Assembly (NCBI RefSeq): GCF_026802175.1
Contig: NZ_CP113797.1
Coordinates: forward strand, 1,093,026-1,157,025
DNA: 64,000 nucleotides
Source of the DNA: Thermocoleostomius sinensis A174
GTDB taxonomy: Bacteria; Cyanobacteriota; Cyanobacteriia; Elainellales; Elainellaceae
Reading direction: 5' to 3'
Shown: positions 1 through 64,000 of the stretch, in pieces
Layout: each line of letters opens with the position of its first letter
How positions within the stretch are numbered: position 1 is the first letter of the stretch
Notes under the pieces: model-generated
Told to the model about the DNA's origin: nothing
Seen by the model: the letters and a program-made list of their open reading frames with translations, nothing else
Database searches by the model: none
Position numbers and translations under genes: made by a program

Positions 1-300
<300 letters not shown>

Positions 301-357
301 CCTGGATGGTTGACAGCTAGAGTGGACTTAACTCTCCTACCTTGGTGACATCCGGTT

Positions 358-2247
358 ATGAATTGCGAACCCTTCGCTGTGTCCCGGACTCGACGATCAC
401 CTGTCTCTCATCGATCGAGCGATCGATCCGTACAACCTCTGTGCCCTCCTGGCATTTTTGCACAAGGCACGGTCAAACAATCCCAAAATGGGAACATATC
501 TACCAAAGCTGGGTTCAACTTCCAGCGACTCTTATCGCGACTGGTCAGCATTGGAATTTTGCCCATCATTCTCACGGCTGGTTCAGCGTTGGGAGCCGAA
601 CGCATTACGTTGTCCTATGGCGCTGTTGAACGATCGATTGCTGTCAAATCCCTAGCTGCGTATGCTGAAGAGGGCACAGTATCTAGCGACCTCAAAGCCT
701 ACACTCGTTTTTTCAATGATCAGCAGCTTGCTACTCTGCGGCAATTTCTCTCGACTCGTGCGGATCTTTCAGCAGTGGCGGTGGCGCAGTTTCTTTACAC
801 TGACCAAGGCGAGATGCTGCTGGAACGCTTGGGCAATGTGGTACGCACCGAGTCTAATCTTTCTGGCTTCTATGCCATTCGATCGGCTTTGATCTTGGCG
901 GCGGCCGACGAAACCGAAGGATTAACTGTGCTGAATGTGCTGAAGCAATTTCCGTTATCCCGGGTTCGGGTAGATTTGGTACAAACGCTACGAATTGTCG
1001 GAGATTTAGAAGAACTGATTCGCCAAACGCAAGATGCCGTGGCGTTAGTTAAAGAGCAGTCTGCCGCAGAGGCCTACCTCACGTCGTGGATTGATTTTTC
1101 GTCTTTGCCAGATTTGCGCCAACCTGGTTCGTTTCCTTGGCAGCGGCGAACCCTTGGGTTGTATGATCCACAGCGCAATCGATCGTTTCCCGTTGATATT
1201 TATTGGCCGCAACTGAACACAGCGTCCGAGCAAACGCCCGCGACAGCAGCCCCAGTCATTGTTATTTCCCACGGACTTGGCTCCGATCGAGGAACATATG
1301 CCTACTTAGCGCAGCATCTAGCTTCCTACGGCTTTGTGGTAGCAGTCCCTGAACACCCTGGCAGCAATGCCCAGCAGCTTCGAGCGCTGATTTCAGGACA
1401 AGCGAGCCAAGTGACGGAACCGAATGAATTTATCAATCGCCCCTTGGATATTCAATTCCTTTTAAATGAACTCGCTGAGTTGTCACAAACCGACCCAACC
1501 TTAGCAGGGCGGCTCAATTTGAACCAAGTGGGCATCATTGGACAATCCATGGGTGGATATACCGGCTTGGCCTTGGCCGGAGCACAAATTAACGTGGAGC
1601 AGTTAGAGGCAGATTGCACCACTGACACCTTAAATCTGTCGCTGTTACTTCAATGCCGTGCCCTCAATCTTCCTCAACCTTTGCCAGATCTGCGCGATCC
1701 TCGCATCAAAGCGGTTTTGGCCATCAACCCGATCGGCAGCAGTCTTTTAGGTGAAGCCGATTATGCCAACATTCAGGTTCCAGTCATGATAGTGAGTGGT
1801 ACGGCTGACACGATCGCCCCTGCCCTGCCCGAACAAATTCGTCCCTTTACTTGGCTGCAAACGCCCGAACGATATCTGTTGCTTCTACAGGGAGGAACCC
1901 ACTTCTCATCGATCGATGTTCCTGATCCAGAAGCCTCACTGTCTCAAGGAACACTCGTGCAGTTACCGTCTGAAGTGGTGGGGCCCAATCCGCAAATTGC
2001 CCATCTCTACCTTCAGAGTATCGGACTGGCTTTCTTGGGTCTGCATGTGGCAGGTGACTTCACTTATCTGCCGTATTTAGAGGCATCCTACGCCAGATAT
2101 ATTGCCGAGGCCTCGCTACCAATCAGCCTGGTGCACGTGCTGACCCCCGATCAACTCATGAAAGCCATAGAAGAGCAAACGATCGAGCTGGTTTTGCCTA
2201 GTACCAGCGCCACGTTACGCCAAAGGGATGCTGAGACGAAGCCCTAG
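358..2247 (+). CDS. DUF1400-type alpha/beta hydrolase, exported
   Basis: The protein is a cyanobacterial alpha/beta hydrolase with an N-terminal DUF1400 region (about residues 80-215, starting at AERITLSYGAVERS) and a lipase/dienelactone-hydrolase-like domain after it. The nucleophile elbow GQSMGG places the catalytic Ser near residue 397; HGLGSDRGTYAYLA gives the oxyanion region and GGTHFSSID probably the His. A hydrophobic stretch (SIGILPIILTAGSALGAE) at about residues 60-80 looks like a signal peptide, which means the first 45 or so residues of this reading are unusually long; I see no better in-frame ATG before the signal sequence, so the start is uncertain. The substrate is unknown; this family is called lipase or phospholipase-like in cyanobacteria. 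The stop overlaps the stop of the convergent Nif11 gene by four bases. Confidence 0.82.
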   Translation: MNCEPFAVSRTRRSPVSHRSSDRSVQPLCPPGIFAQGTVKQSQNGNISTKAGFNFQRLLSRLVSIGILPIILTAGSALGAERITLSYGAVERSIAVKSLAAYAEEGTVSSDLKAYTRFFNDQQLATLRQFLSTRADLSAVAVAQFLYTDQGEMLLERLGNVVRTESNLSGFYAIRSALILAAADETEGLTVLNVLKQFPLSRVRVDLVQTLRIVGDLEELIRQTQDAVALVKEQSAAEAYLTSWIDFSSLPDLRQPGSFPWQRRTLGLYDPQRNRSFPVDIYWPQLNTASEQTPATAAPVIVISHGLGSDRGTYAYLAQHLASYGFVVAVPEHPGSNAQQLRALISGQASQVTEPNEFINRPLDIQFLLNELAELSQTDPTLAGRLNLNQVGIIGQSMGGYTGLALAGAQINVEQLEADCTTDTLNLSLLLQCRALNLPQPLPDLRDPRIKAVLAINPIGSSLLGEADYANIQVPVMIVSGTADTIAPALPEQIRPFTWLQTPERYLLLLQGGTHFSSIDVPDPEASLSQGTLVQLPSEVVGPNPQIAHLYLQSIGLAFLGLHVAGDFTYLPYLEASYARYIAEASLPISLVHVLTPDQLMKAIEEQTIELVLPSTSATLRQRDAETKP

Positions 2248-2627
2248 TAGCCCAAGTATGTCTTCGAGAGGTATCTGACTAGACGGTTGAGGCGATTCGT
2301 GGGCACCGCCGCATCGATACTCTCGTTTGCTAGCGAAATTCCCAACATGGCCGCAAAGTCCTCATCCGACATTTCGCCCGCCTGGTGTTTCTGAAACGCA
2401 TCAACGACAGTTAATAATTCGTCTGCCGAGAACGAAAAGCCATTTTGGGCTGCAAACTCAGCCACGATCGGGGCACGCTCTCCCAGGGCTTCGGACTCCG
2501 CCGGGTCTAACTCAGTCTCGCTGCTGATATTACCGTCCCCAACACCTAGCAAATTCTCTAGCTGTTGCTGCAACGCTTCATCTTCAGCCGTTCGTTGCAT
2601 GAACTCTAGCACTGTCGCAGTTGCCAT
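2244..2627 (-). CDS. Nif11-domain protein with acidic insertion
   Basis: This 127-residue protein matches the Nif11 domain pattern (MATATVLEFMQRTAEDEALQ, then FAAQNGFSFSADELLTVV and HQAGEMSDEDFAAMLG). Nif11 domains occur in small cyanobacterial proteins of unknown role and as leader regions of Nif11-type RiPP precursors. Here the domain is split by roughly 25 mostly acidic residues (NISSETELDPAESEALGE), and the tail after the domain (about 28 residues, ending in YLSKTYLGY) has no Gly-Gly cleavage site and no cysteines. It therefore does not look like a classical RiPP precursor. The ATG start has no clear Shine-Dalgarno sequence. It converges with the upstream hydrolase, the two stop codons overlapping in CTAG. 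Confidence 0.75.
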   Translation of the reverse strand: MATATVLEFMQRTAEDEALQQQLENLLGVGDGNISSETELDPAESEALGERAPIVAEFAAQNGFSFSADELLTVVDAFQKHQAGEMSDEDFAAMLGISLANESIDAAVPTNRLNRLVRYLSKTYLGY

Positions 2628-2883
2628 ACCAAATACGCTCTATTCGATAGGTCGCCAAAATTATATCAATCCTACTTGCAAACACCGATTAACAAAAGCT
2701 GAAGTTCTATCAAAAGGAAGAAAGCTGCGCAAGACTCGTTCAACTCAAAACCAGCATGATAAAACGAAAAAGTTCCATCTAAGGGCCGAGTCAATCGAAG
2801 GTGGCGATGGCAGAGCGGGGAGTTGGAGGATTGTTCCCCAAACAACCTTGCCCGGAAAGTTCAGCAATAGTTGAGGGTGCACG

Positions 2884-4011
2884 ATGACTGTAATCACCTA
2901 TTTGTTATACGGTGACAACCGGACATATCAGTTGGAACTCGCTTTTAGTGTGCTATCCGCCCTGCGGTTTTTGCGCCATCAAGCCGACTGTACCATTAGC
3001 GTGATCAGCGATCGAGACGACATAGGCTTTGATTTACCAATCGATCGGATTGGTGTATCTGCGCAGGAAATTGCAGATTGGACTCAAGGCGGAGTTTATC
3101 CTCATCGCGCCAAGATTCTTGCTCTAATGAAGGCGATCGACCATTATCAAGCACCCACCGTCTTGATTGACACAGATACCTATTTTCTCAAAAATCCACT
3201 GGAATTATTCCAGTTTATATCACCTGATGCATCACTCATGCATAACTTTGAATGTACGATCGGAGATCATCGGCTTTGGCAACCTATGTTCAACTCGTTA
3301 GAACCGGAAAAGTTAGAACAGATATATCAGACAACTAGTAATGACATCCAAATTTCCCCGCAATTGCCGATGTTCAACTCTGGCGTAGTGGGAATCGATA
3401 TCAGCCATCGATCGCTTCTAGACCAGGCACTTGCACTTCTCGATCGGTTTTATGAAGTCTTTCCCGTATTTAATACTGAGCAATTTGCTTTAGGAGTCGT
3501 CTTGAGCCAAGCCACAAATCTATCGATTTGTCCGCATTTGGTTAAACACTACTGGGGATATGAGCGACGCTTTATTCATACTCAATTAGCAGATTACTTG
3601 CAGAATTACTCAATTAATTATTTAGACACCTTTTTGGAGACATTGCCGAACTTAGAAATCGGCTATCCGCCCAAGCCATGGAGGGCTAAACTGGCTGCAC
3701 GATGCTTGTCTCTATTGCACGGATGGAATCAAGACTATCGCTTTGCTTACTTGGCATATCGCAGTGCTTTGTACTATGCCAAAACTAACGTTCCCTATGC
3801 CAACATTTGGGCACAAATTGCCCGTCGATCGATCGATCTTTGCTTAGAAAAACACCCTGAACTGCAAGCAACCGATCGGAGTTTTCAAGCTTTTCAAACA
3901 CAAACACAGCACTACTTCCATGAATTTAGTCCCACGAACATCAGTAGGTTGAGGTGGATGCAACCCAATACTCAACAGCAGTGGCAGACGCTTTGGCAGC
4001 TACGATCGTAA
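2884..4011 (+). CDS. Putative glycosyltransferase (GT-A like, DxD motif)
   Basis: I do not recognise a named family, but the fold signals point to a nucleotide-sugar glycosyltransferase. The N-terminus (MTVITYLLYGDNRTYQLELA) begins a Rossmann-like strand-helix unit, and PTVLIDTDTYFLKNP carries a DxD motif at Asp96-Asp98, the metal and nucleotide-sugar ligand of GT-A enzymes such as GT8. Residues MFNSGVVGIDIS (around 160-172) resemble the NSGV motif seen after the DxD motif in GT8-like proteins. There are no membrane segments, so it is probably cytosolic. It stands alone between the Nif11 gene and a convergent dienelactone hydrolase. Acceptor and sugar cannot be told from the sequence. The ATG start is preceded by a weak GAGGGTG. 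Confidence 0.6.
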   Translation: MTVITYLLYGDNRTYQLELAFSVLSALRFLRHQADCTISVISDRDDIGFDLPIDRIGVSAQEIADWTQGGVYPHRAKILALMKAIDHYQAPTVLIDTDTYFLKNPLELFQFISPDASLMHNFECTIGDHRLWQPMFNSLEPEKLEQIYQTTSNDIQISPQLPMFNSGVVGIDISHRSLLDQALALLDRFYEVFPVFNTEQFALGVVLSQATNLSICPHLVKHYWGYERRFIHTQLADYLQNYSINYLDTFLETLPNLEIGYPPKPWRAKLAARCLSLLHGWNQDYRFAYLAYRSALYYAKTNVPYANIWAQIARRSIDLCLEKHPELQATDRSFQAFQTQTQHYFHEFSPTNISRLRWMQPNTQQQWQTLWQLRS

Positions 4012-4028
4012 ATTTATAAGGTTCGAGC

Positions 4029-4766
4029 TTATAGGGTTCGACCAAAAAGTTCTAGCACCTGTTTCCAGGCATCGGCCGCGGACTCAGGATCATAGTCCGA
4101 TCGCTGGTCGCAGAAGAAACCATGTCCTGCTGGATAGCGGAAAAGCCGATAGCGAATCGCGTGTTTTTGCAGTTCAGATTCAATTTGATCTACCTGCTCG
4201 TTGGGAATTAGCGGATCTTCTGTGCCAAAAAACAGGTAGATTTCCCCTTGAATCTCGGCTGTGCGCGTAAGAGTGGGAGCACCACCACCGGGTGTCATCG
4301 TGGCAATGCCACTGCCATAGAAAGCGGCCGTAGCCCGGATATCTGACAGGGTTGCGGCTAGATAAGCTACATGACCACCAAAGCAAAACCCGATCGCCCC
4401 AATGGACCCGGGCTTCACCAAGGGCAAGGATTGCAAATACCCGATCGTCGCCTGTAGATCACTTAGCAATTCATCCGCTTTCGTTTGCTCTTTATATTTT
4501 CTGCCCGTTATAACATCATCGGGACTATACCCCACTTCAAACCCTGGAGCCACACGCTGATAAATTGCTGGAGCGATCGCCACATAGCCTGCTTTGGCAA
4601 ACCGCTCAGTGACATCACGGATGTGGGCATTGACGCCAAAAATTTCTTGAATCACAATCACGGCTGGAAAGGTCCCCGTTGCTGTGGGATGAGCCAGGTA
4701 AGCATCCATGTGTAACTCGCCATTGGAAACTTTCACCCAATCTGCGTATATTTCCTGACTTGTCAT
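4029..4766 (-). CDS. Dienelactone hydrolase family protein
   Basis: The 245-residue protein is a full-length dienelactone hydrolase-type alpha/beta hydrolase. The family hydrolyses lactones or esters such as carboxymethylenebutenolide; cyanobacterial members rarely have proven substrates. The nucleophile elbow GAIGFCFGGH has Cys128 in the place of serine, which is typical of this family. FFGTEDPLIP supplies Asp184 and YPAGHGFFCD supplies His215, giving a complete Cys-Asp-His triad. EIFGVNAHIRDVTERFA near residue 41 is the conserved N-terminal block. There is no signal peptide, so the enzyme is cytosolic. It converges with the glycosyltransferase gene and is divergent from the GntR regulator, across about 290 bases. 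Confidence 0.9.
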   Translation of the reverse strand: MTSQEIYADWVKVSNGELHMDAYLAHPTATGTFPAVIVIQEIFGVNAHIRDVTERFAKAGYVAIAPAIYQRVAPGFEVGYSPDDVITGRKYKEQTKADELLSDLQATIGYLQSLPLVKPGSIGAIGFCFGGHVAYLAATLSDIRATAAFYGSGIATMTPGGGAPTLTRTAEIQGEIYLFFGTEDPLIPNEQVDQIESELQKHAIRYRLFRYPAGHGFFCDQRSDYDPESAADAWKQVLELFGRTL

Positions 4767-5058
4767 GCAAACACCGCCCTTTGTTTGACTGATTGCTAGG
4801 TTGCCTTTCGTAGTCTACTGCATTGGCAACGATCGAAATCTAGCCCTTGTAAAATTACTCTTTTTGCAAAATGTAAGATGGATTTAGTTCCCTTTCTTAA
4901 GTTCCTTTGCTAGTTCCTATATCGAGGTCAATCATTCACAGCAACTCTTAAGTGCCAAATTGTGCCTAGTTTAAGCTGTAGGTCAGCTAGGCGATTGGCA
5001 GTAGAATAACCTGAGTTAAACGCGCTAACTGCTCAATACGAGCACCTTGGAGGCTTCT

Positions 5059-6048
5059 ATGGTTCGGTTTCACATCCAATCCGACAGTGACATCCCGGCA
5101 TCCACACAGCTATACAATCAAATTCGCTTTGCGATCGCGTCCCGTCAATATCCCCCTGGTCATCGATTGCCCAGCACTCGACAATTAGCAATGGAAACTG
5201 GGTTGCATCGCAATACGATTAGCAAGGTGTATCGTCAACTAGAGCTAGATGGCATTGTCGATGCCCACGCAGGATCAGGCATTTATGTACGTGCCCAAGG
5301 CGACGAAGGGGGCAACTCTAAAGTTCGCTCTCCGTTAATGGAGCGATATCCACAGGCGCACAAATTAGTGCAAAAAAGTTTAGACGAATTGCTGAGCCAA
5401 GGCTGCTCTTTGACCCAAGCTAGAGAATTATTTTTGGCAGAAATTGACTGGCGATTGCGCTGTAGTGCGCGGGTGTTGGTGACGGCACAAAAGCAGGACA
5501 TTGGTGTGGGCGAGTTGATGGCCCAAGAACTGGAGAAAGCACTACAAATTCCGGTTCAATTAGTTCCCCTTGAAGAATTGGGGCAGGTGCTCGAGCAAAC
5601 TCGATCGGGTACGGTCGTTACCAGCCGTTATTTCATCGGAGATGCCGAAGCGATCGCCTCTCCCAAGGCGGTGCGCGTGATTCCGGTAGATATCTATGAC
5701 TATGGGGCAGAAATTCAAAAACTGCTGAAGCTACCTAAAGATAGCCGGTTGGGATTAGTAAGCATCAGTTCTGGCATTTTGCGAGCGGCCGAAGTAATTG
5801 TACACAGTTTACGGGGCGAAGATCTGCTGATTATGACCACTCAGCCACAGGATCAGTTTAAGCTGACTGCCATGGTGCGCAGCGCCCAAACCATTTTCAG
5901 CTTTGATCAAGCAAGTTGCACAGCCGTGAAAGCAGCCGTAGCCGCCTCGCGTGAAGATTTGATTCGTCCGCCTCAACTCATCTGCTGTGAAAACTATATT
6001 GGCGAAAAGTCGATCGCACTGTTAAAACGAGAGTTGGGATTAGAGTAA
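5059..6048 (+). CDS. GntR family transcriptional regulator
   Basis: The N-terminus is a GntR winged helix-turn-helix (residues about 5-75: PASTQLYNQIRFAI, PPGHRLPSTRQLAMETGLHR, NTISKVYRQLELDGIV, GSGIYV). The C-terminal 250 residues have no aminotransferase signature and form a cyanobacteria-type effector region of unknown ligand, resembling a periplasmic-binding-like or phosphosugar-sensor fold only loosely. I chose ATG 5059 rather than the in-frame TTG 5047, because GGAGG at 5049-5053 lies five bases before the ATG and would fall inside the gene otherwise. It stands alone, divergent from the dienelactone hydrolase gene, which is a possible target, though nothing proves it. Confidence 0.85.
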   Translation: MVRFHIQSDSDIPASTQLYNQIRFAIASRQYPPGHRLPSTRQLAMETGLHRNTISKVYRQLELDGIVDAHAGSGIYVRAQGDEGGNSKVRSPLMERYPQAHKLVQKSLDELLSQGCSLTQARELFLAEIDWRLRCSARVLVTAQKQDIGVGELMAQELEKALQIPVQLVPLEELGQVLEQTRSGTVVTSRYFIGDAEAIASPKAVRVIPVDIYDYGAEIQKLLKLPKDSRLGLVSISSGILRAAEVIVHSLRGEDLLIMTTQPQDQFKLTAMVRSAQTIFSFDQASCTAVKAAVAASREDLIRPPQLICCENYIGEKSIALLKRELGLE

Positions 6049-6100
6049 CCGAGAAAATCCGGCAAATCTTTACAGAACTTTTAGAAACAAGCTGCCTTTG

Positions 6101-6985
6101 ATGAAGTTGCAGCTAAGTTCGATTGGAAATGTCCTGCTAGCTTCAAGGTTTTCCGTATATCTTACAGGGGCCGCATCATTCTCACCTGGCTCTATGCAAA
6201 GACATATTATCCTAACCAATGGGCGCAGTGGTAGCAACTACCTTGTGAATCTACTCAATTCTCACCCTCACGTCATCAATTATGGAGAAGTGCTTGGGGA
6301 TTGGATGCTTCCTTATAAGCTGCATAAACGCTTTAAGCTAGGAGGCAATTCGGTTACAGAGTATTTGGATTATATCTATTCAAGCAAGGTTTTTTTCTAT
6401 TCGGCACAAACCTATTCAGCATTTTCTCGCCTGCGTAACCAGAAGCAACCCAGAGTTAAACATTGGAATCAGATTCAAAGCATTGGAATTAAAGATTTTT
6501 CGATTAATTTTCAGAAACGACAACTTCAATCCTTTTTTCAGCACCAGAGCGATATCTTAGTGATTAATCTCTATCGTGAAAATGCTCTGAAGCGAGTACT
6601 ATCACGGTTTGTTATGAGACGAACGGGTACGATTAAGGTAGAACAAAACCAGGGCAATGTTCGGGAGAAAATGTACATTCCGATCGATACAGTTTTGCAC
6701 GATCTAGCAATATTTGAACAGGAAACTCATGATCAATTTGAGTTGATTTCTAAGCTGCCTGCTCGAAACGTTTTGAATATCCGCTATGAAGACTTATTTG
6801 AATCTGAACAGGCACAAAACCACTACAGAGACAGAATTTTTGAATTTCTTAATGTGGAACCAGTGAGTGTTAAAAGTAGTCATCGCAAAATTCTATCGGA
6901 CGATTTATCTACTGTTGTCAGCAACTATGAGGAACTGTATACAGCTTTAAAGGAAACTAGTTTTTGTAAATATCTGCATTCGTAA
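6101..6985 (+). CDS. Sulfotransferase-like protein
   Basis: The motif ILTNGRSGSNYLVNLLNSHP matches the 5'-phosphosulfate-binding loop of PAPS-dependent sulfotransferases, and DILVINLYRENALKRVLSR fits the 3'-phosphate-binding strand-helix (RxNxxxRxxS-like). Sulfotransferases move a sulfuryl group from PAPS to sugars, lipids or peptides; the acceptor here is unknown. The protein is soluble and about 295 residues long, in the normal range. Its start is uncertain: ATG 6101 has no good ribosome-binding site, and an internal ATG at 6194 sits just before the PAPS loop (MQRHIILTNGRSG). The base composition is more AT-rich than that of its neighbours, which hints at acquisition. The repeat-filled spacer downstream isolates it. 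Confidence 0.72.
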   Translation: MKLQLSSIGNVLLASRFSVYLTGAASFSPGSMQRHIILTNGRSGSNYLVNLLNSHPHVINYGEVLGDWMLPYKLHKRFKLGGNSVTEYLDYIYSSKVFFYSAQTYSAFSRLRNQKQPRVKHWNQIQSIGIKDFSINFQKRQLQSFFQHQSDILVINLYRENALKRVLSRFVMRRTGTIKVEQNQGNVREKMYIPIDTVLHDLAIFEQETHDQFELISKLPARNVLNIRYEDLFESEQAQNHYRDRIFEFLNVEPVSVKSSHRKILSDDLSTVVSNYEELYTALKETSFCKYLHS

Positions 6986-7011
6986 ATTCTGCCTTCGCAA
7001 AGGTAGTGGCG

Positions 7012-7185
7012 GGTGATTTTGGCAGGGAGCCTGTCATGTGTGTCACCCTTGCCCTACATTCCTCTCTCCACGGGCGATTCATTTGCCAGATCTTGTCAGC
7101 CGCCCTTACCCGTTGTGTTTCCCTTCTCTCCGAGTGCTGGGAGCCGGGGTGGGGAGATGAGGGGGTTCGGGGTGCAAAACCCAAT
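7012..7185. repeat. Interspersed imperfect palindromic repeat, copy A
   Basis: This part of the 447-base spacer before the LuxR gene holds no gene. It starts with GGGAGCCTGTCATG (7025 on), a block found again near 17635 and, slightly changed, near 47981. It ends with GCTGGGAGCCGGGGTGGGGA and GATGAGGGGGTTCGGGG, the form taken by the cyanobacterial CCCCAACCCC-type interspersed palindromes. The open frames across it are G/C-run artefacts. Confidence 0.65.
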
Positions 7186-7431
7186 GTCATTAGGCTAATA
7201 ATAACTGAAACGATCGTATTGCACGTTCTACCTTTACTTTTAACCTTTCAGGCTCATTCAGCAAAACTTTATCGGCTTGCACAGCACCACCAAGTTTTCA
7301 GAACTTGTAAAGCGCAATAGAATGAAACAGATGCAGTAGCCAGACTCGACGATCGCATTAACGGTAGTGTTGGTTACAGGCCAAGACTGCAATTCGCGCC
7401 TCAATGAAACTGGTGCTGTTTACATTGCTGA

Positions 7432-8862
7432 TTGTTTCAACCGTTGATTGTGTCAGAACCAGCCACTGGAATTCTAGACTCGATGCGCCTACTCGTTGGC
7501 TTACAGCGAGTCAGTGAGTTGGTGCAAAGTTTTAGTGGCTGTTTTGATCCCAACAGCATCGCTAAGCGAGCAACCGATGGACTAGTCAAAAAATTTGACT
7601 GTGCGTTTGCCCGAATCTGGTTAATGGAACCCGATGGGGCTGCGCTACGGCTCGTTGCCTCATCCGGCATGTATACCAATACCAATGGTTTTTTTAGCAA
7701 AGTTCCACTAGGCGCATTCAAAGTAGGAAAAATTGCGCAGAATCGGATTCCGTTTTTAAGCAATAATTTGGCCGATGAGCCGTGGGTGAAAGATCGAGAC
7801 TGGGCGATCGCTAAGCAAATTACTGGCTTTGCCGGCTACCCTCTCGTCATTGACGATAAGGTGATTGGAGTTTTGGCAGTGTTTAGCCATCAGCCTCTAT
7901 CGCCAGAATTTTTAGAAATTTTGCAAGGACTCTGTACCACGCTGGCCATCACCCTAGAAATTAGCATTCATCTTCAGCAACCTGGTTCACCCAGTTCAGT
8001 CATCACCTTTGCGCACACGCCGCTTTCAGAGCAACTGTCTCAAATTCTTAGCCACACCCGCTTTATTTTGGTAGGAACCGAGCGCCCTTTGTCCCCATCC
8101 TTTGCGTTTTTGCTGTTGCGATCGGCAGAGATTCTGCAAACCATGGACTGTTCCTACTGTCGCTTCAGCTATGGATCTGAGCAAATTACGCTGGAAGCCG
8201 TTGTTTTACCTCAAACTGAACTCCACCACTTGCGAGATTGGGTTACATCTCGCTTCAGTGACCTGCTGTTGGCAGTCACTTATTTGGGCGGAACGCTACA
8301 AACCTTCATTGGTGCAAATCAAAATGTGGTTCAGGTAGTACTACAACTTCCTTATCCCTGTTGTCCGCTTGGCCCTTGGATTCGGATTCACTGTCAACTG
8401 CCGCTATTGCAAACCGCCTTCACCCAACTAGCCTATCAAGCAGGATTAATGTTTGGTAGCTTGGAGGATGCTCAAATTCCCTTACTAACAGATGATCCTA
8501 AACAAGCGAGTGCAGCCGTCAGCCCTGTATTGTGGATCGCCCACAATCGCTTCATTCCTAAAGGTATAACCGCCAAACTCGATTTAACGACCACCGCTAC
8601 TCAATTGCGATCGGCCATAGAAGCGGTGATGCGGGGGGAAACTTGGGGCCTAGAAACGACGATAGAATCACCCCGGCAATCTCTATCTGAACGTGAACAG
8701 GAAATTTTGGAGTTATTGATGCAAGGCGCACGCGATCGCGATATTGCCACAGCGCTTCACATTAGTGAACGCACCGTAAAATTTCACATCAATAATCTGC
8801 TAACCAAACTGAATGCTCGCACGCGCTGTCAAGCGATTTACCACGCGATTGAAAGTGATTGA
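7432..8862 (+). CDS. GAF-domain LuxR-type transcriptional regulator
   Basis: The protein has an N-terminal GAF domain (about residues 20-185: SELVQSFSGCFD, FDCAFARIWLME, GFAGYPLVIDDKVIGVLAVF), a middle region of about 220 residues without a clear domain, and a C-terminal LuxR/FixJ helix-turn-helix (LSEREQEILELLMQGARDRD, IATALHISERTVKFHINNLL) at about residues 418-476. It should bind DNA and respond to a small ligand or light through the GAF domain, but I see no bilin-binding Cys in the usual context. The first codon is TTG; the in-frame GTG 7450 or ATG 7483 (DSMRLLVGLQ) are equally possible starts, because no good ribosome-binding site is visible. It converges with the potassium channel gene. 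Confidence 0.85.
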   Translation: MFQPLIVSEPATGILDSMRLLVGLQRVSELVQSFSGCFDPNSIAKRATDGLVKKFDCAFARIWLMEPDGAALRLVASSGMYTNTNGFFSKVPLGAFKVGKIAQNRIPFLSNNLADEPWVKDRDWAIAKQITGFAGYPLVIDDKVIGVLAVFSHQPLSPEFLEILQGLCTTLAITLEISIHLQQPGSPSSVITFAHTPLSEQLSQILSHTRFILVGTERPLSPSFAFLLLRSAEILQTMDCSYCRFSYGSEQITLEAVVLPQTELHHLRDWVTSRFSDLLLAVTYLGGTLQTFIGANQNVVQVVLQLPYPCCPLGPWIRIHCQLPLLQTAFTQLAYQAGLMFGSLEDAQIPLLTDDPKQASAAVSPVLWIAHNRFIPKGITAKLDLTTTATQLRSAIEAVMRGETWGLETTIESPRQSLSEREQEILELLMQGARDRDIATALHISERTVKFHINNLLTKLNARTRCQAIYHAIESD

Positions 8863-8969
8863 CTGAACCAATGATTCAGTGGAGGGTATGTCACGGTTGC
8901 CCATCTAACTCTCATTGTCCTTTGGCAGAGGGATTGAGCAGGCGACAAACGTGAAATGAATTTCGGCAT

Positions 8970-8999
8970 AAAAATTTCGACGTTAAAAATTTCGACGTA
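8970..8999. repeat. 15-bp tandem direct repeat
   Basis: Two adjacent copies of AAAAATTTCGACGTT (the second ends in A instead of T) lie between the ends of the convergent LuxR and potassium-channel genes. A third, weaker copy (GAATTTCGGC) precedes them. The role is unknown. Confidence 0.8.
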
Positions 9000-9004
9000 A
9001 ATTC

Positions 9005-10102
9005 CTACCTTAATTTTGTTCGCTGAAGTTCACTGAAAAATATCTCGTATCGATCGTACTCCATGTAGTGAATGAGTTTACAAAGATAGGGTTGCCATTC
9101 GTACCGTAAGGAAAGATATAGTTCAATACCTGCTTCTAAATCGGGATTTGTTTCAATTCCCTCCTGCTGTAACCGTTTAATCGCTGTACAATAATGCTCT
9201 CGCCATAGTCGCTCGTTATAATCTCGTTCATCCGAGCGGGCATTAGGTAACAAGGCATGACAAACTTGTTCTAGTAAATGTAATCCGCCACACCAAAGTT
9301 CAGCCGTGGCAGCAGACTCGACAATCGATCGGTATTTGTTAGAATTTAATGCGCTTTGAATCAGAGTTGCTAAATCCATTGCCAGATACATAATGCGAGG
9401 AAGCGCATAGTAACTTTGACGGAAGCGAAAGTAGAGCAGCACTGAATAGGTATTTTGGGATTCCAGGAGGTTCATCAATTCCCTGGCAATGTTGGAAATA
9501 TCTTGCTGAATGTTGTTGAGGTTATCACCCGCGGCAAGGCGCGCGAGGAGTTCAGCCGAACTAGCTGTATCGTTTGTGCGGTGGTGCAGGCTGAGCGCAA
9601 AGGTGTTTCGCCGAATCAACGCACTGTAAACTGACAAAATATAGGTGATGGTCAAAGTAAAAATTGAAAATCCTAACGCCGCTTGCAGGAACATGAGTAA
9701 ACGGTAAGTACCTGTTTTGGGAACAAGATCGCCTGTTCCTAAAGTGGTGAGAGAATAGCCGCTGTAGTAAAGGGCGGTAGCAAAATCTGTTGGTGTTTGT
9801 CCTTCGCTAGCTTGAATAGCGGTTCCTAATCCGCTCCAAACAATGAGAGCAAATCCTAAAACCAACAACAAAACCCACATAACTACGATCGTGAGGATGA
9901 TAGCCGAACCACTATAAGTCAGCAATTGATTCCGTTGCTTTGGAAAAATTTGAGCAACACCGCGAAAAATATACCAAGTTGCTCTGGCAATTTTCGCACT
10001 GAGCAAGCTACTTTCGATCCGTGGATGTAACACTGTTAAATAAATATCTAGGAGGGCTAGAAGAATCAATCCAACGCCCACAGTTTGCACAAAAAAGTTC
10101 AC
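9005..10102 (-). CDS. Two-TM potassium channel family protein
   Basis: The selectivity filter TTLGTGDL in YYSGYSLTTLGTGDLVPK identifies an ion-channel (Ion_trans_2) pore loop. An N-terminal hydrophobic segment (VGLILLALLDIYLTVL), a pore-flanking helix (IVVMWVLLLVLGFALIVW) and another after the filter (FLQAALGFSIFTLTITYIL) anchor it in the membrane. The C-terminal 190 residues are soluble and lack an obvious RCK/TrkA-N Gly-rich motif, so regulation is probably not by the classical NAD-binding domain. The start is GTG, supported by AGGAG nine bases upstream. Family members conduct K+ as tetramers; ion preference here is inferred from the GxGD filter only. Confidence 0.85.
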   Translation of the reverse strand: MNFFVQTVGVGLILLALLDIYLTVLHPRIESSLLSAKIARATWYIFRGVAQIFPKQRNQLLTYSGSAIILTIVVMWVLLLVLGFALIVWSGLGTAIQASEGQTPTDFATALYYSGYSLTTLGTGDLVPKTGTYRLLMFLQAALGFSIFTLTITYILSVYSALIRRNTFALSLHHRTNDTASSAELLARLAAGDNLNNIQQDISNIARELMNLLESQNTYSVLLYFRFRQSYYALPRIMYLAMDLATLIQSALNSNKYRSIVESAATAELWCGGLHLLEQVCHALLPNARSDERDYNERLWREHYCTAIKRLQQEGIETNPDLEAGIELYLSLRYEWQPYLCKLIHYMEYDRYEIFFSELQRTKLR

Positions 10103-10482
10103 AGTCTAGTTTCTCCTGCACGGATCAAAGACAGCACATACCGACCTCAATGGCGATCGTCCATTCACTTTTAAATCACATTTACTACTAATACTGAACC
10201 TGCATGAAGACAGAAATCTAAAGGACAAAATTTAATGAGTCATGAATGAAGGGAAAATGTTGGAGTCGTTGGAGTCGCCTTTAAAGTTCCAGTCCTACCG
10301 CCAGCGAGGATAAACCAGTTTCAGTAAGACACTTGGATTGGTCGGGATTAGATTCCTGCCCCTTTGTGTTCCTCTGCCCCGCTTTATGCTAGGTGATTAG
10401 TATTAGCAAGTTTTTTATCGGTTCAAGTTATACCAAGTCTTAAGGCAGCATTCAGGTTATACGGAGATGGAGATAGGGAGAC
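10103..10482. other. Gene-free spacer
   Basis: These 380 bases separate the divergent channel and ferric-reductase-like genes and must hold both promoters. I found no convincing -35/-10 pair, RNA gene or conserved repeat. GGAGTCGTTGGAGTCG is a short direct repeat (GGAGTCGTT twice) near 10263. Confidence 0.5.
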
Positions 10483-11820
10483 ATGAGAAGCCTTCTAATG
10501 CGGAGTCCGATCGCAATTGCTTTCTTCTGGATTGTGGCTTATGTGTTGATTGCAGTCCTACCGCTGTTTATTCTTTTGATTTATCCACCACTGGGCGGAC
10601 GTGGCTTTTGGGTTGAATTTTCTGTTGCCCTCGGGTTTATTGGGCTGGCCATGATGGCGCTTCAGTTCGTGATCACAGCCCGCATCAATCGCATTGAAGC
10701 CTCCTATGGGATTGATATTTTGCTTCAGTTTCATCGCTTTACATCGATCGTTGCTTTCGTCTTTGTGCTGGTTCATCCAGTGATGCTGTTTGTGGTACAA
10801 CCTGAAACGCTGCAACTGCTGAATTTTTTCGAGGCTCCTTTACGGGCCAGGCTTGCCGTGCTAGGAACGTTAGCGTTCATTGCTCTGGTCGTAACTACAA
10901 TTTGGCGCAAGCCCTTGCGCATTCCCTACGAACCGTGGCGTCTGTCTCATACCATTCTGTCGGTGTTGGCATTGGTGTTGGGGTTGGGGCACGCTCTACT
11001 AGTAGGTAACTATTTGGGGCTATTTTGGAAGAGTGTTTTGTGGGCAGCGATCGCCATTACGGCGCTGTGGTTGATTGTCTATGTCCGGTTGATAAAACCC
11101 TGGCTGATGACCAGACGCCCCTATTTGGTGGAAGAAGTGATTCCACAACGAGGCGATGTATGGACGCTAGCGTTGCGCCCGTGGGGACATGATGGCTTTA
11201 AGTTTCAACCAGGGCAGTTTTCTTGGATTACGCTGAACATCACCCCCCTCAGTATGCGAGAACATCCTTTCTCGATGTCTTCGAGTGGAGAACATCCAGA
11301 ACGGATCGAATTTGGCATCAAAGCTTTAGGAGATTTCACCAGTCGCATTAAAGATGTAAAACCCGGTACAAAAGCATACCTTGATGGGCCCTATGGGGTG
11401 TTCACGGTCGATCGCTATCATGATACGGCTGGGTTTGTATTGATTGCGGGCGGTATTGGCATTACTCCGATGATGAGCATGTTGGTAACAGCGGCAGAAC
11501 GAGGTGACGATCGCCCTTATTTGTTAATCTACGCCAGTAAAGCCTGGGACGATATCACCTATCGAGAAGAGTTAGAGAATTTAAAAGAGAAACTGAATCT
11601 TACCATCGTTCACGTTTTGCGCGAACCGCCCGAAGATTGGTCGGGTGAAACAGGATACGTCGATCAAGAATTACTCGATCGCTATATCCCTAAATTCCGT
11701 GGCTCTCGTCAATACTTTATCTGTGCAGCCCCACGCATGATGGATCAGGTCGAACGCGCCTTACACGATCTGGATGTTCCGGTAACGAATGTACATATGG
11801 AACACTTCAACCTGGCTTAA
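10483..11820 (+). CDS. Ferric reductase-like transmembrane oxidoreductase (heme/FAD/NAD(P)H)
   Basis: The N-terminal half is a ferric-reductase transmembrane domain with about six helices. Four His residues are placed as two pairs (QFHRFTS and LVHPVML; RLSHTIL and GLGHALL), the usual heme ligands. The C-terminal half is a ferredoxin-reductase module: FQPGQFSWITL, the FAD motif REHPFSMSS, and the NAD(P)-binding IAGGIGITPMMSML, ending in the FICAAPRMMDQVERAL and HMEHFNLA blocks. Such proteins pass electrons from NAD(P)H across the membrane to iron, oxygen or another acceptor; the acceptor here is not known. ATG 10483 follows GGGAG closely; ATG 10498 is an alternative start. A small membrane peptide gene follows. 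Confidence 0.9.
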   Translation: MRSLLMRSPIAIAFFWIVAYVLIAVLPLFILLIYPPLGGRGFWVEFSVALGFIGLAMMALQFVITARINRIEASYGIDILLQFHRFTSIVAFVFVLVHPVMLFVVQPETLQLLNFFEAPLRARLAVLGTLAFIALVVTTIWRKPLRIPYEPWRLSHTILSVLALVLGLGHALLVGNYLGLFWKSVLWAAIAITALWLIVYVRLIKPWLMTRRPYLVEEVIPQRGDVWTLALRPWGHDGFKFQPGQFSWITLNITPLSMREHPFSMSSSGEHPERIEFGIKALGDFTSRIKDVKPGTKAYLDGPYGVFTVDRYHDTAGFVLIAGGIGITPMMSMLVTAAERGDDRPYLLIYASKAWDDITYREELENLKEKLNLTIVHVLREPPEDWSGETGYVDQELLDRYIPKFRGSRQYFICAAPRMMDQVERALHDLDVPVTNVHMEHFNLA

Positions 11821-11870
11821 TTCTCCATAGCCCCTATCATATCAACACTCAATGTTTGGCTTTTATTCCT

Positions 11871-12011
11871 ATGCGATACAGTATTATGCTTCAACTCGTC
11901 AGCCTGATTACCCTGGTGCTTCTGGGTAATGCCGCCTTCTTTGCTTGGATTCAGAATCGAGCACTTCCAGATCAGATCAATTCCGGTGAAGTGACCCCTT
12001 CACAGCCCTAA
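11871..12011 (+). CDS. Small single-TM membrane peptide (46 aa)
   Basis: The frame encodes 46 residues with one hydrophobic helix (LQLVSLITLVLLGNAAFFAW, residues 7-26) followed by a short polar tail ending in VTPSQP. It begins 50 bases after the ferric-reductase-like gene on the same strand and ends before the convergent tldE-like gene, so it could be cotranscribed with the oxidoreductase and be a partner of its membrane domain. No strong ribosome-binding site is visible before ATG 11871, and I do not recognise the sequence as a known photosystem or cytochrome b6f small subunit. Coding status rests on the helix pattern and gene context. Confidence 0.5.
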   Translation: MRYSIMLQLVSLITLVLLGNAAFFAWIQNRALPDQINSGEVTPSQP

Positions 12012-12038
12012 GAAATATAGGACGGGTGGTGGACTTCC

Positions 12039-13346
12039 CTATTGCCGAGTCGCTACGCCCAACTGGCTAAACAGAAAGCTGGGCAGATAAGAGCCACCAC
12101 CTACCCATTCGGGGGTATCACTGAGATCAACCAAATGCTGAAATGCTTCAAAGACGCTGCCAGCCACCATTGTATCTTTAACGCGCCCAACAATTTTTCC
12201 GTTTTCCACCTTGTAACCCAGCGCCAAGTTCACTGAAAATTCTCCAGCTAATTGGTTTGACTGCCCGGCTCCTAACACTTGATCAACAATCAGTCCTTCG
12301 TCCATGCTGGCAATCAACTCTGCGGTAGAAGCACTGCCTGGGGCAACACAAAGATTGATTGGACTTGGGCTTGGTCGCGATAGCCCGCCCCGAAAGCCGT
12401 TGCCCGTAGACGATCGCTCTGCCCTCGCTGCCCAGCGCCGATCCCAATAAAACCCCACGACCGTTCCATGATCAACATAAGCCTTACGGCTGGTGGGTGT
12501 ACCTTCATCATCAAAAGTGCAAGCGTTAACGCCCAAGCTGGGATCTTCAAACAGTGTCAGCCGTGAATCAAACACGGTTTGTCCCACTTTGTCAGTTAGG
12601 GGAGAGGCCTTTTGCAGCACCGCTTGCCCCGACAGCAGCGTACTAAACAACCGCCCTAATGTGCTGGCGGCCGCTTTAGGTGTGAACAGGACGGGATATG
12701 AACCACTGGTAATAGTGGCGTTGCGCTCGGCTCGACGAAACTTTTGCAACAGATCGTTGAGCAACCGATCGTAATCGACGGGTCGATCGCGAGCGACATC
12801 AAACGTATAGGGCTGAAGGAAATCCTCGCCGCGCACTAAATTTCCAGATAAACTGGCGCTCAGGGTTTGGCTCGATCGCTCGGCATACACATCTTTGTCG
12901 GTGACAAGTTTGATCGTGCCCGATCGCACCTGAAATCCCACGTCTACGAGAATGTCGGGGTTATACTCATGTACCGCTCGAATTAAATGTTCGCCAGTTT
13001 CCACCAAGGCTTCGGTGCTAGGGGTATGGCTCGATCGGCCATTGCCATCCCAACTGTGAAAATTGGCAGCAAACTCAAATTCGGCCGGGCTACCGATCGC
13101 AGCCGTTTGAACAGCAGCGTCTACCAAATCTTCTAGGCGTGTTAGATCGGTGGAACTGGCAAATCCTAAGCGTCCCTGACAGATTACTCGCAGCGCTACC
13201 CCTTGAACCGCTTTTGTTTGTAGCGACTTCAGCCGATTATTTTCAAAGTCGATCGGTGTTGACTGGCTGGATAGGTAGTATACCTCCGCCGCATCTGTAC
13301 GGGGTTTGGCCAAATCAAGAATTTTTTCGAGGGTGGAATCATTCAT
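12039..13346 (-). CDS. TldD/PmbA family protein, TldE (PmbA) type
   Basis: The protein matches the TldD/PmbA family over its full 435 residues: AEVYYLSSQSTPIDFENNRL at the N-terminus, VQGVALRVICQGRLGFASST, and the C-terminal EGLIVDQVLGAGQSN, LAGEFSVNLALGYKVENGKI and GRVKDTMVAGSVFEAF. It lacks the HExxxH metal site of TldD, so it is the TldE/PmbA-type subunit. In E. coli TldD-TldE is a heterodimeric metalloprotease that degrades unfolded peptides and trims some RiPP leaders (microcin B17). The tldD partner is not in this window. The gene lies directly downstream of the TPR gene on the same strand, 30 bases away, so they may be cotranscribed. Confidence 0.88.
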   Translation of the reverse strand: MNDSTLEKILDLAKPRTDAAEVYYLSSQSTPIDFENNRLKSLQTKAVQGVALRVICQGRLGFASSTDLTRLEDLVDAAVQTAAIGSPAEFEFAANFHSWDGNGRSSHTPSTEALVETGEHLIRAVHEYNPDILVDVGFQVRSGTIKLVTDKDVYAERSSQTLSASLSGNLVRGEDFLQPYTFDVARDRPVDYDRLLNDLLQKFRRAERNATITSGSYPVLFTPKAAASTLGRLFSTLLSGQAVLQKASPLTDKVGQTVFDSRLTLFEDPSLGVNACTFDDEGTPTSRKAYVDHGTVVGFYWDRRWAARAERSSTGNGFRGGLSRPSPSPINLCVAPGSASTAELIASMDEGLIVDQVLGAGQSNQLAGEFSVNLALGYKVENGKIVGRVKDTMVAGSVFEAFQHLVDLSDTPEWVGGGSYLPSFLFSQLGVATRQ

Positions 13347-13376
13347 GGGTAAGGGGGGCGAAAGGAAGGAAAACTT

Positions 13377-13988
13377 TTAGCTAAACCAGATTAAACCACC
13401 GATCGTCAGTCCAATTAGAACCAGAGCAATCCAGAGAAAGCTATTGTCTTTGGTGTTAACCTGGCTCAGGTCTATTTCTTCCGGTTCGGGCTTGGGACGT
13501 GGACGAGGTGGGCGTTTAGGAGATACATCGTATCGAGTCGCGATCTGATTGTCGCCATTGGCAGCCTCAATCTTGCTTAAATCGGGAATTTTCGTCAGCC
13601 ATTCCTCCCGGCGCTTTAGTTGCGGCGCTTTGAGGATGTATAGCATGCGGCGGCTTTGTTTACGGGTTCTGAGATGGGGATGGGTTCCCAGTTTTTCGCA
13701 CAGGGCGATCGCTTCTGTAGATTGGCCAGCCGCCTGATAGGCATTCACCAGCCAAATTTGAACCTCTCCGCCCAAGGAGGATAGCGGCCCAGACAGGCTG
13801 ACAGCCTTCTCTAGAGCTTCTACCGATTCACGATAGCGCCCGCGTTCAAACGCGTTGCGCCCTGCTTGGTAGAAGTCCTGCGCTAGCTCCGTTTGATCTA
13901 GTTCTGAATGATCTGCTGTCACGGTTCTTGAAAAAATGAGGATTGGGGAATCGGAGTTAGGAATCGGGGTTGGGGGTGGCTCACTCAC
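13377..13988 (-). CDS. TPR-repeat protein with C-terminal membrane anchor
   Basis: About two TPR-like units (AQDFYQAGRNAFERGRYRES, VEALEKAV, then LVNAYQAAGQSTEAIALCEK) occupy residues 33-105. A Pro/Arg-rich linker (PKRPPRPRPKPEPEEID) leads to a C-terminal helix (FLWIALVLIGLTIGGLIWF), so the protein is a tail-anchored membrane protein exposing its TPR part to the cytosol. No enzymatic motif is visible; a scaffolding role is inferred. The start is GTG, and the first 20 codons (PPPTPIPNSDSPILIF) are simply a translation of the GGGAATC/GGAGTTA heptamer repeat at 13937-13979. The true start may be the in-frame GTG at 13922, after the repeat. Confidence 0.7.
   Translation of the reverse strand: MSEPPPTPIPNSDSPILIFSRTVTADHSELDQTELAQDFYQAGRNAFERGRYRESVEALEKAVSLSGPLSSLGGEVQIWLVNAYQAAGQSTEAIALCEKLGTHPHLRTRKQSRRMLYILKAPQLKRREEWLTKIPDLSKIEAANGDNQIATRYDVSPKRPPRPRPKPEPEEIDLSQVNTKDNSFLWIALVLIGLTIGGLIWFS
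13937..13979. repeat. Short heptamer-type repeat (STRR-like)
   Basis: The plus strand reads a run of degenerate seven-base units (GATTGGG-GAATCGG-AGTTAGG-AATCGGG-GTTGGGG), the cyanobacterial short tandem repeat type. It overlaps the beginning of the TPR gene. Confidence 0.7.
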
Positions 13989-14061
13989 TCATTCCACCGT
14001 TCGACTGCCACTCATGGTGCAGCCCATCAACTCCTTTCCATTCTTCCTTTCCTTTCTATCT

Positions 14062-14955
14062 TCACTTAAATTCGGCTGAAGCGACGATCATCGAACCAAT
14101 CCCTGAATCAGTGAAAACTTCTAGCAGCAGTGAGTGAGGAATGCGGCCGTCAATGATATGAGCCGCTTTGACGCCCTGGGCCAGCGATCGCACACAGCAG
14201 TTAACCTTGGGAATCATGCCGCCAGACACCACGCCTTCTTGAATCAGTCCTCGTGCTTCTTGAATGTCTACTTTGGGGATGAGGGTGCTAGGGTTTTTAT
14301 AGTCGCGTAGAATACCTGCTGTATCGGTCATCAAAATCAGTTTTTCGGCTCCGAGGGCAGCGGCAATTTCTCCGGCCACCGTATCGGCATTGATGTTGTA
14401 AGCTTGTCCTTGCTCATCGGCAGCTACACTCGAAATCACTGGAATATAGCCATCGCGCACCAATGCTTCAATCAATTGCACATTTGTAGCAGTGACTTCT
14501 CCAACAAAACCAATGCCTTCATCGCCTTGCGGCCGGGCTTTGATGAGGTTGCCGTCTTTGCCACACAGTCCAACAGCCGCACCACCCGCTTGGTTAATCA
14601 ACGCGACGATTTCTTTGTTGACCCGTCCTACCAATACCATTTCTACCACATCCATGGTGGCGGCATCTGTCACCCGCAATCCGTTCTTGAATTGTGGCTC
14701 AATTCCCAACTTGTCAAGCCAAGAGTTAATTTCTGGTCCACCGCCATGTACCAGAACAGGGCGCAACCCTACACAAGACAAAAACACGATATCTCGCATG
14801 ACTTTGTCTTTGAGGCGGCTGTCTTTCATCGCGGCACCACCATATTTAACAACAATGATCCGTCCTGCAAAGCGTTGAATATAGGGCAGGGCTTCGCTAA
14901 GTACCTGGACACGGGCGGTCGCCGTTTCGTAAAGAGCTTCGATGTTGGTTGTCAT
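14062..14955 (-). CDS. argB: Acetylglutamate kinase
   Basis: The enzyme phosphorylates N-acetyl-L-glutamate with ATP, the second step of arginine synthesis. The sequence is a full-length amino-acid kinase of 297 residues with the N-terminal [10 protein letters not shown] nucleotide-binding block, [19 protein letters not shown], the substrate region [25 protein letters not shown], and the C-terminal [16 protein letters not shown] and [19 protein letters not shown]. Plant and cyanobacterial NAGK of this type is arginine-sensitive and activated by the PII protein; the N-terminal helix before the kinase core (about 25 residues, [20 protein letters not shown]) is the extension typical of the arginine-sensitive form. 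It is a single gene here, with no other arg gene nearby. Confidence 0.97.
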
Positions 14956-15199
14956 GGGGGGCAGAAATCAAGAAGTAGCTTTCGTTTAATCGCTTAGTGT
15001 AGCAGTCCTCGATCGTATCTGGTGTTCGATGTGATGCAGGGGATGAGGGTGAATTATCGCTTCATTATGACGTTATTTGAACTAATAGTGTAGAGAAAGG
15101 CAATCAAGCCGGGATACGGCCTGCCGCAAGGTCAACGACGTACAACCAAGAAGTACAACCAACATTGATCCTGTGATTTTCAAGAACTTCAGCAGTTTT

Positions 15200-15330
15200 G
15201 CCAACCATGTCCCCTCATTCCCCGCCCCCTGCTCCCAGACGGGGCGAAGGAGAGTCGAACCGATTGAGGGGGTTCAACGTCCCTCTTCGGCTCTAGAAAA
15301 GGGATGTAGGGTGAGGGTCATCGAGGCTTG
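15200..15330. repeat. Interspersed imperfect palindromic repeat, copy B
   Basis: Inside the 470-base spacer between argB and the next gene, CCCCTCATTCCCCGCCCC, CTGCTCCCAGACGGGG and GGGTTCAACGTCCCTCTTC belong to the same degenerate palindrome family as the copies near 56360 and 62262. GTAGGGTGAGGGT closes it at about 15307-15320. No gene is supported in the rest of the spacer. Confidence 0.6.
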
Positions 15331-15426
15331 TCAGTCAATCAGCCTGATGCCATTGCGCAGCCAACAGTTGAGATTGGCACAAGATGATATTAACGTTACT
15401 ACTTTAGTGATTGCCTGGATTCTTGA

Positions 15427-15630
15427 TTAGCGAATTAATTTCACCCGTCCTGTGCATAGATAATCAAAAACGCGGTTGATTTGGCGACGATCGGCTTCAT
15501 TCATCTGTTGATTACTCAAAAGTGCAGATGCTAATTGAAAATGCTGGGTTTGGCTCATTTGTCCAGTGCAAAGGATTTGTTCAACTAATGGCGTAATGTC
15601 TCGTTGCCACAATTTTTGAGTCATGGTCAT
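15427..15630 (-). CDS. Conserved small cyanobacterial protein, unknown function
   Basis: The 67-residue protein has the pattern ITPLVEQILCTGQMSQTQHF, LASALLSNQQMNEADRRQIN, RVFDYLCTGRVKLIR, which I know as a small family widespread in cyanobacteria, without an assigned function. It is all-helical, with an EF-hand-like spacing but no calcium-binding loop. The open frame runs up to a GTG at 15663, but ATG 15630 is preceded by GAGAGGA with six-base spacing, so the shorter form is preferred; ATG 15624 is also possible. It is divergent from gloB. Confidence 0.72.
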   Translation of the reverse strand: MTMTQKLWQRDITPLVEQILCTGQMSQTQHFQLASALLSNQQMNEADRRQINRVFDYLCTGRVKLIR

Positions 15631-15869
15631 TCCAATTCCTCTCAAAGCGCGATCGTCCTTCACAAAGTGCTCGTCACAAAATGTGTAACTCGTAGAAGTC
15701 CCTGTGTTTCAATGGCATGTTTTATGGTCTGCCTAACTCTAGGCTCAAATTTGAGAAGTGACTATGGGCAAAGTTCGGATAGTAAGATTACCAAGCATTC
15801 CATAAAGCTTTTAACGCTTGCCTAGATTTGCTCAGCAAGGTGACAATTTGTATAGGAGTTCTGAAGAGA

Positions 15870-16646
15870 ATGATGCAAATCTACCGCCTTCCGGCATTAT
15901 CGGACAATTACATCTTTCTGCTGCACGATGCCGATCGCCAGATTGCAGCCGTTGTTGATCCAGCAGAGGCAAGTTCTGTGTTGCAGCAGTTGCAGCAGTT
16001 GGGAGCGTCACTCGTTGCCATTTTCAACACCCATCACCACGGAGATCACGTCGGCGGAAACACGCAACTGCTCAAAGCATTTCCACAAGCCACCGTATAT
16101 GGAGGCATTGAAGATCGCGGCAGAATTCCAGGACAGCATGTATTTCTACGGGAAGGCGATCGAGTCATGTTTGCCGATCGCTCGGCCGAGGTACTGTTTG
16201 TGCCAGGTCATACCCAAGCCCATATCGCCTACTATTTTGCGCCGGTGCAATCGGACGAACCAGGGGATTTATTTTGCGGAGATACCTTGTTTGCGGGCGG
16301 CTGTGGACGCCTATTTGAGGGCACACCAACGCAAATGGTGCAGTCTCTTAGCAAGCTTCGATCGTTGCCCGATCAAACGCGCGTTTGGTGCGCTCACGAA
16401 TACACTCTCAAAAATTTGCAGTTTGCCCTCACCGTAGATAGACAGAATTCCGACTTGCAATCTCGGTTTGAAACGGTAAAAGCGATGCGGCGGCGCGGCG
16501 AAGCAACGATTCCATCTCTGTTAGCGGATGAAAAACGCACCAATCCCTTTTTGCGGTGGGATCAGCCCGTCCTTCAGGCAGCGGTCAATAGCGACGACCC
16601 CGTGCGAACCTTTGCTCGTTTACGGGGAATGAAGGATCAGTTTTAA
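15870..16646 (+). CDS. gloB: Hydroxyacylglutathione hydrolase (glyoxalase II)
   Basis: The enzyme hydrolyses S-D-lactoylglutathione to D-lactate and glutathione, the second step of methylglyoxal detoxification. The metallo-beta-lactamase motif [10 protein letters not shown], then [30 protein letters not shown] and [14 protein letters not shown] are the two-metal site and glyoxalase II signatures. The C-terminal [15 protein letters not shown] helps bind glutathione. The frame extends upstream to a TTG at 15828, but family members begin with [15 protein letters not shown], so ATG 15870 (or the adjacent ATG 15873) is used; AAGAGA lies directly before it, AGGAG a little further. It converges with xth, and a distant VOC protein at 26.2 kb is not evidently linked. 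Confidence 0.95.
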
Positions 16647-16687
16647 TTTGAAAGATTCAGTTTTAACGAGTCTTGCATTTGCCCTAA

Positions 16688-17482
16688 TCAGCAAGGGCAA
16701 TCAAGCTCAACAATAACTGGAGTGTGATCGCTGGGTTTGTCCCAGGTGCGCGGCAGGATATCGATCGTACATTGTTTGGCGCGTTGGCTCAATTCAGGCG
16801 AAAGATAATGATGATCAATGCGCCAGCCAGCATTGCGGCGAAACGCGCCGGTGCGATAGTCCCACCAAGTAAATTGATTGGTCTCTTGGTTGAACTGGCG
16901 AAAACTATCTACAAACCCTAAATCAATTAAAGCTGTTTGCAACGCTTGTCGCTCGGCTTCAGACGCCATGATATGGTTCGCCTTGCCCGTCGGATCATAA
17001 ATATCGCGATCGTCGGGTGCAACATTGAAATCACCACAGACCAGCACATGAGTATCTTGAGCCAAGCGAGTTTTCAAGTAATCGCGCAATACCGATAGCC
17101 AGCGCAGTTTGTATTGATATTTCTCGCTTCCGACTTCTGAGCCATTGGGTACATAAAGATTGACGATGCGAATGCCGTTCAGCACGCCTGTAATCACGCG
17201 CTTTTGTTGATCCAAATCCGCGATCGTGTCTCCTAAGATACAGGCAAACCCAGTATCCACCAACTCTAGAGGAACACGGCTCAACAGCGCCACACCGTTG
17301 TAAGATTTTTGCCCCGACACATAGATCTGATACCCCAGTTCGGGCGGGAGGACTGGAAAGTCTTTGTCCACTACTTTGGTTTCCTGCACACACAGCACCT
17401 CCACCGGATTAGACTCCAGCCATCGAATCACGTGACTCAGCCGGCTGCGAATGGAATTAACGTTCCAGGTAGCAATTTTCAT
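16688..17482 (-). CDS. xth: Exodeoxyribonuclease III
   Basis: This AP endonuclease and 3'-exonuclease cuts DNA at abasic sites in base excision repair. All exonuclease III-family motifs are present: MKIATWNVNSIRSRL (metal Asn), LCVQETKV (metal Glu), VNLYVPNG (catalytic Tyr), LVCGDFNVAPDDRDIYDP (Asp and Asn), FTWWDYRTGAFRRNAGWRID, and SDHTPVIVEL (catalytic Asp-His). The length of 264 residues is normal for the bacterial enzyme. It ends close to the end of the convergent gloB gene and has no partners nearby. Confidence 0.96.
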   Translation of the reverse strand: MKIATWNVNSIRSRLSHVIRWLESNPVEVLCVQETKVVDKDFPVLPPELGYQIYVSGQKSYNGVALLSRVPLELVDTGFACILGDTIADLDQQKRVITGVLNGIRIVNLYVPNGSEVGSEKYQYKLRWLSVLRDYLKTRLAQDTHVLVCGDFNVAPDDRDIYDPTGKANHIMASEAERQALQTALIDLGFVDSFRQFNQETNQFTWWDYRTGAFRRNAGWRIDHHYLSPELSQRAKQCTIDILPRTWDKPSDHTPVIVELDCPC

Positions 17483-17553
17483 GGGCGATCGATTCAGCGA
17501 AATGGAAGAGTAGTAAATCCGAGCATCGGGACGTTCAAAATATTTTAGGATGT

Positions 17554-17580
17554 TTGGGAATGGGCGATCGGGAATCGGGT
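17554..17580. repeat. Short heptamer-type repeat (STRR-like)
   Basis: TTGGGAATGGGCGATCGGGA followed by ATCGGGT reads as GGGAATN-type heptamers interrupted by a HIP1-like GGCGATCGGG. It lies upstream of xth in the spacer toward the YkvA gene. Confidence 0.6.
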
Positions 17581-17631
17581 TGAGTCCTGAAGCAAACGTG
17601 AATCTCCCAGTTTCCCTACCGGTTTAGTTTC

Positions 17632-17765
17632 AGGGGAGCCTGTCATGTTTGCAAGTTGCGGCATTCGCCCTCATGCCCCAACCCCTGCTCCCATGAAAGT
17701 CTGGAAATCTCCTGCTGACAGTCCCCAATGCCTTTAGCTCTGCGCTAGTCTTGGGAGAGGTAGAT
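17632..17765. repeat. Interspersed imperfect palindromic repeat, copy C
   Basis: This block begins with GGGGAGCCTGTCATG, also present near 7025, and continues with GCCCTCATGCCCCAACCCC, TGCTCCCATG and, further on, GTCTTGGGAGAGG. It fills most of the 296-base gap between xth and the YkvA gene. No gene is supported in it. Confidence 0.6.
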
Positions 17766-17778
17766 GTGAGGTAGCAAC

Positions 17779-18183
17779 ATGGCCACTCCCAATGGACAGT
17801 ATTCGGAACAGGATTTTTGGCGAAAGTTAAAGGATTTTGCCGTTTATGCAGGCAAAGAGGTGGTTGAGAAAGCACTAGTGCTGTTTTATGCAGCGCAACG
17901 CCCTGAAACCCCTGTTTGGGCAAAGACAGTCATATACGCCGCGTTGGCATATTTTATTTTGCCCACCGATGCCGTTCCCGATTTTATTCCTGCTGCTGGC
18001 TATAGCGATGATTTAGCTTCCCTAATTGCTGCCTTGGGAGCGGTTGCCATCTGCATTACCCCAGAAGTGCAACAAGCCGCTAAACAGAAAGTGGAAGATT
18101 GGTTTGGCAAGGCTCAATCAACTTCTGAAACCGCGACCGCTTCTCCATCGAATGATACCCCCCGAACCATTCCGATCGATTGA
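17779..18183 (+). CDS. YkvA/DUF1232 family membrane protein
   Basis: The DUF1232 core is clear: PVWAKTVIYAALAYFILPTD, AVPDFIPAAGYSDDLASLIA and ALGAVAICITPEVQQAAKQK at about residues 50-112. It forms one or two membrane-associated helices with the conserved PTDxxPDFIP turn. The N-terminus is an amphipathic region (FWRKLKDFAVYAGKEVVEKA), and the last 25 residues are a low-complexity Thr/Ser tail. The molecular function of YkvA proteins is not known. The gene converges with the RNase gene with only 50 bases between the stops. Confidence 0.85.
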   Translation: MATPNGQYSEQDFWRKLKDFAVYAGKEVVEKALVLFYAAQRPETPVWAKTVIYAALAYFILPTDAVPDFIPAAGYSDDLASLIAALGAVAICITPEVQQAAKQKVEDWFGKAQSTSETATASPSNDTPRTIPID

Positions 18184-18233
18184 GGTAGCAGGATGAAGGA
18201 GCAGTTGGTCTGGCATCCCTTATCTGGTTCCAC

Positions 18234-20660
18234 CTATTCTTCTTCATCATAGGCATCAACCTCGTCATGGTCATTTTCGCCGTTCTCATCGTGTTCCTCG
18301 TCATCGGGAAGTAACGGCTCTTCTGGCTCATCTTCATCTGAAGCTTCGCTACCACCTCCCACCGCGACCAGATCAATTTGCTGGCGATAATAGTCCACGC
18401 TTTTCACCTGAACTTCCACTCGATCGCCCAACTTATATTGCTTGCGGTTTTTACGTCCCACTAGTTTCTGTTGGCGCGATCGATATTCATACCAATCATC
18501 TTTGAGAGAACTGACGTGCACAAGGCCTTCCACCAACAGTTCCTCAATTTCAACAAAGAAGCCGTAGGATTGCACCCCAGTAATCAACCCGTGAAAGATT
18601 TTACCTGTGTGCTGCTGCATAAATTCGGCTTTTTTCAGCCCTTCAATATCCGATTCGGCTTCTTGCGATAGTTTCTCTTGCTCAGTGAGATGCACCACCA
18701 CGGCAGCAAAATTCTCCTCCAGTTCTGCCTGAATATCGGTCGGCAACACGTTCCAATTAATTTGCCCATGGCACGAACTGCTGCGTAGGTTCACCCGATC
18801 TTTCGATCGCGTGGTGCGGCGATCGCGCCCATATTCAAAGATGGCATGGAGTACCCGATGCACTAACAAATCGGGATAGCGTCGAATTGGAGAGGTGAAA
18901 TGGGTATAGCCGTTTTCGATTGCCAGCCCAAAGTGCGGTCCGGGGGTAGTGCTATAAATGGCGGGCTTAAAGGTAGACAGCAGTAAATAGGTCAGCACTT
19001 TCTCCACCTTAGATTCAGCAAACTGGCTCACTAACCGTTGATAGTCGCGAGAATGCACCGCATCTTCCTGCTCTAGGTGAGCGTCAATGCCCATATTGCT
19101 AACCAGTTTGAGCAATTCTTGCACATCACTGGGATCGGGCGGACGATGCACTCGGTATATGGCTGGCACTTGCAACGCTACCAAATGAGATGCCACCAGT
19201 TGATTGGCTAGTAACATAAATTCCGTCACGATCGATCGGGCTGGCAAGAAAGACGACACCACCATCGCGCTCAATGCGCCTTCGTCATCGTATTGAAACT
19301 TGGCGGAAAGAAAGTTGCTCAGTTCGGGGTTGGCTTCATTGGGAAACAACTTTTCGGAGAGGTTGAGATCAAACGCGCCCCGCTGATGCCGTTGGGTGCG
19401 TACCGCTTGGCTGAGGGCAAACAACCGATCAAGCATCTCAAACACTGACTTGAATTCTTGCAACTCGTCTAAGCTTGGTAGAACGTAAGTGGATGCCGTT
19501 GCCTCTGGATCAACCGCGTTGTGCCGTTGCACGATTGCTTGGGCTTGCTGATAGTCGAGCCGATGATCGACTGAAATCACCGTGGGTTGAATCTCAAATT
19601 CCAGCACTTCGCCGTCAGCATTTAGCGTCACCAACACCGACACCGCCAGCCGATCGTGCCCCACTAACAGCGAGCAACATTTGTGCACAGGTTCTGGCAA
19701 CATCCGCAATACCCGGTCGCCCAGATAAATCGACGTGCCGCGTCGCCGTGCTTCAATATCTAAGTCCGAGTCCGGCTCGACATAATACGACACATCCGCG
19801 ATGTGAATGCCAACCCGCCAATTGCCAGATTTGGTCTGCTCAAGGGTGAGAGCATCATCGATCGCGGGGCCAGTTGCTGTGGGCGGGCCGTCAATTGTAA
19901 TGGTGGGCAGATGGCGCAGATCGACTCGTCCTTTAATGTCTGCTTTTCGTAACTTTGTTGGCAACTTTTTAGCCGCCGCCAGCACATCGTCAGGAAAGTC
20001 ACGCGGCAGATCATGTTTGCAGCGAACAATTTCAAATTCGGAGGCCGCCTCTGCATCACTGCCCAGAATTTGAGCGACACGCCCCAAGGGAGGATATTGT
20101 CCCAGTGGATAGCGCAGAATTTCCACATGCACTAGCTGATCAATCGCTTCGGCTAAATTAATGCCATTGGCTTTCAACTCCACTTCAAATAACAGCCGAT
20201 CATCCAGGGGCAGGGCCCGATAGTGTTCCTCGATCTGCTTGACCCGTGCTAGCACTGATGAATTAGCTCGATCGAGAATTAAGCGCACTTCGCCTTCAGG
20301 ACTACGCCGACGAGTACCTTCTTTCGTGACGCGAACCAACACCCGATCGCCATTCCAAGCCGTGTTCAAATGGCTTTCGCGAATGTAAATATCTTCTGCT
20401 CCTTCTACGTCCTGAATTGCAAAACAAAATCCCTTACTGGAACAACGCAGCCGCCCTTCTACTACGTCATCTTCAAAGACACGCCGATATTTACCCCGTT
20501 CCTTCACCAAAATACCAATGCGTTCTAGCGCATCCAAGGCAATTTGCAACTTGCGGAGACTGTTTTCGTCTTTGCAGTTGAGCTTTTTTTCTAACGCCTT
20601 GGGGGCAACCAGTTTATCATCCGTAAAGTTTGCTAACAGTTCAGCAATTGAAAATTCCAT
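18234..20660 (-). CDS. RNase II/RNase R family exoribonuclease with atypical catalytic loop
   Basis: The 808-residue protein is a 3'-5' exoribonuclease of the RNB family. An N-terminal winged-helix-like part and cold-shock domains (VVEGRLRCSSKGFCFAIQDV) precede the RNB domain, which includes RVGIHIADVSYYVEPDSDLD, RGTSIYLGDRVLRMLPE, HFTSPIRRYPDLLVHR. An S1 domain follows (GKIFHGLITGVQSYGFFVEI, GLVHVSSL), then a very acidic tail (DEDEPEEPLLPDDEE). The catalytic loop usually reads TIDxxxxxDxDDA; here it is TIDGPPTATGPAIDDALT (Asp257 to Asp268-Asp269), three residues longer and with Ala266 where the first Asp of DxDD should be. The start is ATG 20660; the frame extends to TTG 20678. The gene converges with the YkvA gene; the region on its 5' side carries a possible RNA gene. 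Confidence 0.9.
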   Translation of the reverse strand: MEFSIAELLANFTDDKLVAPKALEKKLNCKDENSLRKLQIALDALERIGILVKERGKYRRVFEDDVVEGRLRCSSKGFCFAIQDVEGAEDIYIRESHLNTAWNGDRVLVRVTKEGTRRRSPEGEVRLILDRANSSVLARVKQIEEHYRALPLDDRLLFEVELKANGINLAEAIDQLVHVEILRYPLGQYPPLGRVAQILGSDAEAASEFEIVRCKHDLPRDFPDDVLAAAKKLPTKLRKADIKGRVDLRHLPTITIDGPPTATGPAIDDALTLEQTKSGNWRVGIHIADVSYYVEPDSDLDIEARRRGTSIYLGDRVLRMLPEPVHKCCSLLVGHDRLAVSVLVTLNADGEVLEFEIQPTVISVDHRLDYQQAQAIVQRHNAVDPEATASTYVLPSLDELQEFKSVFEMLDRLFALSQAVRTQRHQRGAFDLNLSEKLFPNEANPELSNFLSAKFQYDDEGALSAMVVSSFLPARSIVTEFMLLANQLVASHLVALQVPAIYRVHRPPDPSDVQELLKLVSNMGIDAHLEQEDAVHSRDYQRLVSQFAESKVEKVLTYLLLSTFKPAIYSTTPGPHFGLAIENGYTHFTSPIRRYPDLLVHRVLHAIFEYGRDRRTTRSKDRVNLRSSSCHGQINWNVLPTDIQAELEENFAAVVVHLTEQEKLSQEAESDIEGLKKAEFMQQHTGKIFHGLITGVQSYGFFVEIEELLVEGLVHVSSLKDDWYEYRSRQQKLVGRKNRKQYKLGDRVEVQVKSVDYYRQQIDLVAVGGGSEASDEDEPEEPLLPDDEEHDENGENDHDEVDAYDEEE

Positions 20661-20689
20661 GTAGCGATCAATCCTCAAATGGGTTGGTT

Positions 20690-21020
20690 TAACTTCCTGA
20701 CTCTGCGATGAAACTGTAAGCCAATTGCAACTAGCTTGTGAGTTTCCAACGACTTTAGGGAGTTGAGTCCAACTTGACTAGGAGAACCACCTTACCCTGT
20801 GACAAGCGCCGCAGTGTCGTTTCTCAAGTAGAGACCGTATCCCCAAAGACTCTCCACATTCGCAATTGTCACTAGGGCAGTGGCTCCAAGCTTGGAGAAG
20901 TCAGACCAGCTAACCACGAAGTGACAACACGGCCAGAGGACAGTGGTAATGAACACCGACTTGAGTGAACGATGTTTGAAGGGTGTGCAAAATTCTCGCT
21001 CAATTTTGCACTTTCTTCAT
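20690..21020 (+). ncRNA. Possible small RNA gene ending in a terminator-like hairpin
   Basis: The 475-base gap between the RNase gene and phoU has no plausible protein frame. On the plus strand a perfect 10-bp stem GTGCAAAATT/AATTTTGCAC (20985-20994 and 21002-21011, loop CTCGCTC) is followed by a T-rich run (TTTCTTCATTTT), like an intrinsic terminator. Upstream, TTACCCTG (20792) can pair with CAGTGGTAA (20941) and GCCGCAGTGT with ACACGGC, suggesting an irregular long hairpin of about 158 bases. I cannot assign it to 6S, tmRNA, RNase P or SRP RNA. The hairpin could instead belong to the 3' end of the convergent-facing phoU transcript. Confidence 0.3.
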
Positions 21021-21025
21021 TTTAT
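20985..21025 (+). terminator. Hairpin with T-rich tail
   Basis: A perfect 10-bp inverted repeat with a seven-base loop is followed on the plus strand by CTTTCTTCATTTTATTC. On the minus strand it lies 125 bases after the phoU stop but has no T-run there. Confidence 0.55.
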
Positions 21026-21135
21026 TCAGACTTTCGTACGAAGGAACATGGATTTCGGAAGTATTTTTTGGAAAGAATTTTTTGAAGCAAATTTTTAGCG
21101 TGAATTTGGCGCAATCTTCGTAATTTTTCGCAATT

Positions 21136-21789
21136 CTATCGTTGCCCCGTGACAATATATGCAACCCGTTTGCCGATATTGGTGGCGTGATCGGCCATGC
21201 GTTCGAGATGGCGAATCACCAACACTAGCAGTACAAATGGTTCGATCGATCCTTGAATATCAGTTTGACGAGCCAACAGATTGTAAAGCGATTCATAATC
21301 CGAATCCACTGCATCGTCTTTCATCTTGATATCCAACCCTGATTCGGCATCCATATCTGACAGGGCCGCTAACCCCATTGCCAGCATTGCTCGGCAGCGA
21401 TCGAACATAATTTGCACACGTCCCATGCAGGGATGCACCGGATAGGCAAATAGTTTAACGGCAATTTCACCCAAATCTTCAGCATAATCGCCAATGCGCT
21501 CTAAATCTCGAATTAACTGCATCAGCGCACTGAGAAGGCGCAGATCTTGAGAAACAGGTGTCTGCAAGGCAATCAGACTGACACAATCTAGCTCAATTTG
21601 ACGATACAGCTGATCGATTTGCTTGTCTTGAAGCACAATTTGGTAAGCGGCTTCTAGATCTTGCTCGAATAATGCCTTACGGGCCAACCAGCAGGAATTT
21701 TCTACCAGAGCACCCATTCGTAAAACATCCCGTTGGACACGTCGCATCTGGCGTTCAAACTGAATCCGAATCGGTTTGGAGCTTTCCAA
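21136..21789 (-). CDS. phoU: Phosphate signalling complex protein PhoU
   Basis: PhoU links the PstSCAB phosphate transporter to the SphS/PhoR kinase and dampens the phosphate-starvation response. The 217 residues form two three-helix PhoU repeats; the metal-binding signatures RDLERIGDYAEDLGEIA (about residue 90) and IRHLERMADHATNIGKRVAY (C-terminus) are the expected pair of E/DxxxD motifs. The start codon is TTG, supported by AGGAG seven bases upstream, and there is no competing ATG before Met15. No pst genes or Pho-box-like repeats are visible nearby, so the gene is detached from the transporter operon, as is common in cyanobacteria. Confidence 0.95.
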   Translation of the reverse strand: MESSKPIRIQFERQMRRVQRDVLRMGALVENSCWLARKALFEQDLEAAYQIVLQDKQIDQLYRQIELDCVSLIALQTPVSQDLRLLSALMQLIRDLERIGDYAEDLGEIAVKLFAYPVHPCMGRVQIMFDRCRAMLAMGLAALSDMDAESGLDIKMKDDAVDSDYESLYNLLARQTDIQGSIEPFVLLVLVIRHLERMADHATNIGKRVAYIVTGQR

Positions 21790-21993
21790 GGGAGCACTCC
21801 TGAGCAGATTTCATCTAATGTTCACATCGAGTGTGGAGAGTACACAGCAAGCTGGCTTTCCAGTCCTCACCAAACTTCCTACCTATTTTATTCCCGCCGA
21901 CTAGTTGGTAAAGCTAGTAGGACTCTCAGATTAGCGAACTCTCGTTTCGACATGCAAGCCTCGATCGGGCGGTCGCAGAAATTTTATCCTTCT

Positions 21994-22011
21994 GTTACAT
22001 CATGTGACAAA
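21994..22011 (+). promoter_or_regulatory. HLR1-like element upstream of psaM (possible RpaB site)
   Basis: GTTACATC-AT-GTGACAAA matches the HLR1 consensus, two (G/T)TTACA(T/A)(T/A) units separated by two bases, with one mismatch in each half. HLR1 is the binding site of the response regulator RpaB at high-light-responsive and photosystem I promoters. It lies about 120 bases before the psaM start, a plausible activator position. No clear -10 box was identified, so this rests on the motif and the gene type. Confidence 0.45.
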
Positions 22012-22129
22012 TGGTTCCAGAGTGCAGTGATTTAGCCGACATTAAGGAACGTTGGCCTGTGTCTGCTCTTTTTTAGAGAGGAGATGCTAGCCGCTAAAAA
22101 ACGCACCTTGATATAGGAGTTTTCTAGCC

Positions 22130-22225
22130 ATGGATCTATCAAATACCCAAGTCTACATCGCGCTGGTCGTGGCGCTAATCCCCGCTGTCCTTGCCTTCCG
22201 CTTATCGACTGAACTGTACAAGTAG
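22130..22225 (+). CDS. psaM: Photosystem I reaction centre subunit XII
   Basis: The 31-residue product MDLSNTQVYIALVVALIPAV and the ending LAFRLSTELYK are the PsaM pattern, a single transmembrane helix at the trimer-facing side of cyanobacterial photosystem I next to PsaB and PsaI. The length is exactly that of known PsaM. AGGAG at 22115-22119 precedes the ATG by ten bases. The gene is monocistronic: phoU is divergent and the next gene is 350 bases away. An HLR1-like element upstream suggests RpaB control. Confidence 0.96.
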   Translation: MDLSNTQVYIALVVALIPAVLAFRLSTELYK

Positions 22226-22228
22226 CCG

Positions 22229-22310
22229 CAAGGAATGAAGGATGAGGGATAAAGGATGGGTAGAACAAGATCTGACTGTATCCCCTTCCCCCTTCATCCT
22301 TTCTTTTTCG
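22229..22310. repeat. Degenerate GGATGAAG repeat / imperfect hairpin after psaM
   Basis: GAAGGATGAGGGATAAAGGA on the left can fold imperfectly on CCCCCTTCATCCTTTC on the right, followed by TTTTTCGC. It may serve as the psaM terminator. Confidence 0.45.
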
Positions 22311-22412
22311 CTTGCTAGTTTTGTCGAGAGGGACTATTCTTGAGGCGGTTTTTCAATTCGCTATTTTGTTTCTCTAGAAAATTTTGTTGAAATTGGGTAT
22401 GCTTCAGTGGTA

Positions 22413-22440
22413 GCTCTCTGTGATAAAGAGAGCCTTGTTT
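22413..22440 (+). terminator. Terminator-like hairpin
   Basis: GCTCTCT and AGAGAGC form a perfect seven-base stem with loop GTGATAA, followed by CTTGTTT. It lies between psaM and the slr1601-like gene; no other feature is seen in that 354-base spacer beyond the degenerate repeat. Confidence 0.5.
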
Positions 22441-22579
22441 AGCATTTGAATTTTCCCAAGGGCAACTGGGGCCTTTGGCATGAAAGGCTACATTGAACTA
22501 GTCCAAGCTGAAGTGGCTGACCTACTCAATGATTCACTGATTCTCGCTATACCGCCGTTTATTCCGCAGGTGTCTTGAC

Positions 22580-23062
22580 ATGAGCGCACAACCCTCTCGC
22601 CGCCTTTCATCTCCGTCTCAAGCTTCGCGGCAGCCTTCCGATCGGGCAGTGGCTCGTGTGCGCCGACGATCGCCCCGCCAGTCTTATCAAGCCACCGCGA
22701 TTGAGGTTTCTGCCCGCTTGGGTGTGAATGTCTTACTTGGAATCATTGCAGTTTCTACCCTAGTGAAGCTAGTGCCATACAATCTATCGCAACAGCAGCA
22801 GTTAGAGGAAGCACGGTCAGAGGTGGCGAAACTAGACAAGCGGGTTGATGAACTGCGAGCAGAATTCGATCGGCATTTTGATCCCCAGCAGTCGATGCAT
22901 GTCATGCAAGAGCAAAGCGCCCGGATGAATCCTAATCAACGACAAATCATCTGGTTAGCACCCAGTGCTACCACGGCTCAGCAGCCAGAACGCTCCCCAT
23001 CCGAAAAGACAATGACGCCGATCGAAGGGAGCCAACAGCAAGCATTTTGGTTGAAGCGATAG
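22580..23062 (+). CDS. slr1601-like putative cell-division protein (FtsB/DivIC-like layout)
   Basis: The 160-residue protein has a basic disordered N-terminus (VARVRRRSPRQSYQATAIEV), one transmembrane helix (LGVNVLLGIIAVSTLVKLVP, about residues 49-68), then a coiled coil (QQQQLEEARSEVAKLDKRVD, ELRAEFDRHF), the conserved cyanobacterial motif ARMNPNQRQIIWL and a low-complexity tail. The order short cytosolic end, helix, coiled coil matches FtsB/DivIC-type septum proteins, and the motif places it in the slr1601 family, which has been proposed as a cell division protein. That role is inferred from layout and family naming, not from a motif with a known activity. It stands alone downstream of psaM. 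Confidence 0.7.
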   Translation: MSAQPSRRLSSPSQASRQPSDRAVARVRRRSPRQSYQATAIEVSARLGVNVLLGIIAVSTLVKLVPYNLSQQQQLEEARSEVAKLDKRVDELRAEFDRHFDPQQSMHVMQEQSARMNPNQRQIIWLAPSATTAQQPERSPSEKTMTPIEGSQQQAFWLKR

Positions 23063-23065
23063 AAA

Positions 23066-23110
23066 TGGGGTTAGGGAGTAGGGATTGGGTAATTGGGAAT
23101 GAATAATTGA
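23066..23110. repeat. Short heptamer-type repeat (STRR-like)
   Basis: The plus strand reads GGGGTTAGGGAGTAGGGATT then GGGTAATTGGGAATGAA, a run of GGGATTN/GGGAGTN heptamers just after the slr1601-like gene. Confidence 0.7.
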
Positions 23111-23259
23111 GATGTTGGAATGATAGGTGTAGCGCGGAAAGTTAGGTTCGATCGAACGGCTGAAACCTAGCAGCCGCTCTTTTACTGTAAAAGCAAACGA
23201 CTCATTCATGCATGGTTTATATTTTAGCCTTCATCCCCTCTACCCTTTCTCGTCAGCCT

Positions 23260-24285
23260 TTAGTACCGAATTCTGGGATCAACATAGGCATTTAAAATGT
23301 CAATTAGGATGCTGGACAGAACGACAATGACTGACAGAAACACCATAATTCCTTGAACGACGGGATAGTCGCGCTGGGAAATGGCTACATAAAGGCGGTT
23401 GGCTAGCCCTGGCCAAGAAAAGGTGACTTCGGTGAGAAGTGCGCCGCTGAGCAGGGATGCGATCGTTAATCCCAAAATGGTGATCACTGGGATCAACGCA
23501 TTTTTGAGAGCATGAGCCAGCACAATGCGCCGTTCTGGAATGCCCCGGGCCCGTGCCGCTTCTACATAGTCTGATTTGAGCGTTTGTTTGAGGTTGACTC
23601 GTACAATTCGCTCAAAAATACCGCTAATCAGTAGCCCCAAGGTGAGACTGGGCAAGGTGAGGTAGTAGAGACTGGTGACAAACTGGTTGAGGCTGCCGCT
23701 CAGTAAACTATCGATGACATATAATCCTGTTGGACCTTGCGGAGCTTGTAGGGAAATGGGAAAGCGCGTGCCGATCGGAAACCAGTTGAGTTGCACTGCA
23801 AAGATCAATTGCAGAATCATGCCAAACCAATACATCGGTACGGCATAGGTAACAATGCCAAACAAACGACCGCCGACATCTAAGCTTGTATTTGGTTTAG
23901 AGGCAGCCAGCACGCCTACCGAAATGCCTACCCCTACAGCTACAATGGCGCTGAAAATAGCCAACTCTACAGTGGCGGGGAAGTGATTGCCAATAATTTG
24001 CCACACGGTTTGCCCCTGCGTGGCGATCGAAGTTCCCAGATCCAATCGCAGCAAATTGCCCAAGTACCGAAAATATTGCACAATCAGCGGCGCATCTAAG
24101 CCCAATCGTTCCCGCAAGACTTGTTTGGCAGCCTCCGGCGCACGGGGGCCCAACAGTGCATCGATCGGATCACCGGGGGTCGCTCGCATCAGCAAGAAGA
24201 TCAGCGTCGTGATCACCCAGATCATCAATGGAGCCAGCAGCAAGCGCGAAAGCACATAGTAGCGAAGGGCGGTAGAACGGGACAT
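23260..24285 (-). CDS. Peptide/nickel-type ABC transporter permease (DppB-like)
   Basis: The 341-residue protein is an integral membrane permease of the oligo/dipeptide (DppB/OppB) class. RATPGDPIDALLGPRAPEAA near the N-terminus is the family signature, and VEAARARGIPERRIVLAHAL (about residues 240-260) is the EAA loop that contacts the ATPase. About six transmembrane helices follow the usual order. It lies 41 bases downstream of the substrate-binding protein gene on the same strand, so they form an operon. No DppC-type permease and no ATPases are next to it; cyanobacteria often keep these genes scattered. Confidence 0.92.
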   Translation of the reverse strand: MSRSTALRYYVLSRLLLAPLMIWVITTLIFLLMRATPGDPIDALLGPRAPEAAKQVLRERLGLDAPLIVQYFRYLGNLLRLDLGTSIATQGQTVWQIIGNHFPATVELAIFSAIVAVGVGISVGVLAASKPNTSLDVGGRLFGIVTYAVPMYWFGMILQLIFAVQLNWFPIGTRFPISLQAPQGPTGLYVIDSLLSGSLNQFVTSLYYLTLPSLTLGLLISGIFERIVRVNLKQTLKSDYVEAARARGIPERRIVLAHALKNALIPVITILGLTIASLLSGALLTEVTFSWPGLANRLYVAISQRDYPVVQGIMVFLSVIVVLSSILIDILNAYVDPRIRY

Positions 24286-24290
24286 GGAGG

Positions 24291-24317
24291 TTGGGAGTTA
24301 GGGGTTAGGATTGGGGT
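24291..24317. repeat. Short heptamer-type repeat (STRR-like)
   Basis: TTGGGAGTTAGGGGTTAGGA then TTGGGGT fills the short gap between the binding-protein gene and the permease gene. Confidence 0.7.
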
Positions 24318-24326
24318 GAAAATACA

Positions 24327-26000
24327 TCAGGCTGGCTGTTTCTCAATTTGCCAGAGCAAGAATTGCTGCGTTGGCTGAATTTCTACGCCCTCTAGCCCTT
24401 GTCTGGCAAAGACGTAATCTTTATTCTGCCAGAGCGGAATATACGGCACATCTTTGGCCGTTAGCGCTTGCAGTTCCGCGAATAGGGCTTCTCGCTTGGT
24501 TTCGTCTTGTTCGGCAATTTGCTGTTTCACAAGTTGGTTGGCTTGTTCGCTGTAGTAGAACGAACCACCTGCTTGGGTTTGTCCCGCTTCACAACCGGTC
24601 TCTACCGATCCCTGATCGCACGACAAGAAGGGTGTGATGAACGTGTCGGCGTCATAGTAGTCGGGATACCAATCCAACAACACGGTGGGATAGGTTCCCT
24701 TGTCCAGGTTGTCAAAAATCGTGGCAGATTCAGTCGTGTTAATTTCTACATTCACCAAACCGGGCAGCTTCTGTTCGATCGATGCCTTGAGCGTCGAGGC
24801 CACTAAGCTACGAGCCGTTGAGGTAGACGAGTGCCAAATTTCCAGCGTCAGTGGATTCGCTTCCGAGAAACCAGCTTCCGTTAACAGTGCTCTGGCTTTG
24901 TCAGCATTGCCGTCCCCGTATTCGGTTTCAAACACGGGTTTATAGGTGGGGAAGGTATTGGGCAAGAGGCTGTAGAGTGGTTCGGCTTGACCTTGGAACA
25001 CCCGATCGACTATTAACTTGCGATCGATCAGGGCCGCAATCGCCTGTCGCACTCGCACATCATCCAGTGGTTCGCTTCTTTGATTCAGCACCAAATAGTT
25101 GATGGTATTGGTTCCGGCTTCAATCACCTGCCAACCACCTTGATCGGCCTCACTCACTAGCGATCGAATCTGATCTGGGTCAAGGGTTTGATAGGCCACA
25201 TCCAGCCCACCCGTTTTGAAGGTGTTGAACAGGTTAGCCGAACTGCTGATTACCTGAATATCAATGCCTTGATTCGCAGGTTGTTCGCCCCAGTAATTTT
25301 CGTTGACATCCAGCTTGATAGCGTCGGTACTGAAGGACGCCAGCTTATAGGGACCTGTGCCAATGAAAGTATCCGGTCTGAACTGACCTGCGCCCACTTC
25401 ATAAGAACTCGGGGGTACCGGGGTAACGCCTGAGAACGCTAACAGTGACGGAAAAGCAGCAAACGGTTGCTTCAATGTAATGGTTAGCTCATACTCACCC
25501 GTCACTTCTACCGATTCAATTTGATCGGCCAGTAAGAACGCGGGACGACCACCGTTTTCCATAAACCGCTGCATGGAAAAAGCCATGGCTTCTGCATTAA
25601 AGGGGGTTCCATCATGGAAAGTGACGCCTTCTCGCAACGGAATCGTGTAGGTTAAGCCATCATCGCTAACGTCAGGCAATTCGGTGGCTAGTTGCGGCAC
25701 AAGCTCCGTTGTACCTGGCTCATAGGTATATAACCGATCGCCCAAGTTATAGAGCAAGATTCCTGGAAAAATCTCATAAACATCCGCCGGATCGAGGGTT
25801 TCCGCCTTCAGCGTTGTGCCGATCGTCACCCGCCCACTATTCGCCGCTGTATTGCTGCTATTTGTACTTGAGCTTGGTTGATCCGAAGCCGTGCCACAAC
25901 TGACAACCAAAATCAAACAGAGACTGAACAAACTCAAGAACTTTAGTATCGATCGCCGCGATCGATACACCGCCCTAGTCCACACCAAAAACCCGTTCAT
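24327..26000 (-). CDS. Extracellular solute-binding lipoprotein (SBP_bac_5, peptide type)
   Basis: The protein is a family-5 periplasmic binding protein for peptides or similar ligands. The N-terminal helix FLSLFSLCLILVVSCGTASD ends in a lipobox (VVSC), so Cys35 would be lipidated and the protein anchored in the plasma membrane facing the periplasm. Family signatures include ETLDPADVYEIFPGILLYNL, LREGVTFHDGTPFNAEA and PDVSDDGLTYTIPL. The length of 557 residues is normal. A Ser/Asn/Thr-rich linker (SSSTNSSNTAANSG) follows the lipid site. It is the first gene of an operon with the permease. The ligand cannot be told from sequence. Confidence 0.92.
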   Translation of the reverse strand: MNGFLVWTRAVYRSRRSILKFLSLFSLCLILVVSCGTASDQPSSSTNSSNTAANSGRVTIGTTLKAETLDPADVYEIFPGILLYNLGDRLYTYEPGTTELVPQLATELPDVSDDGLTYTIPLREGVTFHDGTPFNAEAMAFSMQRFMENGGRPAFLLADQIESVEVTGEYELTITLKQPFAAFPSLLAFSGVTPVPPSSYEVGAGQFRPDTFIGTGPYKLASFSTDAIKLDVNENYWGEQPANQGIDIQVISSSANLFNTFKTGGLDVAYQTLDPDQIRSLVSEADQGGWQVIEAGTNTINYLVLNQRSEPLDDVRVRQAIAALIDRKLIVDRVFQGQAEPLYSLLPNTFPTYKPVFETEYGDGNADKARALLTEAGFSEANPLTLEIWHSSTSTARSLVASTLKASIEQKLPGLVNVEINTTESATIFDNLDKGTYPTVLLDWYPDYYDADTFITPFLSCDQGSVETGCEAGQTQAGGSFYYSEQANQLVKQQIAEQDETKREALFAELQALTAKDVPYIPLWQNKDYVFARQGLEGVEIQPTQQFLLWQIEKQPA

Positions 26001-26141
26001 AAAATTGGCCCACCTGACATTCTAAGTTGAGTGTAACTGCCGCTAGTCAGTGACACGTTGTGAGTATCAACCACCGACCATCAAGCTGATCTGCGATGAT
26101 AACTCAGAAATTTATACACTGCTATGCTCAATAACTCAATA

Positions 26142-26187
26142 TTGGGAGTTGGGGAATAGGGAATGGGGAGTCGGGAATGGAGAATAG
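26142..26187. repeat. Short heptamer-type repeat (STRR-like)
   Basis: The plus strand reads TTGGGAGTTGGGGAATAGGG then AATGGGGAGTCGGGAATGGA, at least six GGGAATN/GGGAGTN heptamers, between the binding-protein and VOC genes. Confidence 0.75.
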
Positions 26188-26224
26188 CGGAAAGTGATTA
26201 TCCCTTGACAATTCTTTGCCACAA

Positions 26225-26638
26225 CTAGGGCACGATCGGCATGTGTACCAGTTCCAGCTTGATGCCGTCTGGGTCAGTAAAGAACACGGCATAGTAGCCG
26301 GGCGCGTACTGGTTATATTCGGCAGGCGGGTCGAGGATGGTGGCTCCAAGTTGCACTAACAGTTGATAAAGCTGATCGACCTGTTCACGACTGTCGGCGT
26401 TGAAGCCAATGTGATGTAAGCCGGGTGAATAGCGATCGTGGATAGGATTAGTGCAATCAGGTTTAGCAGAACTGATGAGAATTGCCCCAGCCGTTTCCAA
26501 CCACCACATCGTATAGGTTTCGGTGCGTTCTACAGGTTGATAGCCCATAAATTGCAAAATGGTATTGTAGAACGGCTCAGACCGATCGCGATCGCTTACG
26601 GTTAAAGATAAATGGTTCAAGCTGCCCAAGCTGGCCAT
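26225..26638 (-). CDS. VOC family protein (glyoxalase/bleomycin resistance fold)
   Basis: The 137-residue protein is a single-chain vicinal-oxygen-chelate protein made of two beta-alpha-beta-beta-beta modules. The N-terminal LGSLNHLSLTVSDRDRSEPF holds a putative metal His, LHHIGFNADSREQVDQLYQL begins the second module with another, and FFTDPDGIKLELVH supplies the C-terminal Glu. Family members include glyoxalase I, dioxygenases and resistance proteins; the reaction here is unknown. The protein is soluble. AGAGG lies about nine bases before the ATG. It is divergent from the phosphoribosyltransferase gene. Confidence 0.88.
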   Translation of the reverse strand: MASLGSLNHLSLTVSDRDRSEPFYNTILQFMGYQPVERTETYTMWWLETAGAILISSAKPDCTNPIHDRYSPGLHHIGFNADSREQVDQLYQLLVQLGATILDPPAEYNQYAPGYYAVFFTDPDGIKLELVHMPIVP

Positions 26639-26822
26639 AGATAGCTACCTCTTGCTTTGTGACCCTACCCTATTACCCTATGCCAAATCTTGTTTCAGTT
26701 CATCTGTACTAATTTGATGACGGGTTATCTTTATTTCTTCAAACTAGACGGTATAGACAGTACAAGCAGAGGGGCAAGCAGTTGTATGATGCTTTTCAAG
26801 CTTGCGATCGGTGAAACCAACT

Positions 26823-27344
26823 ATGTCAGATTTATACGTCTCGTGGTCAGACTATTATCAAAAGATTGAGCACCTTGCTGCTAAAGTCCATCAGTCGCAG
26901 TGGGAATTTAATCAGATTGTTTGTTTAGCCAGAGGTGGCTTGCGCATTGGCGATATTTTGTCTCGCATCTTTGATCAACCCTTAGCTATTCTATCCACCT
27001 CTTCCTATCGCGGTTCCGGCGGCAAAACGGCTCGTGGCACGATCGTATTTTCTCGCGATTTAACAATGACAACCCCGCATTTAGGTAGCCATATTTTATT
27101 GGTTGATGATTTGGTCGATTCGGGAACCAGTCTGCAAAAAACGCTGATTTGGCTCGATCGAAACTATGGCTTCTATGTTGAAGAAATTCGATCGGCTGTG
27201 TTGTGGTACAAAGCTTGTTCAGTGATTGAGCCTAACTATTATGTAGACTATTTACCCGATAATCCGTGGATTCATCAACCGTTTGAACAGTACGAAAAAA
27301 TGAATCCGGCGGATCTGATTCAGCTATGTTCTCCAGCGTCCTAA
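26823..27344 (+). CDS. Phosphoribosyltransferase family protein
   Basis: The PRPP-binding loop HILLVDDLVDSGTSLQKTL (about residues 92-110) is characteristic of type I phosphoribosyltransferases, and FNQIVCLARGGLRIGDILSR provides the PPi loop. Overall it resembles xanthine/hypoxanthine phosphoribosyltransferases, which salvage purine bases with PRPP; the base preference cannot be read from the sequence. The 173-residue length fits. ATG 26823 (MSDLYVSWSDYYQKIEHLA) is preferred to TTG 26802, because related proteins start there. The gene converges with the kinase gene. Confidence 0.85.
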   Translation: MSDLYVSWSDYYQKIEHLAAKVHQSQWEFNQIVCLARGGLRIGDILSRIFDQPLAILSTSSYRGSGGKTARGTIVFSRDLTMTTPHLGSHILLVDDLVDSGTSLQKTLIWLDRNYGFYVEEIRSAVLWYKACSVIEPNYYVDYLPDNPWIHQPFEQYEKMNPADLIQLCSPAS

Positions 27345-27396
27345 CCCACTGGTACTCGCTCTCACGCCGAATGATGGACGGATGAAGGTTCACTGA

Positions 27397-29550
27397 TTAG
27401 GGATTCGATCGCAAAGAGATAATCACCACACTAGCAAGGATGACAGCCACACCTGGAGCAATCACAGGCATCCAAATATAACTAATAAACAACAGACCAC
27501 TAACACCAACACAAAGGCTGATGACAACGGCAGTTCCAATGCTGACGGCAATTGGGTGTCGCAGCCACAGTGCCATGCTGCTGCCAATCGCAGCCCAAGC
27601 GGCAATCCACAGCAGTTCTGCCCAATCTGGCACAAAGCGGAACAAGGGACGGGCATCGAGTACTGTTCGCAGCAGTTGGCTCACCATTTGCGCATGCAAC
27701 ATCACACCAGGCATATGATCGGCCGCTCGTCCAGCGCTGTAGGGCGTGGTAAACACGTCTTTGCTGCTGGCAGCAGTGGTGCCAATTAAGACAATCTTGT
27801 CCTCGATCAGAACCGGATCAAACTGACCTTTGAGGATATCTGTGAACGCAATAACAGGAGCCGGGCTGGTTGGCGCTTGATAGTCCAGCAGAATTTGATA
27901 TCCTCCCGCATCTACTTGGTGATAGCCGCCAGCGTGGGGGTCTAAGGGAAAAAAAACAGTTTCTCCCAGTTGCATTAAGTCGGGATAGGCGGCACTGTTG
28001 CGCGGAGTAATGCCCTGCTTGCCCAGGTAATTCAACGCTAGTTGCACCGCGAACGATGAAAACGAACCCGTTGCGGTCGTAGCAAACATAAGATTGCGAC
28101 GAATCACTCCATCCCCATCGACCACCACATCGCTAAAGCCAATGCGATCGATCGGCACACCGGGAGGAGCCGGAATTTCAACCCCATCCTGGCCCAGTTT
28201 AAAGATGGCCACAACATTGGAGGATTGAAGCTGTTGCAATAGCTCTGCGCGTCCTGGCTCTTGGGGCAATTCTCGCAGCAAATCTAGCCCGATCACGCTG
28301 GGTTGATACTGTGCTAAGGTTTCAATCACCCGTGCTACATCGCGATCAGACGGTGTTGGACGTTGCAATGTTTGCAAATCTTGCTCGGAGATCTCTACGA
28401 TCAGCAGGCGGGAGTCGAGTCCTGCGGCCGGACGCCATCGCACCAGTCGATCGTAAACCGCCAGTTCTGGTACTTCTAGCCAGCCGAGTTGTCGGCATCC
28501 TATCACCAATCCTGTAATGGCAAGCGAAACGAGGGCCAGATGACAAGCAGTTGGTATAAATCGCCTCGATCGGCGCTTTGGCACACCGTCCAAGCGCGTT
28601 TTTGGCTGCATCCGTAGAAAGGTAGCTTGCTTAGAAGGATTTACCTGGGTAAAAGGACGCTGAAACATCGATCGCAATCGCCGACGGTTTACTGGAATGT
28701 GGGTGCGATCGATCGTCGCAGTAGACAATTCTTGCAATGCCAAGAGCACGTCTTGCGTTGATTGAAACCGTTGGCTAAAGTGATAGCGCACCATCTGGTC
28801 TAGAATGGCAGCAAAACCAGGACTGAGGTTGGCATAATCTCGCCAAATCAGTTCCCCCGTATCGGGATCAACGGGTAGCTGAGTTGGATGTAGTCCTGTC
28901 ACGGCTTGAATCATCGTAACGCCCAAGCCATAGATATCGCTGCAAAAGCGTGGCTGTCCTGCCAACTGTTCGCTGGGGCTGTAGCCACGTGTGCCAATAC
29001 CAACAGTGAAGTTTGTCTGTCCAGAGGATTCCTGCAACTGGGCATTGAGTTGCGTTTGAATTTCTTTGACAGCCCCAAAATCGATTAACACAATTTGGTT
29101 ATCTGAGCGGCGACGAATCAAATTGCCTGGTTTAATATCCCGGTGAATTACCTGGTTGCTGTGCACAAATTCTAAAACAGTGAGCACATCTTGCAAGATG
29201 GCGATCGCCTGGATTTCGTTCAACTTGCCGCAGGTAGCAAATTCATAGCTGAGAGCAATCCCGTCAATGTACTCTTGGACTAAATAAAATTCGCCAGCGT
29301 CCTCAAAAAAATTCAAAAAGTCAGGGATTTGTGGATGCTGCCCTAGCCGTCGCAGCGTTGCTACTTCAGTATCAAACAACCGTCGTGCTGTTTCTAAAAA
29401 ACGTGGATCTTGGCTGGTTGGCTTAAACTGCTTAACGACGCACTGGACTCGGTCTGCATGATGCATATCTTCTGCTAGGTAGGTTTGCCCAAATCCACCT
29501 ACCCCCAAAACAGCTATCACTTGATATCGCGCTCCTAGCAGAGTTGGCAT
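27397..29550 (-). CDS. Serine/threonine protein kinase with CHASE2 sensor domain
   Basis: Residues about 8-275 are a Hanks-type kinase: GVGGFGQTYLAED (P-loop), VVKQFKP (catalytic Lys), VIHRDIKPGNLI (catalytic loop), LIDFGAVKEI (DFG) and GTRGYSPSEQ (activation end). A transmembrane helix (CHLALVSLAITGLVIGC, about 330-346) leads to an extracytoplasmic CHASE2 domain (LGWLEVPELAVYDRLVRWRP, IGLDLLRELPQEPGRAELLQ, KIVLIGTTAASSKDVFTTPY) and then three more helices near the C-terminus. CHASE2 senses an unknown extracellular signal. The architecture is common in filamentous cyanobacteria. The gene is divergent from aroE. Confidence 0.94.
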   Translation of the reverse strand: MPTLLGARYQVIAVLGVGGFGQTYLAEDMHHADRVQCVVKQFKPTSQDPRFLETARRLFDTEVATLRRLGQHPQIPDFLNFFEDAGEFYLVQEYIDGIALSYEFATCGKLNEIQAIAILQDVLTVLEFVHSNQVIHRDIKPGNLIRRRSDNQIVLIDFGAVKEIQTQLNAQLQESSGQTNFTVGIGTRGYSPSEQLAGQPRFCSDIYGLGVTMIQAVTGLHPTQLPVDPDTGELIWRDYANLSPGFAAILDQMVRYHFSQRFQSTQDVLLALQELSTATIDRTHIPVNRRRLRSMFQRPFTQVNPSKQATFLRMQPKTRLDGVPKRRSRRFIPTACHLALVSLAITGLVIGCRQLGWLEVPELAVYDRLVRWRPAAGLDSRLLIVEISEQDLQTLQRPTPSDRDVARVIETLAQYQPSVIGLDLLRELPQEPGRAELLQQLQSSNVVAIFKLGQDGVEIPAPPGVPIDRIGFSDVVVDGDGVIRRNLMFATTATGSFSSFAVQLALNYLGKQGITPRNSAAYPDLMQLGETVFFPLDPHAGGYHQVDAGGYQILLDYQAPTSPAPVIAFTDILKGQFDPVLIEDKIVLIGTTAASSKDVFTTPYSAGRAADHMPGVMLHAQMVSQLLRTVLDARPLFRFVPDWAELLWIAAWAAIGSSMALWLRHPIAVSIGTAVVISLCVGVSGLLFISYIWMPVIAPGVAVILASVVIISLRSNP

Positions 29551-29595
29551 AGTGCGTTAACGGTGTTTGTCTACTGATTCTGGCACATGCAGTGG

Positions 29596-29634
29596 TGGGA
29601 ATTGAGGATTAAGGGGTAGGGATTGGGGGATGAG
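29596..29634. repeat. Short heptamer-type repeat (STRR-like)
   Basis: GTGGGAATTGAGGATTAAGG then GGTAGGGATTGGGGGATGA lies in the divergent spacer of the kinase and aroE genes. Confidence 0.65.
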
Positions 29635-29707
29635 CCAGGATTACAATGAGTTCACGGTTTAGAGTTCACGGTTTACCTCACCACCTTTTACTTCAGGGTT
29701 CCTCAGA

Positions 29708-30577
29708 ATGATTACTGGTAAAACAAAACTTTTGGGGGTAATGGGCTATCCTATCGAGCATTCCTTGTCGCCAGTGATGCAAAATGCGGCGATCGCCGCA
29801 ATGGGACTAGATTATACCTATGTACCATTCGCCGTAACGCCTGATCAGTTGTCTGTGGCGCTCGAAGGGCTGTGGGCGATCGGGGTGCAGGGGTTCAATG
29901 TCACCATTCCTCACAAGCAAGCGATCCTGCCGCTGTTGCAGGAAATTTCCCCGGTTGCTCAGGCCATCGGAGCGGTCAACACAGTTTGGCGAACCGAACA
30001 GGGATGGTGTGGTACTAATACAGATGTCATAGGGTTTTTAGCACCGTTACAACCTCATCAACGCGACTGGCAATCAACCCCAGTGATCATTCTGGGCAAT
30101 GGTGGGGCGGCTCGGGCGGTGGCGGCGGGTTGCCTACAATTAGGCTGTCAGCAGGTGCAGATCGTGGGGCGCGACCTTCAAAAACTTCAAGCGTTTCTCC
30201 ACACTTGGCGATCGAGCAAAGACTCAGAAGCGAATCTCTATCCCTTAACCGTGCATTTGTGGGATGATTTACCAACGTTGCTTCCTACGGCTGGTTTGGT
30301 GGTTAACACCACTCCGATCGGCATGGCTCCCCATGTCCAAGCGTCTCCCCTAACAGAAGCCGAACTGCAATCTTTCTCACCCGATTCAATTGCTTATGAT
30401 CTGATTTACACACCGCGCCCTACTCAATTTCTTCAGATGGCCCAAGCTCAGGGAGCAACAGTCATTGACGGACTAGAAATGTTAGTTCAGCAAGGAGCCG
30501 CCGCCTTACATCACTGGCTACAACAGCCTATACCCGTAGAAGTAATGCGCCGATCGTTGTCAGACGTATTAGGTTGA
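29708..30577 (+). CDS. aroE: Shikimate dehydrogenase
   Basis: The enzyme reduces 3-dehydroshikimate to shikimate with NADPH in the aromatic amino-acid pathway. The N-terminal shikimate site GYPIEHSLSPVMQNAAIAAM and GFNVTIPHKQAILPLL (catalytic Lys), IGAVNTVW and GTNTDVIGF, and the NADP-binding GNGGAARAVAAGCLQLGC are all present. The C-terminus contains VNTTPIGMAP, DLIYTPRPTQFL and DGLEMLVQQGAAALHHW. The 289-residue length is normal, and no other aromatic pathway gene is in the window. AGGG precedes the ATG. Confidence 0.97.
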   Translation: MITGKTKLLGVMGYPIEHSLSPVMQNAAIAAMGLDYTYVPFAVTPDQLSVALEGLWAIGVQGFNVTIPHKQAILPLLQEISPVAQAIGAVNTVWRTEQGWCGTNTDVIGFLAPLQPHQRDWQSTPVIILGNGGAARAVAAGCLQLGCQQVQIVGRDLQKLQAFLHTWRSSKDSEANLYPLTVHLWDDLPTLLPTAGLVVNTTPIGMAPHVQASPLTEAELQSFSPDSIAYDLIYTPRPTQFLQMAQAQGATVIDGLEMLVQQGAAALHHWLQQPIPVEVMRRSLSDVLG

Positions 30578-30639
30578 GCTTGCTGAAATTCACCGAAATC
30601 CAATGAACTGATATCGCTTTAACTGATTTAAGCGACACT

Positions 30640-30656
30640 TCCCCTTGATCAGGGGA
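30640..30656. repeat. Small palindrome between convergent genes
   Basis: TCCCCT-TGATC-AGGGGA is a six-base stem with a five-base loop in the 170-base gap between the ends of aroE and the GUN4 gene. Related CCCCTT...AGAGG sequence occurs near 48077. It could act as a weak bidirectional terminator. Confidence 0.45.
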
Positions 30657-30749
30657 GGTTGAGAGGGATCTCATCTGTCGCATTCACAATTGAAATTGAA
30701 CGAAGAGTCAGTACGAGAGTCATTTAGCCCAATTCAACTCAAACTCGGC

Positions 30750-31886
30750 TCAGCGCAACTTGTCACAGTCCTGAAGCTTTTTCATCATAGCTACAATCAG
30801 GTCTGCATCCACACGGCAGCCACCTCGCCCCGTCCCCAATCCGCCAAACTGTAGCGTTCGCCACCAGGGAATTCTCCAATACCACAAGGCTGGTAGATGC
30901 CCTCTCGGAGCCTCTGGTGTAAAGATCAATTGACTATAGTACTTATGAAAATGGGCACCCCGCTGCCACCACCCGATCGCCTTGCTAAATTCCAAGGCTT
31001 TTGTATAGGTGGCTTGAACCGAATTAATGAAATCGGGTTCAGTCGTAGGAATCTGAGTATAAATTTCGTGTTGGCTATAGAAGCCAAAGTGTCCGTTGCT
31101 GAACTGATGCCACAGTTGACCAATACGATTGAGATCTTTACAGGGCAATTCTTCAATCGCATTCACATCTAACCATCCTTCTTCTCGGCGATCGGCTAGG
31201 GACAGCAGGAGATCAAACGTTGCTCGATCGGCCTCTCGCCAAGCACGGTTAGCTAGATGCTGGTGCAACTTGGTGTAGGCTTCCGGTAACTGAGCCGTGA
31301 CCGACAACGAGGAAGGGGATTGTGGTGATTGAAGTTCTGTAGGCGGTAGGCTATGAGTTGTAGGAGAGGGAGGTTGGGTCATGGCAGACTCGTCGTAGGC
31401 ACGAGAGTTCGCGGCGAATTGAGTACTTTTTATACTTTTTAAACGATCGGCTAGCACCTGTTGCTCTGCTTGGGCTACATCTTGCCCATCAAGGCGCAAC
31501 TCTCGCTGTAATTGCCACAGCCGATCCTGGGTGGCTTCGTCTGCTAATTTATTAGCATCGAGAGCTTGAGCAAACACGTTACGATAGCGTTCTAATTTAA
31601 CGGCATAGTTAGGATCGGGCAGGCTGGCAGCTTGTGGAGCGAATTGTTCCTCCGTTTGGGGATCACGGCTAGCTGGTCTCAGTCCATCTGCTGAACCTAA
31701 CGTTTGTCCTAAAAATTTTTGGTATGCATTTAATACCCGGTGCTCAATCGCCTCAGCCGCTTGAGAAGAAACGCCTAAACGCTCGCGATGCCACTCCAGA
31801 TGCGATCGTTCGCCTTCAATGTCTCCTCGATTATTTTTAACGAGCCGCTTGACGATATCCAGATACTGGCGTTCTGCTTCCGTCAT
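30750..31886 (-). CDS. GUN4-domain protein with helical N-terminal region
   Basis: The C-terminal part (about residues 205-365) is a GUN4 domain: YTKLHQHLANRAWREADRAT, GWLDVNAIEELPCKDLNRIG, QLWHQFSNGHFGFYSQHEIY, GWWQRGAHFHKYYSQLIF. GUN4 proteins bind protoporphyrin IX or Mg-protoporphyrin and stimulate magnesium chelatase. The N-terminal 130 residues are charged helices (RLVKNNRGDIEGERSHLEWH) resembling helical repeats of unknown function, not the short N-terminal bundle of stand-alone Gun4. Such long GUN4 proteins in cyanobacteria are usually not the chelatase cofactor itself. A Pro/Ser/Thr-rich linker joins the parts. It is followed 70 bases downstream-coordinate by an ABC ATPase on the same strand, which may or may not be in one operon. 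Confidence 0.88.
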   Translation of the reverse strand: MTEAERQYLDIVKRLVKNNRGDIEGERSHLEWHRERLGVSSQAAEAIEHRVLNAYQKFLGQTLGSADGLRPASRDPQTEEQFAPQAASLPDPNYAVKLERYRNVFAQALDANKLADEATQDRLWQLQRELRLDGQDVAQAEQQVLADRLKSIKSTQFAANSRAYDESAMTQPPSPTTHSLPPTELQSPQSPSSLSVTAQLPEAYTKLHQHLANRAWREADRATFDLLLSLADRREEGWLDVNAIEELPCKDLNRIGQLWHQFSNGHFGFYSQHEIYTQIPTTEPDFINSVQATYTKALEFSKAIGWWQRGAHFHKYYSQLIFTPEAPRGHLPALWYWRIPWWRTLQFGGLGTGRGGCRVDADLIVAMMKKLQDCDKLR

Positions 31887-31928
31887 TGATTGGCCGCCTC
31901 CAGCCCTACCATCTTGATCAGTTATACG

Positions 31929-32669
31929 CTATTCCCACCCTTCTGCTGCATGGGTTTCTGCATCAATTAATTGTTGCTTAATCTCTAACCAATCAGTTTG
32001 ACGCAGAATTTTGTCTTGAACTAGCTTGCCCTCCTCAAGCTGTAGCACTCGATCGCAAAACTGTTCAGCTACGTCTAGCTGGTGATTCACCATCACAATC
32101 GTTATTCGGTGATTCTCGGCCAAATCCGTCAAGAGATTGATTAAGTAACGACTGCGTCCGGCATCCAATGCTGAAGTGGGTTCATCCAGTAGCAAAATCT
32201 TTGGTTGCATGATCAGTGCTCGAGCAATTGCCACCCATTGTCGTTGCCCAACAGATAATTGCAATTCTGTCCGTCCTAACCAATCTTCGGGCAGGTGCAA
32301 TCGTTCCGTCCAAATGGCAACCTGCTGTTGAATCATTGAGCGTGAGATTCGTTTCAACGTTAATGGATATTCTAACGCTTGCCGTACAGTCATCCCCAAC
32401 AGTTTTGACTCCTGCGGCACCATTACAATCTGCTGACGTAGCTGAGTAGGTGGAATCTGACGAATCTCGCGTCCTTCAAAGAAAATTTGCCCCTGTGTTG
32501 GGTCACCCAATCGGTTTAAAAGACGTAACAGCGAGGTTTTGCCTGCTCCAGAAGGACCGACAATCGCTACTCGATCGCCTGCTTTCACTTCAAATGAAAC
32601 ATCTTGCAGCAAAGGGTGTGAACCAACTGAAGCTGTCAAGCTAACGTGCTCTAGAAGAAGTTGCGACAT
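31929..32669 (-). CDS. ABC transporter ATP-binding protein
   Basis: This 246-residue ATPase carries Walker A GPSGAGKTSLLRLLNRL, Q-loop VMVPQESKLLGMTV, Walker B ILLLDEPTSALDA and the H-loop VMVNHQLDVAEQFCDRV. The signature reads LSVGQRQW instead of LSGGQ, a mild deviation also seen in some active ATPases. It resembles the YbbL/FetA group, which partners a YbbM-type membrane protein in iron or metal homeostasis; no permease is adjacent, so the substrate is open. The start is ATG 32669; an in-frame GTG lies two codons upstream. It sits between the GUN4 gene and a membrane protein gene, all on the minus strand. Confidence 0.9.
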   Translation of the reverse strand: MSQLLLEHVSLTASVGSHPLLQDVSFEVKAGDRVAIVGPSGAGKTSLLRLLNRLGDPTQGQIFFEGREIRQIPPTQLRQQIVMVPQESKLLGMTVRQALEYPLTLKRISRSMIQQQVAIWTERLHLPEDWLGRTELQLSVGQRQWVAIARALIMQPKILLLDEPTSALDAGRSRYLINLLTDLAENHRITIVMVNHQLDVAEQFCDRVLQLEEGKLVQDKILRQTDWLEIKQQLIDAETHAAEGWE

Positions 32670-32738
32670 GTGCACAGAAAGGCTAAAGAATCAAGGCTCA
32701 GGTACATTTGCGATGTCATCGTATAATTCTTTCACCCT

Positions 32739-33278
32739 TCACCCTTGAGCAATGGCTGTCAAGATCGTCCAGACATCGATCGCCAATAACAGCAGCGTAA
32801 ACACAAGTAAAATGAAGTACATCCACGGTTGAGACAATGGCTTCACATCTGTCGTATCGATCCCAGTCTCAGCTTGGATTCGTCGCACTAGTTCCGCAAA
32901 ACCTGCCACGCGCATCGGCAACAGATAGGCTTCACCCGACTCACTGAGAAAATAGTAAATAATGCCACCCTGTCCAGTCGATCGGGGCTTCAATGCTTGA
33001 ATATCGGTCCAGGATAAAACCCAACCTTTACGAAACACCTTGGGAACCCAACCAGGATAGGTCACTTGAATTCCGCGATCATCCACAATAACCCGTTCAC
33101 AAAGTGCCGCATAAAGCAGGAGAAACCCAACTGCAACTCCTGCCCAAAGTAATGCAGGAGACACAGAAGCTTCCGTCGCTGCCGCTAGCCACGGCAATGG
33201 TAAAGTTAAAGCTAAATAAAGCAATAACAACGTTGCGCGAACGATCGGTGAAAGGCGAAATGTGCGTGTATTGGACAT
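32739..33278 (-). CDS. Membrane protein with PH-like domain, cyanobacterial
   Basis: The 179-residue product has two N-terminal transmembrane helices (LLLLYLALTLPLPWLAAATE, LLWAGVAVGFLLLYAALCER), a central beta-rich region (RVIVDDRGIQVTYPGWVPKV, GWVLSWTDIQALKPRST) with the pattern of a small PH-like (bPH) domain, and a C-terminal helix (WMYFILLVFTLLLLAIDVWT). No enzymatic motif is visible. ATG 33278 is chosen rather than GTG 33326, because the extension has no similarity to the hydrophobic start. Its promoter region ends close to the rRNA operon terminator. Function unknown. Confidence 0.72.
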   Translation of the reverse strand: MSNTRTFRLSPIVRATLLLLYLALTLPLPWLAAATEASVSPALLWAGVAVGFLLLYAALCERVIVDDRGIQVTYPGWVPKVFRKGWVLSWTDIQALKPRSTGQGGIIYYFLSESGEAYLLPMRVAGFAELVRRIQAETGIDTTDVKPLSQPWMYFILLVFTLLLLAIDVWTILTAIAQG

Positions 33279-33439
33279 GGTCTCACTTAAATCTGGTCTC
33301 TTGGCGGAGGACAATACAGTAGACACAACACTCTTCAGTTAAAAATTTCTCCTCTAATCTAAACTAATCTCTGCGTTCCGACAGACCATTTAGACAATCT
33401 CTAAACAATAGATTTTGACAAAACACCCCAACTCCTCCT

Positions 33440-33485
33440 TTTAAAACCAAAGCAGCCGAGGTTTGCTGTGTAGCAGACCTCGGCT
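33440..33485 (-). terminator. rRNA operon terminator
   Basis: On the minus strand AGCCGAGGT and ACCTCGGCT arms close a hairpin at 33454-33485 with the inner TGCTA/AGCA arms, followed by TTGGTTTTAAAA. It sits a few bases after the end of 5S rRNA. Confidence 0.9.
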
Positions 33486-33494
33486 GTGAATAAG

Positions 33495-33613
33495 AACCTG
33501 GCATCGAGCTATTTTGGCAGGACGCAGCCGTCCAACTATCTTCGCCGCAGGTGCGTTTCACTCCTCAGTTCGGGATGGATGAGGGTGGGTCCACACCGCC
33601 ATAGACACCAGGA
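33495..33613 (-). rRNA. rrf: 5S ribosomal RNA
   Basis: The minus strand reads TCCTGGTGTCTATGGCGGTG at its 5' end and CTCGATGCCAGGTT at its 3' end, which pair as the 5S terminal helix; the internal CCCATCCCGAACT-type loop appears as CATCCATCCCGAACTGAGG. The length of about 119 bases fits. It is the last gene of the rRNA operon. Confidence 0.97.
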
Positions 33614-33693
33614 ATGGGCGTTGTGCTCAATCACAACCCAGAAGGCTGCATAGCAAGGCAGATAGCATGACCACAGTAACCTATCGACGTTAA

Positions 33694-36572
<2,879 letters not shown>

Positions 36573-36611
36573 ATGTCAACATTGGTATCTGTTGTTGCTA
36601 CCTGACTATTT

Positions 36612-36654
36612 CTTGCTATGCAGTTTTCTAGGTCCTGGCTGGATAGCATCCAGC
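36612..36654 (-). promoter_or_regulatory. Box B hairpin and box A antitermination signals in the ITS
   Basis: Box B is the stem GCTGGAT/ATCCAGC with a three-base loop (36638-36654). Box A follows on the minus strand as GGACCTAGAAAACTGCATAG. Both are standard elements of the cyanobacterial tRNA-Ala to 23S spacer and of rRNA antitermination. Confidence 0.75.
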
Positions 36655-36750
36655 AGTCTCTCTTGCGCGCTTCCCTCAAGCCTCAAGACCAGGTGCTGAA
36701 TGTCTCCTAATAACTACTCAATAACTACTCACCTTGGGCGGTAATCCCAG

Positions 36751-36823
36751 TGGAGGTTAGCGGACTCGAACCGCTGACATCCTGCTTGCAAAGCAGGCGC
36801 TCTACCAACTGAGCTAAACCCCC
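36751..36823 (-). tRNA. trnA-UGC: tRNA-Ala (anticodon TGC)
   Basis: The 73-base minus-strand sequence starts GGGGGTTTAGCTCAGTTGG, carries the anticodon stem-loop CCTGCTTTGCAAGCAGG with TGC, and ends AGTCCGCTAACCTCCA, folding into a normal cloverleaf. It lies in the 16S-23S spacer; no CCA is encoded. Confidence 0.97.
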
Positions 36824-36911
36824 ATGTCGAAGATTGAATCCGGAAGATTCAAAACCAAAGAAAATCAGGCTCTCTTCTGTTTCCCTTCTTCCCTCTTCCC
36901 TCTTGCCAAGG

Positions 36912-36985
<74 letters not shown>

Positions 36986-37032
36986 ATGAACCGAACCAGC
37001 TAGTTTGAAAGCCTCTGCACCACTGCCTGACC

Positions 37033-37096
37033 GACCTTGGGATGACCAACTCTTACCTTAATCGCACGTCGCTTTCAGGCGTAGAGTCGGGAGGTC
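37033..37096 (-). other. D1-D1' helix of the 16S-23S spacer
   Basis: The minus strand opens with GACCTCCCGACTCTACGCC shortly after 16S and closes with CATCCCAAGGTC 64 bases later; the GACCT and AGGTC ends are the conserved basal clamp of the D1-D1' helix used in cyanobacterial taxonomy. Confidence 0.8.
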
Positions 37097-37103
37097 TCCC
37101 TAT

Positions 37104-38596
<1,493 letters not shown>

Positions 38597-38841
38597 GTTG
38601 TCTTGAGTTTGTTGGCTTCTTCATCCACTACCGCTGAATTATCTGAACTGGCTATTCACCCAGTCCCTTCAACAGTAGCTCCTTTTCAATCCCTCTTCGA
38701 AACTCCCTCCGAAGAGTCATTTACTTTTACAGGCTCTTGATGCTATTCTGGCTTTCAAACTATTTATTTATCTAGGTTCGGCGCGCCTTGAAGGCATTCG
38801 CTCCGCTCTCGCTTCGCTTCGCCCCTCTCGACCGCTTTACC

Positions 38842-38871
38842 AAGATAGCTAACTCTGCTCAGATTTGTCAA
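38842..38871 (-). promoter_or_regulatory. Sigma70-type promoter of the rRNA operon
   Basis: On the minus strand a perfect -35 TTGACA (complement of 38866-38871) is followed after 18 bases by TATCTT (complement of 38842-38847). It lies about 245 bases before the 16S 5' end, leaving a normal-length leader. Confidence 0.7.
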
Positions 38872-39373
38872 CGGTTTTATCAAGTTTTTCCGAAATTCGC
38901 TTCAATCCTTGAATTAGTCTGGTCTTACGACATTAAGTTTCGATCGCTTACAAGCGTCAAGCGAAGCATATTCTGAGAAGCATGAAACACTATTGGGGTG
39001 CCCAGTTACCGACTCCTCCCAACCTTCCATTATTAGTGAGAGGAACTGCGGACGGTGGGGTTAATTCTATGCAACATGACCAAGGATTGGTATTAGCAGG
39101 AGGAAATAGAAAATGTGGGTGAAGTGCAACGTTATAAACAACGTTATAAACAACGTTGTATTTGTGCAGAGTTGAACCGTGAAAGTAGAACAGTGCGCTA
39201 CTCGTCTTGGCTAAAGCTTAGATGTAGATTGATGAATGTGCTCCCCAGTATCAGCATTCCTGTGCTAGGGTCATGAAGAATTAGTTTTGTGCGGCAGTTG
39301 ACTTTTCAGGCAATTTTCCGGAGCTAGTTCCTTTATTGTTTTACTATTGTCTTTGACTCTCACAATTTCTTCC
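38872..39373. other. Gene-free spacer between the rRNA operon and the Rbp gene
   Basis: These 500 bases hold no plausible frame. They contain the AACGTTATAAAC tandem repeats at 39128 and the upstream region of the RRM-protein gene. Confidence 0.5.
39128..39157. repeat. 12-bp tandem repeat with palindromic AACGTT cores
   Basis: AACGTTATAAAC occurs twice in direct succession and is followed by a third AACGTT, so three palindromic AACGTT cores are spaced exactly 12 bases apart. It lies about 220 bases before the Rbp gene and might be an operator array. Confidence 0.8.
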
Positions 39374-39673
39374 ATGTCAATTTACGTCGGCAATTTATCC
39401 TTTCAGGTTACTGAAGAGGATATCACTGAGGTTTTTACAGAGTACGGAACTGTCAAGCGGGTTCAAATTCCGACCGATCGCGAAACGGGCCGTGTCAGGG
39501 GGTTTGCTTTTGTTGAAATGTCGAGCGATGCTGAAGAGGCTGCGGCTATAGAGGCGCTCGACGGTGCAGAATGGATGGGGCGGGATTTGAAAGTGAATAA
39601 AGCTAAGCCTCGTGAAGAACGACGACCAGCAGGTGGTGGTTGGGGTAACGGCAATCGTTCTCGCCGCTACTAA
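39374..39673 (+). CDS. rbp: RRM-type RNA-binding protein (cyanobacterial Rbp)
   Basis: The 99-residue protein is a single RNA-recognition motif with RNP2 SIYVGNLSF at the start and RNP1 RGFAFVEM near residue 46, then [20 protein letters not shown] and a short Gly/Arg tail ([13 protein letters not shown]). Cyanobacterial Rbp proteins bind U-rich and G-rich RNA and are often cold-induced; the Gly-rich tail marks the long type. ATG 39374 is chosen because the RRM begins there; the frame goes back to TTG 39347. A strong terminator follows. No other gene belongs to the transcript. Confidence 0.95.
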
Positions 39674-39735
39674 CTCAGTTCTAAGCCAGTGTAGAGACTG
39701 AATGTATTTGAACAATTATCACCAATAGTCAAGAG

Positions 39736-39776
39736 TTAAAGAGGGTCAACCAACGTTCACCCTCTTTAACTTTTTT
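39736..39776 (+). terminator. Intrinsic terminator of the Rbp gene
   Basis: A perfect 11-bp stem TTAAAGAGGGT/ACCCTCTTTAA (39736-39746, 39759-39769) with a 12-base loop is followed by C and six T. It may also terminate the convergent 65-residue frame. Confidence 0.92.
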
Positions 39777-39806
39777 ATTAGCATTATTGAATCCAAGTGA
39801 ATAATT

Positions 39807-40004
39807 CTACTCAATCGATTCTTCATCATCTAGCTCTAGCTCTGGATATCGTTCTAGGATTTTAGTAATCAATAAGTAGAGTTCCTCAATGATAGTGAAG
39901 CCACCATCAGCGCCTACCTCTAGAGAAAGCTGATCGATCGCGCTGAGGGCTTCTCTAAGACAACTGCTTGCTTCAGGAGTCAATGCTTCAAAGTCAGTAT
40001 TCAT
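39807..40004 (-). CDS. Small acidic protein, unknown function
   Basis: The 65-residue product (ASSCLREALSAIDQLSLEVG, FTIIEELYLLITKILERYPE, LELDDEESIE) is rich in Glu and Leu and looks all-helical. AGAGGA lies about seven bases before the ATG, which supports it as a real gene. I do not recognise a family. It converges with the Rbp gene and follows the PAS-domain gene on the opposite side by about 150 bases. Confidence 0.55.
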   Translation of the reverse strand: MNTDFEALTPEASSCLREALSAIDQLSLEVGADGGFTIIEELYLLITKILERYPELELDDEESIE

Positions 40005-40155
40005 GATGTATCCTCTGATTTGAGCGGTAGTTGAGCAATGGAATGGTGAAGCTGTGTGCAGCAGAAAAGCCCAAACTGCAACCAGTAACTTCTGTTCGCT
40101 GGTGAGGATGTCCTCGTTGTCTAAGGAGTCTTAATTCCCATGATCTTGGAAATGC

Positions 40156-40995
40156 TTAGCTAATCAATAGCTTGCGCCATACCTTCCATCCTTGTACCAG
40201 AAGTTGCATCAGCGTTGGGTCTTCAATTTTGATACCAATGCAGGAAACCTCAGTTAATTCTTGAGTGGCGCTATAGATCGGCACATTCACCCATAAAATC
40301 CAATAGCGATCGCCGTTACAATCCCGATTTTCATTGATGTTAAGACTGTGAGATTCAGGAACCGTGCAAACCGATTGTAGCAATGTCACTAACGATCGGC
40401 CGCTACTTTCGGTTTCTGGAACAAACGATGTCGTAGCAGGTTGATGTAGCACGTCTTCTGCTGTAAAACCAAGCACCATTTCGGCTCCATGACTCCAAGC
40501 GGTCACTTCTGCTGTTGAACTACTCAACCTCACTTCAATTTTGTTGGTATGTATTCCGACATTACCTGTGATCCGATGCAACCAACCCAGCAAATATTTC
40601 ATCAACCGCCCATACAGCGGCAGTGGAGCAAGCGAATGAGAAAGCGACAAAAATTGTTCCACTCCATAGGCCAAAAGACTAATGCCCCGCCGCCAGCGAC
40701 AAACGTTCAAGCGACAAATTCCCAGGAGAATCGATATTCCCCAAGGAACCGATTGCAGTAAAATTTGAAGCTCGCTTCTGCTCTGGTCTTGCCATTTCTG
40801 CCGCTGATCAATGTAGTCCGAAATCATACCTTCAACATAGTCATGGTAAAGCGGGACGGTATGGTCTTGAACTGACAGCAACCAAGCTTTAACAAAGCTG
40901 CCGAACTTCCTTAAACACCAAGCAGATATTTGATCGAGCAAGCTATGCATCAAATTCTCGCGTGACAAAGCAAAAAGACGCTCCTTGTTAATCAA
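40156..40995 (-). CDS. PAS-domain protein of unknown output
   Basis: Residues about 160-265 look like a PAS domain (TAEVTAWSHGAEMVLGFTAE, DVLHQPATTSFVPE, NRDCNGDRYWILWVNVPIYS), with the Trp-rich C-terminal strand expected of PAS/PAC. The N-terminal 130 residues are helical with hydrophobic patches (VPWGISILLGICRLNVCRW, LLAYGVEQFLSLSHS), perhaps membrane-associated. No kinase, DNA-binding or enzymatic domain is attached, so it would be a sensor or adaptor. The frame starts at TTG 40995 with no clear ribosome-binding site; ATG 40950 is an alternative. It is divergent from the PadR gene across 390 bases. Confidence 0.65.
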   Translation of the reverse strand: MINKERLFALSRENLMHSLLDQISAWCLRKFGSFVKAWLLSVQDHTVPLYHDYVEGMISDYIDQRQKWQDQSRSELQILLQSVPWGISILLGICRLNVCRWRRGISLLAYGVEQFLSLSHSLAPLPLYGRLMKYLLGWLHRITGNVGIHTNKIEVRLSSSTAEVTAWSHGAEMVLGFTAEDVLHQPATTSFVPETESSGRSLVTLLQSVCTVPESHSLNINENRDCNGDRYWILWVNVPIYSATQELTEVSCIGIKIEDPTLMQLLVQGWKVWRKLLIS

Positions 40996-41389
40996 AATTT
41001 CAACCCATAGGCAAATGATGCAATTTACTAGACTGAATAGCGATTTTCGTCAACGGGAAATGACCTACTGATTTAATTAATTACATATCTATCAAAAAAG
41101 GATAAATTGACACAATAAAAATATGAGATTTCTTAAATTGATGGTATGTTGATTATCGAATTTGTATAATATAACGATGGACATCTCACTCTAGTGAGCA
41201 AATACGTCAGATGTCTAGCTCATGACTACCTGGCGTTGCTTCGCTGTCTTGTCTGATCAAAGTCTGATCGGATATAGTCTGCGGCTAGTTTGGTTCATTG
41301 GCTCGATTGATGAACCCTTGAGTTCAATCAATGTTTAGTGTTGCTGACAATCTGTCCCATCAGGGCAACTCTCAACCAAAGGAGGATAC
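40996..41389. other. AT-rich divergent promoter region (PAS protein / PadR)
   Basis: No gene is seen. The region holds small inverted repeats, GACATC...GATGTC (41182 and 41212) enclosing CTCACT-CT-AGTGAG, which could be an operator for the divergent genes, and a strong AAAGGAGGA ribosome-binding site before the PadR start. Confidence 0.4.
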
Positions 41390-41866
41390 ATGTTCAACGA
41401 GACAGCTTCTTCAGTCAACAAAGTGGAGCACAGCAGCCATTTTGCCAGTCCTGAAGAGGTGACGACTACTCGCAAGGACGAAAAGAAACTTAAAGCGCAT
41501 CAGGAACAGGTATCGCATCGCCAGTTTGCCAAAAAGGATGCATCTTACGAAGACATTACCATTTCCAAATTGGAGGAGGAAATTCTCAACCTATTGGCAG
41601 GCAAAGAGTTGTACGGTTTACAGATTATCGAAGCATTCGCAGAGTCAAGTAGCGGTAAGCGGACGATCGGTGTTGGTAGCCTCTATCCGACCTTAAACCG
41701 GCTGGAAGAAAAAGGACTAGTCAACTCTTGGATGAAGGATCGTCCGGCAGATGAGCGAGGAGGAGCGAGAAGAAAATACTTTCGCATCACACAGCTTGGG
41801 TTGATGGTCATGACTGAAGCTGAGAAATTCCGTAGAAAGCTCTACGAGTGGCGACCTGCAACCTAA
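41390..41866 (+). CDS. PadR family transcriptional regulator
   Basis: The PadR winged helix occupies about residues 60-140: LEEEILNLLAGKELYGLQII, GVGSLYPTLNRLEEKGLVNS and RKYFRITQLGLMVMTE. PadR proteins are dimeric repressors of detoxification, exporter or stress genes. The 55-residue N-terminal extension (Glu/Lys/Gln-rich) is not part of the domain and is probably disordered. AAAGGAGGA gives a strong ribosome-binding site for the ATG. An intrinsic terminator follows at 42002. The divergent PAS gene and the next membrane protein gene are candidate targets, without direct evidence. Confidence 0.9.
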   Translation: MFNETASSVNKVEHSSHFASPEEVTTTRKDEKKLKAHQEQVSHRQFAKKDASYEDITISKLEEEILNLLAGKELYGLQIIEAFAESSSGKRTIGVGSLYPTLNRLEEKGLVNSWMKDRPADERGGARRKYFRITQLGLMVMTEAEKFRRKLYEWRPAT

Positions 41867-42001
41867 TAGTGCCGCATCTGCCCTCTGTTTCAATGCGTTA
41901 AATAGCTGCTTAGGACAGCCACGGCATTGGAGCCGTCAGCAAATTTAGGACTTGTGCTTTTCTGGCATACTCGTCGTTGGGTAATTTTATCATCAATTTA
42001 C

Positions 42002-42031
42002 AGACAGCAACTCTGCTGTCTTATTTTTTTG
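42002..42031 (+). terminator. Intrinsic terminator after the PadR gene
   Basis: AGACAGCA/TGCTGTCT (8-bp stem, loop ACTC) is followed by TATTTTTTT. Confidence 0.9.
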
Positions 42032-42124
42032 ATAATTATTCTTCTTCTCAAGAATTGGCATCTGCGAGCAAATATCAAAAATATATAATATGATCATGGT
42101 ATCGCTTGATTCTCAGGAGGGGCG

Positions 42125-43081
42125 ATGCGATTTAAATTGAAACTATTCCTTCCAAAGCTTCGGGTCAAAATCGCTGCTTTCCTGGCAATCGCCATTGCTT
42201 TTGCCTCAACTTTGCTCTTAGTCGATCGCTATCAAGTCCAACAGCAGTATCAAAATCAGGAATTTATCAGCCAAATTAACGCAGCTTGGCTGGCTGGGAA
42301 TTATCAAGATTGTATAAACAAAGCACAACAGGTGGCTCTAAATTCACCCGTTTCCCAAGAAGCTCAGATGCTATCGCAGTTTTGTCAAGATGCGATCGAT
42401 CGAGCAACCTTAGCGTCTGCCAGAGCGTTGGCTACCGTCGATCAATTGGAACGAGCGATCGGTCTTGCAACCAGTATTTCTGCCGATTCTGCTCACTTTG
42501 CAGCGGCTCACCAGGACATTGAAACGTGGTCGGTTCACGTGTGGGAACTAGCCCAACGCTACTATTGGTCTGCCATTGATCAATTAGACCTTGCCGTTAC
42601 AACGGCGAATAGCATTCCTGAACGCTGCTCTATTTATCTCACTGTGCGGCAACAGGTTCAAGCGTGGCAGCGAACTTGGGAAACGAATCAACGCCATTGG
42701 CGGGCGGCTGACATAGCGATCGAGATAAATGATCTAGAACAAGCCGCAACCGAATTGGCGCATGTGGTGAAGCATCCCTACTGGGACATGCGAATTCTGC
42801 CGTTGATTGAGCGACTTCAGGCGAAACAGCAGCAGTATCAAGCCCTGGTCATGGAGATTCAGCGACACCTACAACAAGGAGAGCTAGAGGTAGCCAGAAA
42901 CAAAACCAGTCAGCTTCCGCTGACAGGGGCATTAGGAGAAAAACGAGCAGAGCTAACGGCTGCGATCGATCGAGCAGAGGCAAGAAAATCGCCCAACATG
43001 GTCCCTTTGGAAACCGTCGTCGGGGTACTGCTGCTATTCTTCGAGATATTGATCGAAATTGGGGCACGGCGAGTTAGATAG
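42125..43081 (+). CDS. Helical protein with membrane segments at both ends, unknown
   Basis: I do not recognise the family. The 318-residue protein begins with a transmembrane or signal-anchor helix (IAAFLAIAIAFASTLLLVDR, about residues 17-37) and ends with a second helix (LETVVGVLLLFFEILIEIGA). The soluble middle part is all-helical with repeated alanine-rich 30-40-residue units (INAAWLAGNYQDCINKAQQV, LARALATVDQLERAI, ITEINDLEQAATELAHVV) reminiscent of TPR-like repeats. AGGAGG lies five bases before the ATG. It is convergent with the epimerase gene and isolated by the PadR terminator. Confidence 0.65.
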   Translation: MRFKLKLFLPKLRVKIAAFLAIAIAFASTLLLVDRYQVQQQYQNQEFISQINAAWLAGNYQDCINKAQQVALNSPVSQEAQMLSQFCQDAIDRATLASARALATVDQLERAIGLATSISADSAHFAAAHQDIETWSVHVWELAQRYYWSAIDQLDLAVTTANSIPERCSIYLTVRQQVQAWQRTWETNQRHWRAADIAIEINDLEQAATELAHVVKHPYWDMRILPLIERLQAKQQQYQALVMEIQRHLQQGELEVARNKTSQLPLTGALGEKRAELTAAIDRAEARKSPNMVPLETVVGVLLLFFEILIEIGARRVR

Positions 43082-43143
43082 CCACTTAAATTGATCGTTC
43101 CCTGAACGCTATTTCTAACCGTGGGTTTCATCCTTGCGTTCGT

Positions 43144-44217
43144 TTAATGTTGTTTCTCTAATGTTGTTTCTCCATCCCTTGCCATCACTCCCAAGCCCGG
43201 ACTGTTATTGGGAACGAGGCAACCTGCTTGCATAAACGCGCCCACAAACGGATCGTCGCGTAAGTTGAGATGGCTATCAAGATCAAGGTGATCGGCGAAG
43301 GGGGCAAGGTGAGCAGCGGCAGTATTAGACAGGGCACTGTCGGAATAGCAGCCAAACATAATTTGCAGACCGCAGGCTTTTGCAGTATGAATCATACGCC
43401 AGGCTTCGCTTAATCCGCCCGACTTCATCAGTTTGATGTTGATACCATGCACTCGATCGGCCAACTTGGGGATATCAGCACTTGTAAAGCAGCTTTCATC
43501 GACAAAAAGGGGCAGCGGAGATTGTTGATAAAGGTGCGGCAAATCATCCTCTTGTCCACGGGCAAGGGGCTGTTCTATATAGGTGATGCCCTGTTCAGCC
43601 AACCAGTGGCTCATAGTAATAGACTCGTCCAAACTCCAACCACCGTTAGCATCAATGCTCAGTTTTGCGGCAGTAGGGGCAACCGCTTGAACTGCTTTCA
43701 GCATGGACTGGTCGGCGGCGATGCCTGCTGGACTACCCAACTTGACTTTGATAGCTTTCACGACAGTGGTTTGTTGCCAATCAAGCAGGCGTTGTTGGGC
43801 TGCTTCGGGTGAACTAATGCCGATCGTCACAGAGGTAGGTCCAATCTGCTGGCGATCGAGTCCCCACAGTTGCCACAGCGGTAGCCCCACTCGTTTGCCC
43901 AACCAGTCATGTAACGCCACATCTAAAGACGTGCGGACAGCAGACAGAACATGTTCTGCTTGTAAGAAGCGATCAATGGCTTGACGATCGTAGGGAGTAT
44001 AATCTGATAGCTTCGGAATCAGGGCTTGAAGCTGTGCCAACAAGGTTTCGGTGAGTTGAGGCTGCTGACCGATCGAAAAAGGTGAAGCCTCTCCCCAGCC
44101 AGCAATGCCTTCATGCTCGACCATCACCCACAGGTTGGTACTGGTGGCTGTTGTTCCTCGACTGATGGTGAGTGGAACGCGCTTATGAACGGTAAAGGGT
44201 TTAACTTGAATTTGCAT
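43144..44217 (-). CDS. Enolase-superfamily dipeptide epimerase (L-Ala-D/L-Glu type)
   Basis: The protein is a muconate-lactonizing-enzyme subgroup member of the enolase superfamily. IKVKLGSPAG gives the catalytic KxK Lys, LSIDANGGWS the first metal Asp, YIEQPLARG the metal Glu, LFVDESCF the third metal ligand, and INIKLMKSGG the second catalytic Lys. This set with INIKxMKxGG and the FGCYSDSALSNTAAAHLA end matches L-Ala-D/L-Glu and related dipeptide epimerases, which recycle peptidoglycan peptides. Exact dipeptide preference is not certain. It begins with MQIQVKPFTVHKRVPLTIS, the usual N-terminal capping strand. Confidence 0.9.
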   Translation of the reverse strand: MQIQVKPFTVHKRVPLTISRGTTATSTNLWVMVEHEGIAGWGEASPFSIGQQPQLTETLLAQLQALIPKLSDYTPYDRQAIDRFLQAEHVLSAVRTSLDVALHDWLGKRVGLPLWQLWGLDRQQIGPTSVTIGISSPEAAQQRLLDWQQTTVVKAIKVKLGSPAGIAADQSMLKAVQAVAPTAAKLSIDANGGWSLDESITMSHWLAEQGITYIEQPLARGQEDDLPHLYQQSPLPLFVDESCFTSADIPKLADRVHGINIKLMKSGGLSEAWRMIHTAKACGLQIMFGCYSDSALSNTAAAHLAPFADHLDLDSHLNLRDDPFVGAFMQAGCLVPNNSPGLGVMARDGETTLEKQH

Positions 44218-44529
44218 GGGGTGTCAATCTAGAAACGGCTGGCAGCCTAGGCAAATATGATAGGATGGATTGCAATTTCAAAATACTTTACAAGATACTT
44301 GAAATGGTGCTCGACTACAAATAATTGGCTACAAATTAGTCATAAACTAATCATTGAACTATGTCTTATACAACGTTTCCAAACTCATGACATTTATATG
44401 GATTTCGTAAGGGCATTTTGAAAACGCTCTGATAGTTAGATTAAGGTTGGCAAATCATGCCTGAATTTAGCAACGCTGCTCATTTATTAGTAGTGGAGTG
44501 CAAAGTTAGGTTGTGCAAGCAATAAATCA
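44218..44529. other. AT-rich spacer
   Basis: The 312 bases between the epimerase gene and the membrane-protein gene are AT-rich and carry no gene or repeat that I can support; they should contain two divergent promoters. Confidence 0.45.
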
Positions 44530-46464
44530 ATGAAATATAACCTTCATGTTATTAATGCTATTAAATCGATCGCGTTTCGCTACCCAAATATTGTTTGGGG
44601 ATTATTGATTTTTTCAACCTGTTTATTTGTGTACTTGAGCAACGGTAGTGATTTTTTCCTTGGCTCTAGTGACAATATTCCTAACTCGCTCCTTGCATTC
44701 AATTGGCTAGAAAATCAAACATTAGACTTCAATCGCTTCCAAAATAGTTATCCCTATTTAGGCGGTGAATCTCCTTATTTCTTTGCTAAAGGATTGAATG
44801 GTGAATTGACCTCGCGTTATCCTATTGGAACCGCAGTCATTACCTTTCCTTTGTATGTTGGCTTTTACTTGTACTTGAAATTAGATACCTTAGTGCAAAG
44901 CATAAGGATTGGACAACCTGTTGATTTCATAGACATTGCCAGTCAGGACTTTAGAATTTACCGAACTAGCTTTAGCAAGCTAGCAGGAGCGATCGCAACA
45001 GCGTTTTCTGTTGTGCTGTTCTACTTCACAGTTCGACTCAAATTTAGTCAGAGCATTGCCCTCATTTCAACTTTCATCTTTGCCTTTGCCACCTCTAGTT
45101 GGGTATTGAATTCGCAAGATTTGCGACAACATACGATTTCTAATTTAGTATTAATCACTATCATTTTCTGTCTCATGAAAGCCGATCGGAGACAGGGAAA
45201 GGCTCGACGAATTTTATTGTTGTTGGCAGGTATATTTTGCGGACTATTGCCCAGTGTGCGCGTAACTAGCGGAATTTTTTCCTTGATGGCTGCCCTCTAC
45301 ACCCTCTCTGCCTTTCGCAAAGAAGCTATTTTTTTTCTGTTGGGTTTGCCCAGCGTGCTGCTACATTTCGCTTGGAATGCCTACTATTTTGGGTTTGACA
45401 ATCTAATTTCAGGTGGCTACGTTGAGCAGTTTGAAAATCGCCCGTCAACGTACAAATTTACCCTGACGCAATTTCGCACTGCTGCACTTGGTCTGTTGAT
45501 TAGCCCCAGTGAAGGATTGTTTGCTTATTCTCCGGTGCTGTTGTTTGCCATTCCAGGAGCCTATCAGGTGTTTCGACACCGCGCCGGACGCGACGAAAAA
45601 CTGCTGCTGTGCCTAACGGTAGCGGCGATCGGGTTATTTATTAACTACGGCTTTTATGGATCTTGGGCGGGCGGTAGCGATTCCTATGGGTGCCGCTTTT
45701 TAACCGATACATTGCCTGTTGCTTGCTTGCTGGTAGCTTATTGTCTAGCCGCTATAGTAAGACCGATCGAGCAGGTCACGCTCGATCGCCACCGACCTGT
45801 TGCCACAACCAAGCTGGCTTCTGGCTTGCTCACACTTTTTCTAGTTACAACTCTCGTTTCTACAGGCATCCAAGCAATCGGAGCCTATAGTTCTACTGAT
45901 TGGGGCGCGTCGCCAATTCCAGTATTGGCCGATCGCAGTAGACTGTGGCAGCTACAGGATAGCCGAATTGAACGCCATTTTCGCAATTTGCTGATCCGCA
46001 TTCATCCTCCCATTCACGATCGGAAACAGTATGTGCGCGGGTTGGATGGGCGCGTTAATAAAGTAGAAGTACTAGCCCAAGGCAATGTCACTGACATCAG
46101 CAATGGATTGGTGATCGAATCAAAACGGCGCAGGCTGGTTCGGGCAACACTGGTCAATACTGGCACATCACCCTGGTTTGGTTATCAAACTGGCATGGTG
46201 AAACAAGGGGAAACCAAGCTGCGCGTTCACTTTGTCGATGCTAATGGTAACAAGTTCCCTCCCCGTGAAAGCCGCTGGCTCAATATTGCTGGAATGCCAA
46301 CCTCTGGAGAAACAACCGAGGCGATCGGACGAATTATGTTTCCCAGAGAGCCAGGAACTTATCAAATGGTGTTTGATGTGTTCGCATGGGGCTTGGATAA
46401 TGCTCCAAATAAGAACAAGCCACCAGTCTATGCGCTTGATGTTACGGTTGTCCCTAGAAGTTAG
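44530..46464 (+). CDS. Multi-pass membrane protein, GT-C glycosyltransferase-like
   Basis: The 644-residue protein has about ten transmembrane helices (for example VWGLLIFSTCLFVYLS, FSVVLFYFTV, ILLLLAGIFCGLLPSVRVTS) and a soluble C-terminal domain of about 170 residues rich in beta strands. GSSDNIPNSLLAFN after the first helix and SRYPIGTAVITFPLY resemble the first periplasmic loop of GT39-like (GT-C) lipid-linked sugar transferases, where an acidic residue is catalytic. The identification is by layout; a specific donor or acceptor cannot be named. The start is ATG with no strong ribosome-binding site. It stands alone before the AAA_35 gene. Confidence 0.55.
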   Translation: MKYNLHVINAIKSIAFRYPNIVWGLLIFSTCLFVYLSNGSDFFLGSSDNIPNSLLAFNWLENQTLDFNRFQNSYPYLGGESPYFFAKGLNGELTSRYPIGTAVITFPLYVGFYLYLKLDTLVQSIRIGQPVDFIDIASQDFRIYRTSFSKLAGAIATAFSVVLFYFTVRLKFSQSIALISTFIFAFATSSWVLNSQDLRQHTISNLVLITIIFCLMKADRRQGKARRILLLLAGIFCGLLPSVRVTSGIFSLMAALYTLSAFRKEAIFFLLGLPSVLLHFAWNAYYFGFDNLISGGYVEQFENRPSTYKFTLTQFRTAALGLLISPSEGLFAYSPVLLFAIPGAYQVFRHRAGRDEKLLLCLTVAAIGLFINYGFYGSWAGGSDSYGCRFLTDTLPVACLLVAYCLAAIVRPIEQVTLDRHRPVATTKLASGLLTLFLVTTLVSTGIQAIGAYSSTDWGASPIPVLADRSRLWQLQDSRIERHFRNLLIRIHPPIHDRKQYVRGLDGRVNKVEVLAQGNVTDISNGLVIESKRRRLVRATLVNTGTSPWFGYQTGMVKQGETKLRVHFVDANGNKFPPRESRWLNIAGMPTSGETTEAIGRIMFPREPGTYQMVFDVFAWGLDNAPNKNKPPVYALDVTVVPRS

Positions 46465-46602
46465 CTGTGACTCAGATAGGACAGAAATGTCAGGAATGAT
46501 GGCGCATTTCATTGGAAGTGATTGTAATAGGTTCATGCATCACAACTGCCGCTATAGTGGGCTAAACCTTGTTGTAGGATCTGTCTGCTGCACCACTTGA
46601 AC

Positions 46603-47937
46603 ATGGCACAAAGTTACCCATCAAAACGTCGCCGCCGCCGGGGGGTGGTTCTCACAACCCACGGATTGCAGAAGCTCCAAGATGCTAAAGAATTGGCGGA
46701 GCTAGAAGAGAACGCTGGCAATCGCTATACTCTAGAGGCACTGAGTGAACGCACAGGTCTAGCTGTAGATACTTTGATGAAAGTGTTTGCGGGTGAGGCA
46801 GGGGTAGATCGACAGACATTGAAATTATGCTTTAAAGCGTTTAATTTGCAGTTAGAGACCGCAGATTATCATTATCCTGAATCCGAACCTCCAGAGAAGT
46901 TAAAGACAGAATCGCTCCAATCGTTGAGCGAGCCAGAATTACCAGAAGGACAAGTGCCGCTTGGCTCTGTGTTTTACATGGAGCGACCGCCGATCGAAGC
47001 GGACAGCTACAAAACCATCTTGCAACCGGGTGCTCTGATTCGCATTAAGGGACCGCGCCGCATGGGCAAAACCTCGCTGATGGTACGAGTGCTCGATTAT
47101 GCTGCTCAACAGCACTATCAAACGGTGTCACTCAGTTTACAGCTTGCCGATCGCCAAGTTTTTCAAGATTTGAACCGATTTTTGCAGTGGTTCTGTGCCA
47201 GTGTGGGGCTAGGGCTTCAGTTACCCAGTCGCTTGACAGACTATTGGGATGATCTATTTGGCAGCCAAATTAGCTGCAAGATGTATTTTGAACAATACCT
47301 ATTGACCGCCATTGCCCATCCGCTTGTTTTGGGACTGGATGATGTCGATCGCCTGTTTCAATTTCCTCATCTAGCCAGTGACTTTTTTGGGCTATTGCGC
47401 AGTTGGCATGAAGAAGGCAAAAACCGGGAGATTTGGAAGAAATTGCGGCTGGTGGTAGTCCATTCTAATGAGGTTTATATTCCGTTAGAGGCTAATCGAT
47501 CGCCGTTTAATGTCGGGCTGCCTATTGAACTTAAACCGTTCACTGTGGTACAAGTGCAAACGCTCGCCAATCGATATGGCTTGTCGTGGTCAGTAGAAGA
47601 TGCCAAGAAGTTGATGGATCTGGTTGATGGTCACCCTTTTCTAGTGCGCCAAGGGTTACATCATATTTGGCACAACAATGTCACCCTAGATGAATTAGTT
47701 CAAACACCAGCCAGTGGAGAAGGCATCTACTACGAGCATTTACAGCAACAGTTGTGGTATCTTCAGCAACAACCAGAACTAGCTGAGGTGTTTGCTCAAG
47801 CGCTGACACAATCATCCACAGAGTTCGATTTGGTGCAGTTGTCGAAACTGCAAAGTATGGGATTGGTTCATCTACAAGGCAATCGACCCGTTCCAAGCTG
47901 TCGATTATATCGTCAGTATTTTCAGTCTCATCGATAG
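46603..47937 (+). CDS. AAA_35-type ATPase with N-terminal HTH-like domain
   Basis: The protein has a basic HTH-like N-terminus (RRRRGVVLTTHGLQKLQDAK, YTLEALSERTGLAVDTLMKV, residues about 5-85) of the kind found in cyanobacterial signalling NTPases, and an AAA-like domain (PLGSVFYMERPPIEADSYKT). Walker A is KGPRRMGKTSLM (about residue 150), Walker B LVLGLDDVDRLF (about 240) and the sensor region LRLVVVHSNEVYIPLEANRS. A C-terminal winged-helix-like part follows. These ATPases belong to the STAND/AAA signalling class and are often linked to sensor genes. ATG 46603 is preferred to TTG 46597. A histidine-kinase operon with another AAA_35 gene lies 414 bases downstream. Confidence 0.82.
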   Translation: MAQSYPSKRRRRRGVVLTTHGLQKLQDAKELAELEENAGNRYTLEALSERTGLAVDTLMKVFAGEAGVDRQTLKLCFKAFNLQLETADYHYPESEPPEKLKTESLQSLSEPELPEGQVPLGSVFYMERPPIEADSYKTILQPGALIRIKGPRRMGKTSLMVRVLDYAAQQHYQTVSLSLQLADRQVFQDLNRFLQWFCASVGLGLQLPSRLTDYWDDLFGSQISCKMYFEQYLLTAIAHPLVLGLDDVDRLFQFPHLASDFFGLLRSWHEEGKNREIWKKLRLVVVHSNEVYIPLEANRSPFNVGLPIELKPFTVVQVQTLANRYGLSWSVEDAKKLMDLVDGHPFLVRQGLHHIWHNNVTLDELVQTPASGEGIYYEHLQQQLWYLQQQPELAEVFAQALTQSSTEFDLVQLSKLQSMGLVHLQGNRPVPSCRLYRQYFQSHR

Positions 47938-47974
47938 AACAGTGTCTTCAATTACATACAGAATTCAAGCGGAG

Positions 47975-48190
47975 TCACAAGGGAGTCTGTCATGTTTCCT
48001 GTCACGTTTTGTCGTCCTTACCTTAACTCTGATTTAAATAGCACGCACACCAGATTCCCCCACCACCTGCGGCACCTCCCCTTACTAAGAGGTTGAGAAG
48101 GAGTTCGCTCTAGCTTCCCTTCTCTCTGCTTGGAAGAAAAGGGTGGGGGAAATGAGGGCTAGACTTACAAACGTGATATGCCCCAGTCAA
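47975..48190. repeat. Interspersed imperfect palindromic repeat, copy D
   Basis: GGGAGTCTGTCATGTTTCCT starts the block; it shares GGGAGYCTGTCATGT with copies A and C. TCCCCTTACTAAGAGGTTGA and, further on, AAAAGGGTGGGGGAAATGAG are parts of the degenerate palindrome. It fills most of the 414-base spacer before the histidine kinase gene. Confidence 0.6.
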
Positions 48191-48351
48191 AACGTTGTCA
48201 ACGTTTAGGATTTTAAGAAAGTTGCTTAAGATCGGAAAAACTGGCTTATCTTAGGTGGCTTCCCGCAAGTTCCACTCCAATAATTGAATTAATCTTCTCT
48301 CTAAGAACAAACCGTATGATTGATCACCGCTAGGGGATCTGTGTACTGCTC

Positions 48352-50538
48352 ATGGGACGTTTTTTTCAACGAAGACTGGTTCAGCCTGCTTATCCTGGTT
48401 CCCTGCGAACAATTTTGATTGCAGCGTTTGTGCTGCAAATTCTAGGCCCTGTTGGACTCGTGGGCTATCTCTCATTTCGCAATGGGCAAAAGGCTGTGGA
48501 AAATTTGGCGAGTCAGCTAGTGGATGAAGTGAACGATCGCATCGATCAACATTTAACTGATTATTTGAATACCCCACAGCAGATTAATCAATTCAATTTA
48601 TTTGCTCTCAAAGAAGGATTAATTCGGCTAGAAGATCAACAGCGCCTAGGACGCTACTTTTGGAAGCAAATGCAAGTATTTCCGAATGTTAGTTACATTA
48701 ATTTTGCCAACGCAGCGGGTGAATTTGTGGGCGTAGGTCGAGAAGATGATGGCGAACTTTTTATTGAGATCATTGACACAAACCATCCAACCGAATATTA
48801 CCGCTATCGGTTAGATGCGCAAGGAAATCGGCAACAGTTTTTGTGGTCTGAAACCTATAACCCCCATATGGATGAATGGTATAGTGACGCGGTGGCGGCT
48901 GGCAAACCCGTTTGGAGCACCATTTATCAGTGGAATGATCAGCCGGAGATCTTTTCGATTTCATCAAGCTATCCGGTTTATGATGAGCAGCGCAACTTAG
49001 TTGGCGTAATTGGTGTAGACCACATTCTGTCGCAAACAAATGACTTTCTTAAAAGTTTAGATGTGAGTCCATCAGGCAGAATTTTCATTTTAGAGCGGAA
49101 TGGGCTGGTGGTGGCTAGTTCTAGTGAGGAGCAAGCTTATGTGCAGATCAATGGCACCTATCAACGGCTCAATGCTGCCAAAAGTCAAGACCCGTTGATC
49201 CAAGCTACGACTCGGTATTTGGTTGAGCGCTTTGGTACTCTCGATCAAGTGGTTCACACTCAATTACTACACTTCAATCTGGAGGGCGAACGTCAGTTTG
49301 TGCAAGTATCGCCGTGGAACGATCGCTATGGACTCGATTGGCTGGTGGTTGTCGCCGTGCCCGCCTCAGATTTTATGGGACAAATCAATGTCAATACTCG
49401 GACTACGATCGGGTTGTGCCTTTTAGCCTTAGTATTAGCCATTGCGATCGCTATCTTTACGGCTCGGTGGGTGACGCAACCAATTTTACGCCTTAATGCT
49501 GCCGCCAAAGCTATCGCTAAAGGAAAGTGGGACAAAACAGTATCTATTCAGCGTCGTGATGAATTAGGGGAACTAGCAGATTCCTTTAACGAAATGGCCA
49601 GGCAACTAGAAGAATCTTTTACGACGCTAGAGCAAAAAGTAGAAGAACGGACTCATATCTTGTCGCAAACGTTAGAACAACTAAAAACTACACAGGCTCA
49701 AATTGTAGCTCAAGAAAAAATGGCGTCCCTGGGAGCTTTAACCGCAGGCATCGCGCACGAAATCAAAAATCCATTAAATTTCATTAATAATTTTGCAGAA
49801 TTATCGGTGGAATTGACTGAGGAATTAGTTGAGGAAATTAAACGAAGCATTAATTGCGTAGATGAAAATGCTCGATCGTACATGGATGAGTTACTGATGG
49901 ACTTGCACCAAAACGCTCAGAAAATCCATGAGCACGGCAAGCGAGCAGACAAGATTGTGAGAAGTATGTTGATGCATTCACGAGGAGAGCGATCCGAACG
50001 CCAATTAACAGACATTAATGCACTGTTAAATGAATCTGTGAATTTGGCATACCACGGAATGCGAGCACAACATAGCTCATTTAACCTTGCCATCAAACTG
50101 GATTTTGATGAAATAGCGCCAATGAAGGTTGTAGCATCAGATATGAGCCGTGTTTTCTTAAACTTAATTAATAATGCCTGCTACGCTACCCACGCTAAAG
50201 CAAAGCAGCAACGGAACCTCACTGACGCGTCCTATATCCCCCAACTAACTGTCAGCACTCGCGATTTAGAAACACACGTCAAGATCTATGTCCGCGATAA
50301 TGGTTTGGGGATTGCTCCTGAAATTCAAACAAAAATATTTGAACCTTTTTTTACCACCAAGCCGGCTGGTGAAGGAACTGGGCTGGGTTTGTCAATGAGC
50401 CACAAAATTATCGTGCAGGAACATCAGGGAAAAATTCAAGTTGATAGTGAATATGGGCACTATACCGAGTTTATTATCACTTTGCCAAAAACGATCGAAC
50501 TCCCAACGCTAATTGAATCGAGGAGAGACGCAGAATGA
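48352..50538 (+). CDS. Sensor histidine kinase with double-Cache-like sensor and HAMP
   Basis: The protein begins with a transmembrane helix (LIAAFVLQILGPVGLVGYLS), followed by an extracytoplasmic region of about 300 residues with a Cache-type pattern (GVGREDDGELFIEIIDTNHP, MDEWYSDAVAAGKPVWSTIY, ISSSYPVYDEQRNLVGVIGV), a second helix (IGLCLLALVLAIAIAIFTAR), a HAMP domain (RWVTQPILRLNAAAKAIAKG), a coiled coil and the kinase core. H469 in LTAGIAHEIKNPLNFI is the phosphorylated His, with DNGLGIAPEI, EPFFTTKPAGEGTGLGLSMS as the ATP-binding N, F and G boxes. The stop overlaps the start of the next response regulator by four bases (ATGA), so they are translated as a pair. Confidence 0.93.
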   Translation: MGRFFQRRLVQPAYPGSLRTILIAAFVLQILGPVGLVGYLSFRNGQKAVENLASQLVDEVNDRIDQHLTDYLNTPQQINQFNLFALKEGLIRLEDQQRLGRYFWKQMQVFPNVSYINFANAAGEFVGVGREDDGELFIEIIDTNHPTEYYRYRLDAQGNRQQFLWSETYNPHMDEWYSDAVAAGKPVWSTIYQWNDQPEIFSISSSYPVYDEQRNLVGVIGVDHILSQTNDFLKSLDVSPSGRIFILERNGLVVASSSEEQAYVQINGTYQRLNAAKSQDPLIQATTRYLVERFGTLDQVVHTQLLHFNLEGERQFVQVSPWNDRYGLDWLVVVAVPASDFMGQINVNTRTTIGLCLLALVLAIAIAIFTARWVTQPILRLNAAAKAIAKGKWDKTVSIQRRDELGELADSFNEMARQLEESFTTLEQKVEERTHILSQTLEQLKTTQAQIVAQEKMASLGALTAGIAHEIKNPLNFINNFAELSVELTEELVEEIKRSINCVDENARSYMDELLMDLHQNAQKIHEHGKRADKIVRSMLMHSRGERSERQLTDINALLNESVNLAYHGMRAQHSSFNLAIKLDFDEIAPMKVVASDMSRVFLNLINNACYATHAKAKQQRNLTDASYIPQLTVSTRDLETHVKIYVRDNGLGIAPEIQTKIFEPFFTTKPAGEGTGLGLSMSHKIIVQEHQGKIQVDSEYGHYTEFIITLPKTIELPTLIESRRDAE

Positions 50539-50906
50539 AAAGAGTCATGATTGTGGATGATGAAAAGGATGTGGAGGTGTTGTTTAAGCAGCGGTTTCGC
50601 AAAGAAATTAAGCAGGGACAGGTTGAATTTTGCTTTATGTTTTCGGCCGAGGCAGCACTAGATTATTTAAAACATCATTACCCTGTTTGCTTAGCGTTAA
50701 TTTTAACAGATATTAATATGCCGGGTATGAATGGACTTGAACTACTTCGGATCATTAAAGAAAGTTTTACGGATTTAACAGTGATTATGGTGACAGCCTA
50801 TGGAGATGAACAAAACTACCAAACAGCCCTACAATACGGTGCAGATGATTATATTCATAAACCGATCGAGTTCGATCGCCTAAAAGCAAAAATATTTGAA
50901 TCTTAA
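50535..50906 (+). CDS. CheY-like response regulator
   Basis: This 123-residue receiver-only protein has the acidic pocket at Asp8/Asp9 (IVDDEKD), the phospho-acceptor Asp59 in LILTDINMPGMNG, a Thr in VTAYGDEQ and the conserved Lys in YIHKPIEFDRL. It has no output domain, so it acts by protein interaction or as a phosphate relay. It overlaps the histidine kinase gene by four bases and lies 62 bases before a second receiver gene whose receiver sequence is similar (both have [16 protein letters not shown] and a FRK motif after the first helix), indicating duplication. Confidence 0.93.
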   Translation: MKRVMIVDDEKDVEVLFKQRFRKEIKQGQVEFCFMFSAEAALDYLKHHYPVCLALILTDINMPGMNGLELLRIIKESFTDLTVIMVTAYGDEQNYQTALQYGADDYIHKPIEFDRLKAKIFES

Positions 50907-50968
50907 TTACACCTTGAAAAATTGAATCAATCCCTTTCTTATCCTTTATTCTTTCGCCCTTTTCTTTC

Positions 50969-53188
50969 ATGCCCTCTAAAATTTTAGTTGTGGATGATGA
51001 ATCAGATTTGGAGATTCTCATTCGACAAAAATTTAGGAAGCAAATCCGTCAACAAGAACTGAATTTCGTGTTTGCCCGCAATGGACTTGAAGCCCTACAA
51101 AAAGTGCAGGAAGAACCGGATATCGATGTGGTGTTGACAGATATTAATATGCCTGAAATGGATGGACTGACGCTATTAACTGAACTGAAAGCGGCTCATC
51201 CCTTAATTAAGGCAGTGATTGTTTCGGCCTATGGTGATATGGAAAATATTCGCGCAGCTATGAATCGTGGCGCGTTTGATTTTCTAACAAAACCGATCGA
51301 TTTTCAAGATTTAGAAATTACAACGAGCAAAACATTAGAATATGTGCAGCAAATCAAGGACGCGCTTGAACAAGAACGTTTAGCTCGACAAGCACAAACT
51401 GAACTACTGGTTCACTTGCGGCAAGAAATTGATATTCGTCAGCAAACAGAAGAAGCATTACGGGAAAGTGAAGGGCAATTAACGCAGTTTTTGGAAGCAT
51501 TACCTGTAGCCATTGCGGTACTCGATATTCACGGCAAGCCTGTTTACAGCAACCATTTAGCTGAAGAATTATTGGGGCGAACGAGCGATCCCAATGCCCC
51601 AATTGATTCCATTTCGCAAGTGTATCAACTGTACCGTGCAGGCACAGATCAACTATATCCAGTTGAAGAACTATCGGTAGTGCGAGCCTTGCAGGGCGAT
51701 CGACATACCACAGATGATGTTGAAATTCGACAAGCTCATCGCGTGATTCCCGTAGAAGCGTGGGCAACCCCAATTTACGATCAAAAGGGCAATATCGCCT
51801 ATGCGATCGTGGCATTCCAAGACATTACGCAGCGACGACAAGCAGAATTGGAACGAGTACGATTCACGCAAGAACTGGAACGTAAAAATCAAGCGTTGCA
51901 ACAAGCAAAAGATGAATTGGCGATTGCCAATCGAACGCTAGAAGAAAAAGTACAAGAACGAACTCGCGAATTGCTCCAAACACTGGAAATTCTGAAGGCA
52001 ACTCAGGCTGAACTGGAAATTGAAAACGCACTTCTAAGAAGCGATCGACTGCCTTCTAGCTATGATTATCAAGTGGGTGGCAGTTTACCGATGGATGCAC
52101 CAACCTATGTGATGCGGCAGTCCGATCGGCATCTTTATCATGCGTTGAAGCTAGGTGAATTCTGCTATGTTCTCAACGCTCGTCAGATGGGAAAATCAAG
52201 CCTGCGAGTTCAAATTATGAAACGGCTGCAAGCTGAAGGAATGGTGTGTGCAGCGATCGATATTTCAGAAATTGGCAATCGCCAAACAACGTTAGAGCAG
52301 TGGTATGCGGGGCTAGCGTATGGACTATCAAGCAGTCTTGGATTGCTCAATCACGTCAATATTCGGACTTGGTGGCGAGAACATGCCTTTTTGACGCCCG
52401 TGCAGCGATTGGGTGAATTTATCAACACTGTTTTGCTAGAAATCATTCCAAATAACATTGTGATTTTTATTGACGAAATTGATAGTGTACTCAGTCTAGA
52501 TTTTGCCACGGATGATTTCTTTATTCTGCTGCGAACTTGTTTTAATCGTCGCGCCGATCAACCGCGCTATAAACGATTAACCTTTGTGTTGTTGGGCGTG
52601 GCAACTCCGTCCCATCTCATTCAGGACAAGAATCGGACTCCATTTAATATCGGACAGGCGATTGAACTCAATGGGTTTCAACTACACGAAGCTCAACCGC
52701 TACTGCGCGGACTCACCGATTATGTCCATAATCCTCAAGCTGTATTGAAAGAAATTTTAGCTTGGACGAACGGTCAACCTTTTCTAACACAAAAGCTCTG
52801 TAAACTGGTGCGCCATGTCAATCATCGAATTCCAGCCAGCAAAGAGCCTGAGTGGATTGAGCAATTGGTTCGCTCGCAGATCATTGATAATTGGGAAGTG
52901 CACGATGAACCAGAACATTTGAAGACCATTCGCGATCGAATACTCAATAACGATCGGTTTAGCCCTGATTTAGTAGTGCGACTGCTGCATCTCTATCAGC
53001 GTGTTTTGTGCCAGGAAGCAATTCCTACTGATAATGGCTTTGAACAAACTGAATTGTTGTTGTCTGGACTGGTGAGCAAGCGCGATGGTCAACTGCTGGT
53101 AGCAAATCGGATTTATGAAACGGTGTTTAGTTTAGAATGGTGCGATCGAGAGTTAGCAAAACTGAAGACGCGCCATGAGTTGTTATAG
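50969..53188 (+). CDS. Fusion of receiver, PAS, coiled coil and AAA_35 ATPase
   Basis: Four parts follow each other. A receiver (1-125; [12 protein letters not shown], Asp58 in [20 protein letters not shown]) begins the protein. A PAS domain (about 165-290; [40 protein letters not shown]) is followed by a coiled coil ([20 protein letters not shown]). The AAA_35-like NTPase (from about 365) has Walker [15 protein letters not shown] (about 403), Walker [15 protein letters not shown] (about 498) and the winged-helix-like C-terminus. The output is thus an AAA/STAND ATPase and not a DNA-binding or enzymatic domain, so phosphorylation may gate nucleotide-dependent assembly. It is the third gene of the kinase operon. 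Confidence 0.9.
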
Positions 53189-53248
53189 TGACCGTTTCTC
53201 CGTCAAACTCATACCGAAAGAATTATTCAATGGCTGACCGAATTTGAA

Positions 53249-53485
53249 TTACCGCACAGTGACCGTTAGCGTGAGATCGCTCATTCCCCAAATTTCAAAA
53301 AATTGACGAAATAAGATTTGGCTAGCCGCGGTCAAATCGCCGTCAGGCCCAATGACACCACCTTGAATTAACTTTCCCCCATCAGTCTTCAGGTGTAATC
53401 GCCATTCACCGTTATCATCTTGCTTCAGCAGCAGCGATCCATTGGCCAAAACTTGCCCTGCTCGACTAATAATTGCACACCGCAT
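53249..53485 (-). CDS. Conserved-looking small protein, unknown
   Basis: The 78-residue product (MRCAIISRAGQVLANGSLLL, KQDDNGEWRLHLKTDGGKL, GPDGDLTAASQILFRQFFE) is small, with a beta-rich first half and a helical second half. The open frame reaches 53623 (TTG or GTG starts), but the upstream residues look non-coding; Met at 53485 gives a sensible start although AGGA lies about 11 bases away. It converges with the receiver-AAA gene. I do not know its function. Confidence 0.45.
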   Translation of the reverse strand: MRCAIISRAGQVLANGSLLLKQDDNGEWRLHLKTDGGKLIQGGVIGPDGDLTAASQILFRQFFEIWGMSDLTLTVTVR

Positions 53486-53779
53486 ACCTGTCCCGTTCCT
53501 GTTAAAACAACCCCACAACCTCTTTAGACAGTCACTCGATGCTAACCACTCTCTAGCAACCGGATGAATCAACCTTTTAGCTAAAAAAAGATTGCTCAAC
53601 CGAAGTACCGCCAGTCCAATCATTACTTCGATGACTATCTATCCTCAATTAGTTAACCACACCAAGGGGAATATCCCAACACTATGCCGTTCTAATTGTT
53701 AGACTATCTAAATGTTGATGTTAAAAATACGTTTGTGGCAAGACTCACTCGAAGATCTCAGCCCCTAGAGGCGCTTGGT

Positions 53780-54586
53780 ATGGTCGGCAGTGCGGCGGTA
53801 GAAATGCGATCGTTAACCCGCCATTTTGGTAAGTTTACGGCGGTTGATGATCTCAATTTAACGGTGCAGACTGGCGAAATTTTCGGCTTGTTGGGACCCA
53901 ATGGGGCAGGAAAAACTACGGTAATCAAGATACTGACAACGCTGCTTCCTCCTAGCAGTGGACAGATCTCTATCTCTGGTCTAAATTTGGTGCGACAATC
54001 GGCGTTGGTGCGGCGGGTGATAGGCTATGTGCCGCAAGCGCTTTCGGCCGATGGTAGCTTAACTGGTTACGAAAATCTGCTGATTTTTGCCAAACTGTAT
54101 GATATTCCTCGGGAACAGCGAAAACACCGAATTGCAGATGTGCTGGAACTAATGGGGTTGCAAGCAGCGGCCCATCGGTTGGTGCGGCAGTATTCGGGCG
54201 GCATGATCCGCAAGCTGGAAATAGCCCAAGCCATCTTACATCGTCCCCGCGTCTTGTTCTTAGATGAACCGACTGTTGGACTCGATCCATTAGCCCGTAG
54301 CCAAGTTTGGGAGTTGGTGACGCAGCTTCAATCTAATTACGGCACGACTGTGGTTCTGACGACTCATTTTCTAGAAGAAGCCAATTATCTCTGCGATCGC
54401 GTTTTAATCATGCATCAAGGACAGGCAATTGTTACAGGAACGCCTAGCGATCTAAAAGCTTCACTGGGCAAACCTGACGCAACGCTCGACGATGTTTTTA
54501 TTCAATATACAGGTGATCCATTAATGTCAGGAACGAACTATCATGAAACCTCAAAACTTAGACGCACGACCCAACGGTTGGGCTAG
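53780..54586 (+). CDS. Drug-type ABC exporter ATPase (DrrA-like)
   Basis: The ATPase carries Walker A GLLGPNGAGKTTVIKIL, the signature YSGGMIRKLE, Walker B RVLFLDEPTVGLDPLARSQV and the H-loop VVLTTHFLEEANYLCDRVL. The C-terminal LGKPDATLDDVFIQYTG matches daunorubicin-resistance (DrrA) ATPases, which pair with an ABC-2 permease to export drugs, lipids or antibiotics. Met at 53780 is preferred, with GAGG eight bases upstream; the frame runs back to TTG 53696. The next gene, a permease, overlaps by 44 bases. A MarR regulator completes the operon. Confidence 0.92.
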   Translation: MVGSAAVEMRSLTRHFGKFTAVDDLNLTVQTGEIFGLLGPNGAGKTTVIKILTTLLPPSSGQISISGLNLVRQSALVRRVIGYVPQALSADGSLTGYENLLIFAKLYDIPREQRKHRIADVLELMGLQAAAHRLVRQYSGGMIRKLEIAQAILHRPRVLFLDEPTVGLDPLARSQVWELVTQLQSNYGTTVVLTTHFLEEANYLCDRVLIMHQGQAIVTGTPSDLKASLGKPDATLDDVFIQYTGDPLMSGTNYHETSKLRRTTQRLG

Positions 54587-55409
54587 CGATCGGCCGGGTT
54601 GGCAATCAAGCAGTTGGCGATCGATTGGAATGAACAGCATTGAACTGGTGCAAAAAACGGCAGTGGCAGCAGAGTTAGAGATTCGCAAGCTGCGTCATGA
54701 TCCAAGTGATTTGGTACTGCGATCGGTGCAGCCAGTGTTGTGGCTACTGATTTTTGGGCAGGTGTTTACTCGGGTCCGAGCCATTCCTACTGATGGACTG
54801 CCCTATCTTGACTTCATGGCGGCTGGTATTTTGGCCCAAAGCGTCTTGTTTGTCGCTATTTTTACGGGCGGCATGTCAATTATTTGGGAACGGGATTTAG
54901 GGATTGTTCACAAATTTTTGGCTAGTCCAATTCCACGAGTGACCTTAGTCCTAGGTAAATCAGCCGCAACGGGGATTCGCAGCCTTTTTCAAATTATCGT
55001 CATCTATGGGCTGTCGCTACTGCTAGGCGTTAATCTCAATCTCAATCCGATTGCCGTTCTGTCAACCGTTCTTGTGGTGTTACTAGGTTCTGCCTGCTTT
55101 TGTACTTTCTCACTGATTATTGCTTGTTTAGTACAAACGCGAGAACGATTTACCGGAGTGGGACAACTACTAACCATGCCGCTCTTTTTTGCCAGTAATG
55201 CCATTTACCCTATCTCGCTGATGCCTGGGTGGTTACAGGTAGTCTCGCAAATTAATCCGCTCACCTATCAGGTAGATGCCTTACGAGCCACAATGTTAGC
55301 AGAAGGTTCCAGTACCTATGGTGTGGGGGTAGATGTGTTCATTCTGTTAACAATCGCTACTGTGCTAACGCTGATCTGTAGTCGGCTCTATCCCCGTGTT
55401 GCGCGCTAA
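54543..55409 (+). CDS. ABC-2 type exporter permease (DrrB-like)
   Basis: The 288-residue membrane protein has six helices (LVLRSVQPVLWLLIFGQVFT, FMAAGILAQSVLFVAIFTGG, GIRSLFQIIVIYGLSLLLG, VLSTVLVVLLGSACFCTFSL, a further helix, and VFILLTIATVLTLICSRL) in the ABC2_membrane order with FFASNAIYPISLMPGWLQVV before the last one. The N-terminal 30 residues are soluble and Trp/Arg-rich and may not be translated if initiation is at Met30 (54630), which would remove the overlap with the ATPase gene. It forms an exporter with the preceding ATPase. Confidence 0.9.
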   Translation: MKPQNLDARPNGWASDRPGWQSSSWRSIGMNSIELVQKTAVAAELEIRKLRHDPSDLVLRSVQPVLWLLIFGQVFTRVRAIPTDGLPYLDFMAAGILAQSVLFVAIFTGGMSIIWERDLGIVHKFLASPIPRVTLVLGKSAATGIRSLFQIIVIYGLSLLLGVNLNLNPIAVLSTVLVVLLGSACFCTFSLIIACLVQTRERFTGVGQLLTMPLFFASNAIYPISLMPGWLQVVSQINPLTYQVDALRATMLAEGSSTYGVGVDVFILLTIATVLTLICSRLYPRVAR

Positions 55410-55434
55410 CCTAAGTGGAGCAAAGAGCATACAG

Positions 55435-55917
55435 ATGGGCATACAGCGATCGGTCTCAACCACCCTATCGGAAACCTGTGCAACTACGCTGATGGAAACT
55501 GTGCCGTTGCTGATGCAGGTGATTCGAGCCGACATGCGGGCAATTGGGGCAACAACGCTTTCAGTTCCCCAATTTCGCACGCTGGCATTTCTCGATCGGC
55601 ATTCGGGAGCTTCGTTGTCTGATTTGGCCGACCATTTGGGTGTAACGGCGGCAACCGCCTCCGCTACGGTTGAAAGGCTGGTGCAACAGAATTATGTACA
55701 GCGCCTTTCCCATCCCCAAGAGCGTCGCAAAGTAGTATTAAGCCTAACTGAAGTTGGACTGCAACACCTCCAGCAGGCGCGCAGTCAAACTCGTCGTCAG
55801 ATTGCGGCTCTTCTCGATCGATTGTCTGAGGATCAACTGCTGCAAATTGATCAAAGCTTACGATCGCTGCAACAAATTTTTGAACTGAGGTTAAACGATC
55901 CTGAAAGCAGCGCGTAG
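55435..55917 (+). CDS. MarR family transcriptional regulator
   Basis: The MarR winged helix is clear: FRTLAFLDRHSGASLSDLAD, HLGVTAATASATVERLVQQN and YVQRLSHPQERRKVVLSLTE, about residues 40-105. MarR proteins repress exporter and resistance genes and release DNA on binding phenolic or other ligands. The frame begins at GTG 55396, inside the permease gene; ATG 55435 lies after the permease stop. No strong ribosome-binding site is visible for either. Being the third gene of the DrrAB-like operon, it is likely to autoregulate it. Confidence 0.93.
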   Translation: MGIQRSVSTTLSETCATTLMETVPLLMQVIRADMRAIGATTLSVPQFRTLAFLDRHSGASLSDLADHLGVTAATASATVERLVQQNYVQRLSHPQERRKVVLSLTEVGLQHLQQARSQTRRQIAALLDRLSEDQLLQIDQSLRSLQQIFELRLNDPESSA

Positions 55918-56039
55918 GCAGAGCTTTATAAATTGGATGAAGGATAGAATGGAATGCCTGCCAGAACAGGAGTTATGAAACTAAACTTGTCCTAATTACC
56001 TCTGCAACGGTTATCCATCCCAAGCACTTGTCATACTCC

Positions 56040-56097
56040 ATTTCAAAGCCACCGCTGAGTTGAACCTACCAACGGCTGGTGTCTTTTTTATATTTAG
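56040..56097 (+). terminator. Weak terminator-like element after the MarR gene
   Basis: ACCAACGGCTGGT forms only a short imperfect stem and is followed by GTCTTTTTTATATTTAG. The T-run is good, the stem is poor. Confidence 0.4.
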
Positions 56098-56165
56098 TTT
56101 TTATAGTCAGCTTTTATATCCAGCCTGGGTGTGCATAAGACCAATCAGCCAATCGTTGTAAAGGC

Positions 56166-56208
56166 AAGCAACCGTTCAAACAGGCAAGGGGGCGTTGCTT
56201 TTTTCTTT
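56166..56208 (+). terminator. Second terminator-like hairpin
   Basis: AAGCAAC and GTTGCTT (56166-56172, 56194-56200) form a seven-base stem with a 21-base loop, followed by TTTTCTTTG. It backs up the previous one for the exporter operon. Confidence 0.5.
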
Positions 56209-56359
56209 GAGATTGCAGTTTTGTGAATCTATCGTGGTAATCCCATGAAAGCGAATTTTCTCACTCGAACCAACAAGTTGGCTGAAAGGAGGAATGAATC
56301 TGTTTTTAATAAATTTTATTGTGTCAACAAGAGTATATGCTGATTAGCTGACAACACTC

Positions 56360-56478
56360 GATTCCCCTCACTTTAAATCTCTCTCCCAGAGTAGGAGAGG
56401 GACGTTGAAAACTCTCAACTGTTTCAACTCCCCGTCGCCCAAGGTTGGGAGAAGGGGTTGGGGGATGAGGGGGTAAAG
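56360..56478. repeat. Interspersed palindromic repeat, copy E
   Basis: TTCCCCTCACTTTAAATCTC, TCTCCCAGAGTAGGAGAGGG and CCCAAGGTTGGGAGAAGG with TTGGGGGATGAGGGGG give an imperfect long palindrome of the CCCCAACCCCTTCTCCC type. The rest of the 626-base spacer before the next gene contains no supported gene; a 32-codon frame at 56245-56343 is judged unlikely. Confidence 0.7.
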
Positions 56479-56543
56479 AAAAGAGTTGTCAGTCAATCAG
56501 GGATACATGTTCAACCTATCATCTTCGTTTTTCATCGGAGGAC

Positions 56544-56993
56544 ATGACAGTGCGAACCGATTTGAATACGATTGCGAGCCATCAAGGATTTCAAAACACG
56601 CTAGAACAAATAAATTTTGCACCTGTTGTTGATGTTCTTTGGTCGAAACACCAATGGACACCGCTACAAATAAAACAAGGAATTAATCAGTACAAGCAAT
56701 TGCTGTTTCTACTGTACTGCTATCCCCATGAAGCAATCGTCCCCGATCGAGAGACCGATCAAGTAATCCATGCGCATATTTCAACTAAGGATCAATACAT
56801 GGCCGATTGTGAGGTATTATTCAATCGAGCTTTAGAGCACGAACAGGGGTTTGGAACACGAGGCAACATTGATCAACTGGCTTGGCTATATACATTCCAT
56901 CGCACTCAACGTCGGATAGCGCAGCAGTTTCATCAAGAGCCAACACTTTGGCTACACCCCGCATACTGCGTACTACGCCCAGAACCAACGTAG
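56544..56993 (+). CDS. Glycine-rich-domain-like (GRDP/DUF1399-like) protein
   Basis: The 149-residue product resembles the small helical domain of plant and cyanobacterial GRDP/DUF1399-type proteins: YKQLLFLLYCYPHEAIVPDR, ETDQVIHAHISTKDQYMADC and EVLFNRALEHEQGFGTRGN. The usual motif EIDxxWHxHxLxTxxYxxDC is recognisable, but the Trp is replaced by Ile in DQVIHAHI. The domain may bind metal through its His residues; the function is unknown. GGAGGA lies two bases before ATG 56544, close for a ribosome-binding site, and GTG 56550 is an alternative. It converges with the NB-ARC gene. Confidence 0.55.
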   Translation: MTVRTDLNTIASHQGFQNTLEQINFAPVVDVLWSKHQWTPLQIKQGINQYKQLLFLLYCYPHEAIVPDRETDQVIHAHISTKDQYMADCEVLFNRALEHEQGFGTRGNIDQLAWLYTFHRTQRRIAQQFHQEPTLWLHPAYCVLRPEPT

Positions 56994-57016
56994 GCACCAG
57001 CACATAGGATCGTTAC

Positions 57017-59446
57017 TTACCCCGTCCCAATTTGCAGAGTTTGAAGCAAGCTATTCAGTTCTCTGGCTTCTGAAGGCATATCTAACCGTCTGAAACAATT
57101 AATGGCTTCTATTGCCCAGTGTTGAGCCGCCGCTCGATCGCCTTGAGCCATGGCTAAATTCGCCAGCGATCGCTGATAGAAGGCTGTTTGATAAGTGCCA
57201 CGCTCAGATTCAGCAATCTGTAGCCCTTGCATCAACAGGTGAGTCGCTACAGTCCATTTCCCTTGCTGAATGGCAATATCTGCTAGCCAATTACGACTGC
57301 GCCAGATTACCCGCTGCCAGTTTATAGCTTGGGCACAATCTAAGGCAGTTTTAAAGTGAAACTCGGCTGATTCATACGCCCCTGCATGAAACTGTACCCG
57401 TCCTTGGTAGTAATGAATTCGGCTTAGCTGCAACAACCGTTCTGTCTCACTTAAAGGATGCCGTTCCAGTAGTTGCATCGCTTGTTCAAACCACGGCTGA
57501 ACGGTTTCAAACTGCGCTTGATGAACCCGCAGTGCCATGATGTTAACCGCTAGATTTAATTGAAATTCTAAGCTTTGATGATGGCGTAGAGACCAAGCTT
57601 CGACATAAAGACGATCGGCTTCCTGAAAATATTCGGGTTGTCCCAAGGCTGTCAGCAGCCAACCTCGACTGGACATCACCTCGGCAGCAACAGCCAGATC
57701 ACGCTGTTGAGCCGTTTGAATCAGCCAATCCATCCATTCAAAGTGCTCATTCCAACATTTCGATCGGTCTTTACGATCGCCTCGAAGATAAATATGTGCT
57801 TCAAATGATTTCCAGAGTGTGTAGAGTTCGTTGTATCGTCCTTCATGCATACACCATTCAATTATTGGCTGAATGTTACCCCATTCTGCTTCTAAAACAT
57901 CATCTTGAGTTTTCCAATCCCACCCATGTTCTCTTTTGTGCGTTTGAGCTAATTTCAAACACCAATTGAGCCAGCGCTCTCGAATGTTCTGCTCGAATAC
58001 TGGATAGTTTTTTAGTTCTGCGATTGCATATTCACGAGTTAGAGGCAATAAGCTGTAAAGATTGCTATCAAGTACAATCAAAGATAATTCCTGAAGTTGA
58101 ACCAAAGCTCGCTCTACAACGTTTCCTGATGAATTTTCGATCGAAGAAACATTTGAAAAATCTTCTGGCAGCGAAAGTTCAATCCACATCTCTCGTGAAA
58201 TTGGTTGTGTAAATAATGAAAGCGACATCAATAATTGATGAGCGAGTTGTCCTTGAATGAGCGCAACTGAATGTTCAAAACAAAAGCGAGCTAAATCTCC
58301 ATTTGCTTGTGTCAACTGCTCTAAAACATAGTCTGCTGAATATCCACCTGCTATTTGTCCAACCGCATAGTGAATGGCAATCGGAATTCCACCTGTTCGT
58401 TCATATAGTTTATATAGATTAGTTTCAGTAAGAGTAATTTTCTTTTCCTGCGTTTCATGATAGATGAGTTGCAAGGCATCAGTTTTAGTGAGAACAGATA
58501 GATGTAGCGGCAAAAAAATTCCTTGCTTGCGCGTGGTAATAATAGCTTTGACTGTCGGAGGCAAGTCGCAGTATAAGAATGACAAAACATCTTGTGGGTT
58601 TTCGATCGTTTCCAGATTGTCGATGATCAACAGCGTCTGAAAACGGGCTAGTGCATCTTTTACAAGTTCGATTTGATCTTCAATGCTTTTACCCGTCGTA
58701 TTAATGTCACCCAAGACACGAGCAATCTGTTGAATGATGTCCTTCAATGTCCGCTGAGGACGGCTAATTCGTTGCAGCAGGCTGAAGGAGGTTAGGAAAT
58801 GCTGTTTGGCTGATGTGAAAACGATGACATCAAATGTTGGAGCTTTCTGAAACCAATCATCAGCACTATGAGCCGCACATAGACATCGGTATGCAACTTC
58901 TACGACTAAAGAGGTTTTCCCAACTCCACCAATACCATCTACGCTTATTAGACGCGCTCTATGTTGAGGTGAAAGTAACTCTAAGAGTTGAGCGATTTCC
59001 TGTTCTCGTCCAACAAATGTACTACAAGTGTGGGCTGGCAAATTATGCCGGGTAGAGGTCGAGGAGGTAGATAATGCAACTGAATTTGGCGATAGTGAAT
59101 TTTCATAAGGCTCTAATGCACCGATCGAATCGGATACTCGATTGCGTTGCTTCGTCCGATCGATCGGTGGCTGCATTAAATTCTTTAAGTTCTTCAACAC
59201 CAAGGGAACAGTTCTGATACTAACCTTTTGCCCGGTTGCTTCTGATAACAATTTCCAAAGTTCTGGGCAGAACAGTCGTTGCACTGTTAAATCCGAATAG
59301 CCCTCCAATCTAACCTCTTTTAATTTTCTACCATCAATAACTTGTTTAAGGATTTCTTTCTGATGAATGGTTAAAGTTTTACCAGTTGCTACGGACAAAC
59401 ATTCATCAGCAATCTCTATTAGTTCTAGAATTTCGGAGATGCTCAT
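57017..59446 (-). CDS. NB-ARC STAND protein with N-terminal HTH-like domain and TPR repeats
   Basis: The 809-residue protein has an N-terminal HTH-like domain of the vWA-MoxR-associated (vMAP) kind (residues 1-90: DECLSVATGKTLTIHQKEIL, LFCPELWKLLSEATGQKVSI), a spacer, then an NB-ARC NTPase from about residue 145. The P-loop is GIGGVGKTSL (171-180), RFQTLLIIDNLETIENPQDV holds Walker B, and GGIPIAIHYAVGQIAGG is the GLPL-like motif. The C-terminal 400 residues are helical repeats of TPR type (QFHAGAYESAEFHFKTALDC, WTVATHLLMQGLQI). STAND proteins are ligand-gated NTPase switches; those with an HTH often regulate transcription. I chose ATG 59446 over TTG 59524, because the HTH begins there. It is divergent from the MauE gene. 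Confidence 0.88.
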   Translation of the reverse strand: MSISEILELIEIADECLSVATGKTLTIHQKEILKQVIDGRKLKEVRLEGYSDLTVQRLFCPELWKLLSEATGQKVSIRTVPLVLKNLKNLMQPPIDRTKQRNRVSDSIGALEPYENSLSPNSVALSTSSTSTRHNLPAHTCSTFVGREQEIAQLLELLSPQHRARLISVDGIGGVGKTSLVVEVAYRCLCAAHSADDWFQKAPTFDVIVFTSAKQHFLTSFSLLQRISRPQRTLKDIIQQIARVLGDINTTGKSIEDQIELVKDALARFQTLLIIDNLETIENPQDVLSFLYCDLPPTVKAIITTRKQGIFLPLHLSVLTKTDALQLIYHETQEKKITLTETNLYKLYERTGGIPIAIHYAVGQIAGGYSADYVLEQLTQANGDLARFCFEHSVALIQGQLAHQLLMSLSLFTQPISREMWIELSLPEDFSNVSSIENSSGNVVERALVQLQELSLIVLDSNLYSLLPLTREYAIAELKNYPVFEQNIRERWLNWCLKLAQTHKREHGWDWKTQDDVLEAEWGNIQPIIEWCMHEGRYNELYTLWKSFEAHIYLRGDRKDRSKCWNEHFEWMDWLIQTAQQRDLAVAAEVMSSRGWLLTALGQPEYFQEADRLYVEAWSLRHHQSLEFQLNLAVNIMALRVHQAQFETVQPWFEQAMQLLERHPLSETERLLQLSRIHYYQGRVQFHAGAYESAEFHFKTALDCAQAINWQRVIWRSRNWLADIAIQQGKWTVATHLLMQGLQIAESERGTYQTAFYQRSLANLAMAQGDRAAAQHWAIEAINCFRRLDMPSEARELNSLLQTLQIGTG

Positions 59447-59907
59447 AATGACTTTTAAAACCCTGTTTTTGCTTAGAATAGCTTGAATTATTTGAAAAAT
59501 TTGATAAATACAACTTTTTCTCAATATTTCAATTGAAACTTATGATTTTTTTGAACAAAATCATTTTCTTCATTTTTTATCAAGTCTTCTCCATTCAATT
59601 GAAGATTTTGAATTACATGCCTAAATATGATTGATATTTTCTGCACAAAATGAACTATTTATCCAGTACTCTGCAAGGATAGGACAGATAGATTCCTCAG
59701 TGGCAGAGCGGTAACAGCAGGTTCAGTGACAGAAACGATCGATTCTCTTACCACGTTTGAGTAATGGGATGCTTCGTTAGCCGAGGTAAGTAGTTTGGAC
59801 TAGTCCAAAGATCGCGTGAGCATTCTGTACAGATGAACGGGTAGTTAGAGTGCTACATTCCACTGAGATTTAGGCTTGTGCAAATTGAATTTGTGCGACA
59901 GGAATAT
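59447..59907. other. Divergent promoter region before the peptide cluster
   Basis: This 461-base AT-rich spacer separates the NB-ARC gene from the peptide cluster. I see no gene or strong repeat. AGGAATAT at 59900 provides a ribosome-binding site for the MauE gene. It is the obvious place to look for an operator of the NB-ARC protein. Confidence 0.4.
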
Positions 59908-60438
59908 ATGTACTACTCATATTTGTTTATCTTTTGCAGAACTTTAGTTTTTTCTGTATTTACAGCATCTTGTTTCTTTAAGGTGAAAAATTTTTCCCGC
60001 TTTGTTCTTACAATTCATCGCTTTGAGATTCTACCAAGTTCGATTGTAAAGATTACTGGTATCTCTATTGTAGGATTAGAGTTACTAGTTATTGGTTTTC
60101 TATTCAGCCATTCATTGATCGCATTTGGACTAGCAACGGTTTTGTTAATTCTATTTACATTGGCTTTGATCTCAAGTTTGTGGCGTAACCTTAAGATTCA
60201 ATGCAATTGTTTTGGAACGAGTCAACATCCCATCTCTTCGATCGATTTAGTACGAAACGCTATCTTTCTAGTGTGTTCCAGTGTCGGTGGTTGGTTGGCG
60301 CTTCAACCCCACATGCAGGTAAAACTCTCATTTGTAGATTCAGTATCCGCTAGCTTCATAGCTCTTATTTTCACACTAGTATTGTCAAACTTAAGTGAGC
60401 TTTACTACCTGTATGATCCTGCCAAGGTGCGGAGCTAG
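59908..60438 (+). CDS. MauE/DoxX-like redox-associated membrane protein
   Basis: The protein (about 176 residues) is a four-helix membrane protein of the MauE/DoxX class: YYSYLFIFCRTLVFSVFTAS, ITGISIVGLELLVIGFLF, LATVLLILFTLALISSLW and a C-terminal pair. The CNCFG motif (Cys99, Cys101 in LKIQCNCFGTS) is the characteristic redox or metal motif of MauE-type proteins, which help disulfide formation in methylamine dehydrogenase and in peptide clusters. Start ATG 59908 has AGGA four bases upstream; the frame extends to GTG 59878. It is followed by a thioredoxin-like gene. Its role as electron acceptor for that protein is inferred. Confidence 0.75.
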   Translation: MYYSYLFIFCRTLVFSVFTASCFFKVKNFSRFVLTIHRFEILPSSIVKITGISIVGLELLVIGFLFSHSLIAFGLATVLLILFTLALISSLWRNLKIQCNCFGTSQHPISSIDLVRNAIFLVCSSVGGWLALQPHMQVKLSFVDSVSASFIALIFTLVLSNLSELYYLYDPAKVRS

Positions 60439-60501
60439 ATATCACGTTAGGAATCGATTTGACTTAGAAATTTACTTCGACTTGTACGGAGAAAAATTGT
60501 A

Positions 60502-61062
60502 ATGATGTCTTTTTCTATTGCAAATTCAATCTTGCAGTGGAGTGCTATCCTACTCAATCTGCTGCTAACCATTGCTCTGCTACGCCAATTTAATCAGCTT
60601 TCTGATTCAATAGCAGAGTTTAGCGGTATGGAATCTGGATTGGAAACAGGAAGCCGTGCCCCGGATTTTGAAGCAGAGACATTGACAGGAGAAACCCTAA
60701 CATTAGCAGATTACATGGGGAAAGTGGTATCTTTTATCTTTGTTTCAACTCACTGTGACGCCTGTATCGATAAGTTTCCTGCCTTAAATGCCTTTGCTGA
60801 TAAAGCGAAGCAAGCAGGAGTAGAGGTGGTGCTTGTCAACACCGACGACGACAAAGGTACGATCGCAGGGCTAGTTCAGAAGCACGGAGTATCACTGCCA
60901 GTTTTAGTGGCCCCTATTGAAAGTAATCCGTTTGCCAGAAATTACCGTGCCGAAGCGGTTCCTTCATACTGCTTACTGAATCCAGACAGCTACATTGAAT
61001 CGGCTGGATTACTTGGGCCCAAGTGGGAGAAGCAGATAACACAAGCTTGGACAACTGTGTGA
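60502..61062 (+). CDS. Membrane-anchored thioredoxin-like (TlpA/MauD-type) oxidoreductase
   Basis: The protein has an N-terminal transmembrane helix (LQWSAILLNLLLTIALLRQF), then a redoxin/AhpC-TSA fold: SRAPDFEAETLTGETLTLAD, the active site STHCDACIDKFP with Cys85 and Cys88, and RAEAVPSYCLLNPDSY with the cis-Pro loop. The domain would face the periplasm and catalyse disulfide exchange, like TlpA, MauD or BdbA. GGAG precedes the start by ten bases. Next to the MauE-like gene it forms a likely DsbB-DsbA-type pair, here beside a peptide with six cysteines. Confidence 0.88.
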   Translation: MMSFSIANSILQWSAILLNLLLTIALLRQFNQLSDSIAEFSGMESGLETGSRAPDFEAETLTGETLTLADYMGKVVSFIFVSTHCDACIDKFPALNAFADKAKQAGVEVVLVNTDDDKGTIAGLVQKHGVSLPVLVAPIESNPFARNYRAEAVPSYCLLNPDSYIESAGLLGPKWEKQITQAWTTV

Positions 61063-61190
61063 TTCCGTCCATGAAGAGAGGTGCAATCAAAGTATAACCT
61101 GATTTGAGAGATTAATTTGATACGGAATAGGCTACTGTATGTAGTAATTTCGTCACGCTAGGTATCATTCACCAATGAAGGATAAGCCCC

Positions 61191-61442
61191 ATGAACAAGC
61201 TAACAAACAAGCTATTTAGCAAGGTACTTGATCTGACTCAAGCCTCCAACCCCCTGGTTAACCTTGCTGATGCACTTTTGAGTCATTTGGTTCGCAAGGA
61301 TACGGCGGCTGCGTCCTGCTACATTTCCTACGGTAGGTGCTTCTACAGCTACTACTATTATGCATATATTCAGCGCCGTTGGAGGTGCTGTTATACCTGG
61401 TGGGGTAGACGCTGCCGCTATTTAGGACTCTACTACTGCTAG
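61191..61442 (+). CDS. Cys/Tyr-rich secreted-peptide precursor (leader + 42-residue tail)
   Basis: The 83-residue frame splits into two unlike parts. Residues 1-41 form an amphipathic helical leader (NKLTNKLFSKVLDLTQASNP, LVNLADALLSHLVRKDTAAA) without a Gly-Gly site but with an AAA end that fits a signal-peptidase AXA site. Residues 42-83 are a tail with Cys at 43, 50, 66, 67, 75 and 83, twelve Tyr, three Trp, seven Arg and no Asp, Glu or Lys. AAGGA lies eight bases before the ATG. Neighbours are a redox pair before and an S26 peptidase and ABC exporter after. I do not recognise a named family; a bacteriocin-like or RiPP-like disulfide-rich peptide is inferred. Leader cleavage between Ala41 and Ser42 is a prediction. 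Confidence 0.75.
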   Translation: MNKLTNKLFSKVLDLTQASNPLVNLADALLSHLVRKDTAAASCYISYGRCFYSYYYYAYIQRRWRCCYTWWGRRCRYLGLYYC

Positions 61443-61462
61443 GGTGAGACCGAGACGGTTAG

Positions 61463-61535
61463 CACCTGGGCTAGTTCTATATGCCTATGGCAGGTGGGTC
61501 GCTAGTGGCAGCCTACCGCTAGCGATCTGTCTTAA
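61463..61535 (+). terminator. Hairpin between precursor gene and peptidase gene (possible attenuator)
   Basis: TCGCTAGTGG (61499-61508) and CCGCTAGCGA (61516-61525) form a ten-base stem with one mismatch, followed by TCTGTCTT; further upstream CACCTG and CAGGTG can also pair. It lies in the 105-base gap after the precursor gene and could limit read-through into the peptidase and exporter genes. Confidence 0.5.
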
Positions 61536-61547
61536 AACAACTTACGA

Positions 61548-62198
61548 GTGAACTCGTTCCACCGTAAATCAATGCAACTCATTGGAATTGTAGTTATTGT
61601 TAGTTTGCTGATTGGCGTAGGAGCAACTGCGTTCCTACGCTTTTGCTTCACTATCACAACAGTCTGTGGCGACAGCATGTCCCCCGCCTTAGAAGATGGC
61701 GATCGACTACTGACCTTTAATCTTTTGCCTCACCTTTGGTTGCAACACGGGCAAATCGTAGTTGGGGAATTAGAAATGCTGAACGTGTCACCTGCCATCA
61801 ATCACGCATTCTCAGAATATATCAATACGTCAGAACCGGGGGAGTTAGATCTCATTCCGTCTGAAGCGGAACTGCTTGGTCAAGTCGATGTAAAAGTAGA
61901 GATGGAACCAGAGTCCTCTAAATTCATCAAACGCATTGCTGGCTTATCAGGCGATACAATCACGATTTCTCTCTCTAGCTTACATGCATTTATGCAAGCC
62001 ATGCTGAAAGAGCAAGGTAATGCTGAAGGCAATGTTGTTTGGCAGGTGCCAGACAATCACTGTTTTGTTCGGGGAGACAGTTTAGTTTGCGCAGATTCAT
62101 TATTGGTTGGTCCAATTCCAATCTCTGCCATCACTGGCATTGTGATTCTGAAGTTACCACATGCATCATCAAACAGCTTGACTCAACCATTGCTTTAA
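61548..62198 (+). CDS. S26 family signal peptidase
   Basis: The protein is a type I signal peptidase-like Ser/Lys protease. One N-terminal helix (LIGIVVIVSLLIGVGATAFL) anchors it; the catalytic Ser43 lies in CGDSMSPALEDGDRLL and the Lys128 in FIKRIAGLSGD, and HCFVRGDSLVCADSLLVGPI is box E. A segment of about 60 residues between the Ser and Lys boxes is longer than in minimal S26 enzymes. The start is GTG 61548 or ATG 61572, without a clear ribosome-binding site. As it follows the precursor directly, it probably removes its leader, although a general role cannot be excluded. Confidence 0.9.
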   Translation: MNSFHRKSMQLIGIVVIVSLLIGVGATAFLRFCFTITTVCGDSMSPALEDGDRLLTFNLLPHLWLQHGQIVVGELEMLNVSPAINHAFSEYINTSEPGELDLIPSEAELLGQVDVKVEMEPESSKFIKRIAGLSGDTITISLSSLHAFMQAMLKEQGNAEGNVVWQVPDNHCFVRGDSLVCADSLLVGPIPISAITGIVILKLPHASSNSLTQPLL

Positions 62199-62261
62199 TG
62201 GATTAACTCGTTTAAATCACAATCCTTTGGACCGTTTTTGTGTAAATGTTGAAAACCCTTG

Positions 62262-62372
62262 CCGCGTCACAAATTTCGGTCCTCTTCCTCAATCCCTCTC
62301 CTAACGTGAGAGAGAGCTTTCAATCCGGTTCCCCTTCATCCTTTTGGGGAGAAGGGGTTAGGGGATGAGGGC
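62262..62372. repeat. Interspersed palindromic repeat, copy F
   Basis: CTCAATCCCTCTCCTAACG and GAGAGAGAGCTTT start the block, and TTTTGGGGAGAAGGGGTTAG with GGGATGAGGGCAGC ends it, as in copies B and E. It lies between the S26 and ABC genes. Confidence 0.7.
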
Positions 62373-62455
62373 AGCTTGGCACAAAAGCGTCCGGACTACT
62401 CAAATTACTCAAATTTTTATTCTTTTTCGGATTACACAAATAGAGTGATATTGAT

Positions 62456-64000
62456 ATGTGGCACTTTCTACAATCCGTTACGCAATTGGTTAAATTCGTT
62501 TGGCGATCGCATCCACTTGGTTGTGTAGTAGCAGTCATTCTAACAATCTTACAGGGTTTAATTCCGCTGGCTAATGCCTGGGTTCTCAAAGTCTTGCTTG
62601 ACTGGTTAGCAGAGCAATTTGCTGGGCAGAAGGATATTATTAATGAGCAATTGATGGGACTGCTGATTGCCCAAACCGTATTGATTGTGACGGCGGCAAT
62701 GTTACCAAATGTCAGTCGATATCTAAACGCAGAACTGGGGCGACGGCTCACAATATCCATTCAATCCTCTGTTTATCAGAAAATTAATCAGTTCCGTGGT
62801 ATCGCTCACTTCGAAAATCCAGAAGTTTACGACACAATTCGGTTAGCTGAAGAAGGAGCAGAGCAAAGTTCTGGACAAACGTTGCAGGTTCTCACAGACT
62901 TAATTCAATCCCTGGTGACGCTCTTGAGTTTTGTCAGTGTCTTAATTTCCTTTAACCTCTTCTTAGCCAATCTAGTCCTGTTGGCGGCTCTGCCGCAACT
63001 GATTACCCAACTTCAGATCGGACGACAACGATTCGGTTTGGCATATGAACTTAGCCCCACGGAGCGCCGCAAGCATTACTACAGTTTTTTACTGTCCGAT
63101 GTTTATGCAGTCAAAGAGGTGCGATTGTTTGGATTGGGAACGTACTTTCTAGACAAGCTACTACAGCTATATCAACGTACTCACCATGCAGAACGCCAGC
63201 AACAACAACGGGAACTTCGTTGGGAATTGGGATTAAATATAATATCTAGTATCGTTGCCAGCATTGCCTTTGTAATTGTAGTCTCTGCTGCTTTCGCAGA
63301 GCGGGTGTCCTTGGGCGACATCATGCTATACGTTAACGCTGTCACCTCAGTGCAAATGGCATCCGGTCGTTTGATTGGAGCGATCGCAGGCTTGAGTGAA
63401 GGAGTTTTATTTTACTCTTTCTTTGAGAAACTGTTAAATTTATCACCCGATCTCCCGGTTCCAGCTACACCCTATCCTGTTCCTTCGCTTTCATCCGGTA
63501 TTGAATTACGGAATGTGTCGTTTCGCTATAGCGATCATCATCCCTGGATTTTACGCGATGTAAATTTGCAAATCCCGGCTCATCATTGTTTGGCGCTAGT
63601 CGGGCTGAATGGTGCCGGCAAATCAACGCTAGTGAAGTTATTAACGCGATTGTATGACCCCACGATCGGACAAATTTTGTGGGATGGCATTGATATTCGC
63701 GAATTCGAACCAGATGAATTTCGTCGCCATATCAGCACGATTTTTCAAGACTTCATGCACTATGATTTGACCGTGCGAGAGAATATTGGACTCGGAGATC
63801 TAAGCCGCATTCAGGATATGCCGTGGATACAAAAAGCGGCAAAACAAGCCAATATTCATGAAGAGATTTTGCGCTTACCGCATGATTATGAAACAGAAAT
63901 TACTCGCATGTTTGCCGAGGAAATGACGGGAGAAAAAGCAGCAGGGATTGATTTGTCGGGGGGACAATGGCAGCGCATCGCCACGGCTCGGATGTTTGCC
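62456..64000 (+). CDS. ABC exporter, fused membrane and ATPase domains, partial
   Basis: The frame is open from ATG 62456 to the right edge, 515 codons. It is a type I exporter half-transporter: six membrane helices (for example VVAVILTILQGLIPLANAWV, LLIAQTVLIVTAAML, VTLLSFVSVLISFNLFLANL), then the ATPase with VGLNGAGKSTLVKLLTRL (Walker A), STIFQDFMHYDLTVRENI (Q-loop) and LSGGQWQRIATARMF (signature); the Walker B end is beyond the window. There is no N-terminal C39 peptidase domain, which fits a cluster whose leader is cut by an S26 peptidase. It probably exports the upstream peptide. The gene lies 258 bases after the peptidase gene, across a repeat. Confidence 0.9.
   Translation, partial: MWHFLQSVTQLVKFVWRSHPLGCVVAVILTILQGLIPLANAWVLKVLLDWLAEQFAGQKDIINEQLMGLLIAQTVLIVTAAMLPNVSRYLNAELGRRLTISIQSSVYQKINQFRGIAHFENPEVYDTIRLAEEGAEQSSGQTLQVLTDLIQSLVTLLSFVSVLISFNLFLANLVLLAALPQLITQLQIGRQRFGLAYELSPTERRKHYYSFLLSDVYAVKEVRLFGLGTYFLDKLLQLYQRTHHAERQQQQRELRWELGLNIISSIVASIAFVIVVSAAFAERVSLGDIMLYVNAVTSVQMASGRLIGAIAGLSEGVLFYSFFEKLLNLSPDLPVPATPYPVPSLSSGIELRNVSFRYSDHHPWILRDVNLQIPAHHCLALVGLNGAGKSTLVKLLTRLYDPTIGQILWDGIDIREFEPDEFRRHISTIFQDFMHYDLTVRENIGLGDLSRIQDMPWIQKAAKQANIHEEILRLPHDYETEITRMFAEEMTGEKAAGIDLSGGQWQRIATARMFA

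Follow-up and report, generated by a model that had tools for sequence, protein, structure and literature searches.

A precursor family of probable disulfide-rich, bacteriocin-like peptides with a dedicated secretory-oxidative gene cassette in cyanobacteria and actinomycetes

Antibacterial peptides rich in disulfides are widespread among animals and plants; to our knowledge, few have been characterised in bacteria. Laterosporulins, the defensin-like bacteriocins of Brevibacillus (PDB 4ozk, 6lwy and 6lwz), are small peptides with six Cys residues, the gene of which appears in the available text of PMC3293901 as a bare 50-codon ORF beside genes for a regulator, a hypothetical protein, an ABC transporter and a dehydrogenase. 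Actifensins of Actinomyces, as described in the accessible part of PMC6989792, consist of a leader and a 37-residue six-Cys core, occur in tandem divergent copies and are accompanied by ABC transporters. A third report, known to us through the excerpt of PMC7794033, used decRiPPter to predict in silico three Streptomyces families with mauE, one of them also with mauD; the precursors of the mauE families have at least eight Cys residues, the families hold no other mau genes, and disulfide formation was suggested. Among the open-access papers listed, we found none on the cassette described below besides PMC7794033, and nothing experimental. By word search, the main text of a review on RiPP leader proteases from 2023 contains neither “signal peptidase” nor “S26”.

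Here we analysed a 64,000-nucleotide stretch (the window) of a 5.8-Mb genome assembled as a single contig. It encodes, on one strand and in this order, a MauE-family protein, a redoxin, a short Cys-rich ORF, an S26 signal peptidase and an ABC exporter (Table 1). We consider it probable that the short ORF encodes, as a precursor, a secreted and disulfide-locked peptide that this dedicated five-gene cassette produces; the most likely role of the peptide is to inhibit bacterial competitors, as a defensin-like bacteriocin would.

Table 1. Features of the precursor locus; positions are those of the window.
Feature	Position	Strand	Basis
MauE-family membrane protein, 186 aa, C-x-C-F-G motif	59878..60438	+	Pfam MauE, E 3.7e-22; CxCFG invariant in 7/7 aligned
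Membrane-anchored TlpA/ResA-like redoxin, 186 aa, C85-x-x-C88	60502..61062	+	AhpC-TSA, E 1e-16; CxxC invariant in 7/7
Precursor peptide, ATG start, 83 aa	61191..61442	+	ORF and homologues
Leader, residues 1-41, A-A-A (AxA) end, without long hydrophobic core	61191..61313	+	Leader alignment, uncharged runs
Core, residues 42-83, six Cys, C-6-C-15-CC-7-C-7-C	61314..61439	+	Cys spacing; AlphaFold2 pLDDT 88-96 over residues 41-83
RNA hairpin, 17 bp, directly 3' of the precursor stop, no T run	61492..61532	+	z -2.39
S26 signal peptidase, up to 216 aa, Ser43 and Lys128 (GTG-start numbering)	61548..62198	+	Peptidase_S26, E 5.1e-13; TIGR02227 over cut-off
ABC exporter (TMD-NBD), 614 aa	62456..64000, continuing outside the window to about 64300	+	Pfam ABC_membrane and ABC_tran

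The pairing of MauE and a MauD-like redoxin with a small Cys-rich precursor resembles the decRiPPter MauE families, which, compared by description, very probably represent one type of system with it. The excerpt of PMC7794033 states the minimum of eight Cys residues of its own families and not as a definition, compared to six in the window peptide and eight in its five cyanobacterial relatives; the families there are from Streptomyces only, and neither a leader motif nor an S26 step nor relatives beyond that genus are given in the excerpt. The window core is a small six-Cys peptide like the laterosporulins, without any sequence match to them, and it comes with a 41-residue conserved leader and a cassette, neither of which accompanies the laterosporulin gene in the text available of PMC3293901. 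A leader with a six-Cys core, tandem divergent copies and ABC transport are shared with the actifensins; however, their motif C-X5-12-C-X3-C-X9-10-C-X4-5-C-X-C does not fit the window spacing, and their G-X-E boundary and subtilisin-like protease gene differ from the AxA end and S26 enzyme found here (PMC6989792, accessible part). TMcins likewise combine a peptide with a dedicated protease, a disulfide enzyme and an ABC exporter, but differ in having a transmembrane helix, an S2P-type protease, a DsbA-like enzyme and one disulfide (PMC13252029, in the portion available).

The redoxin has an N-terminal hydrophobic segment and is matched by the ResA and MauD models below their cut-offs (MauD similarity, E 4.8e-9), and the catalytic Ser and Lys of the signal peptidase are invariant in all seven aligned sequences. 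PADLOC matched none of four proteins of the cassette. Beyond the exporter, Pfam revealed an HlyD-type adaptor followed by a MacB-like FtsX permease. The presence of MauE and a MauD-like redoxin in the operon would also suit a Cys-rich protein that binds metal or senses redox state and relies on this couple, as in methylamine dehydrogenase maturation. We regard such a protein as highly improbable: no methylamine dehydrogenase light chain exceeded the cut-off in the window genome, which gave two weak, interrupted matches, the Cys spacings differ widely between family members, unlike a metal site, and the AxA leader, signal peptidase and exporter all point outward. The hairpin behind the precursor gene is a possible attenuator or stabiliser; such hairpins are clear in three of five loci (the window, L022 and L029) and not in L027 and L028. 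Sigma-70-like sites and T-tailed terminators did not rise above shuffled controls. Between the signal peptidase and exporter genes lies a repeat element (62350-62376), the 26-base motif of which recurs at six places in the genome at up to two mismatches and nowhere in the reversed control. Directly upstream of the cassette, on the opposite strand, is a gene for an NB-ARC/STAND ATPase with a TPR-like region (57017-59524).

The tail of the precursor, Ser42 to Cys83, indeed has the composition that an earlier note had read from the letters: its 42 residues include 12 Tyr, six Cys (positions 43, 50, 66, 67, 75 and 83), seven Arg and three Trp, and no Asp or Glu, nor any Lys or His. The claim that this is far from random is well founded. 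Among 13,376 segments of 42 residues (ORFs of at least 150 residues, both strands of the 64 kb), the maxima were seven Tyr and five Cys, and a six-frame scan for 42-residue stretches with at least six Cys, at least ten Tyr and no acidic residue returned a single place; moreover, the six Cys are invariant in all six cyanobacterial precursors, which occupy the same operon position. The ORF is short, with no Pfam and no credible NCBIfam match, and the scanned precursors of the family matched no family of either collection, as might be expected of a chance ORF of strange composition. That reading is nevertheless refuted, because homologues occur in five more species at the same operon position with all Cys kept, and its probability is close to nil. 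Judged by this conservation, the precursor gene is real.

The Tyr run, which the earlier note had pointed out as very unusual, is not conserved, and the 12 Tyr residues are the top count of 53 precursors, the next being eight. The acid-free tail is true of the window peptide but no family rule, only seven of the 53 cores lacking Asp and Glu. Across the aligned family, Tyr richness is a private decoration of the window species' peptide and no family trait. Twelve Tyr and three Trp in one core could speak for a RiPP with enzyme-made Tyr or Cys crosslinks (thioether or biaryl) instead of plain disulfides, and oxidative Tyr crosslinking had indeed been suggested. This idea is not borne out and seems very unlikely to us: the cassette consists of thiol-redox, peptidase and transport genes only, with no radical SAM, P450, YcaO or lanthionine enzyme among the genes scanned, and the even Cys counts described below, together with the thiol-redox partners, fit disulfides.

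Searched alone against 60 relatives, the window precursor found one real homologue (G017, E 1.1e-4), with the same gene order; the other matches (26 of the 60 genomes were matched at E up to 1) had E of at least 0.0025 and were taken as chance. A two-row precursor profile picked out 2 of 388 genomes of the cyanobacterial class, the window genome included, a redoxin profile gave the same two, and one of 214 genomes in the order of Nostoc sp. B holds the cassette; its rarity in these genome sets counts against our explanation. An exporter scan of named genome contigs yielded nine loci, five of them cyanobacterial, one from Streptosporangium and three remote. With 67-72% exporter identity to the window, the five cyanobacterial loci, from Cyanomargarita calcarea, Nostoc sp. 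B(2019), Komarekiella atlantica, Scytonematopsis contorta and Phormidium tenue FACHB-886, all hold MauE, redoxin, precursor, S26 and exporter in the window order. HlyD and FtsX genes follow the exporter in P. tenue, C. calcarea (where HlyD is split into two ORFs), Nostoc and Komarekiella, and not in Scytonematopsis.

The exporter of Streptosporangium sp. KLBMP 9127 is 38% identical to that of the window, and its locus contains the same five families in shuffled order: MauE, S26, a precursor-like ORF (9058-9306), redoxin and exporter. With the Streptosporangium redoxin as query, 30 matches were obtained in 11 of 197 actinomycete genomes. A profile of 26 precursors revealed a precursor ORF in each of the 14-kb regions around 20 of these matches, 10 of which had contributed no precursor to the profile. 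Three remaining redoxin matches were also checked: L059 has precursor, redoxin and MauE within 3.5 kb, and L062 and L076, which are short contig ends, showed none. With a 40-row precursor profile, we obtained 48 matches, spread over 14 of 296 genomes. Used alone, the precursor profile led to six loci in four new genomes that had no redoxin match before (two each in G864 and G888, one each in G820 and G839), all six of which carry all five genes. The controls of the precursor profile (440,714 reversed bases, positions 1-59000 of the window, and L032-L034) were empty.

Altogether, 33 actinomycete regions chosen for a redoxin or precursor match (L080-L099 and L131-L143) contain a precursor in every case and all five genes in 27. 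The six incomplete ones count against our explanation: L088 and L089 miss one gene, L097 and L138 have no MauE, L140 is without MauE and redoxin, and L137 holds the precursor alone. Exporter matches were also found on named actinomycete plasmids, where the four loci opened, out of 56 records, hold all five genes. On a large plasmid of Streptomyces clavuligerus, two tandem precursors (L144, 4012-4218 and 4304-4504), both annotated as hypothetical proteins, lie beside MauE, redoxin, exporter and S26.

The precursors themselves link the two phyla less firmly. A profile built from cyanobacterial precursors only gave six weak matches (E 0.0017 to 0.36) in the genome of Streptosporangium, of which five were confirmed by a later profile, with four of them already among its own rows. 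Against our explanation, the actinomycete precursors scored just E 0.0017-0.07 with the cyanobacterial profile, and the Streptosporangium precursor of L031 was not listed. Its loose matches in G391 (E 0.05), G392 (E 0.47) and contig C23 of G388 (E 0.36) were set aside, no precursor being traced there, and the stretches L048 and L049 yielded no precursor match. The linkage of the cassette genes is stronger evidence for kinship across the phyla than the precursor match, and common descent of the cores is likely on these comparisons, short of being proven.

The division into a leader and a separate core, proposed in the earlier note, is borne out, the overall interpretation of that note being only partly supported. 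A leader pattern D-x-L-L..LVP...AxA is recognisable in both cyanobacteria and actinomycetes, and the start of the core at the AAA/S boundary is supported: under a liberal pattern, 52 of the 53 precursors have a leader that ends in AxA, and the remaining one ends in A-A-G. A-x-A before the cut is the rule for signal peptidase I. At position 35, where at least 90% carry Pro, the window leader has Arg, which counts against our explanation. As had been noted, the precursor has no GG site and is not of the Nif11/C39 type; those double-glycine peptides combine such a site with an exporter C39 domain, which is likewise absent here (Pfam scan of residues 1-514 of 614). The longest uncharged run over the 53 leaders is at most 13 residues (median 7), and the best 15-residue Kyte-Doolittle score has a median of 0.7, where the membrane segments of the redoxin and the signal peptidase reach 2.2-2.95. 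By these measures, the leader is too polar to be a Sec signal.

From a non-Sec leader, an exporter without C39, an AxA end and the invariant Ser and Lys of S26, we infer that the peptide is first exported, then oxidised by redoxin and MauE, and finally cleaved by S26. The short polar leader would bring the precursor, still reduced, to the ABC exporter. The redoxin, kept oxidised through the CxCFG motif of MauE, would form the disulfides outside the membrane with its CxxC motif, and the cassette signal peptidase would then cut after A-x-A between Ala41 and Ser42, eventually freeing a 42-residue cationic β-sheet peptide with three disulfides. Its calculated monoisotopic mass is 5569.43 Da with the three disulfides and 5575.48 Da in the reduced form. 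The HlyD-type adaptor and MacB-like permease of the window genome may serve outer-membrane passage or self-protection.

The three disulfides suggested earlier are plausible, as the Cys pattern is kept and Cys numbers are even, as expected for disulfides. The other five cyanobacterial precursors have eight Cys residues, arranged as C1-x3/4-C2-x2-C3-x6-C4-x3-C5C6-x4/7-C7-x8-C8. In four of the five, C1 and C3 are separated by exactly six residues, which equals the window spacing, so the window Cys fit as C1, C3 and C5-C8, with C2 and C4 missing together. The window peptide thus appears to lack one Cys pair present in its relatives, and the joint loss of C2 and C4, a single event, suggests that these two pair with each other. 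We quote Cys parity on whole proteins because leader boundaries that were called automatically put the cut at a wrong place for some of them (three uncalled and three odd counts in one run, two odd in another). On this basis, 52 of 53 distinct precursors have an even count, as do all seven held-out ones; the exception among the 53 carries one Cys inside its leader. Clustering the 53 at 45% identity left 19 clusters, 17 of which are all-even by automatic core boundaries; the other two deviate through boundary errors.

Six is the commonest Cys number, but the spacing varies widely between members; the window-type order C-C-CC-C-C occurs in 15 of 32 six-Cys precursors. This is also the order of eukaryotic inhibitor-cystine-knot peptides, in which pairs 1-4, 2-5 and 3-6 form the knot; the likeness is one of order alone, and the loops of the window core are longer than the usual ranges of such knots.

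AlphaFold2 prediction of the window precursor from 22 rows gave an all-β core (pLDDT 88-96; pTM 0.43) with predicted strands at residues 43-47, 51-53, 58-69 and 72-82, and leader helices 3-18 and 22-33 of low confidence. The full-length alignment A14 was used for structure, as MAFFT of the cores alone misplaced the first two window Cys. An actinomycete core model reached a pLDDT of 87.8. Foldseek against the PDB listed nothing at E 0.001 for either model. VIA-align against 589 chains placed laterosporulin, laterosporulin3 and laterosporulin10 at the top (Z 4.8, 4.8 and 4.7; 41-42 residues; RMSD 2.0-2.3), the next unrelated row having Z 4.1; this match on a predicted model is weak (Z under 8), and at such a level the tool itself notes that Z may mean just a common arrangement. 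For the actinomycete core model, VIA-align did not list laterosporulin, which counts against our explanation. HMMER searches of PDB sequences gave no match for A14 at E 1 or for alignment A12 at E 10, and for the cores of L134 and of the window peptide a single row apiece, taken as chance.

Across the family, the cores vary widely while the leader stays recognisable. A Ka/Ks near one over the tail, which the earlier note held to argue against a functional core, was found in two of nine pairs, both actinomycete; in the four pairs from cyanobacteria, dN of the core lies well below dS, and in the closest of these, Nostoc/Komarekiella, the value rests on three core changes. Core dN is also below dS in L069/L071, L082/L084 and L063/L143. 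The two exceptional pairs are the L051 copies, with dN/dS of 0.157/0.142 in the core and 0.02/0.09 in the leader, and L083/L131, with 0.068/0 in the core, every Cys being kept in both. Such dN values in the core, equal to dS or higher, suit a diversifying peptide better than a decaying one, on few changes, although these pairs also count against our explanation.

Three tandem precursors each, with leaders alike and cores diverging, occur in two actinomycete genomes (L080, 8798-9546; L099, 5441-6033). Orphan precursors (L043, L044, L045, L047 and L137, in the Streptosporangium genome and in G523) have no cassette gene within 13-14 kb; they may use the machinery in trans, and that of L047 looks truncated. 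With the same cassette and disulfide-locked secreted peptide, the product could instead be a signal, an adhesion factor or a surface component, for example of filaments or biofilm. The orphans far from any cassette gene agree with such a role, as do the acidic or near-neutral cores of some members. We hold it possible but rather unlikely, since hypervariable cores, tandem copies and patchy distribution are more typical of competition molecules; the tandem, fast-changing cores of some actinomycetes speak for a bacteriocin.

Taking genes and neighbourhoods as evidence, the precursor family looks ordinary but is uncatalogued, is served by a dedicated secretory-oxidative cassette, and is probably in kind one of disulfide-rich bacteriocin-like peptides. 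In broader terms, it may or may not be, with about equal weight on either side, that two or more phyla hold an uncatalogued arsenal of defensin-like or knottin-like disulfide peptides, for which the cassette is a platform and the core is free to change, and that AxA leader, C39-less ABC export, private MauE/redoxin oxidation and private signal peptidase form a route not described for RiPP leaders. A cassette that couples an oxidation pair with a signal peptidase and an exporter would account for the production of such peptides, and the leader with MauE, redoxin, S26 and ABC genes would offer both a search handle for many more and a compact production system. In two of the cyanobacterial loci, asparagine-synthase-family genes lie near the cassette (Komarekiella, L028, 18944-20842; Scytonematopsis, L029, 12192-14108), which by resemblance we presume might be lasso-peptide cyclases.
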